64,000 nt of DNA, taken from positions 57,710-121,709 of the forward strand of contig DAIDHV010000005.1 of the NCBI GenBank assembly GCA_027451905.1. Reading direction: 5' to 3'. The position numbers and the translations under genes are program-made. This DNA is from Armatimonadota bacterium. Lineage in GTDB: Bacteria; Armatimonadota; Fimbriimonadia; Fimbriimonadales; Fimbriimonadaceae. Below, piece after piece: positions 1-64,000 of this stretch; within the stretch, counting starts at the first letter, position 1; each line of letters opens with the position of its first letter. The notes beneath the pieces were generated by a model, which saw only the letters and a list, made by a program, of their open reading frames with translations, was not told the DNA's origin and made no database searches.

Positions 1-418
1 GTCCCTACCCCGTCCTCCTCTGCTGCGCGGCGCTCCTGCGTCTGCTTACTCTCTACTGGGTACGAAGCTCGCGAGCGAATTCTGACCAGCCTAAAATTCC
101 CCTCCTTTCCACCTTGTTGGAGAGGAGGACTTTGGGGAGGAGAGCATAATTTGAACCTAAATTCCCATTCAAATTCCCTAAACCACCCCGCGCCTCGCTT
201 TCGCGAGGCGCACCCCTCCAGCGGAGGGGAATGGATTTCTGCTCTCCATCCCCGGTCCTTCCTCTCAACGCTCCGCGATGAAAGGAAGGGAACCTAAAAT
301 GCCCCTCCTTTCCACCTTGTTGAAGACCCGAGGCTTGGGCACGCAAGAGAAAAGGAATCGAGGCTGGCTCAAAAGAGCCAGCCCCACAAGCCGAAACCTT
401 CAAAACCAAGTTCCAGAC
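1..418. repeat. Gene-free repeat-rich region with hairpins
   Basis: No convincing gene is visible here; the open frames are low-complexity and lack start signals. A roughly 31-base segment at 90-120 recurs almost exactly at 293-322. Two hairpins lie back to back: arms GCGCCTCG at 190-197 and 204-211, and arms CCCCTCC at 213-219 and 223-229. The second is followed by a GGGGAATGG-like tail and resembles the CCCCTCC/GGGG element inside the repeats near 49.1 kb, so it may belong to a dispersed intergenic repeat family. Function unknown. Confidence 0.5.
355..383 (-). terminator. Probable intrinsic terminator of the NRAMP-like operon
   Basis: A perfect 9-bp hairpin, GGCTGGCTC - loop of 4 - GAGCCAGCC, occupies 362-383. 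Read on the minus strand it is followed by a T-rich stretch (TCGATTCCTTTTCTC). It lies about 35 bases beyond the stop codon of the small membrane protein that ends at 419, where that operon should terminate. The T-tract is not continuous, so efficiency is uncertain. Confidence 0.45.
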
Positions 419-646
419 TTATTTAATGAGGGTGCAGAAGTGGTACCCAAACAAGCCGACCATCAAGGCAAGGTAGACCTTGACCGAAAACAAAATGGCT
501 TTGTGGCTCGTGTTTAACTCCATTCTGCCAATCTCTTTGCCCTTAAGGTTAGGGGATGGGGCGGACTTCTGTTCAGGCTGCTCTGACTGAACGGGAATGG
601 TGGTTATAACTTCGAAACGGTTGGTTGGATTTTTTAAAGCAATCAT
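419..646 (-). CDS. Small single-pass membrane protein, downstream partner of the NRAMP-like transporter
   Basis: This 75-residue protein is not recognised from any family. It has a polar N-terminal half and one hydrophobic segment at about residues 50-70 (AILFSVKVYLALMVGLFGYH), so a single-span membrane protein is likely. The start is supported by a strong ribosome binding site, AAGGAG seven bases before the ATG. Its start lies 24 bases after the transporter's stop codon on the same strand, so the two are probably co-transcribed. By position it may be a small accessory or regulatory subunit of the transporter, but that is inference only. Confidence 0.6.
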   Translation of the reverse strand: MIALKNPTNRFEVITTIPVQSEQPEQKSAPSPNLKGKEIGRMELNTSHKAILFSVKVYLALMVGLFGYHFCTLIK

Positions 647-670
647 TGTTTTTCTCCTTTTTTTGAGCAG

Positions 671-2008
671 TTATGGGCTTGGGAATAAACCCGGAAGCGC
701 GACCTGGGCCGCTAGTAAGATTGATAAGCAAAAGAGCAAAGACACCACGATCCAGTTGATGACATTGTTCCAATTGCGGTTGACAAATTGATCCCCCAGA
801 AGCGATCGGTCGTTGGCCAAAAGCTGAAGGAAAATGATGGAACTTGGCAGCATTAAAGCAGCAAGAACCTGGACGGCAAGAATGATGAATTGCAAGGGGG
901 CATTGGGGATTAGCACAAGCAATGCCGCCATCATCACGCCCGCAACATAAAGCAGGTAGAAAGCCTTTGCCTTCTTAAACGGCTGCTTTAGGCTGTGAGA
1001 CCACCCTCGAACCTCGGCATAAGACCAAGAACTAGAAAGCGATACAGCAGTGGTGCCAAGCACGGCGGCGTTGACAAACATAATCAAAATTGCGTTCTTC
1101 ACAAAAGCTCCATGCAAAGGCAAAAGGCTCGATGCAAGTTGAGCTGGATCAGTAAAATGGCCATGGACTCGGTAAAGGGCATCCCCAACCAGCATCATCG
1201 CTCCCGCTACCAAGACCGTGAAAACAGCCCCGATAAACGTGTCTAAGCGGGCAAATCTTAAATCTCCTTCTCCAAGCCCCTTGTCGCACACGCAGCTTTG
1301 TTGAAAGAAGAGTTGCCAAGGCGCAATTGTTGTTCCGATCGTAGCCACAACAAGAAAAATGAAGGGCAGGGTCAGCCCGCCAGCGGGGGCAGTGGGCGCG
1401 ATTGATCGCACGGCGGCTTGCCCCCAAATGGGGTGAACCAACGATGCCAGCACAAACCAAAGGGCGTCTAGCAGGCATAAAAACACCACAATCCGCTCCC
1501 ATCTCAGGTAGCTGCCGGTGAGCACCAACAGGATCAAACCAATCGCCGCAGTGGGAACAACCACAATCGGCGGAAGCCCAATCTTGGTTGCCACCAAATC
1601 AATCGCCGCAAACTCGGTTGCCAAGGTCAAAAAGTTTGTTATTTGAAGAGCCGCTAACGAAAAAACTCCCCAACCGGTGCCAAACCGCTTGTAGATGAGG
1701 GCCGCAAATCCTTCACCGGTTGCAATGCCAATCCTTGCCACCATCTCTTGCATAAAGTAGGTGATTGGCAATAGCAATACAATCAGCCATAGCAAGTGGG
1801 TGCCATATTGGGCGCCGGCCTGAGTGTAGGTTGATACGGCTCCTGCGTCGTTATCGGCCTCCATCACAATAAGCCCGGGCCCCATAACGATGAGGAAGGC
1901 AAGCAAGCTTCTTTTGAGGGATCCAGCAGAAACCTTTCGACCCATCGCGCTTGGCGTGGGAACGTTAGTGGCTTCTAATTCTTGCTGTTTCAGTTCAATT
2001 TGGGTCAT
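671..2008 (-). CDS. Divergent NRAMP-family (SLC11) divalent metal transporter
   Basis: A 445-residue multi-spanning protein of the NRAMP/MntH superfamily, which moves divalent metal ions across the inner membrane with protons. The first membrane helix carries GPGLIVMEADNDAGAVST and then QAGAQYG, matching the family's helix-1 region. The canonical DPGN metal motif reads DAGA (D54-A57): the aspartate is kept, the asparagine lost. In helix 6 the canonical MPH is APW (A229-W231), so the methionine ligand is also missing. It is therefore unlikely to be an orthodox Mn/Fe transporter; another divalent ion such as Mg is possible. The start at 2008 is chosen over an upstream in-frame codon at 2053 because AAGGAGGAG ends six bases before it. 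It has a long structured leader and a small membrane protein follows. Confidence 0.85.
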   Translation of the reverse strand: MTQIELKQQELEATNVPTPSAMGRKVSAGSLKRSLLAFLIVMGPGLIVMEADNDAGAVSTYTQAGAQYGTHLLWLIVLLLPITYFMQEMVARIGIATGEGFAALIYKRFGTGWGVFSLAALQITNFLTLATEFAAIDLVATKIGLPPIVVVPTAAIGLILLVLTGSYLRWERIVVFLCLLDALWFVLASLVHPIWGQAAVRSIAPTAPAGGLTLPFIFLVVATIGTTIAPWQLFFQQSCVCDKGLGEGDLRFARLDTFIGAVFTVLVAGAMMLVGDALYRVHGHFTDPAQLASSLLPLHGAFVKNAILIMFVNAAVLGTTAVSLSSSWSYAEVRGWSHSLKQPFKKAKAFYLLYVAGVMMAALLVLIPNAPLQFIILAVQVLAALMLPSSIIFLQLLANDRSLLGDQFVNRNWNNVINWIVVSLLFCLSILLAAQVALPGLFPSP

Positions 2009-2037
2009 GGCAATCTCCTCCTTTTCAAGGGGCAGTT

Positions 2038-2140
2038 GTCGAACTCGGCCCATCAGGACCTAGTTCGACACAAACGTCGAGGGGCGCTCGGCACGAACCG
2101 AGCGCCCCTCGAGGAGGAGACGGACCCAAATTTTAGGGTC
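2038..2140 (-). promoter_or_regulatory. Structured 5' leader of the NRAMP-like operon (candidate riboswitch or attenuator)
   Basis: Three hairpins lie in tandem between the predicted promoter and the transporter's ribosome binding site. In transcript order: GACCC/GGGTC at 2140-2123; a perfect 14-bp stem CGAGGGGCGCTCGG with a 6-base loop at 2111-2078; and a two-part stem at 2069-2038 (GTCGAACT/AGTTCGAC enclosing GGTCC-TGAT-GGGCC). The last ends 15 bases before the AAGGAGGAG ribosome binding site. I could not match it to the yybP-ykoY (Mn) or M-box (Mg) consensus. Metal-responsive control is plausible from context but unproven. Confidence 0.5.
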
Positions 2141-2304
2141 TACTCGATCAGTGCCAAGCGCCATCGTTCGAGAATGCTCATCGCTTTCTCAAACGCTTGA
2201 TTTTGGTTTTTAGTTGTACTGTCGCTTTCCATTTGTTTAGGCCACTCCGTCTTAACGGGCAGACCGGCCCAGTCATGCCTCTCAACTTCTTTATCGAGAG
2301 TCAT
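2140..2304 (-). CDS. Possible short leader ORF (54 codons), uncertain
   Basis: A 54-codon frame starts three bases after the predicted -10 box and stops inside the first leader hairpin. It has a polar, charged composition and a possible amphipathic helix at the C-terminus, with no recognised domain. The ATG lies at or just upstream of the expected transcription start, so translation from it is doubtful. It could be a leaderless small protein, a leader peptide or a chance frame. Confidence 0.25.
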   Translation of the reverse strand: MTLDKEVERHDWAGLPVKTEWPKQMESDSTTKNQNQAFEKAMSILERWRLALIE

Positions 2305-2307
2305 ATA

Positions 2308-2337
2308 ATTATAGATGACACCTTTTGTAGCTGTCAA
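2308..2337 (-). promoter_or_regulatory. Sigma-70-type promoter, leftward, for the NRAMP-like operon
   Basis: On the minus strand TTGACA (2337-2332) and TATAAT (2313-2308) are separated by 18 bases, a consensus housekeeping promoter. Transcription should start near 2301, giving a leader of about 290 bases before the transporter. TGACA and TGTCA form an inverted repeat with an 11-base spacer across the -35 region and spacer, a possible operator. Confidence 0.7.
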
Positions 2338-2373
2338 CAGTGTAAACAAGCTATTGGTGGATTAAATTCCCGC

Positions 2374-2413
2374 TTTTTCGCGAAAAATCTGCATTGCACG
2401 TGGTTTTTCGCGA
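2374..2413. promoter_or_regulatory. Paired TTTTTCGCGA boxes, candidate operator upstream of the phytoene synthase gene
   Basis: A perfect 14-bp palindrome TTTTTCGCGAAAAA spans 2374-2387, and the same TTTTTCGCGA core recurs at 2404-2413, exactly 30 bp (about three helical turns) downstream. They lie 90-130 bp before the phytoene/squalene synthase start and 65-100 bp behind the divergent promoter. The geometry fits a dimeric regulator binding on one face of the DNA, but no regulator is known. Confidence 0.35.
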
Positions 2414-2503
2414 GTTTTCTTCATTTGAAACAATTTTGTTGGCCAGTCGGCAAGGGCCATTCTCAAACTAAAGTCTGGTTAACTTTGCAAAGGAGTCTTG
2501 CCG

Positions 2504-3376
2504 ATGCCCTTTGCCTCTGATGATGATTATGGCGCTTGCCGATTGCTTCACCGCAAACACGGCACGACCTACTTTTTGGCCTCGCGGGCTTTCCAAGAGC
2601 CCATCCGCACCTACACCGACGCGGTCTATGGCTTTGTTAGAGAGGTGGATGAGTGGGTTGATAATCCAGGCGGAATGGATGCCAGTCAAATTCAAGCCGC
2701 AATTCAAGATTATCGCGATCAGCTAAGCGCTTCTTTACTTGGTGAATGCCCTAAAACCCCGGTCCTCCGCGCCTTTGTAGACGTCCTTATTGAAACTTCG
2801 ATCCCCATGGACGAACCTCTTTGCTTTCTCGATGCCATGGAAATGGACTTGACCCTCCATCGATACCAAACCTATCAAAATCTTTGCGCTTACATGAGAG
2901 GCTCCGCCGCTTCGGTGGCAATTATGATGTGTTATGTCTCGGGGACCATACCCACTCAAGACATGGCGAGTCATGCCGAAAGCCTTGCCTACGCGATGCA
3001 AATGACAAACTTCTTGCGAGACATCCCCGAGGATGCCGATCGCGGGCGAATCTACCTGCCTATAGAAGATTTGAACCGGTTCCAGGTGGAAGAAGATGAG
3101 ATTCTTCAGGGCCAATTTAGTGATCGGTTTAAGTACTTAGTTGAGTATGAAATGGCAAAAACACGGCAGCTCTATGCGGACGGCGAAGCAGGGATTCCGC
3201 TTTTGCCTAAGAAAACTCAAAAAGCGGTGACGATCGCGAGGATCCTCTATGGGCAAATTTTAGACCAGCTTGCCAATCAAGATTGCAATCCTTACCTTGG
3301 TCGGGCAAGAACCACCAAGGGGCAAAAGCTGGCGGCGATCGTAAAATATGGCGTCTTGGGCAAACGGCTGGCCTGA
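2504..3376 (+). CDS. Squalene/phytoene synthase family protein
   Basis: A 290-residue all-alpha prenyl condensing enzyme. Family members join two C15 or C20 prenyl diphosphates head to head to give squalene, dehydrosqualene or phytoene. The first Asp-rich region is FVREVDEWVDN (about residues 44-54), a variant of the usual RxxDDxxD. The second is very clear: TNFLRDIPEDADRGRIYLP (about residues 164-182). The ATG at 2504 is preferred to a TTG two codons upstream because AGGAG lies eight bases before it. No desaturase or cyclase gene is adjacent, so phytoene versus squalene product cannot be decided; carotenoid synthesis (CrtB) is the likelier reading. Confidence 0.85.
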   Translation: MPFASDDDYGACRLLHRKHGTTYFLASRAFQEPIRTYTDAVYGFVREVDEWVDNPGGMDASQIQAAIQDYRDQLSASLLGECPKTPVLRAFVDVLIETSIPMDEPLCFLDAMEMDLTLHRYQTYQNLCAYMRGSAASVAIMMCYVSGTIPTQDMASHAESLAYAMQMTNFLRDIPEDADRGRIYLPIEDLNRFQVEEDEILQGQFSDRFKYLVEYEMAKTRQLYADGEAGIPLLPKKTQKAVTIARILYGQILDQLANQDCNPYLGRARTTKGQKLAAIVKYGVLGKRLA

Positions 3377-3457
3377 TCCCATGCTTCAGATAACAGTTGA
3401 GGCTTAAATTTGTGATCAGGAACATTCTGTTGGCAAACCGGCGATAGAATATTGAAC

Positions 3458-4102
3458 ATGTTCGGTCCAATCGTAGCTTCTTTGATGCAGCCCAGCAATC
3501 AACTTCACCCAAAACTTAATTCTTCATTCATCCATGTTGAGGTGCAAGATCCCGCGCTCAAGGCATGGGGTGCCGAGGCAAAAGCCCTTTTGGTGAAATG
3601 GTATCCCAAGATCGAGGACTTGCTTGGTGTGCCAGAAAACCCTCATCCTGCGCCGGTTTACTTAGTCATTGACACCCATGGATCAGGGATTGCGGGTACC
3701 GCCAACCGAAGAATTGAAGTGAACGGTGACTATGTTCGGAAGTTTCCAAAAGATATTGGGCTTGTGGTTCATGAGCTCACTCATGTGGTGCAGGCCTATC
3801 GGGGAAGCGGTCCCGGCTGGCTGACGGAAGGTATTGCCGATTGGGTGCGCTGGTTCCACTATGAGCCACTTTCCAAGCGGCCCCATCCCAACCCATCAAA
3901 AGTTGACTATCACCACGGCTACCAAGATGCGGCTTCGTTTCTGTATTGGGCAGCCCACCGATATAACCTTAATCTTGTCAAAATCTTGAATGAATCGATG
4001 ACCCTTGATACGTACACTCCGGAAGTTTGGGTCTATGGCACGGGGCATAGGCTTTCTACGGTTTGGCAAGCCTATCTCGATCACCTCAAGAGCAGTTCCT
4101 AG
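3458..4102 (+). CDS. Basic secretory protein (BSP)-type zinc metallopeptidase
   Basis: A 214-residue protein of the 'peptidase of plants and bacteria' type. The zinc motif HELTH is at residues 105-109 and is followed by GWLTEGIADWVRW, where E124 is the probable third ligand, as in that family. The N-terminus is mildly hydrophobic but not a clear signal peptide. The ATG at 3458 is chosen over an in-frame TTG at 3452. A TAGAAT -10 box at 3445-3450 sits seven bases before the ATG, suggesting a leaderless message. It is followed by an intrinsic terminator. The substrate is unknown. Confidence 0.8.
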   Translation: MFGPIVASLMQPSNQLHPKLNSSFIHVEVQDPALKAWGAEAKALLVKWYPKIEDLLGVPENPHPAPVYLVIDTHGSGIAGTANRRIEVNGDYVRKFPKDIGLVVHELTHVVQAYRGSGPGWLTEGIADWVRWFHYEPLSKRPHPNPSKVDYHHGYQDAASFLYWAAHRYNLNLVKILNESMTLDTYTPEVWVYGTGHRLSTVWQAYLDHLKSSS

Positions 4103-4140
4103 CCTAACTAAGTTTTGATCATAGAATAACCTGTGAATCG

Positions 4141-4177
4141 GCCCCTTTTCTGCAAAGAATTGGGGCTGAATTTTTTT
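4141..4177 (+). terminator. Intrinsic terminator after the BSP peptidase gene
   Basis: A GCCCC (4141-4145)/GGGGC (4162-4166) stem continued by TTTCT/AAGAA around a short loop is followed by TGAA and seven Ts (4171-4177). It lies about 40 bases after the peptidase stop codon. Confidence 0.7.
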
Positions 4178-4264
4178 AGGTCCTCATCGGCGAGGCGGAA
4201 CAATCAACAACTGCCTAAGCTGCAAGACCCTCATGTTCTTTGCGAACGTGGCCGTTCCAGGTGG

Positions 4265-5284
4265 CTACTTTTTCACAAAGCCAGAAAGCTGTTGAAGGCT
4301 TCCCATGAGGGCGAGAAATCCGTCCGGAGTCAACGCCTGAGAACCATCACTCAGGGCTTTTTTGGGCTGAGGGTGCATTTCGATCATGATCCCATCGGCA
4401 CCAACAACCATAGAGGCTAATGCCATAGAAGGCACGTACTTTGCCACTCCCGTCCCATGAGAGGGATCAACAATGACCGGCAAGTGGGTGTGCTCCTTCA
4501 AAACCGGAACCGCCGAAAGATCAAGCGTGTTGCGGGTGTAGGTTCGGTCCAAAGGCACAATTCCTCTTTCGCAAAGCATGACGTTGGGATTGTTTTGGCT
4601 AAGAACGTACTCGGCCGCCAGCAAAAATTCGTCAATCGTTGCAGAAGGTCCTCTTTTTAAGAAAACCGGCTTGCCGCTTTTGCCGGCTTCTATCAGCAAC
4701 GGGAAGTTTTGCATAGACCTTGCCCCGATCTGTAAAATGTCAACATAGCGGGCAACAAGCGGAACCATATCTGGGCTCATGACCTCCGAGATGGTTGCCA
4801 AACTAAACTCTTTGCCCACTTGCTGCAGAATCTTTAATCCTTCTTCGGCAAGACCTTGGAAAGAATAAGGCGACGTTCTTGGCTTAAACGCACCTCCTCG
4901 AAGCACAGTTGCGCCAGACTGCTTCACGATGGCGGCCGACTCGTGCATTTGCTCGTAGCTTTCCACCGAGCATGGACCTGCCATAACAACAAACTCGGCC
5001 CCGATCTTGGTCCCGCAAACCTCAACAACTGTAGCCTCTCGATGCCATTCTCGGCTGGCTAGTTTATAGGGGTGAGAGGTCTGGGTCACCTTGCTGACCC
5101 CCGCCATTGCCCTCACGATTCCTTCGATCGTTTCACGTTGATCGGCACTGAGGCTGGCAGGAATGCCAATTGCCACGCGGTCTTGCCCTGGCATCACCAA
5201 CGGATCAACGCCAACTTCCTTGAGGTAATTTGCTACGGCCTCGATTTCCGGCTGAGGGGCGCCAATTTCCATGACAATAATCAT
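4265..5284 (-). CDS. aroF: 3-deoxy-7-phosphoheptulonate (DAHP) synthase, type I-beta
   Basis: Catalyses condensation of phosphoenolpyruvate and erythrose 4-phosphate, the first step of the shikimate pathway. An N-terminal ferredoxin-like regulatory domain of about 75 residues precedes the KDPG/DAHP barrel, as in the Thermotoga-type enzyme. Visible barrel motifs are AGPCSVES, KPRTSPYSFQG, MQNFPLL, KRG, CERGI and DPSHGTG. The start at 5284 (MIIVMEIGAP) is preferred over an ATG at 5293 because it matches the usual N-terminus and lies seven bases after a CACAAT -10-like box. It is divergent from the dienelactone hydrolase-family gene, with about 55 bases between starts. Confidence 0.93.
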   Translation of the reverse strand: MIIVMEIGAPQPEIEAVANYLKEVGVDPLVMPGQDRVAIGIPASLSADQRETIEGIVRAMAGVSKVTQTSHPYKLASREWHREATVVEVCGTKIGAEFVVMAGPCSVESYEQMHESAAIVKQSGATVLRGGAFKPRTSPYSFQGLAEEGLKILQQVGKEFSLATISEVMSPDMVPLVARYVDILQIGARSMQNFPLLIEAGKSGKPVFLKRGPSATIDEFLLAAEYVLSQNNPNVMLCERGIVPLDRTYTRNTLDLSAVPVLKEHTHLPVIVDPSHGTGVAKYVPSMALASMVVGADGIMIEMHPQPKKALSDGSQALTPDGFLALMGSLQQLSGFVKK

Positions 5285-5338
5285 GCTAATCATTGTGACA
5301 TCGCAACATTTCTGCCAAACCTTAAGTAAATTGAAATC

Positions 5339-6238
5339 ATGAGCTTGATCCTCTCTGCTTTTTTACTGACTTCGATTCGCCCTGCGCAGGCAATCGACCC
5401 TTGGAAAGACGTTCGAAAGGTCATTGCAAGCTATTCGGCAACTTCTGCCGATTGCTGCAGTTCAATGGCAATGTTTGTTTCTGACCCTCGGTTTGAGGCT
5501 GCCCATTTGCCACCGGTCGGTTCCCCTCCTGCCCCTGCCGACGGCAAGATGATCTTTTTTGCCACTCCTTATGGGACTCTTGATGGCAAACATCAGGGTC
5601 AGGGCTTTTACATTCCTCCGGCGGCAGGCAACAAGGACGCGGTCTTAATGTGCCATGAATTTTGGGGTCTGAATGGGCAGATTAAGCAAGCTGCCCAGCA
5701 GCTGCATCAAGACACGGGAGACGCGGTTTTTGTTGTGGACCTGTACGATGGCAAGGTCACGGATGATCCTTCAACCGCCTCTAAGTTCATGGCAGGGGTT
5801 GATCAGCAGCGTTGCGCTTCAATCATCTCCGGTGCACTGAGAGCGCTGGAAAACGGAATTGGTGTTTCCAAAGCCAAAGACATCGGCACGGTCGGTTACT
5901 GCTTCGGGGGTGGTTGGAGCGAAAGAGCCGCGATTCTAGGATCCAGCCATGTTCAGGCTTGTGTGGTTTACTATGGTTACCCAGATATGCGGCAAGCTAG
6001 CCTCAAAAGGTTAAAGGCGCCGGTCATGATGTTTCAGGCGGGGCTTGATCCTTGGATCAATGATTCAGTTGTCGGCAAGTTCAAGGCGGCCATGAAGGAA
6101 GCGGGAAAGAGCTTACAAGTCTTTAAATATCACGCGGTTCATGCCTTTGCCAATCCTAGCAACCCAAAATATGACGCAGAGGCAGCCAAGGATGCCTATT
6201 CTAAAGAACTTGCCTTTTTCAAGGCTCATATGAAGTAG
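5339..6238 (+). CDS. Exported dienelactone hydrolase family protein
   Basis: A 299-residue alpha/beta hydrolase. An N-terminal signal peptide (MSLILSAFLLTSIRPAQA) suggests export. The dienelactone hydrolase triad is visible: nucleophile Cys in VGYCFGGG (about residue 188), Asp in AGLDPWIND (about 240) and His in HAVHAFAN (about 270). CHEFWGLN carries the conserved Glu-containing loop near residue 106. The substrate is unknown. A TAAATT -10 box lies six bases before the ATG, consistent with a leaderless transcript. A perfect terminator follows. Confidence 0.88.
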   Translation: MSLILSAFLLTSIRPAQAIDPWKDVRKVIASYSATSADCCSSMAMFVSDPRFEAAHLPPVGSPPAPADGKMIFFATPYGTLDGKHQGQGFYIPPAAGNKDAVLMCHEFWGLNGQIKQAAQQLHQDTGDAVFVVDLYDGKVTDDPSTASKFMAGVDQQRCASIISGALRALENGIGVSKAKDIGTVGYCFGGGWSERAAILGSSHVQACVVYYGYPDMRQASLKRLKAPVMMFQAGLDPWINDSVVGKFKAAMKEAGKSLQVFKYHAVHAFANPSNPKYDAEAAKDAYSKELAFFKAHMK

Positions 6239-6256
6239 ATTCGTCTGGTTGTGGAC

Positions 6257-6300
6257 AAATCCTATCGCCTTGCCATTTGGCAAGGCGATAGGATTTTTTT
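6257..6300 (+). terminator. Strong intrinsic terminator after the dienelactone hydrolase gene
   Basis: A perfect 18-bp stem (6257-6274 with 6279-6296) with an ATTT loop runs into Ts to position 6300. It also lies just past the end of the converging gene at 6306, so it may insulate both, but only the rightward strand has the T-run. Confidence 0.9.
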
Positions 6301-6305
6301 CAACT

Positions 6306-7442
6306 TCAGCTATGCATCTGCAGGGGACCGTCGCCGTGGACGTACCGATCCAACTCTTGGGCGTCTTGCATGGCCCGATTAAGGTCATGAGAACTGGCGC
6401 CGCCTTCTTGGTTGTTAAAGTATTCCAAACTCGGACCAATTGACCACCCCAGCCGATACCCAATTTCCACAACGATGTGATTGTTCAGGTTGCCGCTTTC
6501 ACCACTGTTGGCCAGCACTTTTGACCGGTCCATAAGGTCGTAATTCAGCATGTAAGGGCTGCCACCAGAATAGACCAAATTCACGGTGATGACGCTTCCA
6601 TCTGGTAAGGTTTTGCTCTCGAAAGCGGTTACCGGAGAGCCATATCGGTAGGTGGCACTCCACCTCATCTTCATTCCGTTTTTATTGTAGTTTCCGCCCC
6701 GCATGGGTAAGCCAGCCGATGATTTGCGGATTTCTTGGGCGCGGGCGTCGTAGTCTCTCAAATTGCCAGCGGGGCCAAAAATTCCGCTAAGGCCCGAATC
6801 CCTAGATTGACTGCCCCCGAAAGGAACGCGGCCAGAATTGGCGGGCCCTCCACGATGGCCAAACAGACCGCCAGTGAACCCGTTGATAAAGCTGCCGATT
6901 GAACTTCGAGTAGAAGCCGGTTCCCATTGTCTCCGATTAAAATCTAGGGCAAGGACTTGAGTGCCACTGGGTCGGAACTGATGATTGTACGATTGATAAA
7001 TGGGGAATTGGCGCTGAAGAGTTGAACCAACCAGCCTAAATTCATCTCTGCCTCGGTATCCCTTGCCAATTGTGCGATCAAGGCCATGGACGCCGATCCG
7101 ATGAAAGTGATTACCATCAAACTGAATCAGTTGAAGGTCCCCTTTTTGCTGACGGTTATTTTGTTGGACCCACAAAATGATCACCGGCTGGCCAGGCTGA
7201 CCTAAATCACTAACCCAAGCCTCCTTCAAAATGCCGTTCCGACCGGTGTGAAAGGTTTGATAATGACCAAAGGAGTCCCTGACGTTAATGACAACGCTTC
7301 CGTGGGTTGCCGACTCTCGGTTGGGAACAGTGACGTTGATTTGATCTCCGTCGGCCTGAAAGTTTCGGTTGTAATTTCCTCCGTAGGCTAATGCAGCTCC
7401 GCCGCAAAGCGCTAAAAGAGAAGAGGTCAATATTTTTTTCAT
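6306..7442 (-). CDS. Exported protein of unknown function
   Basis: A 378-residue protein with a clear signal peptide (MKKILTSSLLALCGGAALA). Residues 30-130 look beta-rich and faintly recall secreted lysozyme-inhibitor-like domains, but no motif is decisive. Residues 180-250 are Gly/Ser/Arg-rich and low in complexity, and the C-terminal 120 residues form a second folded part (around GNYNKNGMKMRWSATYRYG). No catalytic motif is visible. A hairpin with arms AGGTTTCGG/CCGAAACCT (7473-7497) lies in its presumed leader. The phosphoesterase gene lies upstream on the same strand, 74 bases away. Confidence 0.7.
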   Translation of the reverse strand: MKKILTSSLLALCGGAALAYGGNYNRNFQADGDQINVTVPNRESATHGSVVINVRDSFGHYQTFHTGRNGILKEAWVSDLGQPGQPVIILWVQQNNRQQKGDLQLIQFDGNHFHRIGVHGLDRTIGKGYRGRDEFRLVGSTLQRQFPIYQSYNHQFRPSGTQVLALDFNRRQWEPASTRSSIGSFINGFTGGLFGHRGGPANSGRVPFGGSQSRDSGLSGIFGPAGNLRDYDARAQEIRKSSAGLPMRGGNYNKNGMKMRWSATYRYGSPVTAFESKTLPDGSVITVNLVYSGGSPYMLNYDLMDRSKVLANSGESGNLNNHIVVEIGYRLGWSIGPSLEYFNNQEGGASSHDLNRAMQDAQELDRYVHGDGPLQMHS

Positions 7443-7516
7443 TTACGGCTTTAGACAGATGCCAGGCCGCCCAGGTTTCGGTTTTGGGCCGAAACCTAGG
7501 ATCTAGGGCCCATTTT

Positions 7517-9427
7517 TTACTTTTGGCTGATTGGCGTATAGCCTGGCCTTGGGCTAAAGTCTTTGGGGATATGGGTCTTGATGCCTCGGCGAAGGTCGGT
7601 AGGAACAATTCCAAGCTGCTTTAAACCGTATCCAATGGATTGAGGCAGGTGCCAAACCAGTTCTTGGGGAATTTCAACGTAACTGGCTGCCAGTGGCTTT
7701 CGCCTTCCTTCCAACCTCAGCAGATCAAACGCGCCACTAAGATCAGTGACGTTGGCGGTCAGCCCATCCCTTGGTCCTGCGTCTTTGATGCCTTCCTTGG
7801 CACCCATCTTTCTGGCTTTGACCTCGTCTGGAAGCTCAGCCAGCGGGGTGCGCTGAAACAACCGATCGGCAAACTTCACGATCGAGGCTTGGTCTCCGAC
7901 TCCATGAAAGATGAAATGGGTTTTTGCATAGGGGCTCAATAAGAGCAAAGGAACGCGAGGCCCATCAGAAATGATTTTGCCATCTGGTCCGGTTGAACTG
8001 AGTGGTGGCGGAACATGATCATATTCGCCATCTGAATCATCCCAAGAGATGATGATCGCGCTGTCTTTCCAATACTTGCTGTGGGCAATGTGGTTTACGA
8101 TGTTGGCAAGCATGCACTCACTGATTTGGCTGTCGGAATCTCCTGGGTGATCGTCATCTCCCACAAAGTCTCCCTGAACTCGCTTATCGGGATCAGTAGG
8201 ATGCAGCCCCATGAGATTTTCGTATCCTCCTTTGACGTAGAAGAGCCCTTTTGAGGGCAACTCATGTTTATCAATCGCAACATAAAGGTCATTCAAACCG
8301 TGAAGGTGATCAGCCATTTTGGGGTTGTTGGCGATAAATCCAAAGTACTGAGGGCCATTGTGGTGGGTGACATAGCTGGCGTGACTGCCCTCTGCATCCA
8401 CCGGATCGTTTGATTTAACGTCAGTTGGCTCTTTGTCATAGCCCTCCTGATACCATCCCCACGGAATAGTCGGTGCATCCTTTGCGGCCAAGAATTTCAC
8501 GTCATCCTTCATGTCGCCAAGGTCTCCATCGGGGTCACGATCATCTTTGGCAATCGCCCCCATTTTGCCACCCTCCATGGTGAGTGCAATGGCAGGGAAG
8601 GTTAAGTTGATTTGGTGGTGGTGAGGATTGTCGCCGGGATTATACGGTAGCTTTCCGGTTGTATTGGGGTCATCGGCTGATCCCCAAAATGGGTTCAGGT
8701 CATTGTAAACAGGAACACCAGCCTTGTATTTTCCATTCTGGTAAGAAGCTTCATCGGGGTGCAAAATCCACTGGGTGATGCCAGTTTGGGCGGCAAAGAC
8801 AGAAAGGTTGCCAGGGGTAGAGGGCCCCGCTAGGGTTTGAAAGATGTGGTCACAAAGTACAAAGCGGCTTGCCCATCGCCACAAAATCGGGATCGTATCT
8901 CCATCAATGTACGCCATGGTCAGCTCTGCATATTGAACAGCACGTAGGTTCGGCAAGGCTCCTTTGTAATGGCGCTTCTCTTCTGAGATCGCGTACTTAT
9001 CCATTCTTGGCTTGCCATTGACGATGTCCATTTTGGCAATAAGGCCGGGATGAGAGTGATCCACATCGCCAAGATCGGCAGCATACTGTTTGGGCCCAAT
9101 TCTGAACGGCTGGACGGTGCGCAGATTTCCATTGACCCCCAAAAACTTTTGGTTGAACCCAAGAGTTTTTGATTTGGGTTGAGAATAGATTCCATCGGCA
9201 CCTGGGAACGTTCCAAAGTAGATGTCAAAACTTCGGTTCTCTTGATAAAGAACAAAAACGTGCTTGATCTTCTTTCTTAGGAGCATCCATTTTCTTGCTT
9301 CTCGTTGTTGGGCTAGGCTGAGGTGAGCCAAGGGGTTGATGGACTTTGCTATCGCCGGAGTTTTGGTGGGCTCAGTAGGTTTGGAGACTTTGCTTGAGCC
9401 AAGCATAGAGATCAGGAACGTAATCAT
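7517..9427 (-). CDS. Phosphoesterase family protein (phospholipase C/acid phosphatase type)
   Basis: A 636-residue member of the bacterial phosphoesterase family that includes phospholipase C and AcpA-like acid phosphatases. The signature IKHVFVLYQENRSFDIYFG is at about residues 53-71, where the NRSFD stretch supplies the catalytic and metal-binding region. Later metal-site motifs include DDHPGDS, AIIISWDDSDGEYDHV and GPRVPLLLLSPYA. The N-terminus is hydrophobic but short, so export is possible without a clear cleavage site. It probably releases phosphate from organic phosphates or phospholipids outside the cell. No pho regulatory site was recognised. Confidence 0.85.
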   Translation of the reverse strand: MITFLISMLGSSKVSKPTEPTKTPAIAKSINPLAHLSLAQQREARKWMLLRKKIKHVFVLYQENRSFDIYFGTFPGADGIYSQPKSKTLGFNQKFLGVNGNLRTVQPFRIGPKQYAADLGDVDHSHPGLIAKMDIVNGKPRMDKYAISEEKRHYKGALPNLRAVQYAELTMAYIDGDTIPILWRWASRFVLCDHIFQTLAGPSTPGNLSVFAAQTGITQWILHPDEASYQNGKYKAGVPVYNDLNPFWGSADDPNTTGKLPYNPGDNPHHHQINLTFPAIALTMEGGKMGAIAKDDRDPDGDLGDMKDDVKFLAAKDAPTIPWGWYQEGYDKEPTDVKSNDPVDAEGSHASYVTHHNGPQYFGFIANNPKMADHLHGLNDLYVAIDKHELPSKGLFYVKGGYENLMGLHPTDPDKRVQGDFVGDDDHPGDSDSQISECMLANIVNHIAHSKYWKDSAIIISWDDSDGEYDHVPPPLSSTGPDGKIISDGPRVPLLLLSPYAKTHFIFHGVGDQASIVKFADRLFQRTPLAELPDEVKARKMGAKEGIKDAGPRDGLTANVTDLSGAFDLLRLEGRRKPLAASYVEIPQELVWHLPQSIGYGLKQLGIVPTDLRRGIKTHIPKDFSPRPGYTPISQK

Positions 9428-9531
9428 GGCTTGCTAGGGTTTTTACCTGAATCCTAGTTTAACGGGGTGTTTGTTAAGAAAGCGTGATCCCCATAGTTCC
9501 CGAGGGTTCAACAACCAAGATGGCGGGGAAT

Positions 9532-10560
9532 CTAAATGAAGCGGGGGTTGACTTCGGCAGTGGATTCTCGGCAGTCAAGGGTGCAAGGGTAGGACCGTTC
9601 CAAAACAGGAGCCGCTTCCCCCTCGATCAGGGCCAATAAGATGGCAGCCGCGTCAGTTGCCATCTGCAGAATGGGCTGACGCACTGAGGTCAGCCGTGGC
9701 GATGTTGTATCGCAGTACCAAGTGGAATCAAACCCCGCCACCGAAATCTCGTTGGGAACCTGGATCCCAAGTTTAAGAGCAGATTCCAAAACATATCCCG
9801 CCGTGTCCTCGTTCCACCCTATCACGGCCCCTGGATATCGCCCCTGTTCCATCCAACGATACACTTCAGATGCGGCATCGTTGAACCTTACAATCTCAAA
9901 GTCTCCGCCTCGTCTGCCCACTGCTTCGCAAAAGCCCTCTTCTCGATCCATGGGCTCCATCATTTCTGCTAAATAAGATTCGGTAAGGTAGGCATACTGG
10001 CGATGGCCCAATTTCCATAGATGATCAATCAGCAAGTCCATCCCCTGACGGTTATTGCAGCATAGCTTAGGGACTAGCGGCAAACCAGGGCGGCTGGGAG
10101 TCGATAGGGCGACCATCGGCGACTTAACCTGCTGCACGATCCCGCTGAACTGCTCAAAAGAAGAAAGCCTTGCCCAGATGAGGCCATCAAACCGATCTCC
10201 GTCTACAAATTGGCTGTATCCAGGGCCACGGCTGAGGTCATGAAGCAAAATGACATCGTATCCGGCGGGGATCACTGCATCATGGACTCCGTCTAGCACA
10301 TGGACCTTAAAAAGCTGCTTTGAGAGATTGTCAATGCCGTGGAATATCAACCCAACTGTGTAAGAGCGGTTGAGGCGCAAGGAGCGCGCATGACGATTTG
10401 GCCGATAGTTTAGATCTTTGGCTGCCTTCTGAATGCGTTCCGCGGTTTGGGTTCCGACCCTTACCGTGGTTCCGGATCCGTGGAGAACTTTGGATACTGC
10501 GGCAATCGAAACTCCCGCCTTGGCCGCCACATCCTTGATTGTTTTCGGCGCATCTGGCAT
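9532..10560 (-). CDS. LacI/GalR family transcriptional regulator
   Basis: A 342-residue DNA-binding regulator. The N-terminal helix-turn-helix reads TIKDVAAKAGVSIAAVSKVL and is followed by a hinge region (ERIQKAAKDLNYRPNRHA) and a periplasmic-binding-protein-like sensor domain. The ATG at 10560 is preferred over an in-frame GTG at 10596 because LacI proteins normally begin just before the helix-turn-helix, and a TAAACT-like box lies ten bases upstream. No sugar gene is adjacent, so the effector cannot be guessed. Confidence 0.9.
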   Translation of the reverse strand: MPDAPKTIKDVAAKAGVSIAAVSKVLHGSGTTVRVGTQTAERIQKAAKDLNYRPNRHARSLRLNRSYTVGLIFHGIDNLSKQLFKVHVLDGVHDAVIPAGYDVILLHDLSRGPGYSQFVDGDRFDGLIWARLSSFEQFSGIVQQVKSPMVALSTPSRPGLPLVPKLCCNNRQGMDLLIDHLWKLGHRQYAYLTESYLAEMMEPMDREEGFCEAVGRRGGDFEIVRFNDAASEVYRWMEQGRYPGAVIGWNEDTAGYVLESALKLGIQVPNEISVAGFDSTWYCDTTSPRLTSVRQPILQMATDAAAILLALIEGEAAPVLERSYPCTLDCRESTAEVNPRFI

Positions 10561-10617
10561 TGAGCCTATAAGTTTATCACTGCCAATCCTTCTCACCTCT
10601 CGTGAATCAACAACTTT

Positions 10618-12450
10618 TCAACCTTGCCTTGGCGCAATGACAACTTTCAGTAAATCGGGGGTGCCAGGGATTCTGACCAGGTGAGGGTACAAAAGTCCGC
10701 CATCATAATCTAGGGCCAACGTCTTTTTGACCCCTTGCTGCATCACTTCCAGATGGACTGGCAATTTATTTTGGCTTGCAGTTACGATTGCCTCTTTGAG
10801 GACCTTGGTTGAAAAGGAAACCCCGTTTACGCTCAGAATTTGCATGTTGGGGCCAAGGCCCGCTTGCCAGGCTGGGGTTCCAATCCAAACGTTGATGACA
10901 TTGCCGTCAGCTCCCACATTAAACCCAGCGCCGTGGTCTAAATTTAACCCGCCCCGCTGAATGCCAGACTCATCGGCGGGAGGAGTGTGTGTGTATTCAA
11001 ATTTCCAGCCGCACAGAGTCAGCCCCTCGGTTGGAGGAAATGGAGTCAGGTTATCAAGCCGCGATCTCCAAAAGGATTTCCAGTCATAAGGATAGACCTT
11101 ATTCAAAAAGCTATAGATATCGCTTTCGTGATAGGGCTGAACAAAAACCCTTCCGTTTCCGCCTCTTCCTTCGAACAGGCGGCAATAATCATCCAGCGAT
11201 TTCTTGCCGTTGGTGCCTTTCATGATAATGGCGTCTACATTCAACCAGTTCAGAACATCTTCAAAATAGTAGTCAGCAGAACGAGATTGCCCGCCCCAAG
11301 TCCCTCGCAGCCCATAGGTGTGGCTCGCATCGATAGCGGTATCAATAAGGGGGCGCCAGGTTCGGCCAGGGGTGTCTAAGTAGGCAACTGTATTGGCAAG
11401 TTTCTGGGCCATTTGCGCTTCATCAATCATTCCTGCCCTAGCGGGGATGAACTGGCCATAAAACTGGGTCATCCCTTCATAGCTCCACAGCAGGTTATCC
11501 TTCATCGGCTTTTGGAAGTCGCCAGTGTCAAGCCCCGCAGGCCGGAAGGTCTTCCCGTTCCAACTATGAAAGAATTCGTGGGTCAACAGATCGCTGTTGT
11601 CGAATTGGCGATTACTCAACATAAAGTTGGGACCATCGCCATCGTCCGAGCATTCGTTATGCTCTAGCCCCATGTACCCGCCGTACTGAGACACCGAGAG
11701 CAGCCAATGGTATTTACGGTAGTGGCCAACTCCACCAAATACGGCTCGTTCTTGCACCACGATATTTCTAAGCTCCTGGAGCCTGCGTTTGGGCCAATCC
11801 AATTCCGATGGCTTATCAGCGGCAACGTCAATCGCATGCTCGCCATATTTACTGCTGGCGGGCCAAATAATCATTTCTCTCAGGTATTTGCCGGTAATAA
11901 TCGGATGCTCGTTCAGGTTGACCAGACTCACGGTTTTGTATTGAACGGTGTTGCCGCTGATGGAATCCACGTCTAAGGAACCGCCTTGCTTCCAGCCATT
12001 GGGAAGAATAATCGAAGGGCTTAACATCAGCTGATGTTGGTTATATCCCTGGGGAAGCCATTCCAACGAAGTCCACTCTAAGGTTCCATGAGTTGACGTC
12101 CCAAAACGGAGCACATCAAAGTTCAGCCTAATCCCGCTTGCCCCTTCTGGAACGGAAGTATGAAGTGTGTAGAGATGGACAAGGTCTCTGCGCCAGGGAA
12201 TAATGGACGTTGGATGGGGGCCCATCGGATGGATGAAAAAGTCAGCTACTGAATCGATTGGTCCCGCCGGAGAGTGAGCGCCAGGAATCCATTTTGGGTA
12301 GACCAAGTTGTGATTTCCGGGGCTGAGGGGTATGAATTCCTCAACATGAACAATCCCTCTTGGGGCGTCATCAAGGTTAATAATCAGCCTAATCGGGTTT
12401 TGATCAGCAAAACGGAACAGTGCCACCTTCGGGGCAATTGGAAACAGCAT
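10618..12450 (-). CDS. M61 family (glycyl aminopeptidase-type) metallopeptidase with PDZ domain
   Basis: A 610-residue peptidase. An N-terminal beta-sandwich domain is followed by a catalytic domain with zinc motif HEFFHSWNG (about residues 291-299) and downstream SYEGMTQFYG carrying the likely third ligand. This HExxHxWN form is typical of M61. A C-terminal PDZ-like domain (GTPAWQAGLGPNMQILSVNG) follows. No signal peptide is obvious, so it may be cytoplasmic. The second of two adjacent ATGs (12450) is chosen because it lies six bases after a TAGAAT box; the first would lie only three bases after it. Confidence 0.9.
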   Translation of the reverse strand: MLFPIAPKVALFRFADQNPIRLIINLDDAPRGIVHVEEFIPLSPGNHNLVYPKWIPGAHSPAGPIDSVADFFIHPMGPHPTSIIPWRRDLVHLYTLHTSVPEGASGIRLNFDVLRFGTSTHGTLEWTSLEWLPQGYNQHQLMLSPSIILPNGWKQGGSLDVDSISGNTVQYKTVSLVNLNEHPIITGKYLREMIIWPASSKYGEHAIDVAADKPSELDWPKRRLQELRNIVVQERAVFGGVGHYRKYHWLLSVSQYGGYMGLEHNECSDDGDGPNFMLSNRQFDNSDLLTHEFFHSWNGKTFRPAGLDTGDFQKPMKDNLLWSYEGMTQFYGQFIPARAGMIDEAQMAQKLANTVAYLDTPGRTWRPLIDTAIDASHTYGLRGTWGGQSRSADYYFEDVLNWLNVDAIIMKGTNGKKSLDDYCRLFEGRGGNGRVFVQPYHESDIYSFLNKVYPYDWKSFWRSRLDNLTPFPPTEGLTLCGWKFEYTHTPPADESGIQRGGLNLDHGAGFNVGADGNVINVWIGTPAWQAGLGPNMQILSVNGVSFSTKVLKEAIVTASQNKLPVHLEVMQQGVKKTLALDYDGGLLYPHLVRIPGTPDLLKVVIAPRQG

Positions 12451-12622
12451 CATCCCATTCTAACACCGTTCCCTAAACAAGATGAAGGGCTCAAAAAATG
12501 GTTCCTTTCCATTTTGGGATTTATATTTAACGTGCAGAATCTGGTTTCTAGTGTCACGGTAAGTTTATCGACAAACTGTTGATGGCAGCCAACATAACCA
12601 GAAGCTACGGTTGTTCCTTTGG

Positions 12623-13828
12623 CTACCCCAAAGCCTGATCTAAATCTTTGATCAGGTCGTCTACGTCCTCAAGCCCCACCGAGAGGCGCACCAAACCTTC
12701 ACTAATCAGGTGGGCCTTCCTCTCTTCGGCGGTGTAGCTGGCGTGGGTCATGCTGGCAGGATGTTCGGCAAGGCTTTCCGCATCTCCAAGGCTAACCGCA
12801 CGGGTCCACAATGTCAGCCGATTCATAAATTGCCGGCCGTGCTCAACGCCTCCTTTGGCTTCAAAAGCAATCATGGCTCCAGGCAATTTCATCTGCCGAT
12901 TGGCAAGTTTGTGGGCAGGATGTGAAGTCAGCCCTGGATAAGCAACGGAAGCTGCCTGGGGGTGGGATTCTAAAAAAGCGGCAATTTTGGTAGCGGAGGC
13001 ACAGTGCTTTTCCATGCGGATCGGAAGCGTTTTGATCCCTCGCAGCACAAGGTAAGCGTCCATAGGGGATAAGCAAGCACCGGTTAGCTCTTTGAGGCCA
13101 ACCTTTCGCATCAGCGTCATGGCTTCATTCGTACCGATCGCGGCACCGGCAATGACGTCTCCATGGCCGTTCAGATATTTGGTCAGGGAGTGGATCACCA
13201 TGTCGGCTCCCAAATCAAGAGGGCGCTGCAGATAGGGCGTGCAATAAGTGCTATCTACCACCACCATTGCCGAGCAGTTTGCCTTCACGGTTTCGGCGAC
13301 CTTGGCAATATCAATCAGCCTCATGTTGGGATTGGCAGGTGTCTCGAAAAAGACAAGTTTAGTATTAGAATTTAAATATATTTTTAGATTGTTGGGATCG
13401 GTTAAATCTAGGGGATGGACTTTAATTCCAAATTCAGGAAGGATGTGGTTGACAAGAGAATGGGTGCAGCCATAAAGGGTGGCATCAACTATAACCTCAT
13501 CATTCGGGCGCAGAAAGGTCCAAACCAAAGAGCTAATCGCCCCCATTCCAGAACCAAACGCAACCGCGGCTTCGCCATTTTCCAAGTTCGCAAGGCGGCT
13601 TTCTAAGAGCTGGACGGTGGGGTTGGTGATTCGGCTGTAGATCATCCCTGGCTCATCGCCACTGAACCGTGCTGCGCATTGTTCAGCCGATTCAAACCCA
13701 TAGGTTGATGTGTAATATATTGGTGGGTTCAAGGCACCGTGCTCATGGGAGCTATGATTTTGGCTATGAATGGCTCGAGTTGAGAATCCCCATTGATCGG
13801 TTGCTAGTGAATCATCTTGTTTGGCCAT
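12623..13828 (-). CDS. megL: Methionine gamma-lyase / Cys-Met metabolism PLP enzyme
   Basis: A 401-residue fold-type I PLP enzyme. The PLP lysine lies in IHSLTKYLNGHGDV, and YSRITNPT and FGSGMGAISS are the usual cofactor-pocket motifs. The YGCTHSL segment has the cysteine typical of methionine gamma-lyases, which split methionine into methanethiol, ammonia and 2-oxobutanoate. A cystathionine gamma-lyase role cannot be excluded by eye. The start at 13828 is chosen because a TACACT box lies nine bases before it, while the earlier ATG at 13837 abuts the box. Confidence 0.85.
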   Translation of the reverse strand: MAKQDDSLATDQWGFSTRAIHSQNHSSHEHGALNPPIYYTSTYGFESAEQCAARFSGDEPGMIYSRITNPTVQLLESRLANLENGEAAVAFGSGMGAISSLVWTFLRPNDEVIVDATLYGCTHSLVNHILPEFGIKVHPLDLTDPNNLKIYLNSNTKLVFFETPANPNMRLIDIAKVAETVKANCSAMVVVDSTYCTPYLQRPLDLGADMVIHSLTKYLNGHGDVIAGAAIGTNEAMTLMRKVGLKELTGACLSPMDAYLVLRGIKTLPIRMEKHCASATKIAAFLESHPQAASVAYPGLTSHPAHKLANRQMKLPGAMIAFEAKGGVEHGRQFMNRLTLWTRAVSLGDAESLAEHPASMTHASYTAEERKAHLISEGLVRLSVGLEDVDDLIKDLDQALG

Positions 13829-13915
13829 CCTGACCATAGTGTATTGCCTTTCGGCAAGATTCTGAGCTTTGTGAAGGGACCTTTTTAGAAAGATTCTTCG
13901 TTATTTAAAATGGGT

Positions 13916-14035
13916 ATGAAGAGGGTTGCAAAAGTGTTGGCGATCGCAAGTTTAATAGCTGCGCTTGTTTTCTCTTCTCTTGCCATTTACTTTTTTGTTC
14001 GGCTAGGCACTCTGGTGACTAAGCATCCCGGATAA
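13916..14035 (+). CDS. Putative small single-span membrane protein (39 residues)
   Basis: Begins MKRVAKVLAIASLIAALVFS and continues hydrophobic to about residue 28 before a short polar tail (TLVTKHPG). Two N-terminal basic residues and one membrane span are typical of real small membrane proteins. A TAAAAT box lies four bases before the ATG, and the frame fills an otherwise empty gap between megL and the TrpG/PabA gene. No family is recognised and no ribosome binding site is seen, so it remains tentative. Confidence 0.4.
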   Translation: MKRVAKVLAIASLIAALVFSSLAIYFFVRLGTLVTKHPG

Positions 14036-14095
14036 GGTTTTGGCTTGCCAAACTCAAGCGCGACGTGCATGTGAAGTCAAACTTCAGCTACTGGT

Positions 14096-14701
14096 TTAAG
14101 AAACCGTCGAAAGTGGCCCATGGGTTTGAGCCACAAAATTTTCAACCATCCGCATCCCTGATTCAGTAAGGATAGACTCGGGATGAAATTGAACCCCTTC
14201 AATGGGAAGGGTATCGTGGCGAATTCCCATTATTTCATCATCGTCAGCCGAAGTGGCTGAAACGACAAATCCAATTGGAGGCTGGTCTCTTTTGATCACC
14301 AAGGAGTGGTACCGAACGGCAAGAAAAGGGTCTGGCATTCCTTCAAAAACGCCTTTGCCGTCATGCGCTATTGGCGATCTTTTTCCGTGCATAATCCGCT
14401 TGGCAAGGACAATGGGGGATCCCGTAACTTCACCAATCGCCTCATGGCCCAAGCAAACCGCAAAGATCGGAACCAAGTTTTTTGGCGCTGTCAGGCTCCA
14501 TTTGAGGATATCAAGGCAGACTCCACTTTCCTTGGGCGTGCATGGTCCTGGAGAAAGCAAGATGCCGCTTGGCATGATGTCTAAGCACCCTTCCAGATCA
14601 ATCTGATCATTACGATGCACTTCAACCGTCTCGCCACACTGGCCCAAGTATTGGACCAGGTTGTAGGTGAAGGAATCGTAATTATCGATAACCAAAATCA
14701 T
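14096..14701 (-). CDS. Glutamine amidotransferase subunit of anthranilate / aminodeoxychorismate synthase (TrpG/PabA)
   Basis: A 201-residue class I glutaminase that supplies ammonia to the chorismate-using partner. The family signatures are VIDNYDSFTYNLVQYLG at the start, LLSPGPCTP, the nucleophile Cys in FAVCLGHEAIG (about residue 82), and the His-Glu pair in GVQFHPESILT near residue 175. Its synthase partner (TrpE or PabB) is not in the window, so tryptophan versus folate cannot be decided; such proteins often serve both. Confidence 0.9.
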   Translation of the reverse strand: MILVIDNYDSFTYNLVQYLGQCGETVEVHRNDQIDLEGCLDIMPSGILLSPGPCTPKESGVCLDILKWSLTAPKNLVPIFAVCLGHEAIGEVTGSPIVLAKRIMHGKRSPIAHDGKGVFEGMPDPFLAVRYHSLVIKRDQPPIGFVVSATSADDDEIMGIRHDTLPIEGVQFHPESILTESGMRMVENFVAQTHGPLSTVS

Positions 14702-14909
14702 GGTGGCTTTCCAAAGGTTACCATTCAGGCTATCTTACAGCTAGCCGCAGGCCACCGTTTTGTAGGCAATTGCAGCCAAAGTCAAAGTAAGGCTTTCTTC
14801 AAGGCAAAACGAGACTTGAAGGTGGTGAGTGAACACAGATGCCGTCCTCGGGCGTATAGAATGAAGAGTAGAAAGCGAGGGTCTACGCCCTAGGTTAGAT
14901 GAAAAGGAT

Positions 14910-15338
14910 ATGAGAAAGCTACTTTTAAGATGGATTTTGCTTGCCATTTCCGTGGCGGCGGCTTCAATGATCAGTCAGGCTCTGGGCCTAGGTTTCAAGC
15001 TCAACCTCAGCTTGGATCACTCGCTAAGCCACAATTCTGGGCAGTTTTTGACTCTCTTGGTGGGAGTTGCCGCCCTCGCCTTCTTAAACGCAACCGTCGG
15101 CAGGATTATCAAATTCCTGACGGTGCCAATCAGCTGCTTAACTTTGGGGCTTTCCACTTTAGTTGTCAATGCGCTGATATTATGGGCTGCGGCTGAGCTT
15201 CAGCTTGGCTTTATCATCACTGGCAGCGGGTTTAACGGATTTTTGGCCGCCTTTGTGGCTAGCATTCTCATCGCGTTTATCAATGGAATTCTGGGAACAT
15301 TCCTTGGTGATGACGACAAAAAGTCGGATAATAACTGA
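14910..15338 (+). CDS. Phage-holin-4/YvlD family inner membrane protein
   Basis: A 142-residue protein with four hydrophobic segments (about residues 5-25, 44-60, 70-95 and 105-130) and a charged C-terminus (DDDKKSDNN). The arrangement, with the IIKFLTVPISCLTLGLST stretch, matches the DUF/holin-4 family found in many bacteria outside phages; its role is unknown. A ribosome binding site-like AAAAGGAT precedes the ATG. It is followed 70 bases later by yvcK on the same strand. Confidence 0.75.
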   Translation: MRKLLLRWILLAISVAAASMISQALGLGFKLNLSLDHSLSHNSGQFLTLLVGVAALAFLNATVGRIIKFLTVPISCLTLGLSTLVVNALILWAAAELQLGFIITGSGFNGFLAAFVASILIAFINGILGTFLGDDDKKSDNN

Positions 15339-15408
15339 GCAGCTTCTTTAGTCTCATGCTGGGATTGAGCGCACTGAGAGTGAGCTAAAGAGTCACAATA
15401 GTTAAGAG

Positions 15409-16725
15409 GTGAAGAGGGGCCGCGTTTCTTCGATTTTCAATCAGGCTAAGGAGATTGGCCGCACCGCTTGGTTGCTCCTTCTTGGCATTGCTCTGTTTTT
15501 GCTGGGGTCGGCGCTTAGTTTTCAACCGGTTATCAAGCCATTTTTGGAAGGGCTTGGTGATGTCGCTTCCAAAATCCTTGCCCCCGTTTTGCCTCCAACC
15601 CAAGAAGTCTATGCAGCCCATCTTTTAGGAGGAGCGCTACTTGTTCTTGCCATCGTCGTCATCATCATGGCGATCCGGCGCGCCTTTTTGCACCTGATGC
15701 AGACGATTGACCCGACCCTAGCTCAGGGCAATTTGGGTGAGATTTATTTGCGCAGGCGGCGCCTTGCCCAGGGTCCAAAAATCGTGACTCTTGGCGGAGG
15801 AACTGGGTTGAGCACGCTTCTGCGTGGATTGAAGAGCCACACTTCGAACATTACCGCGGTTGTGACGGTGACCGATGATGGTGGCAGTTCAGGAAGGTTA
15901 AGTGTGGATCTTGGCATTATTCCGCCTGGTGATATTCGGAACTGTCTGGCGGCACTTGCCGATTCAGAAAAGACTATGGGCGATCTGTTCCAGTACCGAT
16001 TCAAAGGGGCAGCTGGTTCATTAAGTGGGCATAGTCTAGGCAATTTGCTGATCGCGGCCCTTGTTGATCAAGCGGGAGGGGATTTCGACAAAGCCATCGA
16101 AGCGGCAAGTAAGGTTCTCACCATCACCGGCAGCGTGATGCCCAGCACAACCGAGCGGGTAGGTCTAAAGGCGTTGCTCTCGGATGGAAGAGAGGTTTGC
16201 GGTGAATCGAACATTGTTGGCCATGGGCGGCTTATTAGTCGGATTCTGCTTGACCCACCGGGAGTGGCTCCTCATGCTCCTGCCTTAAAAGCCATTGCCG
16301 AGGCAGATCTCATTGTTATTGGGCCTGGTTCCATTTATTCTTCCGTCATTCCTAACCTACTGGTGCCAGGCATTGCGGATGCGATTAGCCAATCAAAAGC
16401 AATCAAGGTTTATATCTGCAACGTGATGACTGAACCTGGAGAGAGTGATTCTTTCAATGCATCGGAGCACGTGAGCGCCATTCAGGTGAACGCGCCAAGA
16501 AGAGTTTTTGACTATGTCCTTGTCAACACTTCGCGTCCAAGCCAAGCCATGTTAGACAGGTATGAGCAGAGTGGTCAGCATTTTGTTGAGCCAGATTATG
16601 ACCAAATTAAAAAAATGGGTTTTCGGGTGATCACTGGAAACTTCATAAGCGAGTCAGATTTTGTTCGGCACGACCCTTCTCGCATCGCGGCGAGGCTGAT
16701 CAAGCAGGTCACTGGCACTGGTTGA
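15409..16725 (+). CDS. yvcK: YvcK-family (CofD-like) gluconeogenesis/cell-shape factor, membrane-anchored
   Basis: A 438-residue protein. The C-terminal 320 residues are the YvcK/CofD-like nucleotide-sugar-binding domain, with VTLGGGTGLSTLLRGLK, TVTDDGGSSGRL, GIIPPGDIRNCLAAL and VIGPGSIYSSVIPNLLVPGI. In Bacillus YvcK binds UDP-GlcNAc and supports growth on gluconeogenic carbon. Here about 100 extra N-terminal residues contain two membrane segments (residues 20-40 and 70-92), so the domain is probably tethered to the inner membrane. The start is a GTG at 15409; a CACAAT box lies nine bases upstream. Confidence 0.9.
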   Translation: MKRGRVSSIFNQAKEIGRTAWLLLLGIALFLLGSALSFQPVIKPFLEGLGDVASKILAPVLPPTQEVYAAHLLGGALLVLAIVVIIMAIRRAFLHLMQTIDPTLAQGNLGEIYLRRRRLAQGPKIVTLGGGTGLSTLLRGLKSHTSNITAVVTVTDDGGSSGRLSVDLGIIPPGDIRNCLAALADSEKTMGDLFQYRFKGAAGSLSGHSLGNLLIAALVDQAGGDFDKAIEAASKVLTITGSVMPSTTERVGLKALLSDGREVCGESNIVGHGRLISRILLDPPGVAPHAPALKAIAEADLIVIGPGSIYSSVIPNLLVPGIADAISQSKAIKVYICNVMTEPGESDSFNASEHVSAIQVNAPRRVFDYVLVNTSRPSQAMLDRYEQSGQHFVEPDYDQIKKMGFRVITGNFISESDFVRHDPSRIAARLIKQVTGTG

Positions 16726-16862
16726 GGACTCTAGCAAAGAACTGAGTGGACAGACCAGGCAATATTATCAGATGGTCTGATTAGGTGTTGAACGAAAAAA
16801 AAGTTTAGAAAGTTCACACAGCACTGCACGTTTTTGCAAAAGATGTGTTACATTTAATTTTA

Positions 16863-16879
16863 GCGTTTCTTTGAAACGC
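16863..16879 (+). other. Short leader hairpin before the prepilin-like gene
   Basis: GCGTTTC (16863-16869) and GAAACGC (16873-16879) form a 7-bp hairpin with a 3-base loop, 12 bases before the ATG at 16892. It could influence translation; nothing more can be said. Confidence 0.35.
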
Positions 16880-16891
16880 GGGAACTATGTT

Positions 16892-17793
16892 ATGAAACGA
16901 CGCGCTTTACGCTGATCGAACTTCTCGTCGTCATCGCAATTATTGCGATTTTGGCGGCTATCCTCTTCCCAGTTTTTGCTCAGGCAAAAGCAGCGGCGAA
17001 GAAGGCAGTCGAAATTTCCAACAATAAGCAGTTGGACCTTGGTGCTCTTCAGTATGAAACCGACAATGATGACTATTTCATGTTGTCGACGTGGAACAGC
17101 ACCTACGATACTGCACTCCCCACTCTGGACAGCATCTACCTTGATGAAGCCTATCCTTACATCAAGAACCGAGGCATCATGCAAGATCCGATGGATCCTG
17201 CCTCTGTACAGCAAAGAGAATTTCCTGGACCTGGCCAAGGGTTAACCGACCCCAGCACCCTAACTGGAACCTTGCAAGAGGAAGTATCCTTATTCAACTG
17301 GTGTGCTACCGCAGATTGGGGTGTGAACTTCCAGTACATGGGCCCAACGCTTTACGAACCATCGAATCCAGTCGGCCCGGCGGTTCCTACTGCAATATCA
17401 AGCACACAAGTCGTGCGCCCAGGTGATGCCTACATGGCTCTCAGTTCCGTCTGGAATCGCGATGCGGCTGGAAATCCTTTTGGCGGCGGAAACGCGGGAG
17501 TTGACGCACCTTGTATTTTGGACGGAAATGGTAATGACACTCGCCCCGGAGTTTCAAATGGTCAGATCACCTACTGGTACGGCGGTTGGAACCCAACAAC
17601 TCCGCTTGCTTGGAACGTGTTTGGTGGAGTTTGGCCCTGGTACAACAGCGGCCATACAGTCGTCATTTCCTACAATGATGGTCACGTGAAAGCGCTTGAC
17701 ATTACCCAAGTCGCAGCCGGCTGTAACGTTCTTGATGGATGGGCTGGTGAAATCACAAACGAGTCCATTTACAACTGGTCAACTACGTTCTGA
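16892..17793 (+). CDS. Prepilin-type N-methylation protein (H-x9-DG type) with apparent frameshift in the leader
   Basis: The protein body reads LIELLVVIAIIAILAAIL followed by FPVFAQAKAAAKK, the classic type IV prepilin/pseudopilin start of Armatimonadota- and Planctomycetes-type major-pilin-like secreted proteins. A late HTVVISYNDGHVKAL matches the H-x9-DG motif. The expected start ATG is at 16892, but it reads into a stop after seven codons. One extra A in the AAA run at 16895-16897 would give MKTTRFTLIELL and join the full 300-residue frame. Without it, the first start in the correct frame is a TTG at 16951 inside the pilin helix. It is either a one-base deletion (real or sequencing) or an unusual start. 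Two short genes follow. Confidence 0.75.
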
Positions 17794-17818
17794 TCGGAAT
17801 CATTAGATTCTAGTCTCG

Positions 17819-17847
17819 CGCCGCTTGGGATTTTTTCTCAAGCGGCG
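17819..17847 (+). other. Hairpin between the prepilin-like gene and the next small gene
   Basis: CGCCGCTTGGGA pairs with TCTCAAGCGGCG (one G-T pair), closing a loop of five Ts. There is no T-run after the stem, so it is not a textbook rightward terminator; it may be a processing or stability element between the two genes. Confidence 0.4.
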
Positions 17848-17871
17848 AACCAGTTTACAGAGGCATCGAAC

Positions 17872-18138
17872 ATGGAAAAATCCGTTCAAGACAATCAATC
17901 GGCATTGAAGAAATTTGGGCTACCTGCGGTGGCAGGAATCTTCCTGCTTATTGCAATCTTTGTTATCGTCAAAACAATACTTCATATGAACAACGTCCGG
18001 ACAACCGTTATCGGTGCCACCGACATTGCTCATACGTTGGTGCAAGAAAGCAGCAAAACAAAAGGAGCGGTCCCCGCCGATCGCTATGCTCAGTTCAAGA
18101 AGACTCTGACCGGAATGGGAGCGGGTCCTTCAAAATAA
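17872..18138 (+). CDS. Small membrane protein following the prepilin-like gene
   Basis: An 88-residue protein with a charged N-terminus, one membrane span (about residues 18-40, LPAVAGIFLLIAIFVIVK) and a polar C-terminal domain ending KKTLTGMGAGPSK. No family is recognised. The tail resembles that of the next gene's product (ending GLKTMGGK), suggesting the two are related or act on the same target. It lies 78 bases after the prepilin-like gene on the same strand. Confidence 0.6.
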   Translation: MEKSVQDNQSALKKFGLPAVAGIFLLIAIFVIVKTILHMNNVRTTVIGATDIAHTLVQESSKTKGAVPADRYAQFKKTLTGMGAGPSK

Positions 18139-18168
18139 TCACATCTCAGTTCTATGTTATCGCATCAA

Positions 18169-18399
18169 ATGAAAAATCTCATCAATACTAAGAAAACTTC
18201 TACATTCGTCACCCTTACCTTTGCTGCCGTGATCATTGGCGTAGCACTATTTGGATGTTCTGGAGGCGGTAATTCAGTAGCCGGCGCAACTCAATCTGCT
18301 AATCAGTTTGTGAAAACCGGTAGCAAAACCCAAAACGTAGCTTCACCCGCTCAGCAAGCCCAAATGAGGGCAGGTCTAAAGACCATGGGCGGAAAGTAG
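18169..18399 (+). CDS. Small lipoprotein of unknown function
   Basis: A 76-residue protein. The signal sequence ends in a lipobox, VALFGC, so the mature protein should begin at a lipidated Cys about 33 residues in and have only about 44 residues, rich in Ala, Gln and Gly. It ends RAGLKTMGGK, like the neighbouring membrane protein's MGAG tail. The start at 18169 (MKNLINTKK) is preferred to an ATG five codons upstream, since it gives a standard signal peptide and lies ten bases after a TATGTT box. Confidence 0.55.
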   Translation: MKNLINTKKTSTFVTLTFAAVIIGVALFGCSGGGNSVAGATQSANQFVKTGSKTQNVASPAQQAQMRAGLKTMGGK

Positions 18400-18629
18400 C
18401 CAAGTTGGCTGTAGCCTTAGTAGAGCCTGCAAAGTCGAATAACTAGCCCGGAAGTTGGCCTCGAGAAGTAGACTTGCAAGCACTTCTCAAGTAAGCACGC
18501 CGACGTATTCAGAACCATAACGATTTCAAAAAAAGGCAGTCAGATTAAAGCCAAGAGAGGTCAAGAATTGAAAAAGACTTGACTGCTCTTGGTAGTTTTC
18601 ATCTCATTCAAAGTGGCCGTAAGCCAGGT
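18400..18629. other. Gene-free gap
   Basis: Nothing recognisable is seen between the small lipoprotein and the end of hisG: no open frame with a start signal and no strong hairpin. Confidence 0.5.
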
Positions 18630-19499
18630 TTAGTAGATGACTTTGTTGAGGGGGTACTCAACAAGACCAGTGGCACCAGCTCGCTTGAGTGCAGGAATGA
18701 GGTCCCTGACCTGATTATGGTCAAGAATGACCTCAGCCGCAATCCAGGCGGAATCGGCAAGTGGGCTTAAAGTCGGGTTTTGAAGGCTTGGCAAAATGCC
18801 AAGAATTTCTGCCTGCTTTGCCACAGGCAGGTTCATTTTTAATCCCACAAGTTTTGCTGCGTTCATGGCTCCCGTTAACAAGATTTGAAGGCTTTCGATC
18901 TTAATCCGCTTGGCTTCATCAGAAAGGGCGGCTTTATTGGCTATAAATCGGGTTGTGCTGGTGAGCAAAGTTTCAACAATTCTCAGGTTGTGAGCTCGTA
19001 AAGAATTTCCCGTTTCTGTATTCACAACAATGGCATCCACTAGAGCCGGTACCTTGACTTCACAAGCTCCCCAAGAAAACTCAACTTGAGCCGATACACC
19101 GGATTGGGTTAAGTATCTTTCCGTTAATCTTACGTATTCGGTGGCAATCCGCTTTCCATCCAAATCCTTGACCGACTGGATGGGACTATCGTTGTGAGCG
19201 GCAAGAACAACCCGAATTGGATTGTTCGTTAATTTGCTGTATCGCAGCTCGCAAATTTCTTCGACCACTGCGCCGGTGTCTTTGATCCAATCCAGACCGG
19301 TGAGGCCCGCGTCGATGACCCCTTGCTCCACATAGCTTGGAATCTCTTGAGGGCGCAATAAAATAGGCTCAATCTCGGGGTCATCACTAACCGGCTGATA
19401 AGATCGAGACGACACTCGAAAGCTGTAGCCAGCCTTTTCAAAAAGAGCAAAAGTTGGCTCTTGCAGGCTGCCTTTGGGTATGCCAAGTTTGAGAATCAT
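18630..19499 (-). CDS. hisG: ATP phosphoribosyltransferase, long form
   Basis: A 289-residue enzyme catalysing the first step of histidine synthesis, from ATP and PRPP to phosphoribosyl-ATP. The start LKLGIPKGSLQEPTFALFEKAG, the DAGLTGLDW motif, RIATEYVRLTERY and the DAIVVNTETGNSL loop are HisG features. The C-terminal 75 residues form the ACT-like regulatory domain of the long form (histidine feedback), so no HisZ is needed. TAAACT at 19511-19506 lies six bases before the ATG: a leaderless start. Confidence 0.95.
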   Translation of the reverse strand: MILKLGIPKGSLQEPTFALFEKAGYSFRVSSRSYQPVSDDPEIEPILLRPQEIPSYVEQGVIDAGLTGLDWIKDTGAVVEEICELRYSKLTNNPIRVVLAAHNDSPIQSVKDLDGKRIATEYVRLTERYLTQSGVSAQVEFSWGACEVKVPALVDAIVVNTETGNSLRAHNLRIVETLLTSTTRFIANKAALSDEAKRIKIESLQILLTGAMNAAKLVGLKMNLPVAKQAEILGILPSLQNPTLSPLADSAWIAAEVILDHNQVRDLIPALKRAGATGLVEYPLNKVIY

Positions 19500-19607
19500 A
19501 TCCTAAGTTTACTGACAGACGTCCGGAATCATAGGCGTGCGATGCCAGAACCTTCCGAAATAGCTTGAGGAATTGAAGTTGGTCGGAGTTCTTCGGTACC
19601 CTAAGGT

Positions 19608-19841
19608 ATGCCTTTGGTGCGCGTCTTTGTGACTCTTAAGCCTTCTCTTTTGGATTCAGCCGGCAAGGCCGTTTCTGATAGTCTTCTGAAACTTGGATAT
19701 CAGGAAGTTGAAAAGGTTAGGATCGGCAAAGTTATTGAACTGCAATTAGAATCGTATGATGAGGCAAGAGTCAAGCAGATGTGCAGCCAAATTCTTGCCA
19801 ATCCCGTGATCGAGGACTTTAAAGTCGAGGTTCAAAAGTGA
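19608..19841 (+). CDS. purS: Phosphoribosylformylglycinamidine synthase subunit PurS
   Basis: A 77-residue protein beginning VRVFVTLKPSLLDSAGKAV, with KVRIGKVIELQLE in the middle, the typical PurS pattern. It assembles with PurQ and PurL to make FGAM in purine synthesis and helps couple glutaminase and synthase. The next gene purQ overlaps its stop codon by four bases. A TACCCT box lies five bases before the ATG. Confidence 0.93.
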   Translation: MPLVRVFVTLKPSLLDSAGKAVSDSLLKLGYQEVEKVRIGKVIELQLESYDEARVKQMCSQILANPVIEDFKVEVQK

Positions 19842-20554
19842 AGGTTGCCGTTATTCAATTGCCTGGCTCAAATTGCGACCAGGATGCCCTCTTTTCTTTG
19901 CGAAATGACCTTAAAGTTGATGCGGAATACGTTTGGCACGATCAACACGATCTCACCGGCTTTGATGCGGTTTTTGTGCCCGGCGGATTTAGTTATGGCG
20001 ACTATTTGCGATGCGGGGCTATGGCAGCCCGATCCCCAATTATGGAGTCTGTGCGCCAATTTGCCGAAGAAGGAAAACTGGTTCTTGGAGTCTGCAATGG
20101 TTTTCAGATCCTGTGTGAGCTGGGATTATTGCCCGGCGCACTGATCTTGAACGCGGGACAAAAGTTTATTTGCCAAGATGTGTATTTGAAGGCAGAAAAC
20201 CGAACCTCACCTTGGACCCGAAGCGCCGAGGGTGTCTTGCGCATTCCCATCGCTCATGGCGAAGGCAGGTTTGTTGCCGACCCCGAAACCATTCAGCAGT
20301 TGGAAGCCAATCAACAAATTGCCTTTCGATACGTAAACCAGCAAGGGCTTCTCAATCAAGAGGCCAACGTCAACGGCTCCATGGGAGCGATTGCTGGCGT
20401 CTTAAATCAGGCTGGCAATGTGTTGGGACTGATGCCCCATCCTGAACGTGCTACCAATCCCATATTTGGGTACCAAGACGGCCTAAAAATCCTAGGTGCC
20501 CTCAACCCCTGCCTGGCATCAAAAGAATCGTTGGAACCCGCACTTGCCCATTAG
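19838..20554 (+). CDS. purQ: Phosphoribosylformylglycinamidine synthase glutaminase subunit PurQ
   Basis: A 238-residue class I glutaminase that feeds ammonia to PurL in step four of purine synthesis. Motifs are VIQLPGSNCDQDA, FVPGGFSYGDYLRCGA, nucleophile Cys in LGVCNGFQILCE (about residue 87), and the His-Glu pair in GLMPHPERATNP (about residue 207). It starts with GTG inside the purS stop codon, so the two are translationally coupled. PurL is not in the window. Confidence 0.95.
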   Translation: MKVAVIQLPGSNCDQDALFSLRNDLKVDAEYVWHDQHDLTGFDAVFVPGGFSYGDYLRCGAMAARSPIMESVRQFAEEGKLVLGVCNGFQILCELGLLPGALILNAGQKFICQDVYLKAENRTSPWTRSAEGVLRIPIAHGEGRFVADPETIQQLEANQQIAFRYVNQQGLLNQEANVNGSMGAIAGVLNQAGNVLGLMPHPERATNPIFGYQDGLKILGALNPCLASKESLEPALAH

Positions 20555-20626
20555 CAAGGTCCAATTCTTAGCCAGACTTGCCTATAGTCACGACCCACAT
20601 GGCGCATTTTGGCTTCGGCAAGGGCC

Positions 20627-20902
20627 CTACTGATTTCCGGTGGGATAAAGCGGTATTTGGTTTTCGTCTGGCTTTTTGTAACCTAGGCTTCTGGCTTTGG
20701 CCTCTCGGCCCGCATTACTTTCAAGGTTGACCTGTTGTCGGAGCAGAGTTGTGCGGTCAAGCTCTACTTTATCCATCTTTTGCCTGTCTTGGGACGTTTT
20801 AACCTTTTGGCTGGTGTTGTTGTGGAGGGCATCTCTGGCTAAAAAGGCGCCAAAGGCAATGCAGCAGATGATCAAAAAAACGGTTCCTGCTAGCCTCTTC
20901 AT
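20627..20902 (-). CDS. DivIC/FtsB-like septum formation protein (putative)
   Basis: A 91-residue single-span protein: a membrane segment at about residues 5-22, a short heptad-like helix (KVELDRTTLLRQQVNLESN), then ARSLGYKKPDENQIPLY. The Ala-Arg-x-Leu-Gly-Tyr-x-Lys-Pro ending is the pattern of DivIC/FtsB proteins, which link FtsL and FtsQ at the division septum. The coiled coil is shorter than usual, so the call is tentative. TATACT at 20914-20909 lies six bases before the ATG, a leaderless start. Confidence 0.5.
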   Translation of the reverse strand: MKRLAGTVFLIICCIAFGAFLARDALHNNTSQKVKTSQDRQKMDKVELDRTTLLRQQVNLESNAGREAKARSLGYKKPDENQIPLYPTGNQ

Positions 20903-20960
20903 GGCTAAAGTATAGCCGTTGTCACATCAAAAAACTTAAGAAATCAGGAGATTCCAAAGA

Positions 20961-22376
20961 TTAGCTAACAACTTGGCTCATGATCATGTTGGTGTGACCA
21001 GCCCTTCCGGCAGGAACTCCAGCGGTTATGACCACCATTTCTCCTACCTTGAGTTTCTTCTTCCGCAAGAATGCATCTATCGCGGTGTTGACGCATTCAT
21101 CGGTGGTGCCAGGCAAGGGTAAGCAAATCGATTCGACTCCCCAAACCACTGCCATCTGAGCTCTCACTTTTGGATTCCAAGCCACACATAAAATCGGAGT
21201 CTTTGGCCGGAACTTACTGACAAATCGTGCGGTTTCTCCGCTTGTGGTGGTGGTAATAATTGCCTGGGCGTTTAGCTCTGCCGCCAGCTCCGATGCGCTG
21301 TGGGCAACCGCCTCGGTTTGAGAAATGCCAACCGCGCACTTCTCCGTAAAGCGTGCTTCTTGGCGAGTTCGATCATAAATTGATTCAGCCTTGGCAACCA
21401 GCCTAGCAATTGTTTTCACCGAATCAATGGGGAAGTCTCCCGCCGCGGTTTCACCGGAAAGCATGACCGCGTCGGACCCATCAAGAGCCGCATTCACAAC
21501 GTCAGTAGCCTCGGCTCGGGTTGGGCGTCCGGTGTGCATCATGCTTTCTAACATCTGGGTTGCAGTGATCACGGGCTTGCCTGCATCACCACATTTTTCG
21601 ATGATAGTCTTTTGGGCCACAGGCACGTCCTCGATGTCCATTTGGAGGCCCAAATCACCCCTTGCAACCATGATTAAATCCGCAATTTTCAGCAGTTCCT
21701 CAATGTTTTCTAGGGCGGCTCTTGTTTCAATTTTTGCGCAAATTCGGATTGAGGGATCGTACTTATCGATTTCTCGGCGTAAGGCGCGCAGATCGGCGGA
21801 ATCTCGAACGTAACTGAGGGCGATGTAATCAGCTCCAACTTTGCAGCCTTCGCGGATGTCAATGAGGTCTTTATCGGTCAGGCTTGGAACATCAAAACTC
21901 TTTCCAACAACGGTCAAGCCTTTGCGGCTTTTAACTACACCCCCGCAGACGACGTAAGCATCGAACATTCCTGCTTTTTGACCGGTGATTCTAATCTCAA
22001 CCTCGCCATCGCCAAGTAAAATGCGGTCTCCTGGCTCAAGGACTTTTAAGATTTCTTCCTGGTCTATGGGCAGCAAGGCTTCAGAGGAGCTGGGAGATCC
22101 AACCAGAATTGTGGATCCGGTTGTCACTTCAACTTCCCCTCCTTTGATTTCAGCAAGGCGGAACTTTGGACCTGCCAAATCCACCAAAACCGCAACTGGA
22201 TCAATATCGGCGCTGAGCTCCCGCACGGCTTCAACCCAAGCACTGCGAGTTTCCCAATCTCCATGAGAGCAGTTGATGCGAGCGACATTCATCCCCGCTT
22301 CAATGAGCTCATGAATTTTGTCTTTGGTTGCGGTGGCTGGTCCTAGTGTGCATACGATTTTGGTGCGGCGCTTCAT
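20961..22376 (-). CDS. pyk: Pyruvate kinase
   Basis: A 471-residue glycolytic enzyme that transfers phosphate from PEP to ADP. The start RRTKIVCTLGPATATKD, NVARINCSHGD, the Lys-containing KIETRAALENI, and the signature IMVARGDLGLQM are all present, with a C-terminal allosteric domain of normal length. The ATG at 22376 gives the conventional N-terminus; an in-frame TTG at 22397 would add seven residues. Confidence 0.95.
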   Translation of the reverse strand: MKRRTKIVCTLGPATATKDKIHELIEAGMNVARINCSHGDWETRSAWVEAVRELSADIDPVAVLVDLAGPKFRLAEIKGGEVEVTTGSTILVGSPSSSEALLPIDQEEILKVLEPGDRILLGDGEVEIRITGQKAGMFDAYVVCGGVVKSRKGLTVVGKSFDVPSLTDKDLIDIREGCKVGADYIALSYVRDSADLRALRREIDKYDPSIRICAKIETRAALENIEELLKIADLIMVARGDLGLQMDIEDVPVAQKTIIEKCGDAGKPVITATQMLESMMHTGRPTRAEATDVVNAALDGSDAVMLSGETAAGDFPIDSVKTIARLVAKAESIYDRTRQEARFTEKCAVGISQTEAVAHSASELAAELNAQAIITTTTSGETARFVSKFRPKTPILCVAWNPKVRAQMAVVWGVESICLPLPGTTDECVNTAIDAFLRKKKLKVGEMVVITAGVPAGRAGHTNMIMSQVVS

Positions 22377-22539
22377 AATTTTGTCCGGCGCCGACAACTG
22401 AACGCCGCGGCTGAACCTAGTAAAATTATGGGACTTTACTCTGCCAATTTACAGTGAACTAGAGGAAAGTTCGCCGAAAAGGGTGCAAACGCCCTGAACC
22501 TTTTTGTAAAGACGCTGATGCAGCGGCCGTCGCAAGCGG

Positions 22540-24360
22540 CTATGAGTGCTTCCAAGTGGGCTTAAGAGCCTTCCATTGGTCTTCAAATTCAACCAATAGC
22601 TTTTCCATCGCCGCAAACCCATTTAGCCAAAATTCTCGATCGCCCAATTCAACTCCAACATGGTTCATCAACTCAAACGGAGTTTCAGATCCGCCTCTTG
22701 CCAGCATATCAAGATACTGATCGGCAAAGGCGGGCCCTCCCGATTTTGCTTTGCCAAACAAAGACAACACCAAAAGCTCACCAAAACTATAGGCATACAC
22801 ATAGAAGGGCGATCCAATAAAGTGAGGGATGTAGCTCCAGAAATGGCGGTGCTCGTCACCCAGCTTTACGCTGTCGCCAAACATCGCTTGAAGTTCTTGC
22901 TGCCAGATACTTCCAAAATCCTCAGCTGTTAGCTCACCTTCTTCTCTGCGTTTGCGGTGGACTTGTTTTTCGAACCTGTACATGGCGGCTTGGCGGAAAA
23001 TGGTGGCAAAAATTCCTTCTAGTTTTTCTGCATAGAGGGCAAGTTTGTCTTTTGGAGACGCCTCTTTGACTAAGTTTTCAAAGACAAGCATTTCTCCAAA
23101 AGTGCTAGCGCACTCCGCTAACGGCAAGGTTCCGTGAAAATTAAGATAGCTTTGCTTTCGACTTAAGGAAGCATGGACCCCGTGACCCAACTCATGAGCC
23201 AAGGTCATGACATCGTCCGATTTGTTGAGATAAGACATAAACACCACCGGATGGGTATCGGGGGTGTTGTAGGCGCAAAAAGCGCCCGATCGTTTTCCTT
23301 CTCTCGGCTCTGCGTCAATCCAAGATTTATCAAAGAATTCCTCGGCTCTACGGCCCAGCTCGGGGCTAAATGCAGAAAAGGATTTTAAGGTCATCTCTTT
23401 TGCCTCTGCAAAGCTGACTTCGCCTTCAGCCTCAAAAAGCGGGGCGTAGCGGTCCACGTGGGTCAGCTCTGGCAAGTCTAAGATTTCTTTTTTGATCCTA
23501 TAAAAGCGCTCAACTAAGCCGTAGTTTTCTTTGCAAAGATCAATAACCAGGTCCACAACCTCTTGACCCAGTTCATTAGAGAGGTGCCTTGCCTGTTCCG
23601 GGGAGTCAAATTTTCTTAAGCGGTCATCAACCGCCTTGTCTTGAAGCAAGGTGTTGTAGGTGAAAACAAGGACTCTTTCCAAATCCTTAAGTCCGGAGGC
23701 AAGTGAGGATGCAGCCGCCAGCCGAAAGCGCCGGTCTGACTCTCTGAGATTAGAAAGCAGGGGCTCAAGGGTTAGTTTTTCGGAGTCTCCCGTCTCTGGG
23801 TTCTGAAAGGTAAAAAGATAGTTGGCAGTAACTTCTTCAAAGAGTCTTTCCCAAGCTCTGCAGCCAGTGTTAGCGGTTTCTTCTAAGACTGCCTCTTCTT
23901 TTTCAGACAATCGGTGATGTTTGTAAAGTCTTGCATGGTTGACAAAATGCCGGTATTGACCAAGTTGAGGATCTTGCAGACATTTTTCGATGACCTCATC
24001 GGGAGCGGTTTGCAGTTCAAGTTCAAAAAAGAGAGTTGCCACGCTGAGGGCACTGGCTTTTTCCATTTGCTTGGCAATAAAGGCTCCCATCGCGGGGTTT
24101 CCGGTGTCGGCAGCGTAGACAAGGCTTGCGTAGCCAATGGGCTTAGAGGCCTCTGCAGAGAGTCTTTCTGCCTCTTGGATTGCGGCGAGAAGGGTGGTCG
24201 CATCGAGGCTAGACGAGTTAATTTTACCTCTAAAGTTGTTTTCAAACTGTTTGGCCTGGGCGGTAAGGCGATCCCAGGTTTTGTCGATCTCGGGGTCATT
24301 GGGGGATTGAAAAAGGGCCGACAAATCCCATCGGATGGCAAGTTCTGCAGTCGCGGTCAT
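22540..24360 (-). CDS. pepF: M3 family oligoendopeptidase F
   Basis: A 606-residue cytoplasmic zinc peptidase that degrades short peptides. The active site motif HELGHGVHASL (HExxH) is at about residue 393, preceded by FMSYLNKSDDVMTLA and followed by ECASTFGEMLVFE with the third ligand Glu. Length fits the PepF family. The ATG at 24360 is chosen over an upstream TTG because TATACT at 24375-24370 lies nine bases before it. It is divergent from the TetR-family gene. Confidence 0.93.
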   Translation of the reverse strand: MTATAELAIRWDLSALFQSPNDPEIDKTWDRLTAQAKQFENNFRGKINSSSLDATTLLAAIQEAERLSAEASKPIGYASLVYAADTGNPAMGAFIAKQMEKASALSVATLFFELELQTAPDEVIEKCLQDPQLGQYRHFVNHARLYKHHRLSEKEEAVLEETANTGCRAWERLFEEVTANYLFTFQNPETGDSEKLTLEPLLSNLRESDRRFRLAAASSLASGLKDLERVLVFTYNTLLQDKAVDDRLRKFDSPEQARHLSNELGQEVVDLVIDLCKENYGLVERFYRIKKEILDLPELTHVDRYAPLFEAEGEVSFAEAKEMTLKSFSAFSPELGRRAEEFFDKSWIDAEPREGKRSGAFCAYNTPDTHPVVFMSYLNKSDDVMTLAHELGHGVHASLSRKQSYLNFHGTLPLAECASTFGEMLVFENLVKEASPKDKLALYAEKLEGIFATIFRQAAMYRFEKQVHRKRREEGELTAEDFGSIWQQELQAMFGDSVKLGDEHRHFWSYIPHFIGSPFYVYAYSFGELLVLSLFGKAKSGGPAFADQYLDMLARGGSETPFELMNHVGVELGDREFWLNGFAAMEKLLVEFEDQWKALKPTWKHS

Positions 24361-24492
24361 CGTTTCTTCAGTATAACCGCCGAGTCTGTTCAACTTAGGG
24401 CTCGGGGTAAAAGAATTCCGCCATTTAAAACATTTCTAAAGAAAGTTGCAACGATTCCAAGAATTAGAAGGTATACAAAAAGTAGGAATTGT

Positions 24493-25167
24493 ATGGTTTT
24501 TGGATGCACTGATCGAAGTTCGCAAACCCGTAGCCTCATCATCTCTAAGATGTACGAGTTGGTTTGTGATCTTGGCTATCGCAAAGTCAACATGGAAGAA
24601 GTTGCCGCTGCCGCCAACGTAAGCAGGGCCACCGTCTACAGCCATTTCCCCGATAAAGAAGAGCTAATGATTGCAGTTTTAAGGGATCTGACCTTAAAAG
24701 ATCAAGAAGTTCTGAGAGAGATCATCCAGAGCCGAGGCAGTGTTGTCGAGCGGTTTGCCAAGTTCCTTGAGGCCCGAATTAAGCTGAAATTAGAGCGGTG
24801 CCGAACAACTCAATCCAGCCTCGATGACTTGTTTTCTCTTGCCCGACATCGCATGCTTGCGGTGCGTGCCGAGTTTCTCAAAACCGATACTGGGCTTCTT
24901 GCCGAACTGCTCATTGAAGGAAAACTAGAGGGAACATTCCAGGTGGATAACGCCATGACGGCGGCTGAATCGATGCTGCTGGCAACCCATTGTTTTATGC
25001 CCTATTCCCTGACCATCCCCGAGTTGGGAGACCTTGACACCTTGAATTACCGTTTGACAGCCATGATCGACATGTTCCTGAAGAGCCTCGGAGTCAAAAC
25101 CAACTCCAACCCCAAATCTCCCACAAAGAAGGGAGATTCTAGCCCTAAAGTGCTAACAAATAAATAA
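24493..25167 (+). CDS. TetR-family regulator of the adjacent EmrAB efflux operon
   Basis: A 224-residue regulator. The N-terminal DNA-binding domain reads GYRKVNMEEVAAAANVSR followed by ATVYSHFPDKEELM, the standard TetR helix-turn-helix. The ligand domain is not recognised. The open frame extends far upstream inside pepF, but the ATG at 24493, preceded by AGGAAT, gives the normal TetR length. It is the first gene before emrA and emrB and probably represses them. The C-terminus is Lys/Ser-rich and poorly structured. Confidence 0.9.
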   Translation: MVFGCTDRSSQTRSLIISKMYELVCDLGYRKVNMEEVAAAANVSRATVYSHFPDKEELMIAVLRDLTLKDQEVLREIIQSRGSVVERFAKFLEARIKLKLERCRTTQSSLDDLFSLARHRMLAVRAEFLKTDTGLLAELLIEGKLEGTFQVDNAMTAAESMLLATHCFMPYSLTIPELGDLDTLNYRLTAMIDMFLKSLGVKTNSNPKSPTKKGDSSPKVLTNK

Positions 25168-25200
25168 ACAATCCATAGATTTTGTATAGAAGAGAGAACC

Positions 25201-26802
25201 ATGCCCACAGAAACCTTAGAATCACAAAAAACAGAAACGTCTCCGCAGCCTTCAATGCCCGAGCCAATCGCGCAGGCGCCAGAGAAGGAAAAGAAGAAGC
25301 CACCGATCACCGCCATCAGCATCGCGCTGGTGCTTATTGTGATTGGCGGCATCTTGGGTTATCGGATGTGGAGCTTCAATCAGACTCATGCCGTCACTGA
25401 CGATGCGGAAATCTCCACCGACACGGTTAGTTTGATCCCTCAAGTGACGGGCACCATCGCCCAGGTTTATGTTCATGACAACCAAGCGGTTAAGGCTGGG
25501 CAGCTGCTGGCGACGATTGACCCTAGGCAGTTCTTGGCCCAGGAGCAAGAAGCGCAAGCGAACTTGGATGCGGCATTGGCAGAAGCCAAAAGCGCAGGGG
25601 TTGGGGTTGATCTGACAGCCGCTACCGGTAACGCCCAAATCTTACAAAACCAAGGTGTTGTTGGGCAAGCCGAAAGCGGTATTATGAGTGCTGCCGCCAA
25701 TGTGGCTAAAGCGAATGCAGGAATTGAAAATGCAGCGGCAGGTCGAGTCTCAGCAAAAGCAAGCATTCTGTTTGCAAGGTCTGCTTATTCCAGCGCACAA
25801 GCAGGGGTTAGCAAGGCCGAGGCGCAGCTGACGGCGGCGCAAGCCATTGTGAGGAGCGCACAAGCGGCGGTTGCTTCTGCAAACTCCAACGTCAGTACGG
25901 CTCAGTCCACTTATAATCTTGCCGAGGTTACCGCCCGTCGGTACCAAAACCTTTACCAGCAAGGCGCCATCAGCAGGCAGGTTGCCGATGAAAAGGCAAC
26001 CGCTGCCGAAATCGCAAGTTCGGGACTTGCTGCCGCTAAGCAACAGTTAGCGGCAGCCGAGGCGAATCTGGCAACTCAGCAGGCCAATTTGGATAGTGCT
26101 CAGCAGGGAGTCAAGTCCGCCAACGACGCTGTTCAACAGGCTCGGGCCCAGGTTCAGGTTGCGGAAAGCCAAAGCAACGCGGCGTCTGCTGGTTACAATC
26201 AGGCACTTGCAGAAAGAAGCGCAGCACAGCAAGCGGTCAATGAAGCTCAGCAACGGCAAAAGCAGGCGGAAGGTCAGTTAGCCCAAGCCATGACGTCCAA
26301 CACTCAAATTAGCGTTTCCAAGGCTCAGCAGCTTCAGGCCCTTGCCAAGGTGGAGCAGGCCCGAGCCGCTTTGGCCCAGGCCCAACTGAACCTGAGCTAC
26401 ACAAAAATTTATGCGCCAATAGACGGCATGGTCACCAACAAGCAGATTGATCCCGGCCAATTGGTGAGTCCGAACGCTCCGATTATGACCTTGGTCCAGC
26501 AAAAGGGTGCCTATGTGGTGGCCAATTACAAAGAAACCCAGATGGATGGGATTGTGCCAGGAGACAAAGTTGAAGTGACAGTTGATGCCTTTCCAGGTAC
26601 AACCTTCCAAGCCACCGTCCAAAGCATCCAGGCCGGTACTGGTTCTAGCTTCACCCTCTTGCCACCCGATAACGCAAGCGGAAACTTTACCAAAGTAGTT
26701 CAGCGCATTCCGGTTAAGATCGTGTTTGTGCCAGGACAAAAGTTGTTGGATCAGCTTCGCGATGGTATGTCTGTCACTGCCGTCACTAGTGTTAAGAACT
26801 AA
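25201..26802 (+). CDS. emrA: HlyD/EmrA-type membrane fusion protein
   Basis: A 533-residue periplasmic adaptor. One N-terminal membrane anchor (about residues 40-60) is followed by a lipoyl half-motif (DTVSLIPQVTGTIAQVYVHD), a very long Ala/Gln-rich alpha-helical hairpin (about residues 115-385, heptad-like), the second lipoyl half (YAPIDGMVTNKQIDPGQLV) and a beta-barrel domain. The hairpin is considerably longer than in E. coli EmrA, which suggests it spans a wide periplasm to reach an outer-membrane channel. It works with the EmrB gene 46 bases downstream; no TolC gene is present. Confidence 0.9.
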   Translation: MPTETLESQKTETSPQPSMPEPIAQAPEKEKKKPPITAISIALVLIVIGGILGYRMWSFNQTHAVTDDAEISTDTVSLIPQVTGTIAQVYVHDNQAVKAGQLLATIDPRQFLAQEQEAQANLDAALAEAKSAGVGVDLTAATGNAQILQNQGVVGQAESGIMSAAANVAKANAGIENAAAGRVSAKASILFARSAYSSAQAGVSKAEAQLTAAQAIVRSAQAAVASANSNVSTAQSTYNLAEVTARRYQNLYQQGAISRQVADEKATAAEIASSGLAAAKQQLAAAEANLATQQANLDSAQQGVKSANDAVQQARAQVQVAESQSNAASAGYNQALAERSAAQQAVNEAQQRQKQAEGQLAQAMTSNTQISVSKAQQLQALAKVEQARAALAQAQLNLSYTKIYAPIDGMVTNKQIDPGQLVSPNAPIMTLVQQKGAYVVANYKETQMDGIVPGDKVEVTVDAFPGTTFQATVQSIQAGTGSSFTLLPPDNASGNFTKVVQRIPVKIVFVPGQKLLDQLRDGMSVTAVTSVKN

Positions 26803-26848
26803 CAGAGTCAGTTGAAGTTAATTCAGAAAATTATTCAAGGAGGTAAGT

Positions 26849-28480
26849 ATGTCAGCTAGTGCAACTCTAAACAGGAACCAGCCATCTGGTCCCGCTCGCC
26901 CAACTGCAGCAGTAGACAGCGTTGATAGCGATGCCATGCAATATACATCCATCACAAGGTGGATCGTTTTGATTGCTGTCATGCTAGGCACCCTCCTTGA
27001 AGTGCTTGATACAAGCATTGTCAATGTTGCAATCCCAGACATGATGGGAAATCTTGGCGCCACGATTAACGAAATCGGTTGGGTTAGTACGGGATACATT
27101 GTTGCCAATGTGATCGTGCTTCCTTTAACCGGTTGGCTTTCTAGTTTCTTTGGCAGAAGGCTGTACTTAACCGCATCCATTATCCTCTTTACTCTTGCTT
27201 CGTTCCTCTGTGGCAATGCCCATTCCTTAGGAGAATTGATCGGGTTTAGGATTTTTCAGGGGATGGGTGGAGCAGCACTCCTAAGCAGTGCTCAAGCCAC
27301 TTTAATGGAAGTGTTTCCCCGCAAACAAATTGCCATGGTGCAGGCCATTTTTTCGGTTGGAGTTGTGTTTGCTCCCACAGTGGGACCCACCCTTGGCGGA
27401 TACATCACCGATAACCTGTCTTGGCGGTGGATCTTCTTTGTGAACATTCCAATTGGCATCTTGGCTGCATTCTTGGTTTGGACCTTCCTAAAGGATTCGA
27501 AATTTCAGTCCAAACCGAAAGGCGGAATTGATTTCATTGGCATTGGTTTATTAGCGATTGGGTTAGGAAGCATGCAGACGGTCTTGGAAAAAGGAAATGA
27601 AGAGGGCTGGTTCCACTCGAACTTAATCATCGGGCTTTCAGTCTGCGCGGCCATCGCTTTGTACAGCTTTGTCGTGTGGGAACTCTACACTGATAATCCG
27701 GCAGTGAACCTCCGAGTCCTTTCCAATCGAGGCTTTACCGCTGCAACAACAATGGCGGCCGTGCTGGGATTTGGTCTCTATGGAGGAGTCTTTATATTGC
27801 CAATCTTTTTGCAAGAGGTGCGTGGCTTTACGCCCACTCAAGCTGGTATGGCCCTGTTTCCTGGAGGTGTTGCTACAATCCTTATTCTGCCTATCATAGG
27901 TCGGATGCTCAAAAAGGTGCAGCCACGATACTTTGTGCCATTCTCTAGCATCATTGGGTTCTTTGCCTTTTGGGGCTTAGGCAGGTTGACAACCAACAGC
28001 AGTACCGATCAGATTTATTTTCCCTTAGTGTTAAGGGGTATCTCGGTTGGTATGATGTTTTTGCCGCTCAGCCTTTCTGCTCTAACTGGGTTGCAGCCTA
28101 AAGATATTCCTGGTGGTACTGGCATCTACAATCTATCAAGGCAGCTTGGCGGAAGCTTAGGAATCGCGTTTCTAGCCACCTTCGTTGATCATCAAAGCAC
28201 CATTATTCGAGCCAATCTCAGTACTTTTGTCAACAGCGGCAACCCTGCTTTTCAGCAAAGGTTTTTGTATCAAGTGCAATATTTCATGTCTAAGGGATAT
28301 CCCTATCAAATTGCCCAGTCTATGGCTTATAAAGCTACTCAGGGTGCAGTTGCCTTGCAGGCATCGGTTATTACATTTAATGAAGGCTTTCAGATTATTG
28401 CCTTTGCATTTTTGATTGGAATTCCGATGTTCTTCTTGCTAAGAAAAGGTACGGTTCATGCCCGAGTTGACGCTCACTAA
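26849..28480 (+). CDS. emrB: EmrB/QacA-type (DHA2) drug:proton antiporter
   Basis: A 543-residue major facilitator protein with about 14 membrane spans. Family motifs include VMLGTLLEVLDTSIVNVAIP in span 1, GWVSTGYIVANVIVLPLTGW and FGRRLYL (motif A), SAQATLMEVFPRK and FAPTVGPTLGGYI (motif C). It exports drugs in exchange for protons, together with the EmrA protein. A perfect AAGGAGGT ribosome binding site lies before the ATG, so it should be well translated. Confidence 0.93.
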   Translation: MSASATLNRNQPSGPARPTAAVDSVDSDAMQYTSITRWIVLIAVMLGTLLEVLDTSIVNVAIPDMMGNLGATINEIGWVSTGYIVANVIVLPLTGWLSSFFGRRLYLTASIILFTLASFLCGNAHSLGELIGFRIFQGMGGAALLSSAQATLMEVFPRKQIAMVQAIFSVGVVFAPTVGPTLGGYITDNLSWRWIFFVNIPIGILAAFLVWTFLKDSKFQSKPKGGIDFIGIGLLAIGLGSMQTVLEKGNEEGWFHSNLIIGLSVCAAIALYSFVVWELYTDNPAVNLRVLSNRGFTAATTMAAVLGFGLYGGVFILPIFLQEVRGFTPTQAGMALFPGGVATILILPIIGRMLKKVQPRYFVPFSSIIGFFAFWGLGRLTTNSSTDQIYFPLVLRGISVGMMFLPLSLSALTGLQPKDIPGGTGIYNLSRQLGGSLGIAFLATFVDHQSTIIRANLSTFVNSGNPAFQQRFLYQVQYFMSKGYPYQIAQSMAYKATQGAVALQASVITFNEGFQIIAFAFLIGIPMFFLLRKGTVHARVDAH

Positions 28481-28564
28481 TCTCTTAAGAGGCATCAGAA
28501 TTAGCCAGAATCTTGAGTGCAAGGTGTCCCTGCCTAGAGTCTGTACTTCTTGTGGCTTAAGGCT

Positions 28565-28930
28565 TCAGACCCAAGTTGAGGCTCGACGGAATTGGCGGTA
28601 GTCCACAGGTCTTTGCAAGTGACCAACTAAGAAGTTCGGCCAACCAACCATAAAATCCAACTTGTAATTGTCTCCCGCACCAATCAGAACCAGCGGCACC
28701 GATGATGCTTCTCGATGAGCCATTTTAGCCTCCGCAAAATCTTCGTAACCTTGGATTTCATGAGGCTTGATAAGGGTAGCAAGGAGATCTACAAAAATAA
28801 GGTCTGCGCCAGCACATTGATCTAAGGCATAGGACCAATCTTCGTAGATGTCGAGGACGTCCGATGGGTGCAATCCTTGCTTAGCCGCCGCAATCAGGTC
28901 TTCGTCTCGAGTGATTATGACAAATCTCAT
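28565..28930 (-). CDS. Hypothetical protein, possibly receiver-like fold
   Basis: A 121-residue protein that I do not recognise. It begins MRFVIITRDEDLIAAAKQGL and continues DLIFVDLLATLI, an alternating beta/alpha pattern like response-regulator receiver domains, but the acidic pocket and phosphorylation Asp are not clearly conserved. It is divergent from the DinG-type helicase gene. No signal peptide or membrane span. Confidence 0.5.
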   Translation of the reverse strand: MRFVIITRDEDLIAAAKQGLHPSDVLDIYEDWSYALDQCAGADLIFVDLLATLIKPHEIQGYEDFAEAKMAHREASSVPLVLIGAGDNYKLDFMVGWPNFLVGHLQRPVDYRQFRRASTWV

Positions 28931-29036
28931 AGAGTTAATTTGCGCTTACTTCAGAATAAGGTGCAAAGACAATGGAATAAGTATGCCATGAATGGTCCTG
29001 AACCCGGAAATCTACCCCACAGAATAAACTAAAAAG

Positions 29037-31139
29037 ATGGAGGAAGCTCGAGCCTTCGTCGAAAAAGCGTTCGAAAAGCTTCGCGTCCGGCGCGGCTACT
29101 CAGACCGAGCCAACCAGTACCAGCTTGCCTTGCTGTTGTTTGACCTCATTGAGCAAGGAACTCCAAGCGCTATCGAGGCTCCAACCGGTATAGGCAAATC
29201 GTTGGCATGCCTTGTTCCCGCCATCGCTCATGCCCTCACCGGAAAGAAAGTGGTGATTGCAACCTACACTAATATCCTTGCCGAGCAGTACTCCAGCAAA
29301 GATTTGCCGCTTGCTCTGTCTCTGTTTGATGAAGTTCTGGCACCACCTCCTGCTTTCTTGATTGGTAGGCAACGATATCTGTGTCTGACCTCATTACGAG
29401 AGGCAACCGAGGGCAGAAAGCCCTTGGTCCCTGTTCCTTTTGATGGGCCGAGAATGTGCGTCGCGGAAGCGAAAGTTGGCCAAGAGAAAGAAGTGAAGCA
29501 GCTGTTTTCACGCCGAGGTCTAACTCAGCAAAAGGTCAATCAGCTGTGGAGTGCATCGGCAGCCCCCGCTGCTTGCCCCGCGCGGTTGTGCCCCGATTAC
29601 GATGCCTGCTTTTACTACCGGGCAAGGGAAGAAGCCCTTCGATCAAACCTTGTCATTACCAATCACTCGGTGGTCATTCAGGATGCACTCATGAAGAACC
29701 ATGACCCCGAGGCGGAAGCCGAAAAAGAGCAAAACGGAATGCTGGGAACGCCGGATTACATCATCTTGGATGAGGCCCATGACTTTCCGCAAGCCGCCAT
29801 GAATGGCCTAGAGTTTGTCTTAGACTCAAAAAGGTTGGACCTTGTTGCGGCCATGGCAAAAAGAGTCGAGGTCCATCTTGCCGCATTTTCCGCCGGCTTT
29901 ACCAAAGAGCACCAGAGAACGGAGGGTGCCAAGTTTATCGAAGTCATGGTGCAAAGCGCAAAGATTGAATTAGATTTGTTAGCTCCTTCCATTGGCCACG
30001 GAATGGTGTTGGCATCCGATCCCGAAGAGTGGATTCAACATCCCAGCCTCCAAGAGCGGGTTGCCCCGTCCGTCACCGATGCAACCGTGAAACTTGCCGA
30101 ATCCATCCAATCGACCTGCGAGAGGTACGCATCCGAAGTTGAAAATGCAATCAGGGCGTGGGAACTAGCAGGAGCCTGCACGGAGCAATCCGCCCAAAAG
30201 CTAGAAGCAACGATTCGAAACCATCTGCTTGCGATCAAAGAGACCGGAGCCGGAGTTCATGCCGCCCTTTTTCCGCGGCCAGGGAATTTAGGTTGGGTTG
30301 CAGAGGAACCGGTTGGGTTCGGACAACTTTCGGCGGCCGTGCGATGTGATCCGATTGACCTTGCCCCTCAGCTAGATCATCTCCTTTGGCAAAAGGTGCC
30401 GGTAACATGCCTGTCAGCCACTCTTGCCATAGACGGCGCCTTTGATTTCTTTGAGGGCCTTTCTGGATTCAAAGCCCAGTTTGAAGAAATCCTGCCATCT
30501 CCTTTTGACTACTCATTCCAAGCCGGATTATATCTTCCGCCGCCTGGCACTATTCCTGATCCTTCCCAAAGTAGAGGCGATGGTCAAGACGTCTATTACT
30601 CTGCAATAGCCAAGGAAGTTCAAGGCATTATCCGAGCCATGGAGGGCAGAACATTGGTGCTATTTCACAGCCGTAAAGAAATGGAAGAGGTCCATAAACG
30701 GCTGAGGCTACCAGACCAGTTTCCTGTTCTTATTCAGCCCAAGGGATCGGCGGCTATTATTGGGCAAGCCTTTAAAGAAAGTGTGCAAAGTTCGCTATTT
30801 GCGGTCCGTTCTTTTTGGACCGGCTTTGATGCTCCTGGTGATACGCTTTCTTGCGTGGTATTAACCCGAATTCCTTTTGAGGTTCCTATTATCCCTTCAC
30901 AGATTGCAAGAATGATTATGTTGGCCCATCAGGGAAAGGATCCTTTTCAGCACCACTCACTCAGCCAAGCTAAAATGTTGCTCCGCCAAGGTGCTGGTCG
31001 GCTGATTAGAACCGAAACCGACAGGGGTTTGATCTGTTTACTAGACCCCCGAGTCCACACCAAAAAATATGGTGATTCAATGGTTGAAAATCTACCGTCC
31101 GGCATGAAAAGGCTGGCTTCTCCCCAGGATTGGGGATAA
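29037..31139 (+). CDS. dinG: DinG-type XPD-like superfamily 2 helicase
   Basis: A 700-residue ATP-dependent DNA helicase. Motif I is EAPTGIGKS (residues 47-55), motif II ILDEAHDF (about 243). Cysteines in RQRYLC, PRMC and the AACPARLCPDYDAC cluster (about residues 180-194) could form the iron-sulfur site of XPD/DinG proteins. Late motifs include LFHSRKEMEEVH, SFWTGFDAPGD and LRQGAGRLIRTETDRG (motif VI with arginine fingers). It probably acts in DNA repair or R-loop removal. TAAACT lies six bases before the ATG, a leaderless start. Confidence 0.88.
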   Translation: MEEARAFVEKAFEKLRVRRGYSDRANQYQLALLLFDLIEQGTPSAIEAPTGIGKSLACLVPAIAHALTGKKVVIATYTNILAEQYSSKDLPLALSLFDEVLAPPPAFLIGRQRYLCLTSLREATEGRKPLVPVPFDGPRMCVAEAKVGQEKEVKQLFSRRGLTQQKVNQLWSASAAPAACPARLCPDYDACFYYRAREEALRSNLVITNHSVVIQDALMKNHDPEAEAEKEQNGMLGTPDYIILDEAHDFPQAAMNGLEFVLDSKRLDLVAAMAKRVEVHLAAFSAGFTKEHQRTEGAKFIEVMVQSAKIELDLLAPSIGHGMVLASDPEEWIQHPSLQERVAPSVTDATVKLAESIQSTCERYASEVENAIRAWELAGACTEQSAQKLEATIRNHLLAIKETGAGVHAALFPRPGNLGWVAEEPVGFGQLSAAVRCDPIDLAPQLDHLLWQKVPVTCLSATLAIDGAFDFFEGLSGFKAQFEEILPSPFDYSFQAGLYLPPPGTIPDPSQSRGDGQDVYYSAIAKEVQGIIRAMEGRTLVLFHSRKEMEEVHKRLRLPDQFPVLIQPKGSAAIIGQAFKESVQSSLFAVRSFWTGFDAPGDTLSCVVLTRIPFEVPIIPSQIARMIMLAHQGKDPFQHHSLSQAKMLLRQGAGRLIRTETDRGLICLLDPRVHTKKYGDSMVENLPSGMKRLASPQDWG

Positions 31140-31170
31140 ACCTGTTCGTTTCCCTGGCCGCAGAGCTAGC

Positions 31171-32586
31171 TTAATTGGCGTACTTCATAATGCCACCAAA
31201 GTAGGAAGTGTAGAAGTGGATAATAATGTAGCCAATGTAGATCGCAACAATGAGGAAGCAAACAACACCGACTACCGTCGCCACCGCCATCTGTTTTGTT
31301 GCCGCTTCGTCTTCGTAGTACTCGGCGACTTTCGAGAGCATTTGATCAACATTGCCCGTGGTTTCCCCAGTTGCAACCATGTCTAAGACAATTGGGGAAA
31401 AAGCGCCTGTCATTTGGAAAGTATGCAGCATGCCTGCCCCATGATCAAGTGCCGCAAAATGAGGAGTCATTCTAACCCTGAGTGCCTCGTTTCCACAGGC
31501 GGCAGCCCCAAGCCTCATCGCTTCTCCAACCGGAACCCCAGCCTTGTACATCGCGCCAAAGGCTCTTCCGAATCTGGCCATTGCCATTTCGTGCATTGTT
31601 TTTCCGATGACAGGAACCTTAAGCACAATCTGATCATAAACCGCTTTGACCGCCCGATTCTGAAGCCCAATTCTAAGAAAGAGCCAGATTCCTATCAGTG
31701 CCGAAGCAATGGCGACCCATGTGCCAATTGCCAAGGGATTTTGAATACCAGGTGAGCCTGGTGCCACCGTAGAAATGATCGTGTTAGCCATCCCGATGAT
31801 GATAAAACTAGAAACAAAAATCAGCTTGGGGTAGAAGGTAACCCTTCGATACAAATTTCGGAGTTCCACCTCTCGCTGAACGTAGTCAGCAGCTTGGGCA
31901 AGGGCATCATCCACAAATCCACCCTGCTCGCCTATTCTAACGATGGCAAGCAGAACGGGCCCTACTGTTTCTGGGTATCGGCGCAGCCCTTCTGTAATGG
32001 GCCGACCCGCCTTCACCGACGCATGAACCGATTCTGATACCGATTTCATGCGGGGATCCTTGGCTTGCCCCATGAGGGTTGCGGTGGCATGAACAATAGG
32101 CACACCCGCCTTGAGCATGGTTGATAATTGGCGGAAGAAAAAGCCAAGTTGGCTAAGGGGTGCTCTCAAAAGCACCGGACCTAGGATTTTGGTGGCAATG
32201 ATGTTTCGGTCGGCTTGGTAGAACCCTTCTTGGGGAGTGGTTGGATTGAGCAAGCCCAAGTGTCGGGCCGCCGCTTCCGCAGGAGTTTCTCTTGGTGCAA
32301 AGGTGGCATCCGCCCCAATTTGGGCGCTCATCGCCGCCCCATAGGTTCCTTCAGTGGCGGGATGCATAGGATAGCTGGGCTGAACTTCTGGCTGGGGTGT
32401 GGCCCCAGCATAAGGCTGCGGCGGCGTGGAAAGAGAATCGTTGATGAGCCTAGCCACTTCGATGCGATCAACCTGAAGGCCTCGTTTTTTTAAGGTTTCC
32501 ATGGCTTGCTGGATATCCTGCCCAATGACGCTGCCCGTTACAGGGCTGCCTCCATCGTCTAGTGCGGAATATTGGAATGTTGGCAT
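31171..32586 (-). CDS. Type II secretion/type IV pilus inner-membrane platform protein (GspF/PilC family), copy 2
   Basis: A 471-residue protein. A short N-terminal domain (MPTFQYSALDDGGSPVTGSV) is the usual GspF start, then a 70-residue Pro/Ala-rich linker, then two GspF domains (first around FFFRQLSTMLKAGVPIVHAT, with GEQGGFVDDAL; second around FGRAFGAMYKAGVPVGEA, with VATGETTGNVDQML) and three membrane spans. Such proteins form the membrane base of pseudopilus or pilus machines. The ATG at 32586 is chosen because TAATAT lies seven bases before it; an upstream frame adds 17 unlikely residues. Its neighbour upstream is a second member of the family. Confidence 0.9.
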   Translation of the reverse strand: MPTFQYSALDDGGSPVTGSVIGQDIQQAMETLKKRGLQVDRIEVARLINDSLSTPPQPYAGATPQPEVQPSYPMHPATEGTYGAAMSAQIGADATFAPRETPAEAAARHLGLLNPTTPQEGFYQADRNIIATKILGPVLLRAPLSQLGFFFRQLSTMLKAGVPIVHATATLMGQAKDPRMKSVSESVHASVKAGRPITEGLRRYPETVGPVLLAIVRIGEQGGFVDDALAQAADYVQREVELRNLYRRVTFYPKLIFVSSFIIIGMANTIISTVAPGSPGIQNPLAIGTWVAIASALIGIWLFLRIGLQNRAVKAVYDQIVLKVPVIGKTMHEMAMARFGRAFGAMYKAGVPVGEAMRLGAAACGNEALRVRMTPHFAALDHGAGMLHTFQMTGAFSPIVLDMVATGETTGNVDQMLSKVAEYYEDEAATKQMAVATVVGVVCFLIVAIYIGYIIIHFYTSYFGGIMKYAN

Positions 32587-32668
32587 CTCTTTGATATTAT
32601 CGGACGGTAGTGAGAGTCGTTTTGGTTGCAAACCCAATGATCCCTTCTCTTGGCACGTCTGGCTGACC

Positions 32669-34105
32669 CTAATTCATAAGTCCCTTCAAAATACCGGCGT
32701 AGGCAAGGGCCATAATAATCGCGCCGATGCCGGTGCCAACTATCATGACCAACAGAATCCAGCAGCCAAGTTTAGTAGCAGAGGCCACTTTTTGAATTTG
32801 GAAATTGTGGGCTTCCATTTGCGAGGCCTGAAGCATCATTTCTTGCATTTGTCCGGTCATTTCGCCAGTTTGGGCCATGGCCACCATTTCACCGCTGACA
32901 TAGGGAACTTGGGTTAGCAGAGAAGTGAGGGTTATGTTTTCTGCGTTTCGGTTCCGCGCCTCTTTTAAGCTTTCGGCAATGATTTGATTAGGCACCGCTC
33001 CTGCCGAGAGTTCAAAGCACTTGAGAGGTGAAAGTCCGGCTGCAGATGTTCTGGATAGGTTCCAACTAAAAACTTCCATAGATTCGGCTATTGCCCTTTG
33101 CTTAAGGCTCCAAAGCCTGAGGGCCCAGGCGTGTCTGGTCTGAGTATTACTGCGTCGCAGCCACCATCTAGGCGCGTAAATGCCAATCAATACCGAAGAA
33201 ATGATGAGGGGGCCAAAGGGCCATATGAAGAACTTAAAAACGCTATGACCCAGTACGCCTAGCCCGTTGGCATTATAGTGCGCATTTTCTGATGACCACA
33301 TGTGGGTAATGGACCTTGTTACCATCCAAATCGGCCAAATAAAGACAACGGTTGCGATGAAGTTGACGTAGGTCACTCCTGCCCAGATATTCATTTTTCT
33401 TGCCAGGTCCGCAATTCTGGATGCCTCTCGATAGGCTTCTGGCAAGTACCCACCTTGCTCTCCTGCCCTAACCATGCCCACAGTTCCCTGGGGAAAGAGA
33501 TCAGGATACATCTCCATCACGGCGCTAAACGGGATGCCTTCTGAGGCTAGCTGGGCCGCCCGTGCGAGTGGCTCTCGATACTGCTGTTGAGATGTCTGCC
33601 CAGCAAGCTGGCTGAAGGCTTGAACAGGATTAACGCCCGCCTCTGTGTAGTTGGCAAGTTGAGTAAAGAGAAATCTTAAGATCTTGTTAGAGCCACGCTT
33701 TGTTTCATAAACTGGTTTGGCACTGCTTTGGGGGGTATTGATTTGCATTCCTGACTGAACAGGAGCCTCGGTACTGATCCGGCTCGTGCTAGGGTTTGGC
33801 CTTTGCACCTGGGCAGAAAACGGATCGCCAGAAATGACCTTACTATTCGATTGGCCCGAAGGTGATGTCCTCACTTGGCCCGAGGCTTGCCCAGGAGCGG
33901 TTGGGTGTTGTTGGGGGCGTCGAGCCGCGGAATGAGCTGCCGGTGCAGGCGAGGCCGGTGCGGGCGAGGCGGCGGCAACTATTTTCGCGTTACCCAAGCC
34001 CCGCAAGGCAAGAATCTGCATCGCTTCTTGCTCGGAGCCAGCTTCAACTGCCCCGTTCATCACGTGACCTTCTCCAAAATTAGCTTGGTATTGAAATCTG
34101 GGCAT
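32669..34105 (-). CDS. Type II secretion/type IV pilus platform protein (GspF/PilC family), copy 1
   Basis: A 478-residue paralogue of the next gene. It starts MPRFQYQANFGEGHVMNGAV, has a 100-residue Pro/Ser/Gln-rich linker, then GspF domains around LFTQLANYTEAGVNPVQAFS, with RAGEQGGYLPEAYREA and AQTGEMTGQMQEMM, and membrane spans near residues 265-285, 305-330 and 450-470. Linker and loops differ strongly from copy 2, so the pair is old. Its first 26 bases overlap the end of folK, implying coupled translation. Confidence 0.88.
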   Translation of the reverse strand: MPRFQYQANFGEGHVMNGAVEAGSEQEAMQILALRGLGNAKIVAAASPAPASPAPAAHSAARRPQQHPTAPGQASGQVRTSPSGQSNSKVISGDPFSAQVQRPNPSTSRISTEAPVQSGMQINTPQSSAKPVYETKRGSNKILRFLFTQLANYTEAGVNPVQAFSQLAGQTSQQQYREPLARAAQLASEGIPFSAVMEMYPDLFPQGTVGMVRAGEQGGYLPEAYREASRIADLARKMNIWAGVTYVNFIATVVFIWPIWMVTRSITHMWSSENAHYNANGLGVLGHSVFKFFIWPFGPLIISSVLIGIYAPRWWLRRSNTQTRHAWALRLWSLKQRAIAESMEVFSWNLSRTSAAGLSPLKCFELSAGAVPNQIIAESLKEARNRNAENITLTSLLTQVPYVSGEMVAMAQTGEMTGQMQEMMLQASQMEAHNFQIQKVASATKLGCWILLVMIVGTGIGAIIMALAYAGILKGLMN

Positions 34106-34622
34106 TAGCTATCCATTGGACGGAATTGGATTGATCTTTGGTTTCTTTTAGCAAATCTTCAACTTTTCCCATCCTTGGAATAGTAAACGCAGGCGCAACG
34201 TCCATTAACGGCAACAAAACAAATCGCCGCTCAGCAAGTTTGGGGTGGGGGACGTAGACTTCATCACTAAATCGATAAGATAAAGAACCGTAGGCAACCA
34301 AATCAATATCAATTTCTCTGGGCCCATTTTTGCTTCTTGCGACTCTGCCAACTAGTCCCTCGATTCTCTTAAACTCTTTGATCACTTCTCGAGGGCCAAG
34401 CGTGGTTTGGGCTAGCAATGCCGCGTTGATGAACGCTGGCTGATCGGTAACGTACATCGGATCGGACCGAACGAGGCGGCTGGCAGCTTGGACCTTCACC
34501 GACTCGCTGAGTAAGTCTGTTGCCCATTGCAAGTTCTGAATCGAGTCACCTAAGTTAGAGCCAAGGCCAATCAGAATGGTGACCATCTCCGATGCGAGAT
34601 GGATCGATTCATTTGAGCTCAT
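34080..34622 (-). CDS. folK: 2-amino-4-hydroxy-6-hydroxymethyldihydropteridine pyrophosphokinase
   Basis: A 180-residue folate-pathway enzyme that transfers pyrophosphate from ATP to 6-hydroxymethyl-dihydropterin. IGLGSNLGDSIQNL at the start and the signature NGPREIDIDLVAYG are definitive, followed by VPHPKLAERRFVLLPL. The start at 34622 forms a 4-base ATGA overlap with the preceding gene's stop; the alternative internal ATG (MVTILIGLG) would give the more usual length. The 3' end overlaps the GspF-type gene. Confidence 0.93.
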   Translation of the reverse strand: MSSNESIHLASEMVTILIGLGSNLGDSIQNLQWATDLLSESVKVQAASRLVRSDPMYVTDQPAFINAALLAQTTLGPREVIKEFKRIEGLVGRVARSKNGPREIDIDLVAYGSLSYRFSDEVYVPHPKLAERRFVLLPLMDVAPAFTIPRMGKVEDLLKETKDQSNSVQWIANAQISIPS

Positions 34623-35308
34623 AGAATAACCCCCTTTCCAACCGAAGGCTCGGATTGGAATCGGTAAGAAAGGACCGTGCTAAGCGGACACAAGTCAAGT
34701 CCATTTTTTGATTCTGCCCTAAGGCAGACCCAATTGAGGAAGTCTAGAAAGTGGGGGGATCCTATTTCAAGTCCGAGCGCGACCGCACTTCGAGCCACTC
34801 CCTTATCTGTTTCAAGCTCAATCCCAAACAGAGCCGAACCTTTAGCATCAAGGTCTCTCAAGGGGTGGGCGTCGGTTGGCAAGAGAAGTGGCACCTCGAT
34901 TTGGGGAAAGTTAGTGAGCTGGTTTTGTACTTCCTTTGCACACTCTCCAAAGGGAAGTAATAGACCAATCGGTTCATCCAGGCCAAGTTCTCGGTTCAGT
35001 TTTTGGGCTGATTGAGCTTCTTCAGCATAGGCAGAAACTGGCCAAATCCCAGCCGTCTCATCCCTCAGGAATCCGAAAAAAGGGCTGGAAAGCCACTCAA
35101 CCCCCCAATCTTGGGCCGTCTTGCACGCCGGCTTGTGATTCACCATGCCTTGGGGAGCGATAGCAAGGCTCGGCTTGATTTGCAAGTTCGCAGTGAGTTC
35201 TAGGCCGGTGAGCAAGCATTCAACTTGAACTTTGTGATGAAGAGACCCAACAAAGACCAGCCCAAGAGGACCAAGTGCGTCCGCGGGCTGCGATTCGGGT
35301 CGTTTCAT
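34619..35308 (-). CDS. Protein of unknown function upstream of folK
   Basis: A 229-residue soluble protein with no recognised motif; no signal peptide or membrane span. Visible stretches include GLVFVGSLHHKVQVECLL, PSLAIAPQGMVNHKP and a pattern of alternating strands and helices. It heads a four-gene operon (this gene, folK, two GspF-type platform proteins). TATGAT at 35322-35317 lies eight bases before the ATG, a leaderless start. Its function cannot be told from context, because the neighbours belong to unrelated pathways. Confidence 0.6.
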   Translation of the reverse strand: MKRPESQPADALGPLGLVFVGSLHHKVQVECLLTGLELTANLQIKPSLAIAPQGMVNHKPACKTAQDWGVEWLSSPFFGFLRDETAGIWPVSAYAEEAQSAQKLNRELGLDEPIGLLLPFGECAKEVQNQLTNFPQIEVPLLLPTDAHPLRDLDAKGSALFGIELETDKGVARSAVALGLEIGSPHFLDFLNWVCLRAESKNGLDLCPLSTVLSYRFQSEPSVGKGVIL

Positions 35309-35328
35309 CTACCGATATCATATTCTAG

Positions 35329-35706
35329 TTAGCCCACTTTGTGAAGGGTTACCGAAGTTGCGCTGCTGCCATTTGGGGGTGGGATCGAAACCATTTCGTT
35401 GCCTGCCTTGTTAAGGCGATACCGAAAGGCTCCGTTCCATGACCCTCCAAATGAGCCATCAACGCCCCCTTGGCGGAGATCACGATACATGATCACTTCA
35501 TTTCCTTCAGTATGCCAAGTGCCATCGTAGTTGCCGTCGGTGCTCTTGACACTAATCGAGCCATCGGGTTTGGCAACCAGCGTTGATGTGTTTTTTCCAA
35601 CCTTGGCAACCCAGGTTCCAACAATGGAGGGCCCTGAGGAGCAACCCGCGATGACAGCAGCCAAAACGGCCGCGATTCCGAACCTACTTAATCTTGAAAT
35701 TCTCAT
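35329..35706 (-). CDS. Lipoprotein of unknown function
   Basis: A 125-residue protein with a signal peptide and lipobox (AAVLAAVIAGCSSG, Cys at residue 22). The mature part begins IVGTWVAKVGKN and is beta-rich with repeated Gly-Thr-Trp motifs (GTW at residues 30 and 63), like small lipocalin-type 'GTW' domains. No enzymatic motif is visible. It lies between the folK operon and endonuclease IV on the same strand. Confidence 0.7.
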   Translation of the reverse strand: MRISRLSRFGIAAVLAAVIAGCSSGPSIVGTWVAKVGKNTSTLVAKPDGSISVKSTDGNYDGTWHTEGNEVIMYRDLRQGGVDGSFGGSWNGAFRYRLNKAGNEMVSIPPPNGSSATSVTLHKVG

Positions 35707-35718
35707 TTTCTAAAGCAA

Positions 35719-36582
35719 TTAACCTAACGTACTGGAAGTTTCAGACCATTCCCATAGTTTTGCAACATTTTTTCTGTGGCCATCGTTCTCAATCGGGGTT
35801 TCTACAACGATCGGAATTCCAAAAAATCTTGGGTCATTCACCAAAAGTCGAAAGCAAAGTTCACCAATTTCACCTTCGCCAAGGTTTTCATGACGATCAA
35901 CTCGGCTTGCTAAGGGTTTTTTACTGTCATTGCAGTGGATGAGATGAAGCCGCTGCAGGCCAATCTTTGAATCAAACTCGTTCCAAAACTCAAGATATCC
36001 GGCTTCTGTGCGGATGTCATAACCGGCTGCAAAGATATGGCAAGTGTCCACGCAGACTCCTAAGTTTTTGGGGTTGTTGGTTTTTTCTATGAGGGTTGCC
36101 AAATGGTCAATCTGAAAATTAAGGCTTGATCCTTGCCCCGCGGTTGTTTCCATCAGCAAGTTCACATCGGTTGGTGATTTGGAGAGAACTTCAAGGATGC
36201 CATCGGCGGCTGATGCCAAACCAGATTCAAGCCCCGCACCCATATGGGCGCCAATATGGCTTACCACATTTTTGACTCCGAGGGTATGACACCGGTCTAA
36301 CTCACCGGCAAGGCCCTCTATGCTTCGGGTTCTGCCTTCTGGCTTGGGGTCCGCCAAGTTAATCAGATAGCTGTCGTGGCTTGCGACATGCCGGATTCCC
36401 GTTTCTTCCTCAGCCAGTTTTAAATCGGCAATTTTGGCAGGATCAAGCGGGGTGCGCTTCCACATTCTGGGGCTAGCTGTAAAGATTTGAATGGCATTGC
36501 AGCCTATTTCTTTCCCAGCCCGAACGCAGCCTCCTGGGCCACCCGAAGAAGGCATATGAGCCCCAAACAAATGTGTTGCCAT
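35719..36582 (-). CDS. nfo: Endonuclease IV (AP endonuclease)
   Basis: A 287-residue zinc-dependent enzyme that cuts DNA at abasic sites in base excision repair. The TIM-barrel motifs include FGAHMPSSGG at the start, NVVSHIGAHMGAG, LLMETTAGQGSS, GVCVDTCHIFAAGYD, LHLIHCNDSKKPLASRVDRH and VVETPIEND, with the His/Asp/Glu metal ligands. The ATG at 36582 gives the family's length; the frame extends upstream without support. A CAAACT box lies seven bases before the start. Confidence 0.93.
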   Translation of the reverse strand: MATHLFGAHMPSSGGPGGCVRAGKEIGCNAIQIFTASPRMWKRTPLDPAKIADLKLAEEETGIRHVASHDSYLINLADPKPEGRTRSIEGLAGELDRCHTLGVKNVVSHIGAHMGAGLESGLASAADGILEVLSKSPTDVNLLMETTAGQGSSLNFQIDHLATLIEKTNNPKNLGVCVDTCHIFAAGYDIRTEAGYLEFWNEFDSKIGLQRLHLIHCNDSKKPLASRVDRHENLGEGEIGELCFRLLVNDPRFFGIPIVVETPIENDGHRKNVAKLWEWSETSSTLG

Positions 36583-36738
36583 TCTTTTCAGTTTGACATA
36601 GCGTGCCAAGCCTGGGCAAAAAATATGGAATTGCCATTTCTTTAGCGCAGTCCTGTGGCAAGGAGAGCAAGGCAAGGCAGTGGCAAGAGGTCCGGATTGA
36701 ACCCTTTGTCCTTGTTTAGGGTAGAAACAAAGCATTCC

Positions 36739-38091
36739 ATGGGAACCTATTTGCCCGCATTTAAGGCTTACGACATCAGGGGAGTTGTTCCTGATGAACT
36801 GAACCCAGATCTAGCCTACAGAATTGGCAGAGCCCTTGCCGATCAGTTGTCTGATGCTCAAAAAATATGCGTCGGCTATGACATCAGGCTAAGCGGCCCT
36901 GAGCTTTCCAAATCCCTGTCGGACGGGCTTCGGGATGCAGGAGTTCATGTGGTTGATCTTGGCATGGTAGGCACCGAAATGGTCTACTTTGCGACTGCCC
37001 ATCACAACTTAGACGGTGGCGTGATGATCACAGCAAGCCATAACCCCCCTCAGTACAACGGGATGAAAATGGTTCGGAATCAAAGCCGGCCAATTAGTTC
37101 CGACACGGGCCTCAATGAGATTGAAAAAAGGGCGTTTGAACAAAAATGGGAGCGGACTGGCAAAGGCTCTCATTCGGAGCTGGACGTTTACCAAGGCTTT
37201 ATAGATCATTTGCTGTCCATCGTGAATCCTGCGGACATCAAACCGCTTAGAGTGCTACTTGATGCAGGTAACGGCGCGGTTGGGGTCGCGTTAGAAAAGC
37301 TATTGCCCCGTCTGAGCCTGAATGTGGAAAAGCGGCGATTCGAGCCAGATGGGACTTTCCCAAATGGGGTGCCTAATCCCATTTTAGAAGAGTCACGGGC
37401 AGGAGCGGAAGCGATCATGAAAAAAGGTGGCTTCGATTTTTGCGTTGCTTGGGATGGCGATTACGACCGGTGCTTTTTTATTGACGAATCTGGCCGTTTT
37501 ATTGAGGGCTACTACATTGTGGGGCTGCTTTCTCAGGCCATTCTGACTGCCAACCCAAGCCAAACCATCATTTATGATCCTCGGCTCACTTGGAACACGT
37601 TGGATATTGTCAATAAGCTAGGGGGAAAAGCCGTCATCTGCAAAAGCGGACATGCCTTTATCAAAGAAAAAATGAGGGCGGAAGATGCAGTTTATGGTGG
37701 AGAAATGAGTGCCCACCATTACTTTAAAGACCATTGGTACTGCGATAGCGGATTGATCCCCTTTTTGCTTGTGGTGCGCTTGGTGTCTCAGTCGGGAAGG
37801 TCTTTGGGCAGTTTGGTGGATGAAATGATCCAGAACTACCCTTGCTCTGGGGAAGTCAATAGTCATGTGGAGAATGTTGCCGATGCAATCGCCAAGGTGG
37901 AATCGGCCTATGCCAATCAGCCCGGAATCAAAATTGACAAATTGGATGGTCTAAGCGTGGAATCCGACAAGTGGCGATTTAACCTTCGCGGCAGCAATAC
38001 CGAACCTGTGATTCGGCTCAACGTAGAGTCTAAAGGCGATCGAGCCTTGATGGAGCAAATCACAGCCGAAGTCAAAGGGATGTACAGTTAA
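36739..38091 (+). CDS. Phosphomannomutase/phosphoglucomutase
   Basis: A 450-residue alpha-D-phosphohexomutase interconverting 1- and 6-phosphates of glucose or mannose, feeding surface polysaccharide synthesis. Domain motifs in order: FKAYDIRGVVPDELN; TASHNPPQYNGMKMV with the phosphoserine; the metal loop DGDYDRCFFID (about residues 238-248); sugar-binding GGEMSAHHYF; and phosphate-binding RGSNTEPVIRLNVES near the C-terminus. The GEMSAHH form is that of the ManB/AlgC group. The start is at 36739; a possible TAGAAA box lies eleven bases upstream. An esterase gene follows after six bases. Confidence 0.9.
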   Translation: MGTYLPAFKAYDIRGVVPDELNPDLAYRIGRALADQLSDAQKICVGYDIRLSGPELSKSLSDGLRDAGVHVVDLGMVGTEMVYFATAHHNLDGGVMITASHNPPQYNGMKMVRNQSRPISSDTGLNEIEKRAFEQKWERTGKGSHSELDVYQGFIDHLLSIVNPADIKPLRVLLDAGNGAVGVALEKLLPRLSLNVEKRRFEPDGTFPNGVPNPILEESRAGAEAIMKKGGFDFCVAWDGDYDRCFFIDESGRFIEGYYIVGLLSQAILTANPSQTIIYDPRLTWNTLDIVNKLGGKAVICKSGHAFIKEKMRAEDAVYGGEMSAHHYFKDHWYCDSGLIPFLLVVRLVSQSGRSLGSLVDEMIQNYPCSGEVNSHVENVADAIAKVESAYANQPGIKIDKLDGLSVESDKWRFNLRGSNTEPVIRLNVESKGDRALMEQITAEVKGMYS

Positions 38092-38097
38092 AGGGTC

Positions 38098-38961
38098 ATG
38101 ATCTTTCCCGTCATCACCCTAGCCCTGACCCAGCCCAATATCCAGACAGCGTCCATTCCAAAAGTCATTCGGTTATGGGATGGGCCAGCACCGGGATCTT
38201 TAGGAAATGGCAGCGAAGATAATCCAGACCTGACCGTGTATCTGCCCAAAGGAGTGTCGTCTCATGCCGCCGTTATTGTGTGTCCGGGCGGGGGATATGT
38301 GTTTCGAGCCCCTCACGAAGGAGGGCCACCAGCTGCCATGCTTTCTAAACTGGGCATCACTGCTTTTGTTCTCAAATACAGAATTGCGCCTCGGTACCAC
38401 TATCCTGTTCAGCGGGAGGACGTGATGAGGGCGATGAGATTGGTTCGGTACTATGCGCCACAGTGGGGAATTGACCCCAATAAGATCGGGATTATGGGTT
38501 TTTCTGCCGGTGGCCATCTTGCGGCCATGGCCGCAACGTGCTTTGATTCTGGCAACCCAAATGCCGCCGATCCGATCGATAAGGTGAGTTCAAAACCGGA
38601 TGCGGCTATGCTCCTTTATCCTGTGATAACCATGCACAAGTCTTTCACTCATATGGGTTCTCGGATTGCACTTTTGGGGAATCATCCAAGCCGGGCCATG
38701 GTCAACAAAATGTCGTTAGAGCAGAGGGTGACGGCAGAAACTCCACCCAGCTTTGTGGTGGCAACTTATGATGATAATGTTGTCCCGATTCAGAACAGCT
38801 TGGAATATGTGATGGCTTGCTGGAAACACCACGTGCCGGTGGAATTTCACCTTTACGCTCATGGTCCTCATGGCTTTGGTCTCGGGCTCGGGAATCCCGT
38901 CCTCAGTCGGTGGGCGTCTGCTTGTGGGCTTTGGTTAAAGGGGCTTGGTTTTACTCACTAG
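38098..38961 (+). CDS. Exported alpha/beta hydrolase (esterase/BD-FAE-like)
   Basis: A 287-residue esterase-type hydrolase. The oxyanion-hole stretch VIVCPGGGYVFRAPHEG (about residues 61-77), nucleophile GFSAGGHLAA (Ser about 138), Asp in ATYDDNVVP (about 223) and His in HGPHGFGLG (about 259) form a complete triad. A short hydrophobic N-terminus (MIFPVITLALTQ) may be a weak signal peptide. It starts six bases after the phosphohexomutase stop codon, so the two are co-transcribed. The likely substrates are acetylated sugars, an inference only. Confidence 0.85.
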   Translation: MIFPVITLALTQPNIQTASIPKVIRLWDGPAPGSLGNGSEDNPDLTVYLPKGVSSHAAVIVCPGGGYVFRAPHEGGPPAAMLSKLGITAFVLKYRIAPRYHYPVQREDVMRAMRLVRYYAPQWGIDPNKIGIMGFSAGGHLAAMAATCFDSGNPNAADPIDKVSSKPDAAMLLYPVITMHKSFTHMGSRIALLGNHPSRAMVNKMSLEQRVTAETPPSFVVATYDDNVVPIQNSLEYVMACWKHHVPVEFHLYAHGPHGFGLGLGNPVLSRWASACGLWLKGLGFTH

Positions 38962-39021
38962 CCGCAAATAAGCGCAGATTTTTAGAGAGATCGGCCCTTG
39001 GCAGGTGTAAACTGAAGAGCG

Positions 39022-39432
39022 ATGGATGGAGGTGGGAATTTGCTGGAAGAGGCGCTTCAAATAGCCAAAGAGCGCGGCTATGCAGAAATAAGCTTAGAAA
39101 CAGACGACTTAAGCTTTAGCGCCACCTTAACCGTTCCCAAGAAAAAGCCCGGATCCAAGCCTTTGCAAGACAGCAGTCAAGAAGAAATTGGACCCGAAGA
39201 ATTGGTGGTGAAATCTCATCTTGTTGGGTATTTCCAGGCTCCCAATTCTGGCATTAAGGTCGGCAGCAAAGTGCAGGAAGAAGATGTGATCGCGGTGATT
39301 TCGGTCTTTGGCATTAGTAACGAAATCGAGGCAGGTGCTTCTGCCATGATCAAGGAGATTTTAGTTGAAGATGGACAAGCGGTGGAATATGGTCAGCCGC
39401 TTTTGATTTTGCAAATGGAGACAACATTATGA
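39022..39432 (+). CDS. Biotin carboxyl carrier (AccB)-like protein lacking the biotinylation lysine
   Basis: A 136-residue protein. The C-terminal half is a clear biotinyl/lipoyl domain: FQAPNSGIKVGSKVQEEDVI, then SNEIEAGASAMIKEILVEDG and VEYGQPLLIL, as in AccB. Where AccB has the biotinylated EAMKM, this protein reads SVFGI (residues 94-98), so the lysine is replaced by Gly97. It therefore cannot carry biotin, like plant BADC proteins that regulate acetyl-CoA carboxylase by competing with BCCP. It heads the accC operon. TAAACT lies eight bases before the ATG, a leaderless start; the next gene overlaps its stop by four bases. Confidence 0.85.
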   Translation: MDGGGNLLEEALQIAKERGYAEISLETDDLSFSATLTVPKKKPGSKPLQDSSQEEIGPEELVVKSHLVGYFQAPNSGIKVGSKVQEEDVIAVISVFGISNEIEAGASAMIKEILVEDGQAVEYGQPLLILQMETTL

Positions 39433-39887
39433 ATCGATTTCAAGAAGGCGGGCTTAACAATCTTGCCGTTGATCAAATCCAAAAGGTGAAAAGAAAGGCT
39501 CGATCCACCCGATCTGGAAATGCCTCGTTGATCGGGCTCCTTGTGGCAGCCGCCATTGTTCTGCTTCTAACCGTTATCTTTCTGAAGGGAGGCATTCCCG
39601 GGTTTAGCAAACCGGCTGGCCCAGCCCGCAAAGATAATCTTGGTAAGACTGTGCCAGGTGCGGTAAAGGCTGATGCCGAGGACACGGTTTGCCGCAACAA
39701 TTTGCAGCAAATCAGGCTTGCTATCCAGACTCAACAGGCGATGGACCCGGACGGAAAATTCCCTTCATCATTACAAGACTTGCATCTTCCGGCAAGTATG
39801 CTGAAATGCCCTCTTGGCGGACAGTACATTTACGATCCTACGACGGGAACGGTTCATTGCAACCACCCCGGCCACGAGAATTTTTAG
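39429..39887 (+). CDS. Pilin-like single-span protein in the accC operon
   Basis: A 152-residue protein. Residues 1-30 are basic and polar, then GNASLIGLLVAAAIVLLLTV forms one membrane span, reminiscent of a prepilin helix but with Gly where pilins have Glu5 and a long N-terminal extension. The outer part, CRNNLQQIRLAIQTQQAMD then DGKFPSSLQDLHLP and CPLGGQYIYDPTTG, follows the pattern of pseudopilin globular domains. It starts four bases inside the previous gene and ends just before accC. Its role there is unknown. Confidence 0.65.
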   Translation: MNRFQEGGLNNLAVDQIQKVKRKARSTRSGNASLIGLLVAAAIVLLLTVIFLKGGIPGFSKPAGPARKDNLGKTVPGAVKADAEDTVCRNNLQQIRLAIQTQQAMDPDGKFPSSLQDLHLPASMLKCPLGGQYIYDPTTGTVHCNHPGHENF

Positions 39888-39893
39888 CTGCCT

Positions 39894-41255
39894 GTGTTCA
39901 AAACGATTTTAGTTGCCAATCGAGGAGAAATCGCCTGCCGCGTTATCCGTGCCTGCCGTGAGCTTGGCATCCAAAGCGTTGCGGTTTACAGCGAAGCCGA
40001 TCGTGACAGTAACCATGTTTCTCTTGCCGATAAAGCGATTTGCGTTGGAGCTGGCGCCAATGGCGATAGCTATTTGAACCTTGCCAATGTGTTGATGGCA
40101 GTGCAGATATCGGGCGCCGAAGCCGTTCACCCTGGTTATGGTTACTTTAGCGAGCGATCGCACTTTGTGGATGCCCTTTCTAACCTCAACGTGAAGTTTA
40201 TAGGCCCTCCCACCGAGGCAATTGAGGCGATGGGAGATAAAGCAAGGGCGAAGTCGGCAGCGATTGCTGCTCATTGTCCGGTTGTGCCCGGATCAGAGGG
40301 CCCCGTGGCCAATGAAGTGGAAGCCCACAAAATTGCTATGGACATCGGCTATCCCGTATTGCTCAAAGCGGTGGCAGGCGGCGGAGGAAGAGGCATCCGT
40401 AAAGTTGAATCTCAGGAGGAACTTGTAAGAGCCTTTCCCATGGCTGCTGCCGAAGCCCAAGCCAGCTTTGGAAGTGGGGCGATGTTAGTAGAAAAAGCCG
40501 TGATCAAGCCTCGACACGTGGAAATCCAGGTTCTGGGGGATGAACATGGAAACATGGTGTATTTGGGGGAGCGAGAATGTAGCGTTCAGAATTTGCGCCA
40601 CCAAAAAATAGTGGAAGAAGCCCCTGATGCCAAGCTTCCTGATGCACTCCGAAAGGAAATGGGAGAAGCAGCCGTCAGGACTGCCCTTAGCGTGGGTTAT
40701 ACCAATGCAGGCACGGTAGAGTTTCTTGTGGATCCAGAGGGCAAGTTCTACTTTTTGGAAATGAACACAAGGCTGCAGGTGGAGCATCCTGTGACGGAAG
40801 AAATAACGGGTTTGGATTTGGTCCATTTGCAAATTGCAATCGCCAATGGTGCCAAACTGCCCTTTAAACAGTCCGACGTTGCCCTAAAGGGCCACGCGAT
40901 CGAAGCAAGAATAACCGCCCAGGATCCAGACCGGGATTTTGCGCCTTCTACTGGCTGCATAACCCAATGGCGACCACCCACCGGACGCGGGGTCAGGATG
41001 GAAACTCACTGCTTTGCAGGGTTTTCTATCAGTCCGTTTTATGATCCTTTGTTGGCTAAGCTGGTTGTAAAAGGGGATAATCGTGCCGATGCTGTAGCTA
41101 GGCTGCAAGCAGCCCTGCACGATTTTTGCATCGAGGGCATAGCCACCAACTTGCCATTCTTGCGCCGATTCTGCGCAAGCAAAGAGTATGTTCAGGGTGA
41201 GTTGGAAACTTCGCTAGTAGGTAGGTTTCTTTCCGACGGAGACCAAGCCTCATAA
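39894..41255 (+). CDS. accC: Biotin carboxylase subunit of acetyl-CoA carboxylase
   Basis: A 453-residue ATP-grasp enzyme that carboxylates biotin on BCCP, the first step of fatty-acid synthesis. It starts with GTG, FKTILVANRGEIACRVIRAC; ATP-binding KAVAGGGGRGIRKV, LGERECSVQNLRHQKIVEEA, LEMNTRLQVEHPVTE and HAIEARITAQDP are standard. Its neighbours are a lysine-less BCCP-like protein and a pilin-like protein upstream, while the true biotinylated AccB and the carboxyltransferase are not in the window. The next gene nusB overlaps its stop by one base. Confidence 0.95.
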   Translation: MFKTILVANRGEIACRVIRACRELGIQSVAVYSEADRDSNHVSLADKAICVGAGANGDSYLNLANVLMAVQISGAEAVHPGYGYFSERSHFVDALSNLNVKFIGPPTEAIEAMGDKARAKSAAIAAHCPVVPGSEGPVANEVEAHKIAMDIGYPVLLKAVAGGGGRGIRKVESQEELVRAFPMAAAEAQASFGSGAMLVEKAVIKPRHVEIQVLGDEHGNMVYLGERECSVQNLRHQKIVEEAPDAKLPDALRKEMGEAAVRTALSVGYTNAGTVEFLVDPEGKFYFLEMNTRLQVEHPVTEEITGLDLVHLQIAIANGAKLPFKQSDVALKGHAIEARITAQDPDRDFAPSTGCITQWRPPTGRGVRMETHCFAGFSISPFYDPLLAKLVVKGDNRADAVARLQAALHDFCIEGIATNLPFLRRFCASKEYVQGELETSLVGRFLSDGDQAS

Positions 41256-41830
41256 TGGTTGCTTCCCGACGAAAGTCTCGAGAAGTGGCTCTAAAAACCC
41301 TTTACGGAATCGAAATTTCCAACAACCCCAGTTCGGAAGCCTTTTCCGACTCTCTGGAAGAAAACGAACTGACTCCGATGATGAAGGAGTATGCAGAAAA
41401 GCTTGTTTACGGAGTGAGAGGCAACCTTGCCGAACTCGATGCCCTCATTTCGAAAGGGCTTACAAACTACTCTCTAGATCGCCTTGCCGTCATTGATCGG
41501 AACCTACTTCGGGTGGCTGCTTACGAGCTCATGTATCAGCCGGCAACCCCGCCTGCGGTTAGCATTAACGAGGCGGTTAGCCTTGCCAAGAAGTATTCAA
41601 CTGCAGAAAGCGGCCAATTTGTTAATGGAGTTCTTTCTTACGTTTTAGCCCAGTCTTCAAAAGCCAACTGGGATCCTGCCACTGCCCCCAGTGAATTTGA
41701 AGAAGAAGAAGAGATTTATGAAGCAGATTCCATCGAACCAGTTGTTGAAGAGATTGTAGAACCCAATACGGAAGCCGCTGATGAATTTAATAAAGTAGGC
41801 AAGTGGACAATTAAGTTAAATCAACGATGA
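41255..41830 (+). CDS. nusB: Transcription antitermination factor NusB
   Basis: A 191-residue protein whose first 135 residues are the all-helical NusB fold (ASRRKSREVALKTLYGIEI at the start, INEAVSLAKKYSTAESGQFV and NGVLSYVL at the end). NusB binds boxA RNA with S10 during rRNA antitermination. About 55 extra C-terminal residues are strongly acidic (EEEEEIYEADSIEP and so on) and probably disordered. The gene overlaps accC by one base and folD by four, so it is part of the accC operon. Confidence 0.92.
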   Translation: MVASRRKSREVALKTLYGIEISNNPSSEAFSDSLEENELTPMMKEYAEKLVYGVRGNLAELDALISKGLTNYSLDRLAVIDRNLLRVAAYELMYQPATPPAVSINEAVSLAKKYSTAESGQFVNGVLSYVLAQSSKANWDPATAPSEFEEEEEIYEADSIEPVVEEIVEPNTEAADEFNKVGKWTIKLNQR

Positions 41831-42678
41831 GCGCACAAATCTTAGACGGTAAGGCCCTTTCTCAGTTGAGGCGAGTTGCCTTGGCAGAGAGAGTTTCGAA
41901 ACTGCTTGCCAAAGGCACCACCCCTCGGCTAGACGTCATTGTTGCCTCCCAAGATCCCGCCAGCATTGCCTATGCCTCGATGAAAAGGAGATGGGCAGAA
42001 GCAGCTGGAATGAAGGGAGAAAGCTACGAAGTTGGTCCAGAAACCAGCCACAACGAGCTTTTAGAGCTGGTTTTTAGGTTGAACGCAAACACAAACATTC
42101 ATGGTATTTTGCTTCAGCATCCTCTGCCTCCTCAACTTGATGAGCTTGATGCCCTGCTTCATCTTGGGGCAGAAAAGGATGTAGACGGCATTACCCCTCA
42201 ATCTTTGGGAAGGCTGGTCGCCAACATGCCTGGATTTCGGTGTGCAACCCCCCTTGGCATTATCCACATGCTGGAGCACTACGGGATAGATCCAACCGGG
42301 AAAAGGGCGGTGGTTATTGGCAGAAGCGTGATTGTGGGTAAGCCGATGGCGCTGCTTTTGCTGCAAAAGAATGCCACTGTGACCATTGCCCACTCAAAAA
42401 CGGAAAACCTTGCCGAACTGTGCCGCACTGCCGACATCCTTGTGGCGGCTGTGGGAAGACCAGAGTTGGTTAAAGGAGATTGGATCAAACCAGGAGCGGT
42501 AGTTATTGATGCTGGCTACAACAAAGTTGAAGGCAGAAAATTTGATGTTGGCGACGTTGAATTTGAATCAGCGTCGCAGGTTGCGTCTTGGATCACACCG
42601 GTTCCAGGCGGTGTTGGCCCCATGACGGTGGTGACCCTTTTGGAAAATACAGTGGATGCAGCAGAAAAGAAGGCGTAA
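41827..42678 (+). CDS. folD: Methylenetetrahydrofolate dehydrogenase/cyclohydrolase
   Basis: A 283-residue bifunctional folate enzyme interconverting methylene-, methenyl- and formyl-tetrahydrofolate. The catalytic Tyr-Lys motif is in IAYASMKRRWAE (Y50, K54), followed by HGILLQHPLPPQ, EKDVDGITP and the signature VIGRSVIVGKPMA, with DAGYNKVEG and PVPGGVGPMTVVTLLEN near the end. It starts with a 4-base overlap of nusB's stop, and its last 23 bases overlap the next hydrolase gene. Confidence 0.95.
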   Translation: MSAQILDGKALSQLRRVALAERVSKLLAKGTTPRLDVIVASQDPASIAYASMKRRWAEAAGMKGESYEVGPETSHNELLELVFRLNANTNIHGILLQHPLPPQLDELDALLHLGAEKDVDGITPQSLGRLVANMPGFRCATPLGIIHMLEHYGIDPTGKRAVVIGRSVIVGKPMALLLLQKNATVTIAHSKTENLAELCRTADILVAAVGRPELVKGDWIKPGAVVIDAGYNKVEGRKFDVGDVEFESASQVASWITPVPGGVGPMTVVTLLENTVDAAEKKA

Positions 42679-43519
42679 ACTGCTCACGATTTTTCTGATC
42701 ATTTTAGGCGTGTACATTGGCTTGAACGCGGCGGTTGCCTACAGCTTTTTACACCCTCCTCGTAAAGTTGCCAGCCCTATTGCAGGAACTCAGGAGTTTA
42801 TGTATAACGGACCAGGAGGTCCCACCCCGCTTGACGTTTCTGATAACTTTCATGAGGCTAAGCTGGTGTTCGTCTGCGCTCATGGGTATTTAGGGAATCG
42901 CAATACGTTTGATGGAGTTGCCGCCGAGTTGATGAAGGAAGGGTATGGAGTTTTGATCCCGGCAATGCCTGGCCAAGATGCTTCTCCCGCGGGCGCGGTG
43001 AGTTTTGGGCCAGAAGAGGCAAAAGCCATCCATAGATGCGTGGAATATGTGCGGATCCAAAATCCCACTGCTCATATCATCTTGCTGGGGGTGTCTTTGG
43101 GGGGTGCTGCGTGCTGGATGGCATCACCCGAGGATTCAAAGCATATTGATGCGGTGGTCACGGAGGGAGCTTTTGCCCATCTGAATCTGGCGGTTTCTGC
43201 CGCCTTAGACCGCAAGGTGCCATACGGCTCGATTTTATTGCGCCCTTCGGTTTGGATCGCGGAGCTTCTTTCTGGTTTGAGGGTAAGCAAAATAAATCCG
43301 GTCAAAGAAGCAGCTATGTGGAAGGGACCCGGGTTGGTTATCCAAGCCGAGGATGATCGGCTGATTTCTGGGGTCCAAGCCAAAGAATTGAGCCAAGCCG
43401 CCAAGGTTCCAGAATGGGTAGTTCCGGGGGCAAGACATGCCCGATGCTTTGAATCTGACCCTACTGGGTACATGCAACGGCTGGATGAGCTGGCTGAGAA
43501 ATCTCTCAAGAACTTGTGA
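42656..43519 (+). CDS. Membrane-anchored alpha/beta hydrolase
   Basis: A 287-residue protein: a basic start (MQQKRRRK), one membrane anchor (about residues 9-30), then a serine hydrolase domain. The nucleophile is in LLGVSLGGAACW (Ser about 147), Asp in QAEDDRLISG (about 237), His in PGARHARCF (about 262); ACAHGYLGNRNTFDG-like residues form the oxyanion region (about residues 72-85). The catalytic part should face the periplasm. It overlaps folD by 23 bases, so it is the last gene of the accC operon. Confidence 0.82.
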   Translation: MQQKRRRKLLTIFLIILGVYIGLNAAVAYSFLHPPRKVASPIAGTQEFMYNGPGGPTPLDVSDNFHEAKLVFVCAHGYLGNRNTFDGVAAELMKEGYGVLIPAMPGQDASPAGAVSFGPEEAKAIHRCVEYVRIQNPTAHIILLGVSLGGAACWMASPEDSKHIDAVVTEGAFAHLNLAVSAALDRKVPYGSILLRPSVWIAELLSGLRVSKINPVKEAAMWKGPGLVIQAEDDRLISGVQAKELSQAAKVPEWVVPGARHARCFESDPTGYMQRLDELAEKSLKNL

Positions 43520-43970
43520 ATGAATGTTGGAAGTTCATAAATTAGCAGCAATGGCATGAGATTGGTTGGTCCCCGTTATATGGCAAGCGGTCAAGGCTCG
43601 TGTTGACCTCTAGCTAGAGACCTGCCAATTCTTAGCGATTTGTTGCGCATCTGCGTGAGGATTTTTCACGCCAAGAACGCCAAGCCGCCAACGGTCTGAC
43701 CAACTAGTACATTGATCGGAGGCATTCTTAGCGATTCTTTGCGCCTTTGCGCGATAATTTTGCCGCCTAGCGGCTAAGGGTCTGATCAACGCGATGGACC
43801 AAGTCCCCGCGCTTGTTTCAGGTCCCCATTACACGATCAATGCCTGTAGCGACCTTGTTGAACTGTCAGCTACTTGACGAAGTCTATAGGGAGCCAGCCA
43901 AACCCCTGCTGAATGGAATTTCCCCGACCCATAAGTGACACCCATGTTTTAGGAATGCACACAAAGAAAG
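43520..43970. repeat. Gene-free stretch with a degenerate tandem-like repeat
   Basis: No gene is seen. Two degenerate copies of about 70 bases occur, near 43632-43703 and 43727-43795. Both contain CTTAGCGATT-n-TTGCGC and, after a variable middle, CGGTCTGA or GGGTCTGA followed by CAAC. GCG-rich text of this sort is a common dispersed intergenic repeat in environmental bacteria, but its origin is unknown. The right end is the 3' flank of tRNA-Ser. Confidence 0.4.
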
Positions 43971-44058
43971 TGGCGGAAGAGGTGGGATTCGAACCCACGG
44001 AGCCTTGCGACTCACCGCATTTCGAGTGCGGCGCACTAGACCACTATGCGACCCTTCC
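43971..44058 (-). tRNA. tRNA-Ser (anticodon CGA)
   Basis: Acceptor stem GGAAGGG pairs with CTCTTCC, discriminator G and encoded CCA at 43973-43971. The anticodon stem CCGCA/TGCGG closes loop CTCGAAA, giving anticodon CGA (UCG serine codon). A long variable arm follows, as expected for serine, and the T-loop is GTTCGAATC-like. Confidence 0.93.
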
Positions 44059-44329
44059 AACCAAAGATTATGAAGCAGATGAAGCCAAGAATGTTGTGCA
44101 TGAGATAAAACGGGGGGCTTTCGCCAGTTTTCTACTCGACTTTTCCATGGATGGCTTGGTGGTGCTTTCCCATATTTAGTTGTTGGCGTGAGAATCGGCA
44201 AGGCGAGGAGAGCTTACAAATTTGGCACTTTTTTAAGGAGGCACGCAACTTTACGGGTATGGACTGCGTTCTGACTTAATGAAAGCCCGATTCCTTTTTT
44301 GGTTTAAGAGGCTCTCAAGGTTATCAGCA

Positions 44330-44737
44330 ATGAACATTCATCTCAAGAAGCTCGGTCTTATTCTCATTTTGGTCGCCGCTATCGTTGGGGCATCTTTGGC
44401 GTTTTCTGGCCATGGCCACAAAAAAGTTATGCCTGCAAAGTGCCCTGTTTGTCACATGACGCTTTCTACTCACTGGACCAAGGCAACCCCGGTTGCGGTC
44501 CAGCTTAAGAAAAATGGCCCCGTTTACTACTGTTGCAATAAATGCAAGATGCCAAAATCGGCTCTGTACAAGGTTCCCAAGTGCCCTGTGTGCCACATGA
44601 CCCTTTCTACCCATTGGACGAAAATGACTCCCGTTGCGGTTAGATTGACCAAGGGCGGTCCTGTGCTTTATTGCTGCAAGGGTTGCCACATGCCGGCGAA
44701 GTATCTGGTCCACGTTAAGAAGACTCACAAAAAGTAA
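44330..44737 (+). CDS. Exported/membrane-anchored Cys-rich protein with two tandem CPVCHM modules
   Basis: A 135-residue protein with a signal or anchor sequence (NIHLKKLGLILILVAAIVG) and then two near-identical modules at residues 37-75 and 84-122. Each contains KCPVCHMTLSTHWTK, TPVAV and a CC-xx-C-x-MP end, so each offers five Cys, two or three Met and His residues, like a YHS-type or heavy-metal-binding site. A copper, zinc or other soft-metal role is likely, probably in the periplasm. The ATG at 44330 gives the cleaner signal sequence; an in-frame ATG at 44279 adds 17 residues. AAGGAGG lies about 40 bases before the upstream ATG and is not well placed for either. Confidence 0.65.
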   Translation: MNIHLKKLGLILILVAAIVGASLAFSGHGHKKVMPAKCPVCHMTLSTHWTKATPVAVQLKKNGPVYYCCNKCKMPKSALYKVPKCPVCHMTLSTHWTKMTPVAVRLTKGGPVLYCCKGCHMPAKYLVHVKKTHKK

Positions 44738-45011
44738 TTCTGCTTTAAAGTCTTCGTTTTGTCCTCAAGGGGCTGGCTCAAATGATCCAGCCTCCTCTTT
44801 TGCATCCGCTTTCGTTTGCTTTGCTGGGGAGGGGAAAAAGGGGTGGGGAAAGCCTTTTCCGCCTAGAAAATTAATTTCTATCCCGTTCAAACTCCCAGTT
44901 TGAACGGGGACCGACCTTCCCCATTGGAGATGGGGCAGTAGAAAGGATTTCAGAGATGGGGAAGGAGAAAGGATATCAGAAAGGGGCAGGAGAGGAGAAA
45001 AAGCTAGGTAG
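44738..45011. repeat. Purine-rich gene-free stretch with a perfect hairpin
   Basis: No gene is seen. A perfect 12-bp stem CCCGTTCAAACT/AGTTTGAACGGG with loop CCC lies at 44882-44908; there is no adequate T-run on either side. GGCTGGCTC near 44770 recalls the hairpin arm at 362. The right part is a run of GGGGAAGGAGAAAGG-type purine repeats. Confidence 0.4.
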
Positions 45012-45989
45012 CTACCGGGTGAGACGCTGACGAAAGGCCCTTGCAAGCGGAATCATAGCGGACTCTGGGTACGGGTAGACGCAGCTGACATTGATCTCGC
45101 AGAGCATGTGTCCTCCGCCTTCCCGAAACATAAAATCGGTGTCCCAAAGCATTGGCAAGTCATCATGGCTCAAGTCCAAAGTTCTCATGAGTTCTGGAAT
45201 CCACTTACCCTCTAGCTGGATTTTCAGGTCCTGAAACCGGTCATCGTCGGGGCCGGAATAGGTTCTTTGGGTAGGTTCTTTACCCATTACAAGCGCATTG
45301 ACCTCTTGAAACCCAAATCCCTCAACACAGCCGCCTACAAGATACGCCCGCACCATGCCCTGCTCAATCAGAGGATTGTAGGCCTGATCCAGCATGGGTC
45401 CCTGAGCAAGATACGGGCCACACGATTGAACCCAATCCTCTAAGGTCATTTCGACCTCGGGGGTGGATCGGGTAGCCGGCTTTACTTTGATGATGCTTGG
45501 AGTTTCTCCAGATGTGATCTTCCAAATGCCTTGGCCACTGTGACCCCGATGCTGCTTGAGGACCCGTGGGCCTAATGGAAGCCTAGCCTTAAGCTGGTCT
45601 GCCATGTCTTGGAGGGAGTGAATTAGGTGTACGTCGGAGCCCCAGCTGAGTCCCTTGGTGTCAAAAACCACGGTTTTGGTCCCCATTTTTAAGATGGTGT
45701 TAGGGTGAGAGCTAACAAAAACGCCGTCTTCGGCAACGCCGCGCAGCAGGGTATCCAGCTTGGTTCGGTCATGACCATCCTCGGTGATGGGGTTGACCCA
45801 CACCTGGACCGCATCGAACCCCAGCAGTTGCTTTTCGACCTCGGCCGCGCAGCCATCATGATAAACGCATGGGAAGACGTCAAAGCCTTGTTGCCTAAAG
45901 GCATCCGCGGTTGGCTCTAAGCGATGCCCTTCTAGAGTCTGCTTGGCTCGATCCTCGGCCGAGCCGTGCCACATCAGGCCAATTTTCAT
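45012..45989 (-). CDS. ATP-grasp-like protein of unknown substrate
   Basis: A 325-residue cytoplasmic protein. VLKQHRGHSGQGIWKI resembles the ATP-grasp P-loop-like lysine and glycine-rich loop, and WDTDFMFREGG followed by MLCEINVSCVYPYPES supplies the acidic metal-binding residues and Asn near the end. Ligases of this fold join a carboxylate to an amine or thiol; nothing indicates which. The start at 45989 is chosen because GGAAG lies seven bases before it; the frame upstream is low-complexity. It is near the DinB-like pseudogene but on the other strand. Confidence 0.7.
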   Translation of the reverse strand: MKIGLMWHGSAEDRAKQTLEGHRLEPTADAFRQQGFDVFPCVYHDGCAAEVEKQLLGFDAVQVWVNPITEDGHDRTKLDTLLRGVAEDGVFVSSHPNTILKMGTKTVVFDTKGLSWGSDVHLIHSLQDMADQLKARLPLGPRVLKQHRGHSGQGIWKITSGETPSIIKVKPATRSTPEVEMTLEDWVQSCGPYLAQGPMLDQAYNPLIEQGMVRAYLVGGCVEGFGFQEVNALVMGKEPTQRTYSGPDDDRFQDLKIQLEGKWIPELMRTLDLSHDDLPMLWDTDFMFREGGGHMLCEINVSCVYPYPESAMIPLARAFRQRLTR

Positions 45990-46319
45990 ACAAAAACTTC
46001 CATAGGTCACTATTGTGGCCCACCTTGGTCTTTGAGATTTTTTGGCGGCGCAAAAGCGGATTGGCACGGTGGAATTTGATTCCCACGAGCGCCATAAATG
46101 GCCTCCACTTGGATTTTTGTGTAGAGAGCTTTGATCGGCCAAATAAGGAGGGGGGTTAGCTACTTTAGGCGGATTTTGGAGTCGGCACCCACGGTTCGAT
46201 TTTGGGGTATTGGTGACCACACCAATAGCCCATCCGGATTTGTCTTGCCAGGTTGTTTAGCGGTTGTGGATTTTGCTGAACTAGCATCCCCACGGTAGAG
46301 GCGGTAGAATGTGTTGCCT

Positions 46320-46764
46320 ATGGGCAACCCAGTCATCGAGCTATGCAAAGCCCGCGCGGCCGAGTCTTTAGAGTATTTTTTAAGGTCCCTTAGCCATGTT
46401 CCTGAGGATCGGCTGTCTTGGAGCCCAACTCCAACTTCAAAAAGTGCAATGCAGATTACGGCTCATTGCGGCGGGTGCTTTTCCGGGATCTGTTGATGAG
46501 TTCCTAGCACCCATTCTTGCTGATATAGCCGCCATCCAAACGGCTACCGATGCCCAAAGAATGTTGAAAGCCAACACAGAGGCAACGCTCCAAGCGATGG
46601 ATTTGGTCCGAGAGGAGCAAATCGGTTCTTTGATCATAACTCCTCAGGGAAAGACTCCATTTCGGTTTTTCCTTACCATTCCCGCTGTCCACCTCACCGG
46701 CCACGCCTACCAGATTGACTACCTCCAAACCTGCTGGAACGACCAAACCATCCATCTCAATTGA
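46320..46764 (+). pseudogene. DinB-like protein with a frameshift
   Basis: The first frame encodes GNPVIELCKARAAESLEYFL, DRLSWSPTPTSKSAMQITAH and HCGGCFSGI before stopping at 46496. The neighbouring frame continues VDEFLAPILADIAAI to TGHAYQIDYLQTCWNDQ, a typical DinB/metal-hydrolase four-helix ending (GHAxQIDYLQ). Removing one base near 46475-46490 would join them into about 147 residues. It is either a real frame-broken gene or a sequence error. TAGAAT at 46305-46310 lies nine bases before the ATG. Confidence 0.65.
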
Positions 46765-46891
46765 GATGGCACCCGGTTTTCACCGGTCCAAAATCTGACC
46801 CTCCCCATGTACCAAGGCAGATTGGCCGATTTGGTTTCCTAGACTTGCAATTGGTGAAACCCATGTGTCCAGAAAGGACAAAGTGAGAAAT

Positions 46892-46968
46892 TGGGGCGGA
46901 CAATGGGAATTGAACCCACGACCTCCTGAGCCACAGTCAGGCGCTCTAACCCCTGAGCTATGCCCGCC
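46892..46968 (-). tRNA. tRNA-His (anticodon GTG)
   Basis: Acceptor GGCGGGCA pairs with TGTCCGCC: the extra G at position -1 pairs with C73, the His identity feature. CCA is encoded (46894-46892). Anticodon stem CCTGA/TCAGG closes loop CTGTGGC, giving GTG. The D-arm AGCTCAGGGGTTAGAGC and T-arm with GTTCAATTC are normal. Confidence 0.94.
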
Positions 46969-47448
46969 ATGGGATTGAGGACCTATATTATGGCATGAAA
47001 TCCAAGCCCTTTCCAACCCAAATCCAATTTTCCCTTTGGAGATGCCGCTTGCAACGGATTCTCAGCGTAGCCGCCGGCGAAATGGTCATGAAAAAACGTG
47101 GGAATCAAAACCATCGCCCTGTTAAAATGGCGTTGCATCGAGAAGCGGGGCCGGCAAGAACATTTAAATCTTAGGCGATTGTCGACTCTGCAGGTTCACC
47201 CCAAACCCTTTGGCCCGGGAAGCTAACAAAAGAAGAGAATTGGTCCCGGGACTGCCTCAAAAGAGGTTGCCTCTTTTGAGGCAGTCCCAGTGCCTCCGCC
47301 TCCTGCCGACATCCAAGAATAGCAAGCCAGTGGCTGTAGCAAAGCCCACCATCAAAGCCCTCCAATCAGAGGCCCCAAGCAGGGCAGGGAAGCTAACCAA
47401 ACGCCGACTCCCAAACTAGGAACCGCCGATTCCTGCCATGATCTTAGA
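46969..47448. other. Gene-free stretch between tRNA-His and the lipoprotein gene
   Basis: No gene is supported across these 480 bases. The only structured element I see is the perfect inverted repeat at 47248-47288, described separately. A promoter for tRNA-His should lie just to the right of 46968, but I could not pick it with confidence. Confidence 0.4.
47248..47288. repeat. Perfect 19-bp inverted repeat with 3-base loop
   Basis: GGGACTGCCTCAAAAGAGG (47248-47266) and its exact reverse complement (47270-47288) are separated by TTG. No T-run follows on either strand, so it is not a classic terminator. It stands alone in a gene-free region. Confidence 0.85.
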
Positions 47449-47955
47449 GTGGGTTTTCCAAGAGTCAATTTGGGGGTTGTGGTAGCAGTTGCCGCCACCG
47501 CACTCCTGATCGGATGCCAGAACCCTTCCATTACCTATCTTGGAAACTGGACCGGCAACTTCGTCATCACCCAAAATAAATCAGGATTTACCGATAAGCA
47601 AATGAACCTGCGGGGCTATTTGCAAATCTACAACTACGATCAAAAGTTCAAAATGGAGGTGGCAAACCCTGTGCAAAAGGTGAAATTAACTGGAAATTGG
47701 GAGCTCAATAAGCAACAAATTCTGCTTCATTTTGCCTCCGTCAAAATTGAACAGCCAACCAAAGACCTCATGAAGGCGATGAACCACCCTTATCTAGAAG
47801 ATCGAGCGTTAAAGGCAGGTTTTGAGCAAAATATTATCTTTGACGTCAATAAGTCCCACACCAAGCTTCACGGGCTGCTTATGAGCATTGGCCCGCTGAC
47901 CGGACATTTTGAACTGCAGAAAACTGGCCCTGCCCGCTCTCCTGGCATCGGCTAA
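47449..47955 (+). CDS. Lipoprotein of unknown function
   Basis: A 168-residue protein starting at a GTG with a signal sequence and lipobox (ATALLIGC, Cys at residue 23). The mature part is beta-rich with GNWTGNFVITQNKSG and GNWELNKQQILLHF, repeated Gly-Asn-Trp strands suggestive of a lipocalin-like fold. No motif points to an activity. It stands alone, about 480 bases after tRNA-His and 170 before ssb (opposite strand). Confidence 0.65.
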   Translation: MGFPRVNLGVVVAVAATALLIGCQNPSITYLGNWTGNFVITQNKSGFTDKQMNLRGYLQIYNYDQKFKMEVANPVQKVKLTGNWELNKQQILLHFASVKIEQPTKDLMKAMNHPYLEDRALKAGFEQNIIFDVNKSHTKLHGLLMSIGPLTGHFELQKTGPARSPGIG

Positions 47956-48126
47956 CGCAACCAAAATTCGCCCCTGCGCCGAAGCAACAGCCTAAAAGCA
48001 ATAGCCGCTAAGCCAAACCCAGTGGCCCGGCCAACAGCTAGCCGGAATTAATGACCAACCCACAAGCCGACCAAGAATTGTCGAGCCTGGCACGAAATGT
48101 CGATCCCAATTCCTTAAGGTAAAAAG

Positions 48127-48543
48127 TTACTCGTCTTCAAACGGGTCGTATTCAGGAGAGATCGTTTCAGAAACGGCAGCATGAGAGGCAGCCGGTGCCG
48201 ATTCTCCATCACTACCGGTTCGATCCCGAGGTCGATCAAGGGCGCTCACGTTGTCTGCAACCACTTCAACAATTTCCTTGGATTCTCCGGCGTTATCGGT
48301 ATATTTCCTTTGCTGCAGTCTTCCTTCCACCGCAACAAGGCGCCCCTTGGTCACATAATTGCTTACGTACTCAGCGGTTTGACCCCAAGCCGATATGCGG
48401 AAGAAATCGGCATCCGCTCCATCCTGACCCTTAAAGCGGCGATCAACCGCAATGGAAAAAGAGACCACGTTTTTGCCAGTGGAAGTTTTACGCAATTCTG
48501 GATCCCTCGTCAGGCGGCCAGCTAATATCACTCGGTTGATCAT
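48127..48543 (-). CDS. ssb: Single-stranded DNA-binding protein
   Basis: A 138-residue SSB. The OB-fold starts INRVILAGRLTRDPELRKTS and includes SFSIAVDRRFKG, FFRISAWGQTAEYVSNYVTK and VEGRLQQRKYTDNAGES. The tail is short and acidic but ends YDPFEDE rather than the usual terminal Pro-Phe, so the last residues that partners normally bind are shifted inward. TAAAAT at 48556-48551 lies seven bases before the ATG, a possible leaderless start, although rpsF lies just upstream. Confidence 0.93.
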   Translation of the reverse strand: MINRVILAGRLTRDPELRKTSTGKNVVSFSIAVDRRFKGQDGADADFFRISAWGQTAEYVSNYVTKGRLVAVEGRLQQRKYTDNAGESKEIVEVVADNVSALDRPRDRTGSDGESAPAASHAAVSETISPEYDPFEDE

Positions 48544-48564
48544 CGCTTTTATTTTAGCGAAGTT

Positions 48565-48858
48565 TTATGCAGATGTGATCATGTGGCGCACCACATCGTC
48601 AGAAATACGCATCAAACGGTTCAGCTCAGCAGGAACTTCAGCGGGGCAAGTGAATTTCATCAACAGGTAGATGCCCTCTTTCTGGCCCTTGATTTCGTAG
48701 GCAAGGCGTCTTTTGTCCCACTTATCGGCGCTTTCCACGGTGCCGCCGTGTTGGATAACAACTTGCTTAAAACGATCAGCAATCTTGCTGACTTCGCCGT
48801 CATTAAGGTCGGGCTTGATGATGTACAGAACTTCGTATGCTTTCGATTGGGCAGCCAT
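48565..48858 (-). CDS. rpsF: Ribosomal protein S6
   Basis: A 97-residue 30S subunit protein: KAYEVLYIIKPDLNDGEV at the start, then GTVESADKWDKRRLAYEIKG and KEGIYLLMKFTCP, the usual S6 pattern. GGGAG lies six to eight bases before the ATG. ssb starts 21 bases downstream, the conserved rpsF-ssb order; rpsR, usually next, is absent here. Confidence 0.95.
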   Translation of the reverse strand: MAAQSKAYEVLYIIKPDLNDGEVSKIADRFKQVVIQHGGTVESADKWDKRRLAYEIKGQKEGIYLLMKFTCPAEVPAELNRLMRISDDVVRHMITSA

Positions 48859-48993
48859 AATTTCTCCCTACGGACTTCAGTTCACGGCTTGCACCGCGTA
48901 CAGAGAGTAGCTTTGAAGTGAAGATTATACCCAATTCAACTTTGGTGGTTCAAGAGATTGGTTATGATTATGCTTAGAATGTTGACGTGCCTA

Positions 48994-49400
48994 GGTGGAT
49001 GTTGAACAATTGCCGAGCCATGGCAACGTGCCGAAATAGGAAGCTGTGGAGTTGCTCAACACCTTCCTAGGTGAGTGCTAAAGTGCCCACGACCGAATTG
49101 TCTTTGGCAGATGGAAACCACCCCGTCGACTTCGTCGCCACCCCTCCACTGAGGGGAATCCGCTCACAAAAGACCAGAGTAACCTCCATATTTGCACGGA
49201 AATCAGGCGGCTTCCTCCGGCTCCTGCCGAAATAGGCAGCTACTGAGTTGCTCAACTGCTTCCTAGGTGAGTGCTAAAGTGCCCACGACCGAATTGTCTT
49301 TGGCAGATGGAAACCACCCCGTCGACTTCGTCGCCACCCCTCCACTGAGGGGAATCCGCTCATTAGGCAAGGGAGTCCCCTAACCTGTGAAGTTGCTCAA
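48994..49400. repeat. Gene-free repeat cluster: two 104-bp identical direct repeats and partial copies
   Basis: A 104-bp segment beginning CTTCCTAGGTGAGTGC and ending AATCCGCTCA is repeated without visible change at 49063-49166 and 49259-49362 (period 196 bases). Related but diverged flanks precede both (CCGAAATAGG at 49031 and 49228), and a short third fragment GTTGCTCAACTGCTTCCTA lies near 49391. Each unit contains a CCCCTCC-xx-GGGG hairpin and GTCGACTTCGTCGCC. No gene is supported inside them. 48994-49027 also resembles 51314-51342. Confidence 0.85.
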
Positions 49401-49407
49401 CTGCTTC

Positions 49408-49686
49408 CTACAGCAAATCGATCTTTGCCGCCAGATCAAAATCCAGCCGCGTCAGCCCACCAGCGCTGTGGGTTGATGTTGCCACCCTCACTTTTTGGTA
49501 ACCAATCCATAGGTCTGGGTGATGATCCATGGATTCGGCAATCTGGCCCACTTGCATCGCAAAATGAAGCCCATCTAAATAACTGGTAAAGGCAAAATGA
49601 CGGTTCAGCATGCCATCTTCAATGGCCCAGCCCTCCCTTTCCTCTAAGGCATTTTTCAGTTCGGAATCGGTTAATTTTGTAGGCAT
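49408..49686 (-). CDS. Pterin-4-alpha-carbinolamine dehydratase
   Basis: A 92-residue PCD/DCoH family protein. DHHPDLWIGYQKVRVATSTH followed by SAGGLT is the family signature with the catalytic His residues. It dehydrates 4a-hydroxytetrahydrobiopterin in cofactor recycling; in bacteria without phenylalanine hydroxylase it may have another role. AAGGAG lies about 15 bases before the ATG at 49686. It is divergent from pckA, 55 bases away. Confidence 0.92.
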   Translation of the reverse strand: MPTKLTDSELKNALEEREGWAIEDGMLNRHFAFTSYLDGLHFAMQVGQIAESMDHHPDLWIGYQKVRVATSTHSAGGLTRLDFDLAAKIDLL

Positions 49687-49741
49687 ATTTTTGTGAGCGG
49701 CTCCTTAGGTCGGTATACTCCATGGAAAGGCCAACTTTTTT

Positions 49742-51280
49742 ATGTCGACAGAGCCGTCAACAAATCCCCGACCTTTTGATCTTTCTCAAAGCCACCTCAT
49801 TGTCAATCCCACTGTAGAAAGCCTTATCGAAGATTGCGTCCACCTCGATGGAGATCGCTTGGCCTCCAATGGCGCTATCGTTGCCTATTCCGGCAAGTAC
49901 ACAGGGAGAACTCCTAAGGATAAGCATACGGTCCGCACGTCAGCGGTCGAAGCCAATATTTGGTGGGAAAACAACAATGAGATGAGTCCGGAGGTGTTTT
50001 CTGCCCTCAGGTCCAAGGCGCAAGGATTGCTTGCTAACCGAAGGATTTACCAAATTGATACCTATGCAGGAGCCGATCCGGATTATCAGATTGGGGTGAG
50101 GTTCTTGCTAGAAAGGCCCTATCATGCTCTGTTTATCAAGCAGCTTTTGATCCGGCCCACAAGCCAGCAGCTTCAGACTTTTCATCCAGATTGGACAGTG
50201 GTGGATCTTTGCCGAACCCAAACCGATCCAGAAATCGATCATGTCAAGGGAGACGCAACCATTGCCCTAAGCTTTGATCAACAAGAGGCCCTTATTTTTG
50301 GCACCGAATACGCCGGCGAAATCAAAAAATCGATCTTTACGGTGATGAACTACCGGCTGCCTCTGATGGGGGTCCTCAGCATGCATTGCAGCGCGAATGT
50401 TGGCAAGTCCGGAGACGTGGCTCTTTTCTTTGGCTTAAGCGGGACCGGAAAAACCACCCTCTCGGCTGATCCAGATCGACTTCTCATTGGTGATGATGAG
50501 CATGGTTGGTCCGATAAAGGGGTTTTCAATATCGAAGGGGGATGCTATGCCAAGTGCATCAAACTCAGCCAAACTGGCGAACCAGAGATTTGGGACGCGA
50601 TTACCCACGGTGCGGTCCTAGAAAACGTTGTCTTAGCTCCCGATGGAACCCCCGATTATGATGACAGTTCCCTGACCGAAAACACGCGATGTGCTTATCC
50701 AATCGAACACATTCCAAATCGCGTCACCCCTAGTGTTGGAGGCCACCCCAAAAACATTTTCTTTTTGACCTGCGACGCTCTTGGTATCTTGCCTCCCATT
50801 TCCAAGCTCACTCCAGAGCAAGCCATGGACCAGTTCCTAGTTGGCTATACGGCTAAGGTTGCTGGTACCGAGGTTGGGGTCAAAGAGCCAGTGCCATCGT
50901 TCAGCGCCTGTTTTGGACAGCCATTTTTGCCGTTGCATCCCCAGCGTTACGCCCATCTGCTCAAAGAAAAAATCCAACGGCACGGTGCCCAGGTTTGGCT
51001 TGTGAATACCGGTTGGACCGGTGGCCCCTATGGGGTTGGAGAGCGCATCAAACTCAAATTTACGCGGGCGATGCTGACCGCAGCCCTTAATGGCAGCCTT
51101 GGACAAGTGGAAACTCAAACTCATCCCATATTTGGGTTTGAAATGCCTAAAACCTGTGAAGGGGTTCCCTCGGAAGTGCTCAACCCAAGAGAGACTTGGC
51201 AGGATCCTGAGGACTATGATGCCAAAGCCAGAGAGTTGCTGAACTTACTCAACGTTCATAAACCCAAGACACCCATCTAA
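49742..51280 (+). CDS. pckA: Phosphoenolpyruvate carboxykinase (ATP)
   Basis: A 512-residue enzyme turning oxaloacetate and ATP into PEP, the gateway of gluconeogenesis. Motifs include YSGKYTGRTPKDKH, MNYRLPLMGVLSMHCSANVG, the P-loop GLSGTGKTTLSADPDR (about residues 232-247), GDDEHGWSDKGVFNIEGGCY and NTGWTGGPYGVGERI. It fits the YvcK function at 15.4 kb, both linked to gluconeogenic growth, though not co-located. Repeats and palindromes follow the gene. Confidence 0.96.
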   Translation: MSTEPSTNPRPFDLSQSHLIVNPTVESLIEDCVHLDGDRLASNGAIVAYSGKYTGRTPKDKHTVRTSAVEANIWWENNNEMSPEVFSALRSKAQGLLANRRIYQIDTYAGADPDYQIGVRFLLERPYHALFIKQLLIRPTSQQLQTFHPDWTVVDLCRTQTDPEIDHVKGDATIALSFDQQEALIFGTEYAGEIKKSIFTVMNYRLPLMGVLSMHCSANVGKSGDVALFFGLSGTGKTTLSADPDRLLIGDDEHGWSDKGVFNIEGGCYAKCIKLSQTGEPEIWDAITHGAVLENVVLAPDGTPDYDDSSLTENTRCAYPIEHIPNRVTPSVGGHPKNIFFLTCDALGILPPISKLTPEQAMDQFLVGYTAKVAGTEVGVKEPVPSFSACFGQPFLPLHPQRYAHLLKEKIQRHGAQVWLVNTGWTGGPYGVGERIKLKFTRAMLTAALNGSLGQVETQTHPIFGFEMPKTCEGVPSEVLNPRETWQDPEDYDAKARELLNLLNVHKPKTPI

Positions 51281-51505
51281 AAAGCACGTGGATTCGGCCA
51301 GAAATCCATAGGAGGTTGTTGAACAACTGCCGATCCATGGCAATTGCTCAAGTCAACCGTCTAATTTGGTCTGAAATGAGACGGTTGCCGACGGTGTTCA
51401 GGTTCAAAGCACCTTCACATCGTGTCCCGGCTCCTGCCGGACTAGGTGGGTTTTGAGTTCCTCAACACCCACCTAGTCCGGCCATCTCTACTGATTCAAA
51501 CGCGG
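51281..51505. repeat. Repeat stretch with a long near-perfect palindrome
   Basis: GCCGGACTAGGTGGGT (51436-51451) pairs exactly with 51467-51482, and TTGAG/CTCAA extends it with one mismatch around loop TTC, about 21 bp in all. It shares GAGTT-n-CTCAAC and CCTAG with the palindromic flank at 49031-49070. 51314-51342 matches 48994-49027 (TTGAACAA-y-TGCCGA-k-CCATGG). No T-run follows, so it is not a simple terminator. Confidence 0.75.
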
Positions 51506-54220
51506 TTATTCCACCTGAAATTGAGAAATAAACAGCTCAAATGGAGGGGGAGTCGAAGAGCAGATTTCGGCAAATCGAAGGGGGCCAATGGCGGTAAGAA
51601 TGTCTACCCGAAGCTGGTTGTATCTATCTTTGTACACCGGATACACAACGCCTCGAGTCCTCGCTAAGATCTCATCCAGGCGGCAAAGAGCCATCGCCGC
51701 ATCTTCGGACCGATCAAGTTTTTGGCATGCAATGGATAGAGAAAGCAGGTTGATGTATTTCAGCTCTTGATCGTCCACCGTCATGGCATGAGAAATGCCC
51801 TGAGCGCTGTGCTTGATGGCAGCTTCATATTGGCCCAATGCAATTTTGAGGTTGGCAAGCCCTGCTTCGATGTCGGCAAGGTTATAGATATAGTTCTTAG
51901 CGCGAGATTCTTCCATCGCCAAATCAAAAAAGGTCTGAGCTTCCACCCAGTTTCCAAGCTCTAGGTGCATATAGCCAACTTTGGTGCTAATCCCCGCCTG
52001 ATGGGGTGACTTTCTTCTTTTTGCCTCTTCAAGATAGTAGTCGGCCGTTATGCGGGCACGATCCATCCAGCCATATCGAACAAGAACCTCGAGGCAATTG
52101 TAATGAACAAATCCAAACTCGCGATAATCTTGCAGCTGGGGGCCAAGGCTCAACGCCCGATTCAGAAACACTTCCATCTCTTCTGTCTTGCCAAGAAGGC
52201 TCAGCAGAAGCATCGTGATAACGGTTGGGTAGGCCCGTAATCCTGGCCGTCTTCGGTGGTTGTGCATGGCGACCATGAGTTTGGTGATCGCCAGTCCCTC
52301 GTGGTACCGTCCTCGGCGCATGTAGAACCCCATAATCCTTGCTACAAACCGGTTTGTTTGCGTGCTTTCGGCCTTAATCAGCTCTCTGGCACACTTGTCT
52401 AAAATGTGCAGAACAGGATCCCAGGCAAGGTAAGTCTTATCGGCACTGATGCCATCTTCCCAATTTAAGGACCAGCTCAGAACAAACTCAGAAAGGGCTT
52501 TGGTGAGTGGTTTGGAAAGGAGTTCTGATGAGATGCCCATTGCCACGGGGGTGACAATCGCCTCTCTTACGGGCTCTGGAAATCTATAAAATTTTTGTTC
52601 GCAGATTTCAATTTCATTGAGCAAAGATTGGTCTTTCCACTTCGTGAGAATGCGGTCTGTCTGGGTGGAAGGCAATCCGTGGATCTCAAATACCAATCTG
52701 CCAATTTCTTGGTTGAACACGCCTCCTAAAGAGGCAAGTTCGGCAAGAGCCCTTAACTCGGTCTCACCGACATTGGCAAGGCTGCGCTGGACCGCATCGC
52801 TGACAAGGGCGCTGGAATCGCTTCTGTTTTCTGCTTGTTGGCGGCTTTCCTCGGTTGGCTCGGACTCGGCATCCGCTTCATAGGAGGCTAGCAGAGATTT
52901 GAGGGTTCCTCGACGCAGCTTGGCAGCCGCAAGTTCTATTGCAAGCGGGTTGCCCAGCGTTTGATGGCAAAGGGCAAGAAAATCCTTCCAGTTACGGCTA
53001 TGGACCTCAAAATCTGGCCGAAATTGGCGGATGCGTTCCCATACCATCTGAAGCCCCGGATACCGCTCGACAAAGGTGGAATCATACTTTGCCCCGACTT
53101 CGGGAATAGGCAGCGGTCCCAGTTTGATCTCGTCTTCCCGGGGGATGTTCAGGGGCACCCGTGAGGTGGCAACCAAGCAAACCCTTGGGCAGGTCGTGAA
53201 AAGACGCTGGAGAACGGCAGCGGCACCGATAGACACGTTCTCGCAGTTGTCCAGCACCAGCAACAGCTCTGACTGGTGCAATCCTACAATAACGCTCTCT
53301 AAAGAAGACATTGAGACCTTGGCGGAGACTCCAAGTGCCGCTAAAATGGCGTCGGCAATGGATTCACGATCGGCAACCATGGCAAGGTCCACAACCACCA
53401 GTCCCTGATCAAATCGGTGCTTCGCGGCTTGGGTCGCCTCCAAAACAAGCCTTGTCTTGCCAGACCCACCTGATCCGGTGACGACTACTAATCGTCCTGG
53501 CTGGAGGTATTGGCTTAAAGAGGCCAATTCTAGCTCTCGGCCAATGAACCCTTTTGCTTCTTCTTGAGAAATCCGATATTCTCGGTTAGATTCAGCAACC
53601 GTAAATTGAACCCGCCGTACGGATTGCTGGTTTTGATTGGGCATCAACGCAGAAGGAAGAATCTCGCGCAATTTGGGGGCCAGCAGCTCGGAAGTTGGAG
53701 TTAAAGACTCTCTTTCTAAGTGTTGATTTGCAGACTTTGTAAAGAGCACGATGCCATCGGTTGGGCTGGGCTGGTGTTCTTGGATTTCGGTAAGGAGCTT
53801 GAGGAAGGTCCTTATCGTAAGGTCGTTCTTATCAACGTAAAGCACGGGACCTTGATGGCTGGGTTGGACTTTTGTTTGGGACTTGTTTAGAGGCTTCTTG
53901 TTCCACGCTTCCCAAAAGTCCTCAACAAAGGCAATGACCGCTTCTGGAAAGATCAGAACAGCGGCCTGAGACTCGTTGATCAAGGCAATTCTTGCGTTGT
54001 GCCGATAAGAGGTTTCCTCTAAGATTTCTTGCAGATTGTTTTTTGCGAAGTGGGCAAAGGGTTTGCCCTCCCAATGAGAGTAATCAAGGTAAATAGCGAA
54101 GGCTTCCGAAGCCCAGATACCCTTGCGGATCAGCTTTTTTGTGGGAAGTTTCTGCAAGGGTGTCATCGCGGTGGCGTGGCTCGGTTCCCTTAGATTTTCG
54201 GGAATGCGGTCACAAATCAT
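51506..54220 (-). CDS. Large STAND/AfsR-type ATPase with helical repeats
   Basis: A 904-residue signalling ATPase. Residues 1-220 form an N-terminal region vaguely like a degenerate nucleotide-cyclase domain, as found before such ATPases. GFIGRELELASL leads into an NB-ARC-like module with P-loop TGSGGSGKT (249-256), Walker B LLLVLDNCEN (about 318) and an ATSR sensor. The C-terminal 300 residues look like TPR-type helical repeats. No LuxR helix-turn-helix is seen at the end, so the output is unclear. It could be a receptor or scaffold. The start at 54220 is uncertain; an ATG at 54166 would be 18 residues shorter. Confidence 0.8.
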   Translation of the reverse strand: MICDRIPENLREPSHATAMTPLQKLPTKKLIRKGIWASEAFAIYLDYSHWEGKPFAHFAKNNLQEILEETSYRHNARIALINESQAAVLIFPEAVIAFVEDFWEAWNKKPLNKSQTKVQPSHQGPVLYVDKNDLTIRTFLKLLTEIQEHQPSPTDGIVLFTKSANQHLERESLTPTSELLAPKLREILPSALMPNQNQQSVRRVQFTVAESNREYRISQEEAKGFIGRELELASLSQYLQPGRLVVVTGSGGSGKTRLVLEATQAAKHRFDQGLVVVDLAMVADRESIADAILAALGVSAKVSMSSLESVIVGLHQSELLLVLDNCENVSIGAAAVLQRLFTTCPRVCLVATSRVPLNIPREDEIKLGPLPIPEVGAKYDSTFVERYPGLQMVWERIRQFRPDFEVHSRNWKDFLALCHQTLGNPLAIELAAAKLRRGTLKSLLASYEADAESEPTEESRQQAENRSDSSALVSDAVQRSLANVGETELRALAELASLGGVFNQEIGRLVFEIHGLPSTQTDRILTKWKDQSLLNEIEICEQKFYRFPEPVREAIVTPVAMGISSELLSKPLTKALSEFVLSWSLNWEDGISADKTYLAWDPVLHILDKCARELIKAESTQTNRFVARIMGFYMRRGRYHEGLAITKLMVAMHNHRRRPGLRAYPTVITMLLLSLLGKTEEMEVFLNRALSLGPQLQDYREFGFVHYNCLEVLVRYGWMDRARITADYYLEEAKRRKSPHQAGISTKVGYMHLELGNWVEAQTFFDLAMEESRAKNYIYNLADIEAGLANLKIALGQYEAAIKHSAQGISHAMTVDDQELKYINLLSLSIACQKLDRSEDAAMALCRLDEILARTRGVVYPVYKDRYNQLRVDILTAIGPLRFAEICSSTPPPFELFISQFQVE

Positions 54221-54376
54221 GAATTTCGGCTCACATCATGAACAATGAAGCCTTAGGGAGCAAGCTTCCGATTAAGAAAGCTGCAAGTTGCGCTTTTGTG
54301 TTAAGCGTTGGGTTAACAAATTACTGGACAGCTTACAGAACAATGGAGTTCCCTTGTTCCTAGGATGAGGCCTTCC

Positions 54377-55651
54377 TTAGGAAGGTTGAATCTTTTCACA
54401 GCCAACATAGGGCCACAGGGGAGCTGGAATTGAAATGGAGCCGTCGGGCTGCAGGTTCGATTCCAGCAAAGCGGCAAAAAGCCTTGGCACCGCAAGCCCA
54501 CTCCCATTCAAAATGTGGACAAATTCAGGGCGGGAACCGGCTTCGCGTCGAAACCGGATATTCGCTCTTCTTGCCTGATAGGCTTCAAAATTTGTGCAGC
54601 TGGAAATTTCCAGGTAGCGGCCTACTCCTGGCGACCAAACTTCCACGTCGTAACATTTGGCTCCTTTTGCACCAAGATCACCGGCGCAAAGCTCGATCAC
54701 GCGGTAGTGTAGACCAAGGGCTTGCAGAATCGCTTCTGCGTGGCCGGTTAAGGTTTCTAAATTGGCGTAACTTTCTTCTGGACGGCAAAACCAAACCAAT
54801 TCGACCTTGTCAAACTGGTGGATTCTTAGTAGCCCCCGCGTGTCTTTTCCCGCCGATCCCGCTTCTCGTCGAAAGCAGCCGGACAATCCTGCGTGCCGAA
54901 TGGGTAAGAGTCCATCTTCTAAAATTTCGTCTCGGTAAAGGTTTGTTATCGGAACTTCAGCGGTAGGGATCAAAAAATGATCATCAAGGGTTTTGTACAA
55001 GTCGTCTTCAAATTTTGGTAAGTTTCCGGTTCCTACTAGGCTGGCGCGATTGACAAGAAAGGGCGGGTAAATCTCTTCGTAGCCGTGGTGTTGAACCTGA
55101 AAATCCACCATAAAGGCGCCGAGGGCGCGTTGAAGACGTGCTCCAAAACCTCTATAGACCACAAAGCCGCTTCCGGTTATTTTGGCGCCTCGTGGCAGGT
55201 CTATGAGTTTGAATTTTTCTGCGATATCCCAGTGGGGCAAAAATCCGTCTGAGGAGGGTTTGACTCCCCAAGTGCGAACAACCACATTTTCGGATTCGTC
55301 CTTTCCGTCTGGAACCGATTCATGGGGAAGATTAGGGAAGCTGAGTTCAAGGTCGTTCAGGGCCGCTTCTAACTTGGCGGCCTCTGCCTCTAAGGTTGGC
55401 AGTGACGATTTGATCTGAGCCGCTTTCGCCTTGGCTCCTTCGGCTTCTTCTTTTTTGCCTTGGGCCATCAGCTGGCCTATTGACTTTGAAATTTGATTTG
55501 ATTCGGCCAGCAAACCTTCTAGCTGGTTGCGGGTTTTTCTCCACGCTTCATCGGCTTCTAAGAATTCTGTTACTGGCGCATCGAGCTTTTTTCGGGCAAT
55601 TGCCTTCCTCACATAATCCGGATCTCGGCGGATCAAATCGCGATCAATCAT
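54377..55651 (-). CDS. serS: Seryl-tRNA synthetase
   Basis: A 424-residue class II synthetase that charges tRNA-Ser. It has the N-terminal long coiled-coil arm (about residues 30-100, WRKTRNQLEGLLAESNQISK) and motif 2/3 stretches: TAEVPITNLYRDEIL, CFRREAGSAGKDTRGLLRIH, FDKVELVWF and NGSGLAVPRLFAALLESN. The start at 55651 is chosen over a TTG at 55657 because it is an ATG preceded by TAGATT at 55665-55660, eight bases away. A tRNA-Ser is at 44 kb. Confidence 0.96.
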   Translation of the reverse strand: MIDRDLIRRDPDYVRKAIARKKLDAPVTEFLEADEAWRKTRNQLEGLLAESNQISKSIGQLMAQGKKEEAEGAKAKAAQIKSSLPTLEAEAAKLEAALNDLELSFPNLPHESVPDGKDESENVVVRTWGVKPSSDGFLPHWDIAEKFKLIDLPRGAKITGSGFVVYRGFGARLQRALGAFMVDFQVQHHGYEEIYPPFLVNRASLVGTGNLPKFEDDLYKTLDDHFLIPTAEVPITNLYRDEILEDGLLPIRHAGLSGCFRREAGSAGKDTRGLLRIHQFDKVELVWFCRPEESYANLETLTGHAEAILQALGLHYRVIELCAGDLGAKGAKCYDVEVWSPGVGRYLEISSCTNFEAYQARRANIRFRREAGSRPEFVHILNGSGLAVPRLFAALLESNLQPDGSISIPAPLWPYVGCEKIQPS

Positions 55652-55715
55652 TGCCAATTAATCTACCCGCCCAAGCTTAACCCTGAAAAAATTACTTAAA
55701 TAACCGATTAACTCC

Positions 55716-55744
55716 TTGACATCCAAAAATTAATTGGATAGACT
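55716..55744 (+). promoter_or_regulatory. Sigma-70-type promoter of the SLH porin gene
   Basis: TTGACA (55716-55721) and TAGACT (55739-55744) are spaced by 17 bases, near-consensus. The start of transcription would be about 55751, leaving a leader of about 138 bases before the porin's ATG. Confidence 0.8.
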
Positions 55745-55888
55745 TTGAGCGTATAGCAGAAATGCTGTACAGGCAAGGAAGCAAGCGAGCCTTCACATTA
55801 CGGTGTATGGTCTCATGGGAACTCAAGGAGTTATGAGGTCCGCCGTTCGGAGAAAGTCCGCTCCTTCCGCGCCAAGCTTAAAGGAGTA
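55745..55888 (+). promoter_or_regulatory. Structured leader of the SLH porin gene
   Basis: The leader contains GGTCTCAT ... ATGAGGTCC with inner AACTC-AAG-GAGTT (a nested hairpin near 55813-55844) and further weak pairing. It ends in AAAGGAG. It could stabilise a very abundant mRNA or be regulatory; no known riboswitch class was recognised. Confidence 0.45.
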
Positions 55889-57868
55889 ATGGAAAAAACC
55901 ATGAACCGAACAATCAAGTATGCGCTTAGCGCAGTTCTCGGCATCGGACTCGTTTTGCCAGTTCTTGCTCAAGATAATTTCCCGGACGTTCCGGCAAATC
56001 ATTGGGCATATCAGGCAATTGCGAATCTAAAGAAGGATGGCGTTCTTGTTGGCTACCCCGACGGAATGTTCCACGGCGCACGACCCGCAACCCGCTATGA
56101 AATGGCAGTTGCAATCAATGCCGCTTATCAAAACCTCAAGCAGATTTCTGACGGTCTTGACAAGCAAATCGCCGCCATCAACGACAAGCTCAACAACGGA
56201 ACTGGAAACTCCAGCGATCTGGACGACCTCCGAAGCCAGTTGAAGGATCTTCAGAGCCAAGTCGATGGCATGAAGTCCTACGGTAGCGACATTGATGACC
56301 TCAAGAAACTCACCAGCAGCTTCGAGACCGAACTCACCTCCATGGGTGTGGACGTCAAGAGCATGAAGGATGAACTGAACAGCTTGTCTGACAGAGTCTC
56401 CGCTCTTGAAAAGGCAAAACTGCCTTTCAACGTTCGCGGCGAATTTGATGCAGGCGTCCTTGCTGGCTACTCAACTTCTAGCACCTTTGGAATTGATGAG
56501 ACTGGCCGCCCAACCGGCGTTGGTCACGGAAATGCGTTCAACCAGACTCCAGTCGGAGTTCTTCGAGACCTTACCGTGTTCCACAACGTGGACATCGCCA
56601 TCAACAGCAACACCAAGGGTTCAACCACTTACCACCTCGTTGGTTCGACCGGTAACATCCTCGGTGGAGCAGGCCTCGGAAACGAGAGCCAAGTTAATGT
56701 GGGCACTCCTTACAATGTAGGAAACAGCTCATTCTGGCTTCAACAGGCAGAAATTGACTTCAAGGCCAAGCTCGGCGGCCTGGGATTTGATGCTCGCGTT
56801 GGACGCATCGGCTACAAAGTTAGCCCATGGATCTTCCAACGCCCGAACGTTGATCCTTACTTCCACAACTCATACTTGGCCAATGGTCAGTGGATGATTG
56901 ATGGCGGTGCCGTATCTCTTGGTGTTGGCAAGGGTTCCTTGACTGTTCTTGTTGGAACAGCTGGTACTCAAACCGATAGCTCTGGCACGGTTCTTCAGCC
57001 TCTGATGGCTGGCGCAACTGCTGCTCCTTACACCAAGGGCGGAGCCGCTCCTGTTGGCATTATGAGCAATGCAATCAACGTCAGCAACGTGGAAGGCGCT
57101 AACCTTGCGATTCCTTTGGGAACCCTCGGAAAGTTGGATCTTGCTTACCTCTACCTCGATACCCAGAATGCAGCCTTTGCTGGTGTCAATCAAATTGACC
57201 GCGTGAGCGATTACGGTGGAACCCTTAATCTTCATTTCGGAAAGGTTATGGTTGGCGGCGGTTACGCTCGCACACCTTTGATGTACAACAACACCAAAGT
57301 TTCTGATACCGATGACTTTGCCTACTGGGCACACCTCGGATACCACACTCCAAAGTGGGGCGTCGGAGTTGGCTACCAATTCATCGAGCCGCTTTATGCT
57401 GCTCCTGGATCATGGGGTCGAATTGGTACCTGGTGGAACCCAACCGACGTTAAGGGCGTAACCGCAATGGCACACTTCAATGTGTCCAACGCAGTTCGAC
57501 TTTACGGTAAGGGTCAGTTCTTCGAGGGTGTTGGCAGCGCGCTGTCCGGTCTTTCAACCAGCGACAAGATCACGACCTACGAAGTTGGACTTGGTTACAA
57601 GTTCAGCCCGGTCGCTCACTTCTCATTGGGTTATGAGTACGATCAGTACAATCTGAAATCCGCAGGTGCCTTCGTTGGTGGTAAGCCACTCTATCAGTGG
57701 TACAACATTGGCTTTGGTTACAACCTCAGCCAAAATACCAACCTCAGCATCCTCTGGCAGATCAGCAACTACAGCAGCGAAGGTGTTGCCGGATGGGGAA
57801 CCCCATTCAATGGCGCCACTTCCGCCAAGGGTGGTTTGATCACCACTCAGCTCAGCATCAAGTTCTAA
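55889..57868 (+). CDS. SLH-domain outer-membrane porin
   Basis: A 659-residue protein. A signal peptide (TIKYALSAVLGIGLVLPVLA) is followed by one SLH domain (NFPDVPANHWAYQAIANLKK through YPDGMFHGARPATRYEMAVA), a coiled coil (about residues 85-175) and a C-terminal beta-barrel ending in aromatic TTQLSIKF. This is the layout of cyanobacterial and Deinococcus/Thermus SLH porins, where the SLH domain binds peptidoglycan and the barrel spans the outer membrane. It supports a diderm cell. Two ATGs (55889 and 55901) are possible; AAGGAG lies 2 or 14 bases before them, neither ideal. Confidence 0.88.
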   Translation: MEKTMNRTIKYALSAVLGIGLVLPVLAQDNFPDVPANHWAYQAIANLKKDGVLVGYPDGMFHGARPATRYEMAVAINAAYQNLKQISDGLDKQIAAINDKLNNGTGNSSDLDDLRSQLKDLQSQVDGMKSYGSDIDDLKKLTSSFETELTSMGVDVKSMKDELNSLSDRVSALEKAKLPFNVRGEFDAGVLAGYSTSSTFGIDETGRPTGVGHGNAFNQTPVGVLRDLTVFHNVDIAINSNTKGSTTYHLVGSTGNILGGAGLGNESQVNVGTPYNVGNSSFWLQQAEIDFKAKLGGLGFDARVGRIGYKVSPWIFQRPNVDPYFHNSYLANGQWMIDGGAVSLGVGKGSLTVLVGTAGTQTDSSGTVLQPLMAGATAAPYTKGGAAPVGIMSNAINVSNVEGANLAIPLGTLGKLDLAYLYLDTQNAAFAGVNQIDRVSDYGGTLNLHFGKVMVGGGYARTPLMYNNTKVSDTDDFAYWAHLGYHTPKWGVGVGYQFIEPLYAAPGSWGRIGTWWNPTDVKGVTAMAHFNVSNAVRLYGKGQFFEGVGSALSGLSTSDKITTYEVGLGYKFSPVAHFSLGYEYDQYNLKSAGAFVGGKPLYQWYNIGFGYNLSQNTNLSILWQISNYSSEGVAGWGTPFNGATSAKGGLITTQLSIKF

Positions 57869-57893
57869 GGCATTTCGCCTTAACTTCATGCGA

Positions 57894-57932
57894 AGTCAGC
57901 CCCACGAGCTCTCGTGGGGCTGACTTTTTTTT
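57894..57932 (+). terminator. Strong intrinsic terminator of the SLH porin gene
   Basis: AGTCAGCCCCACGAG (57894-57908) pairs perfectly with 57911-57925 around a 2-base loop and is followed by eight Ts. Confidence 0.93.
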
Positions 57933-58031
57933 GGCGTACCTCTTTTCATTTTCCAGGCAGGTCTATATATGAATCTTTTAGATGCCGATTATTAAGATGG
58001 GTTCATTGTTTTGAGTCACGTCTGCTGACCT

Positions 58032-59078
58032 ATGATTAATTCTAAGATTGCTATTATTTCTGAGAGCAAGAAGCTTGCTAGCGCTGTTCGTATAAAGCTC
58101 CAAGATATTGGACTGGATGACGCCAAGGTGTTTTTGCACAATGCCGATTTATTGACCCAGTTATCCGACTTCGAACCAGCACTTATTATGCTGACGGACG
58201 GTAAAAATCCGGATGATCTGTTCGAACAGTTGAGCAATCTCCAACCCTATGCCTATAGCCAGTTGTTTTTGCCGATGGTGGTTGTGCAATGTAGTCAGAA
58301 CTCCATTGACAAAGAACTACTCGGTGAATTGGGGGCAAGAGATTTCTTCAACCTCGAATCCCCCAGTTCAGAATTTGCCCTCCGGCTGCGGACTCTGTTG
58401 GAAGCACGGTTCCTTCATTACAGCCTGAAGCACGCCAATGAATACCTTGAAGAGAAGGTTAAAAAGCGAACTCAAGATCTAGAAGAAGCTCGATTAGACA
58501 TCGTGAATCGACTTGCTGTTGCTACCAACTTTAGAGACGACATTACTGGCAGCCATGTCATTCGTGTGGGGCACTACTGCAAGGTCATCGCCATTGAGCT
58601 TGGCTTTACTCTTTCTGAGGCGGAGGAATTTAACGTTGCGGCAAGGCTTCATGACATTGGCAAAATTGCGGTGCCCGATTCGGTACTAGAAAAGCCAAGC
58701 AGCCTTTCCGATGAGGAGTACTCACTGATGAAAGAGCACACTTTGGTCGGTTCCTCGATTCTCTCTGGATCAAAGAGCAAGCTAGTCCAATTGGCCGAGG
58801 TTGTTGCCCGCACCCACCATGAACGATGGGATGGCAAGGGATATCCTGACGGCTTAGCCGGAGAAGATATTCCTTTAGTAGGACGAATTTGCGCAGTTGC
58901 CGACGTCTATGATTCTTTAACTTCCCAACGTCATTACAAGAAGGCATGGAGCGTAGAAGCAGCCCTCAAAGAAATTGAAGCCAACTCTGGCACTCAGTTC
59001 GATCCAGAAGTGGTTGCCGCTTTTTGCCGCGTGTTTCACCGCGAAGATGACCCTCTGCAGGTTTTAGCCGCCGCTTAG
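58032..59078 (+). CDS. HD-GYP domain protein with degenerate receiver domain
   Basis: A 348-residue signalling protein. Residues 1-130 have a response-regulator-like fold but lack the usual acidic pair after the first strand, and LIMLTDGKNP has Thr in place of the expected phospho-Asp, so it is probably not phosphorylated. A coiled coil (residues 130-160) links to an HD-GYP domain: ARLHDIGKIAVPD (HD 207-208) and HHERWDGKGYPDGL (262-275), the motif of c-di-GMP phosphodiesterases. It likely lowers c-di-GMP. Confidence 0.88.
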   Translation: MINSKIAIISESKKLASAVRIKLQDIGLDDAKVFLHNADLLTQLSDFEPALIMLTDGKNPDDLFEQLSNLQPYAYSQLFLPMVVVQCSQNSIDKELLGELGARDFFNLESPSSEFALRLRTLLEARFLHYSLKHANEYLEEKVKKRTQDLEEARLDIVNRLAVATNFRDDITGSHVIRVGHYCKVIAIELGFTLSEAEEFNVAARLHDIGKIAVPDSVLEKPSSLSDEEYSLMKEHTLVGSSILSGSKSKLVQLAEVVARTHHERWDGKGYPDGLAGEDIPLVGRICAVADVYDSLTSQRHYKKAWSVEAALKEIEANSGTQFDPEVVAAFCRVFHREDDPLQVLAAA

Positions 59079-59240
59079 GGTTGCCGCTCCCAATCCCCCA
59101 ATAAGGTTTCAGTATCCATTTGGCGACTGCCCAACAAGGCAAGGGCTGACCTTTATCTCTGCCTTGCTTGAGCTTTAATGCTGGTTGTGCAGGCGTGTCT
59201 TTGGGGCCAAGGGCGCACTCATTTACGCAATAATTTGCAA

Positions 59241-59273
59241 AAAACTAGTATTTTTACTTGTCTAAAACTAGTA
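59241..59273. promoter_or_regulatory. Paired AAAACTAGTA boxes upstream of the PEP-CTERM genes
   Basis: AAAACTAGTA occurs at 59241-59250 and again at 59264-59273, 23 bases apart, in an AT-rich stretch 30-65 bases before the first PEP-CTERM gene. The core ACTAGT is palindromic. It is a candidate operator or part of the promoter region. Confidence 0.35.
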
Positions 59274-59306
59274 AATTTAACATTTTTTGTCTTACAATAA
59301 AGTTCC

Positions 59307-60257
59307 ATGAGAAGGGGAAGATGGATGAAATATTGTAAGTTACTTTTCTGCGGAGTGATTGTCGCCGCCGGTCTAGAATCTTGTTTAGCATCAAGCGATT
59401 CTCTGGTATTTGTTGCCGACCAGGGGACAAATCAAATTGAGAGGTTTGATGCCACAACCGGCCAGTACCTTGGTTCTTTGGGGAATGGATTCTTTTCTGG
59501 CGGTCCCGGTGCCCTTGTTATTGGGTCCGATGGCCAACTTTACGCTGGAGATTTTGGAACTAACGGTATTGAGAGGTTCAACCCACTAACCGGGCTTTAC
59601 GAGGGAAGCCTTGGTTCCGGCTTTGTATCGGGAGTGCTAGGCATTACCGCCGATTACCTTGGAAACATTTACGCTACCAGTTCAGCGTCCGATGCGATCT
59701 ATCGGTTTAACCAGCTCACTGGCCAATATGAAGGTCAGCTAGGGGCAGGTTTTGCGGGTGGGAACTCATACTCGGCAATCACAACTTACGGAGGCAATCT
59801 TTACGCGCTTGGCAATGGTTCGATCTACCGATTCAATGCTTTGACTGGTCAATATGAGGGCAGTTTTGGATCCGGTTTTGTAGGTTCTTATGGGCTGACC
59901 GCAGACTCCAGCGGCAACTTGTATGTAACCGGTAATAACCAGCAGTTTGTCACTCGGTTTAATGCTTTTAGCGGCCAATATGAGGGGATATTTGGCTCCT
60001 CTATCATCTCTTTTGGTGCCGGCAACGCCTACGATGCCGCTTCAGGTTCGGTTTTGGTCGATGACTACTCAAGCGGGTACATCCGCAGGTTTAACGCCTT
60101 TACCGGGACCTATGAAAACTCATTTGGTTTGGGTGTTACCAATGGACCCTACGGAGTAGCTGTCTTGGCAGTGCCAGAACCCATTTCACTTTTAACATTA
60201 GGAGGGCTTGCCCTTCTTATCAAACGCAAACATCAGCAATCAAAAAATTCTAACTAA
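59307..60257 (+). CDS. PEP-CTERM protein with six propeller-like repeats
   Basis: A 316-residue exported protein. A signal sequence (KLLFCGVIVAAGLESCLA) is followed by six repeats with consensus like YRFNALTGQYEGSFGSGF at about 45-residue spacing, the pattern of NHL/SBBP-like beta-propellers. It ends in VPEPISLLTLGGLALLIKRK, a PEP-CTERM sorting signal for exosortase. The protein is thus likely surface-sorted or secreted. TACAAT lies eight bases before the ATG, a leaderless start. A second PEP-CTERM gene follows after 18 bases. Confidence 0.85.
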   Translation: MRRGRWMKYCKLLFCGVIVAAGLESCLASSDSLVFVADQGTNQIERFDATTGQYLGSLGNGFFSGGPGALVIGSDGQLYAGDFGTNGIERFNPLTGLYEGSLGSGFVSGVLGITADYLGNIYATSSASDAIYRFNQLTGQYEGQLGAGFAGGNSYSAITTYGGNLYALGNGSIYRFNALTGQYEGSFGSGFVGSYGLTADSSGNLYVTGNNQQFVTRFNAFSGQYEGIFGSSIISFGAGNAYDAASGSVLVDDYSSGYIRRFNAFTGTYENSFGLGVTNGPYGVAVLAVPEPISLLTLGGLALLIKRKHQQSKNSN

Positions 60258-60275
60258 AACAAAGAGGGAAATTGA

Positions 60276-61382
60276 ATGAAATCAATACGAATACTATCCA
60301 TTGCGGCAGTACTTGCCGCCTTCGCACCATTAGCTCATGCATGGGATTCTCCAGAAGTGGGCCTTGTCCTGAACTATAATTCAACTAACGGCGGTTACTC
60401 CATCAATCGCTATGATCCATCTTCTGGTCAATTTCTAGGAAGCTATGCTCAGTCCAGCGGTGGATTTGCCCCATCTAGCATTCAGCAGGTTGGCAATACA
60501 ACCCATGAATTTGGGGTGGACGCCTTTGGCAATATTGTTGACAAGCAATACAATTTCAGCACCGGTCAGTTTCTGAAAAGCACGGTCGTGGGATCAGAAA
60601 CTACATTTGGTGCTAATGCCCACGCTACCTGGATGCCAGGTCAAAGCGGCAATGGTGCCTATATTGTAGAAGGGACAGATACAAATGGGTACTCGAATTT
60701 ATATGATACGGATATCTCCAGCACCAGTGCGTTCTCACTTATTAGCTCGAGATACCAGGTTTCTTCAATGCGATTTGACCCTATTACAAGTACGCTGGGC
60801 ATTTCTGTCGTTGCTGCAGCTGGAAACGGTGCGTCACAATTGCTAAATGCTGCCGTCTACTATTCCATTAACCAATCTCAGCCTTCAGCATATTTTATGA
60901 ATGAAGCTAACTACGGTCAAGACTCGTATGATGGTACAAATGGTTCTTACGCCTATGGCTCCTCTTTGGCGATGGACGGCAATGCCAACCCCTTAAATTC
61001 GGTTGTCATTACCGACGATAGTGCTTATTCCGGAGGAGTTTTTCAAAACTATTATTCTTCAATATTGTCGATTGTACCGAGCACAGGCTTTTCTACGAGC
61101 ACAATTTCAGGTGTCGATGTCGCCTTCTCCAGCACCCTTTATTCCTATGCGGCATTTGGGCACCAAGGAAATTTGTACGTATTAGAAGAGGGAGATGGGA
61201 CAACTTATTTGGAGCAGTGGAATTCTCAACCTGGTCAAAATCTTGCATTTTTGGGAAGTAACGCCCTCACCGGAGTCAATACGCCACTTGATTTCCAGGT
61301 TTATGCCGCGCCAGAACCGGCTTCGCTCCTTGCCTTGGCTCCCCTTGCAATCGGCTTGATTTCTCGCCGCCGCCGCAGGTAA
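60276..61382 (+). CDS. PEP-CTERM protein, second of a tandem pair
   Basis: A 368-residue exported protein with signal sequence (ILSIAAVLAAFAPLAHA) and a PEP-CTERM tail (APEPASLLALAPLAIGLISR followed by Arg residues). The central part is Ser/Thr/Gly/Tyr-rich with SINRYDPSSGQFLGSYAQSS, resembling the repeat of the previous gene (RFN-x-TG-x-Y), so the two are related. GAGGG lies seven bases before the ATG. The gene is followed by a terminator; no exosortase gene is in the window. Confidence 0.83.
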   Translation: MKSIRILSIAAVLAAFAPLAHAWDSPEVGLVLNYNSTNGGYSINRYDPSSGQFLGSYAQSSGGFAPSSIQQVGNTTHEFGVDAFGNIVDKQYNFSTGQFLKSTVVGSETTFGANAHATWMPGQSGNGAYIVEGTDTNGYSNLYDTDISSTSAFSLISSRYQVSSMRFDPITSTLGISVVAAAGNGASQLLNAAVYYSINQSQPSAYFMNEANYGQDSYDGTNGSYAYGSSLAMDGNANPLNSVVITDDSAYSGGVFQNYYSSILSIVPSTGFSTSTISGVDVAFSSTLYSYAAFGHQGNLYVLEEGDGTTYLEQWNSQPGQNLAFLGSNALTGVNTPLDFQVYAAPEPASLLALAPLAIGLISRRRRR

Positions 61383-61402
61383 GCCAATTCCTTACCCACC
61401 CC

Positions 61403-61442
61403 AAAGAGGCTTCTTCTTTGACTACAGAAGAAGCCTCTTTTT
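61403..61442 (+). terminator. Intrinsic terminator of the PEP-CTERM pair
   Basis: AAAGAGGCTTCTTCT (61403-61417) pairs with 61426-61440 around an 8-base loop; the T-run is formed by the last stem Ts plus TT. Confidence 0.85.
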
Positions 61443-61492
61443 ATGTTGCCCAGATTCAGTATAGGAAGGGCTACCCGTCAGAAAACCGAAGG

Positions 61493-62476
61493 TTACTTGA
61501 CCTTCACCGCACTACCACCACTAGCGGCCGATTCCCAAGCTGCTTCGGTAAGCCTGATAACTTCAAGGCCGCACTCAAATGGTGACTCGGACTGAGCCTT
61601 ACCTAGGCAAGAGGCAATAAAATTAGCATCGGCAGTGGTGCCGCCAGCAAGATTCTCGGCAGTGAAAATCTGCCCCTTCCTATCGCGAATGGACAGGTTC
61701 TTGCCTTGCCGTAGGTAAAAAGATTCCTTTTCACACTCAAAGGTAATATCTTCGTGCCATTGCGGGCTATTACCGACCACAGAAATGGTACCGATTGCCC
61801 CGCCCTTGAATCTTAGGTTGACCGCACTATCAATATCCACTTCACTCTCAAAGTTATTGGTGAAAGCACTGACCGATTCGGCTGCTAAACCAGAGGTCCA
61901 GAGCAAAATGTCAACAAGGTGACTGCCGGAGTCATTGAGCTGACCGCCTCCAGAAAGGGACATTTGTTGCCGCCAGGTGCCCTTTGTGCCATGGTACCAA
62001 TTTTGGGCTAAGAAGGCGCTGACATACTGAACTTTCCCCGCCTCGCCTGATGCAATGCGGTCGTGAATATAGCGGAACTCAGCCTGAAAATGGCGCTGGT
62101 AAGAAACAACACCAACCTTTTTTGCTTTGTCTCTTGCCGCGATAACCTTGAGAGCATCCGCAACCGTTGTGACCATTGGTTTTTCCGTGCAAACATGGCA
62201 TCCGGCCTCAAAACCGGCTAGAATTTGATCAACATGCTGGGTATGAGGGGTTGCAATCATGATGGCATCGGGCTTCAGGTCATCAATCATTTTTTGATAG
62301 TCTGCAAATTCGGGGACGTCCTTAAGATGGGGGTGAACTTCCTTTGTGGTCTTGATTTGATCCGAGGCAGGATCAGCAAGCCCTACCACTTCTGCTTCCT
62401 TGACCTTTGCCAAATTACCGAGCCGATATCGAGTGAATCCGCCGCAGCCGACGATGCCTACACGCACTTTTTCCAT
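61493..62476 (-). CDS. Gfo/Idh/MocA family oxidoreductase
   Basis: A 327-residue NAD(P)-dependent sugar-type dehydrogenase. The Rossmann start VRVGIVGCGGFTRYRLGNLA, then DAIMIATPHTQHVDQILAGF and the conserved Glu-Lys-Pro in HVCTEKPMVTTVADALK are diagnostic. GGGQLNDSGSHLVDILLW matches the catalytic region of the substrate domain. The substrate is unknown. The ATG at 62476 is chosen because AGGAAAG lies just before it; an upstream in-frame start at 62512 is less likely. Confidence 0.9.
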   Translation of the reverse strand: MEKVRVGIVGCGGFTRYRLGNLAKVKEAEVVGLADPASDQIKTTKEVHPHLKDVPEFADYQKMIDDLKPDAIMIATPHTQHVDQILAGFEAGCHVCTEKPMVTTVADALKVIAARDKAKKVGVVSYQRHFQAEFRYIHDRIASGEAGKVQYVSAFLAQNWYHGTKGTWRQQMSLSGGGQLNDSGSHLVDILLWTSGLAAESVSAFTNNFESEVDIDSAVNLRFKGGAIGTISVVGNSPQWHEDITFECEKESFYLRQGKNLSIRDRKGQIFTAENLAGGTTADANFIASCLGKAQSESPFECGLEVIRLTEAAWESAASGGSAVKVK

Positions 62477-62632
62477 TTTCTTTCCTGTTGAGTAAGGCAA
62501 TGTCCTTACCAATTCTAAAAGATTACGCGAGATTAAAAATCTTTGCAGGGTCGGGGCTCATAGCAAAGCACTAGGTCTGGCTGATCGGCAAAAACCGGCG
62601 ATTGCCAATGGCCCAAACGGTAAACTACTGGC

Positions 62633-64000
62633 GTGACCCTCCAAGAGGCTTTGAAGGCAGGCGTCCTCATTGCTGATGGGGCAAATGGCACTTGCCTGAA
62701 TCATCTAGGATTCAGCCACCACATCTACGATCTTGCCACCTTAGAAGCGCCGGAACTGGTTAGGAAAACTCATTTTCAGTACCTTCAAGCCGGCTCGCAA
62801 CTTATCGAAACCAACACATTTCAATCCAACTTATTTCGAGTTGATTTCGAGAAAGACGAACTGACGAGGCTTAATGAAACCGCTGCAAAAATAGCAAAGG
62901 AACAGGCGCTTTTGTTTGAAGGTCGCTTTGTTCTTGGAGCGATTGGTCCTTGTGGAAAGCCAGTGGAACCAATCGGCACTATCCCTTTGAGCTTGGTCAA
63001 AGAGAGCGTTCGCAGCCAAGCCCTGGCTTTAGAAAAGGGAGGGGTAGACGGTTTCATCTTAGAAACCTACATTGATCTTGATGAAATGGCTTATGCGGTG
63101 GCCGCGATTCAAGAGGTTTCTGACCTTCCGATTTTAGTTTGCAAGGCGTTTATTGAAGACGGTGAAGCGATTGCAGAGGGTCTGCCTTTCCGGGCCGCCA
63201 AAAGAATGGAGGCCATGGGAGCGGCTGCAATTGGAGCCAATTGCATCGTTGGCCCCCAAAGAATGTTGGATTTGATCAGGGCGATGGCAGAAGCCACTCA
63301 TTTGCCACTGATTGCAATGCCAACCCCAGGCATTCCTCAAAGGGTGAAAAATGAGGTGGTTTACAGCTCAGATCCCACTTACTTTGGGAGGGCTGCGGCT
63401 CGACTGCTAGAAGAAGGGGCTTCCATTGTTGGAGGGTGCTGCGGCACCATGCCAGCCCATATTCAAGAGTTGGCTAAAAGTGCAGGTAAGGTACAGAGAA
63501 AAAGCAAAAGTCAGGCCAAGGCTCAGGGCGCTGCGAGCACAAAAGAAGAGTTGCCGACGACCGATCCCACAGAGTTTCTAACCAAAATCAAGAATCACAA
63601 TTTTGTTGCGGCGGTGGAATTGGATGTGCCTCGCGGCCTTAAGATTGATAAGTTGTTGTCCGGCGCGAAAACCCTCAAGGAGTTTGGGGTCGATGTGGTG
63701 AATATCTCCGATGGGGCGAGGGCGCGGCTGAGGATGAGCCCGAGTGTTGTTGCCCATCTCATTCAGACCCAAGTCAACATGGAGGCAGTCATGCACTTTA
63801 GCTGCCGAGACAGGAACTTGCTAGCGATTCAAGCCGACTTGCTGGGCTGCCACGCCTTGGATGTTCGAAACGTGCTTGCCGTCACCGGAGATCCCACCCA
63901 GGTTGGAGATTATCCAAGCGCAACCAGTGTTTTCGACGTGGATTCCATCGGCCTTATCCGCATCCTTGATCGTTTTAACCAAGGGGTGGATTTGGCAGGA
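62633..64000 (+). CDS. Homocysteine S-methyltransferase/methylenetetrahydrofolate reductase fusion (3' end outside window)
   Basis: A bifunctional protein, open for 456 codons to the window end. The N-terminal 290 residues are the homocysteine S-methyltransferase domain: LIADGANGTCLNHLG, LIETNTFQSN, IGANCIVGP and GGCCGTMPAHI with the zinc cysteines. After a Lys/Ser/Ala-rich linker it continues FVAAVELDVPRGLKIDKLL, the start of a methylenetetrahydrofolate reductase domain, with VLAVTGDPTQVGDYP. This is the YitJ-type fusion, which makes methionine and reduces methylene-THF. It starts with GTG six bases after TAAACT, a leaderless start. Confidence 0.88.
   Translation, partial: MTLQEALKAGVLIADGANGTCLNHLGFSHHIYDLATLEAPELVRKTHFQYLQAGSQLIETNTFQSNLFRVDFEKDELTRLNETAAKIAKEQALLFEGRFVLGAIGPCGKPVEPIGTIPLSLVKESVRSQALALEKGGVDGFILETYIDLDEMAYAVAAIQEVSDLPILVCKAFIEDGEAIAEGLPFRAAKRMEAMGAAAIGANCIVGPQRMLDLIRAMAEATHLPLIAMPTPGIPQRVKNEVVYSSDPTYFGRAAARLLEEGASIVGGCCGTMPAHIQELAKSAGKVQRKSKSQAKAQGAASTKEELPTTDPTEFLTKIKNHNFVAAVELDVPRGLKIDKLLSGAKTLKEFGVDVVNISDGARARLRMSPSVVAHLIQTQVNMEAVMHFSCRDRNLLAIQADLLGCHALDVRNVLAVTGDPTQVGDYPSATSVFDVDSIGLIRILDRFNQGVDLAG

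Follow-up and report, generated by a model that had tools for sequence, protein, structure and literature searches.

The accC cluster and its BCCP-like protein

The window, by which we mean the whole stretch of 64,000 nucleotides that was analysed, belongs to a draft genome of 2.87 Mb from the phylum Armatimonadota, probably of the family Fimbriimonadaceae to judge by the isolate name of a relative, and carries an accB-like / pilin-like / accC / nusB / folD cluster (Table 1). The accB slot is occupied by AccB1, a BCCP-like protein in which the biotinyl lysine is missing. The original prediction placed this gene at the head of the accC operon, which holds, and also just before accC, which does not: the pilin-like gene, whose ATG overlaps the AccB1 stop (ATGA), directly precedes accC. 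Among the loci read across Armatimonadota, AccB1 is linked to accC and often to nusB and folD too. For the pilin-like protein we found no Pfam match above the cut-off and no NCBIfam match; its C-terminal pattern is approximately CPVGGEPYVYDPATGTVxCPHPGHEKY. Elsewhere in the window (44279-44737), a KCPVCHMTLSTHWTK...YCC motif occurs twice in one protein, which may bind metal.

Table 1. Features of the accC cluster, with window coordinates
Feature	Coordinates	Strand	Basis or remark
AccB1, 136-aa BCCP-like protein lacking the biotinyl lysine	39022..39432	+	Open reading frame, profile matches, alignment, predicted structure
AccB1 N-terminal helix/strand region, residues about 1-38			
AccB1 linker, residues 39-60			
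AccB1 biotinyl-like domain, residues 61-132			
GGC codon of Gly97, biotinyl-lysine position	39310..39312	+	Alignment and predicted structure
Pilin-like membrane protein, 152 aa	39429..39887	+	Separates AccB1 from accC in most loci read in the phylum
accC, biotin carboxylase, 453 aa	39894..41255	+	NF006367, 624.8 bits (cut-off 597)
nusB-like	41255..41830	+	Named from sequence; same order in locus L018 and many other loci
folD-like	41827..42678	+	Named from sequence; recurs in many loci

The Pfam model Biotin_lipoyl (PF00364) matches AccB1 over residues 78-130 (E = 7e-11; 42.2 bits, passing the cut-off of 22.1), and the BCCP model TIGR00531 covers residues 10-130 with 60.1 bits, which does not reach its equivalog threshold of 115.2. 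The hallmark of TIGR00531, the biotinyl lysine of the AMK turn, is absent from AccB1. In a profile alignment to PDB 4hr7, the AccB1 stretch VFGISNEIE pairs with AMKMMNQIE of E. coli AccB without a gap, and Gly97 therefore stands where the lysine would be. A model predicted by AlphaFold from a shallow input alignment of 19 rows, made up of the window and related-locus sequences, reaches a mean pLDDT of 84.7 and shows the fold of a biotinyl domain. Its top PDB match is 1bdo, the biotinyl domain from E. coli (1.3 A over 76 columns), and its residues 96-97 lie in the turn between strands 89-95 and 98-103. Both the gapless alignment and the modelled turn bear out the original residue call, SVFGI with Gly97 in place of the biotinyl lysine. 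Its N-terminal region, for which the full-length AccB in the crystal entry of E. coli BC-BCCP gives a match, is still conserved. AccB1 is a descendant of a BCCP.

The gene is also under purifying selection. Estimates of dN/dS were taken from close pairs in family f1, dS being saturated for most AccB1 pairs, and amount to 0.09 (G011/G140), 0.12 (G127/G130) and 0.29 (G008/G036). Mean pairwise identity is 0.41 in the biotinyl-like domain, 0.35 in the N-terminal region and 0.11 in the linker. A pseudogene is ruled out by these dN/dS values together with the invariant glycine and the residues of the relatives described below.

The lysine column across Armatimonadota

The AccB1 protein search gave matches in 59 of 61 genomes. 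In an alignment of 29 sequences from families f1 and f5, the Gly97 column is one of five that are invariant, and no other lysine is conserved. Glycine occupies the lysine position in all 39 family members read and in 51 of the 52 sequences of the order, the remaining one having Thr. The original prediction held that lysine-bearing homologues in close relatives would point to a recent mutation or a read error; these 52 sequences include none, and a recent mutation at Gly97 is thereby ruled out.

Across the phylum, a profile built from the 29 sequences matches in 233 of 237 genomes, a count that pools lysine-bearing and lysine-less copies. Profile score and linkage to accC decided whether a sequence was assigned to AccB1, the accC-linked type, or to AccB2, the unlinked type; for 19 AccB1 the stretch read shows no accC, in some cases because it is short. 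The lysine is missing from 88 of 126 accC-linked AccB1 sequences (Gly 59, Lys 38, Arg 13, Thr 4, and Asp, Asn, Ser and His 3 each), whereas every one of the 86 AccB2 sequences has it (Fisher p = 3e-29 for 38/126 against 86/86, shared ancestry not being corrected for). Some families are uniformly Gly in AccB1 (f1, 39 sequences; f2, 4; f3, 1; f5, 7), f4 has Thr and the five sequences from f41 and f42 have Arg. Mixed residues are seen in f12 (K/R/N), f13 (K/G/D/N/S), f21 (K/R) and f34 (K/S).

On the AccB1 tree, an unrooted tree of a single short gene computed with the motif masked, parsimony requires at least 13 state changes at the lysine column, and lysine-positive and lysine-less AccB1 sequences are interleaved. 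As judged by AccB2, the outgroups and the diversity of replacement residues, the direction of change would be loss of lysine. AccB2 forms one clade (support 98), and AccB1 is unresolved as a single clade relative to other phyla.

Where both genes were read, in 75 genomes, AccB2 is intact in all 75, of which 42 have an AccB1 without and 33 an AccB1 with the lysine. A further 17 Armatimonadota AccB2 sequences, mostly from genomes that a DNA pattern search had missed, all possess the lysine. That pattern search had suggested that AccB2 occurs only where AccB1 has lost its lysine; the profile search found AccB2 alongside either AccB1 state, and we rejected the idea. Three f1 drafts (G013, G134 and G137) gave no strong AccB2 match, perhaps from draft incompleteness.

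The two types differ in their thumb loop as well. Between the marker glycines it has 16 residues in 86 of 86 AccB2 sequences and mostly 11 in AccB1. In E. coli BCCP the thumb is reported to be important, and a shortened thumb would be in keeping with an AccB1 already on its way out of the carrier role. Since the short loop is seen in AccB1 both with and without the lysine, the shortening may predate the lysine loss.

Carboxylase genes elsewhere in the genome and in other phyla

A separate biotinylatable BCCP, anticipated by the original prediction, is indeed present in the same genome: the intact AccB2 (GLIEAMKVFNEV) is located at G000:C11 (L016:9635-10111), unlinked to accC, with homoserine-dehydrogenase-like and fumarase/aspartase-like genes as neighbours. 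The same locus (L016 59-4735) contains a repeated peptide, PDSLRSFPSGGISAIHGSD and variants, within several Rhs-like reading frames. A third biotin protein of 149 aa (LEAMKTQQPM) has an HMG-CoA-lyase-like gene nearby; another contig carries a second BC as well as a carboxyltransferase, probably for an acyl-CoA carboxylase of the MCC/PCC type. The genome has one match for biotin ligase. A 614-aa open frame (G000:C4:81288-82751) matches two parts of the carboxyltransferase profile and may, from its sequence, be read as a fused AccD/AccA with an AccD-like and an AccA-like half in one reading frame.

Genus g29, of the same family, is represented by two genomes of 1.5 Mb (G028 and G141) in which the carboxylase parts found are all MCC-like, namely a BC and a biotin protein. 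AccC, AccB1 and AccB2 were all not found in these two genomes (loci L320, L321, L348 and L349). AccB1 is tied to acetyl-CoA carboxylase by this joint absence, which counts as one event, being seen in two genomes of one genus. A loss of fatty acid synthesis in G028 and G141 is possible.

Lysine-less copies also occur in other phyla. For instance, in the Spirochaetes MAG G243 an AccB without the lysine (KFMGIKHEI; L047 5740-6210) directly precedes accC, and an intact BCCP (VEAMKMMNEL) is found elsewhere in the genome; in its class, two of 30 other genomes match (L326 and L327), with Gly at the lysine place and accC adjoining. The Chloroflexota MAG G245 possesses a Gly-bearing copy (L019 5950-6411) that follows an efp-like gene and is not beside accC, and again an intact copy elsewhere (VEAMKVFNEI). 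Two further loci were observed. One in Spirochaetia (L048 5040-5516) encodes a BCCP-like protein, linked to accC, in which Asn takes the place of the lysine (QSMNLQYEV), and a search of that draft genome for a separate intact BCCP found none. The other, in Elusimicrobia (L051 5833-6228), encodes a divergent BCCP-like protein whose biotin turn reads VVAAAKELKPV, and an intact BCCP (LEAMKVFNEL) is present elsewhere in that genome.

Possible roles of AccB1

AccB1 is, in our view, probably a subunit of acetyl-CoA carboxylase that is not biotinylated, has a structural or regulatory function and would work like plant BADC. This reading is supported by the fold, the missing lysine, the conservation, the intact second copy, the cluster position and the co-absence in g29; the single biotin ligase and the AccD/AccA-type carboxyltransferase reading frame are also cited for it. 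The carrier job would have been handed from AccB1 to AccB2, encoded elsewhere. AccB1, which would be made together with AccC and presumably keeps the BCCP assembly surfaces, may bind AccC, AccB2 or both, and hold or compete for carrier sites on AccC. In this way it could aid the assembly of the BC-BCCP subcomplex, limit its activity, or both, as plant BADC does, with a net effect that may be activating (a glue) or inhibitory (a decoy). The scaffold or regulator proposed in the original prediction is thus backed in part: AccB1 is kept under purifying selection, which makes scaffold or regulator the best reading, the close relatives lack the lysine and the genome has its separate BCCP, while the role itself is a suggestion from sequence.

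A different explanation, which appears unlikely, gives AccB1 a role apart from the enzyme complex: it would autoregulate the expression of accC or report on the status of the carboxylase. An autoregulatory role has been reported for E. coli AccB, AccB1 heads the accC cluster, and its conserved N-terminal region could carry such a role. However, the biotinyl-like domain, needless for a purely N-terminal regulator, shows no less conservation than the N-terminus (0.41 compared with 0.35).

It is rather improbable that AccB1 is instead a partner of the pilin-like protein, for example placing AccC near the membrane, even though that gene sits between AccB1 and accC in most loci and overlaps AccB1 here. 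The pilin-like gene is missing from f30 and from some f13 and f11 loci that retain AccB1. In some genomes a lipobox-like start replaces the helix of the pilin-like protein, a sign that the conserved domain of this protein may be extracytoplasmic and thereby separated from AccB1.

AccB1 might also be a relic: after the takeover by AccB2 the linked accB would be decaying, retained for no other reason than its position in the cluster. The many residues that replace the lysine across the phylum are what would be expected when a single constraint is lifted, but the profile matches in 233 of 237 genomes (lysine states pooled), the dN/dS values well below 1 and the Gly invariant in 29 aligned sequences from two families make this very improbable. 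The chance that AccB1 carries another group, or serves as carrier in a different reaction, seems slimmer still: the fold is retained, but nearly all members of the order have Gly in the turn, and the alignment offers no other conserved lysine. A sequencing or assembly error is refuted by the relatives, as the same lesion is found in 39 of 39 family members, including the MAG FIMBRI1 with the same gene order, and its likelihood is practically nil.

For the favoured subunit reading, one of the closest known systems is plant BADC, in which the biotinylation motif is missing and which interacts with BC and BCCP, described either as inhibitors or as assembly glue (PMC11926652; PMC7712654). AccB1 resembles Arabidopsis BADC1-3 in being BCCP-like without a biotinylation motif and coexisting with an intact BCCP in a multi-subunit ACC (PMC11926652). 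The lysine-less BCCP-like domain and the biotinylatable BCCP in the same genome (75/75 genomes) thus agree with the published BADC descriptions, on which the likeness rests. Unlike BADC, AccB1 is bacterial, occupies the accB slot of an accC cluster and has a shortened thumb loop. We do not class AccB1 as a BADC; that it works like one is our hypothesis. The interleaving of lysine-positive and lysine-less AccB1 on the Armatimonadota tree suggests that it arose independently of plant BADC, which a 2025 paper describes as unique to the plant enzyme (PMC11926652).

AccB1 shares the fold, the N-terminal region and the accC linkage with bacterial AccB/BCCP (TIGR00531; 1bdo, 4hr7), but differs by the absent biotinyl lysine, a thumb of mostly 11 instead of 16 residues and a score of 60 against 115 bits. 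With Armatimonadota AccB2 it has the genome and the domain family in common, whereas AccB2 always has the lysine, a full-length thumb (in those read), a clade of its own and no adjoining accC. Bacillus BLAP (PDB 1z6h) has a small BCCP-type domain as well, but it is modified (the PDB title gives a biotinylated form), has 72 residues and lacks the N-terminal AccB region. The epsilon subunit AccE of the actinobacterial acyl-CoA carboxylase is, to our knowledge, not a BCCP-fold protein. It is likewise a non-catalytic assembly subunit and is mentioned as glue (PMC11926652). A limited search of open-access papers gave no relevant report of a bacterial lysine-less BCCP among the titles listed, and nothing on Fimbriimonas and acetyl-CoA carboxylase.

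About one third of the linked type has the lysine, and a non-catalytic role is therefore not readable from the lysine position alone across the phylum. A wider reading is plausible, if tentative: Armatimonadota and some Spirochaetes and Chloroflexota may operate an acetyl-CoA carboxylase with two BCCPs, one of which (in Armatimonadota the copy adjoining accC) would be dedicated to a non-catalytic role even where the lysine remains, and an unlinked copy would do all the carrying. Such a counterpart of BADC, independent of plants, would help to set the malonyl-CoA supply.

For annotation, caution is required, in that linkage to accC is not enough for naming a gene a working BCCP. Acetyl-CoA carboxylase is the enzyme by which carbon is committed to fatty acids, and studies in plants disagree as to whether BCCP paralogues without the lysine are its inhibitors or assist in its assembly. 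The repeated lysine loss in the accC-linked BCCP of Armatimonadota, beside an intact copy, provides independent replicates of one change, and simple bacterial proteins are on offer for testing lysine-less BCCP paralogues. The finding suggests a non-catalytic subunit for assembly or control, and subunits of this kind have until now been described from plants alone.
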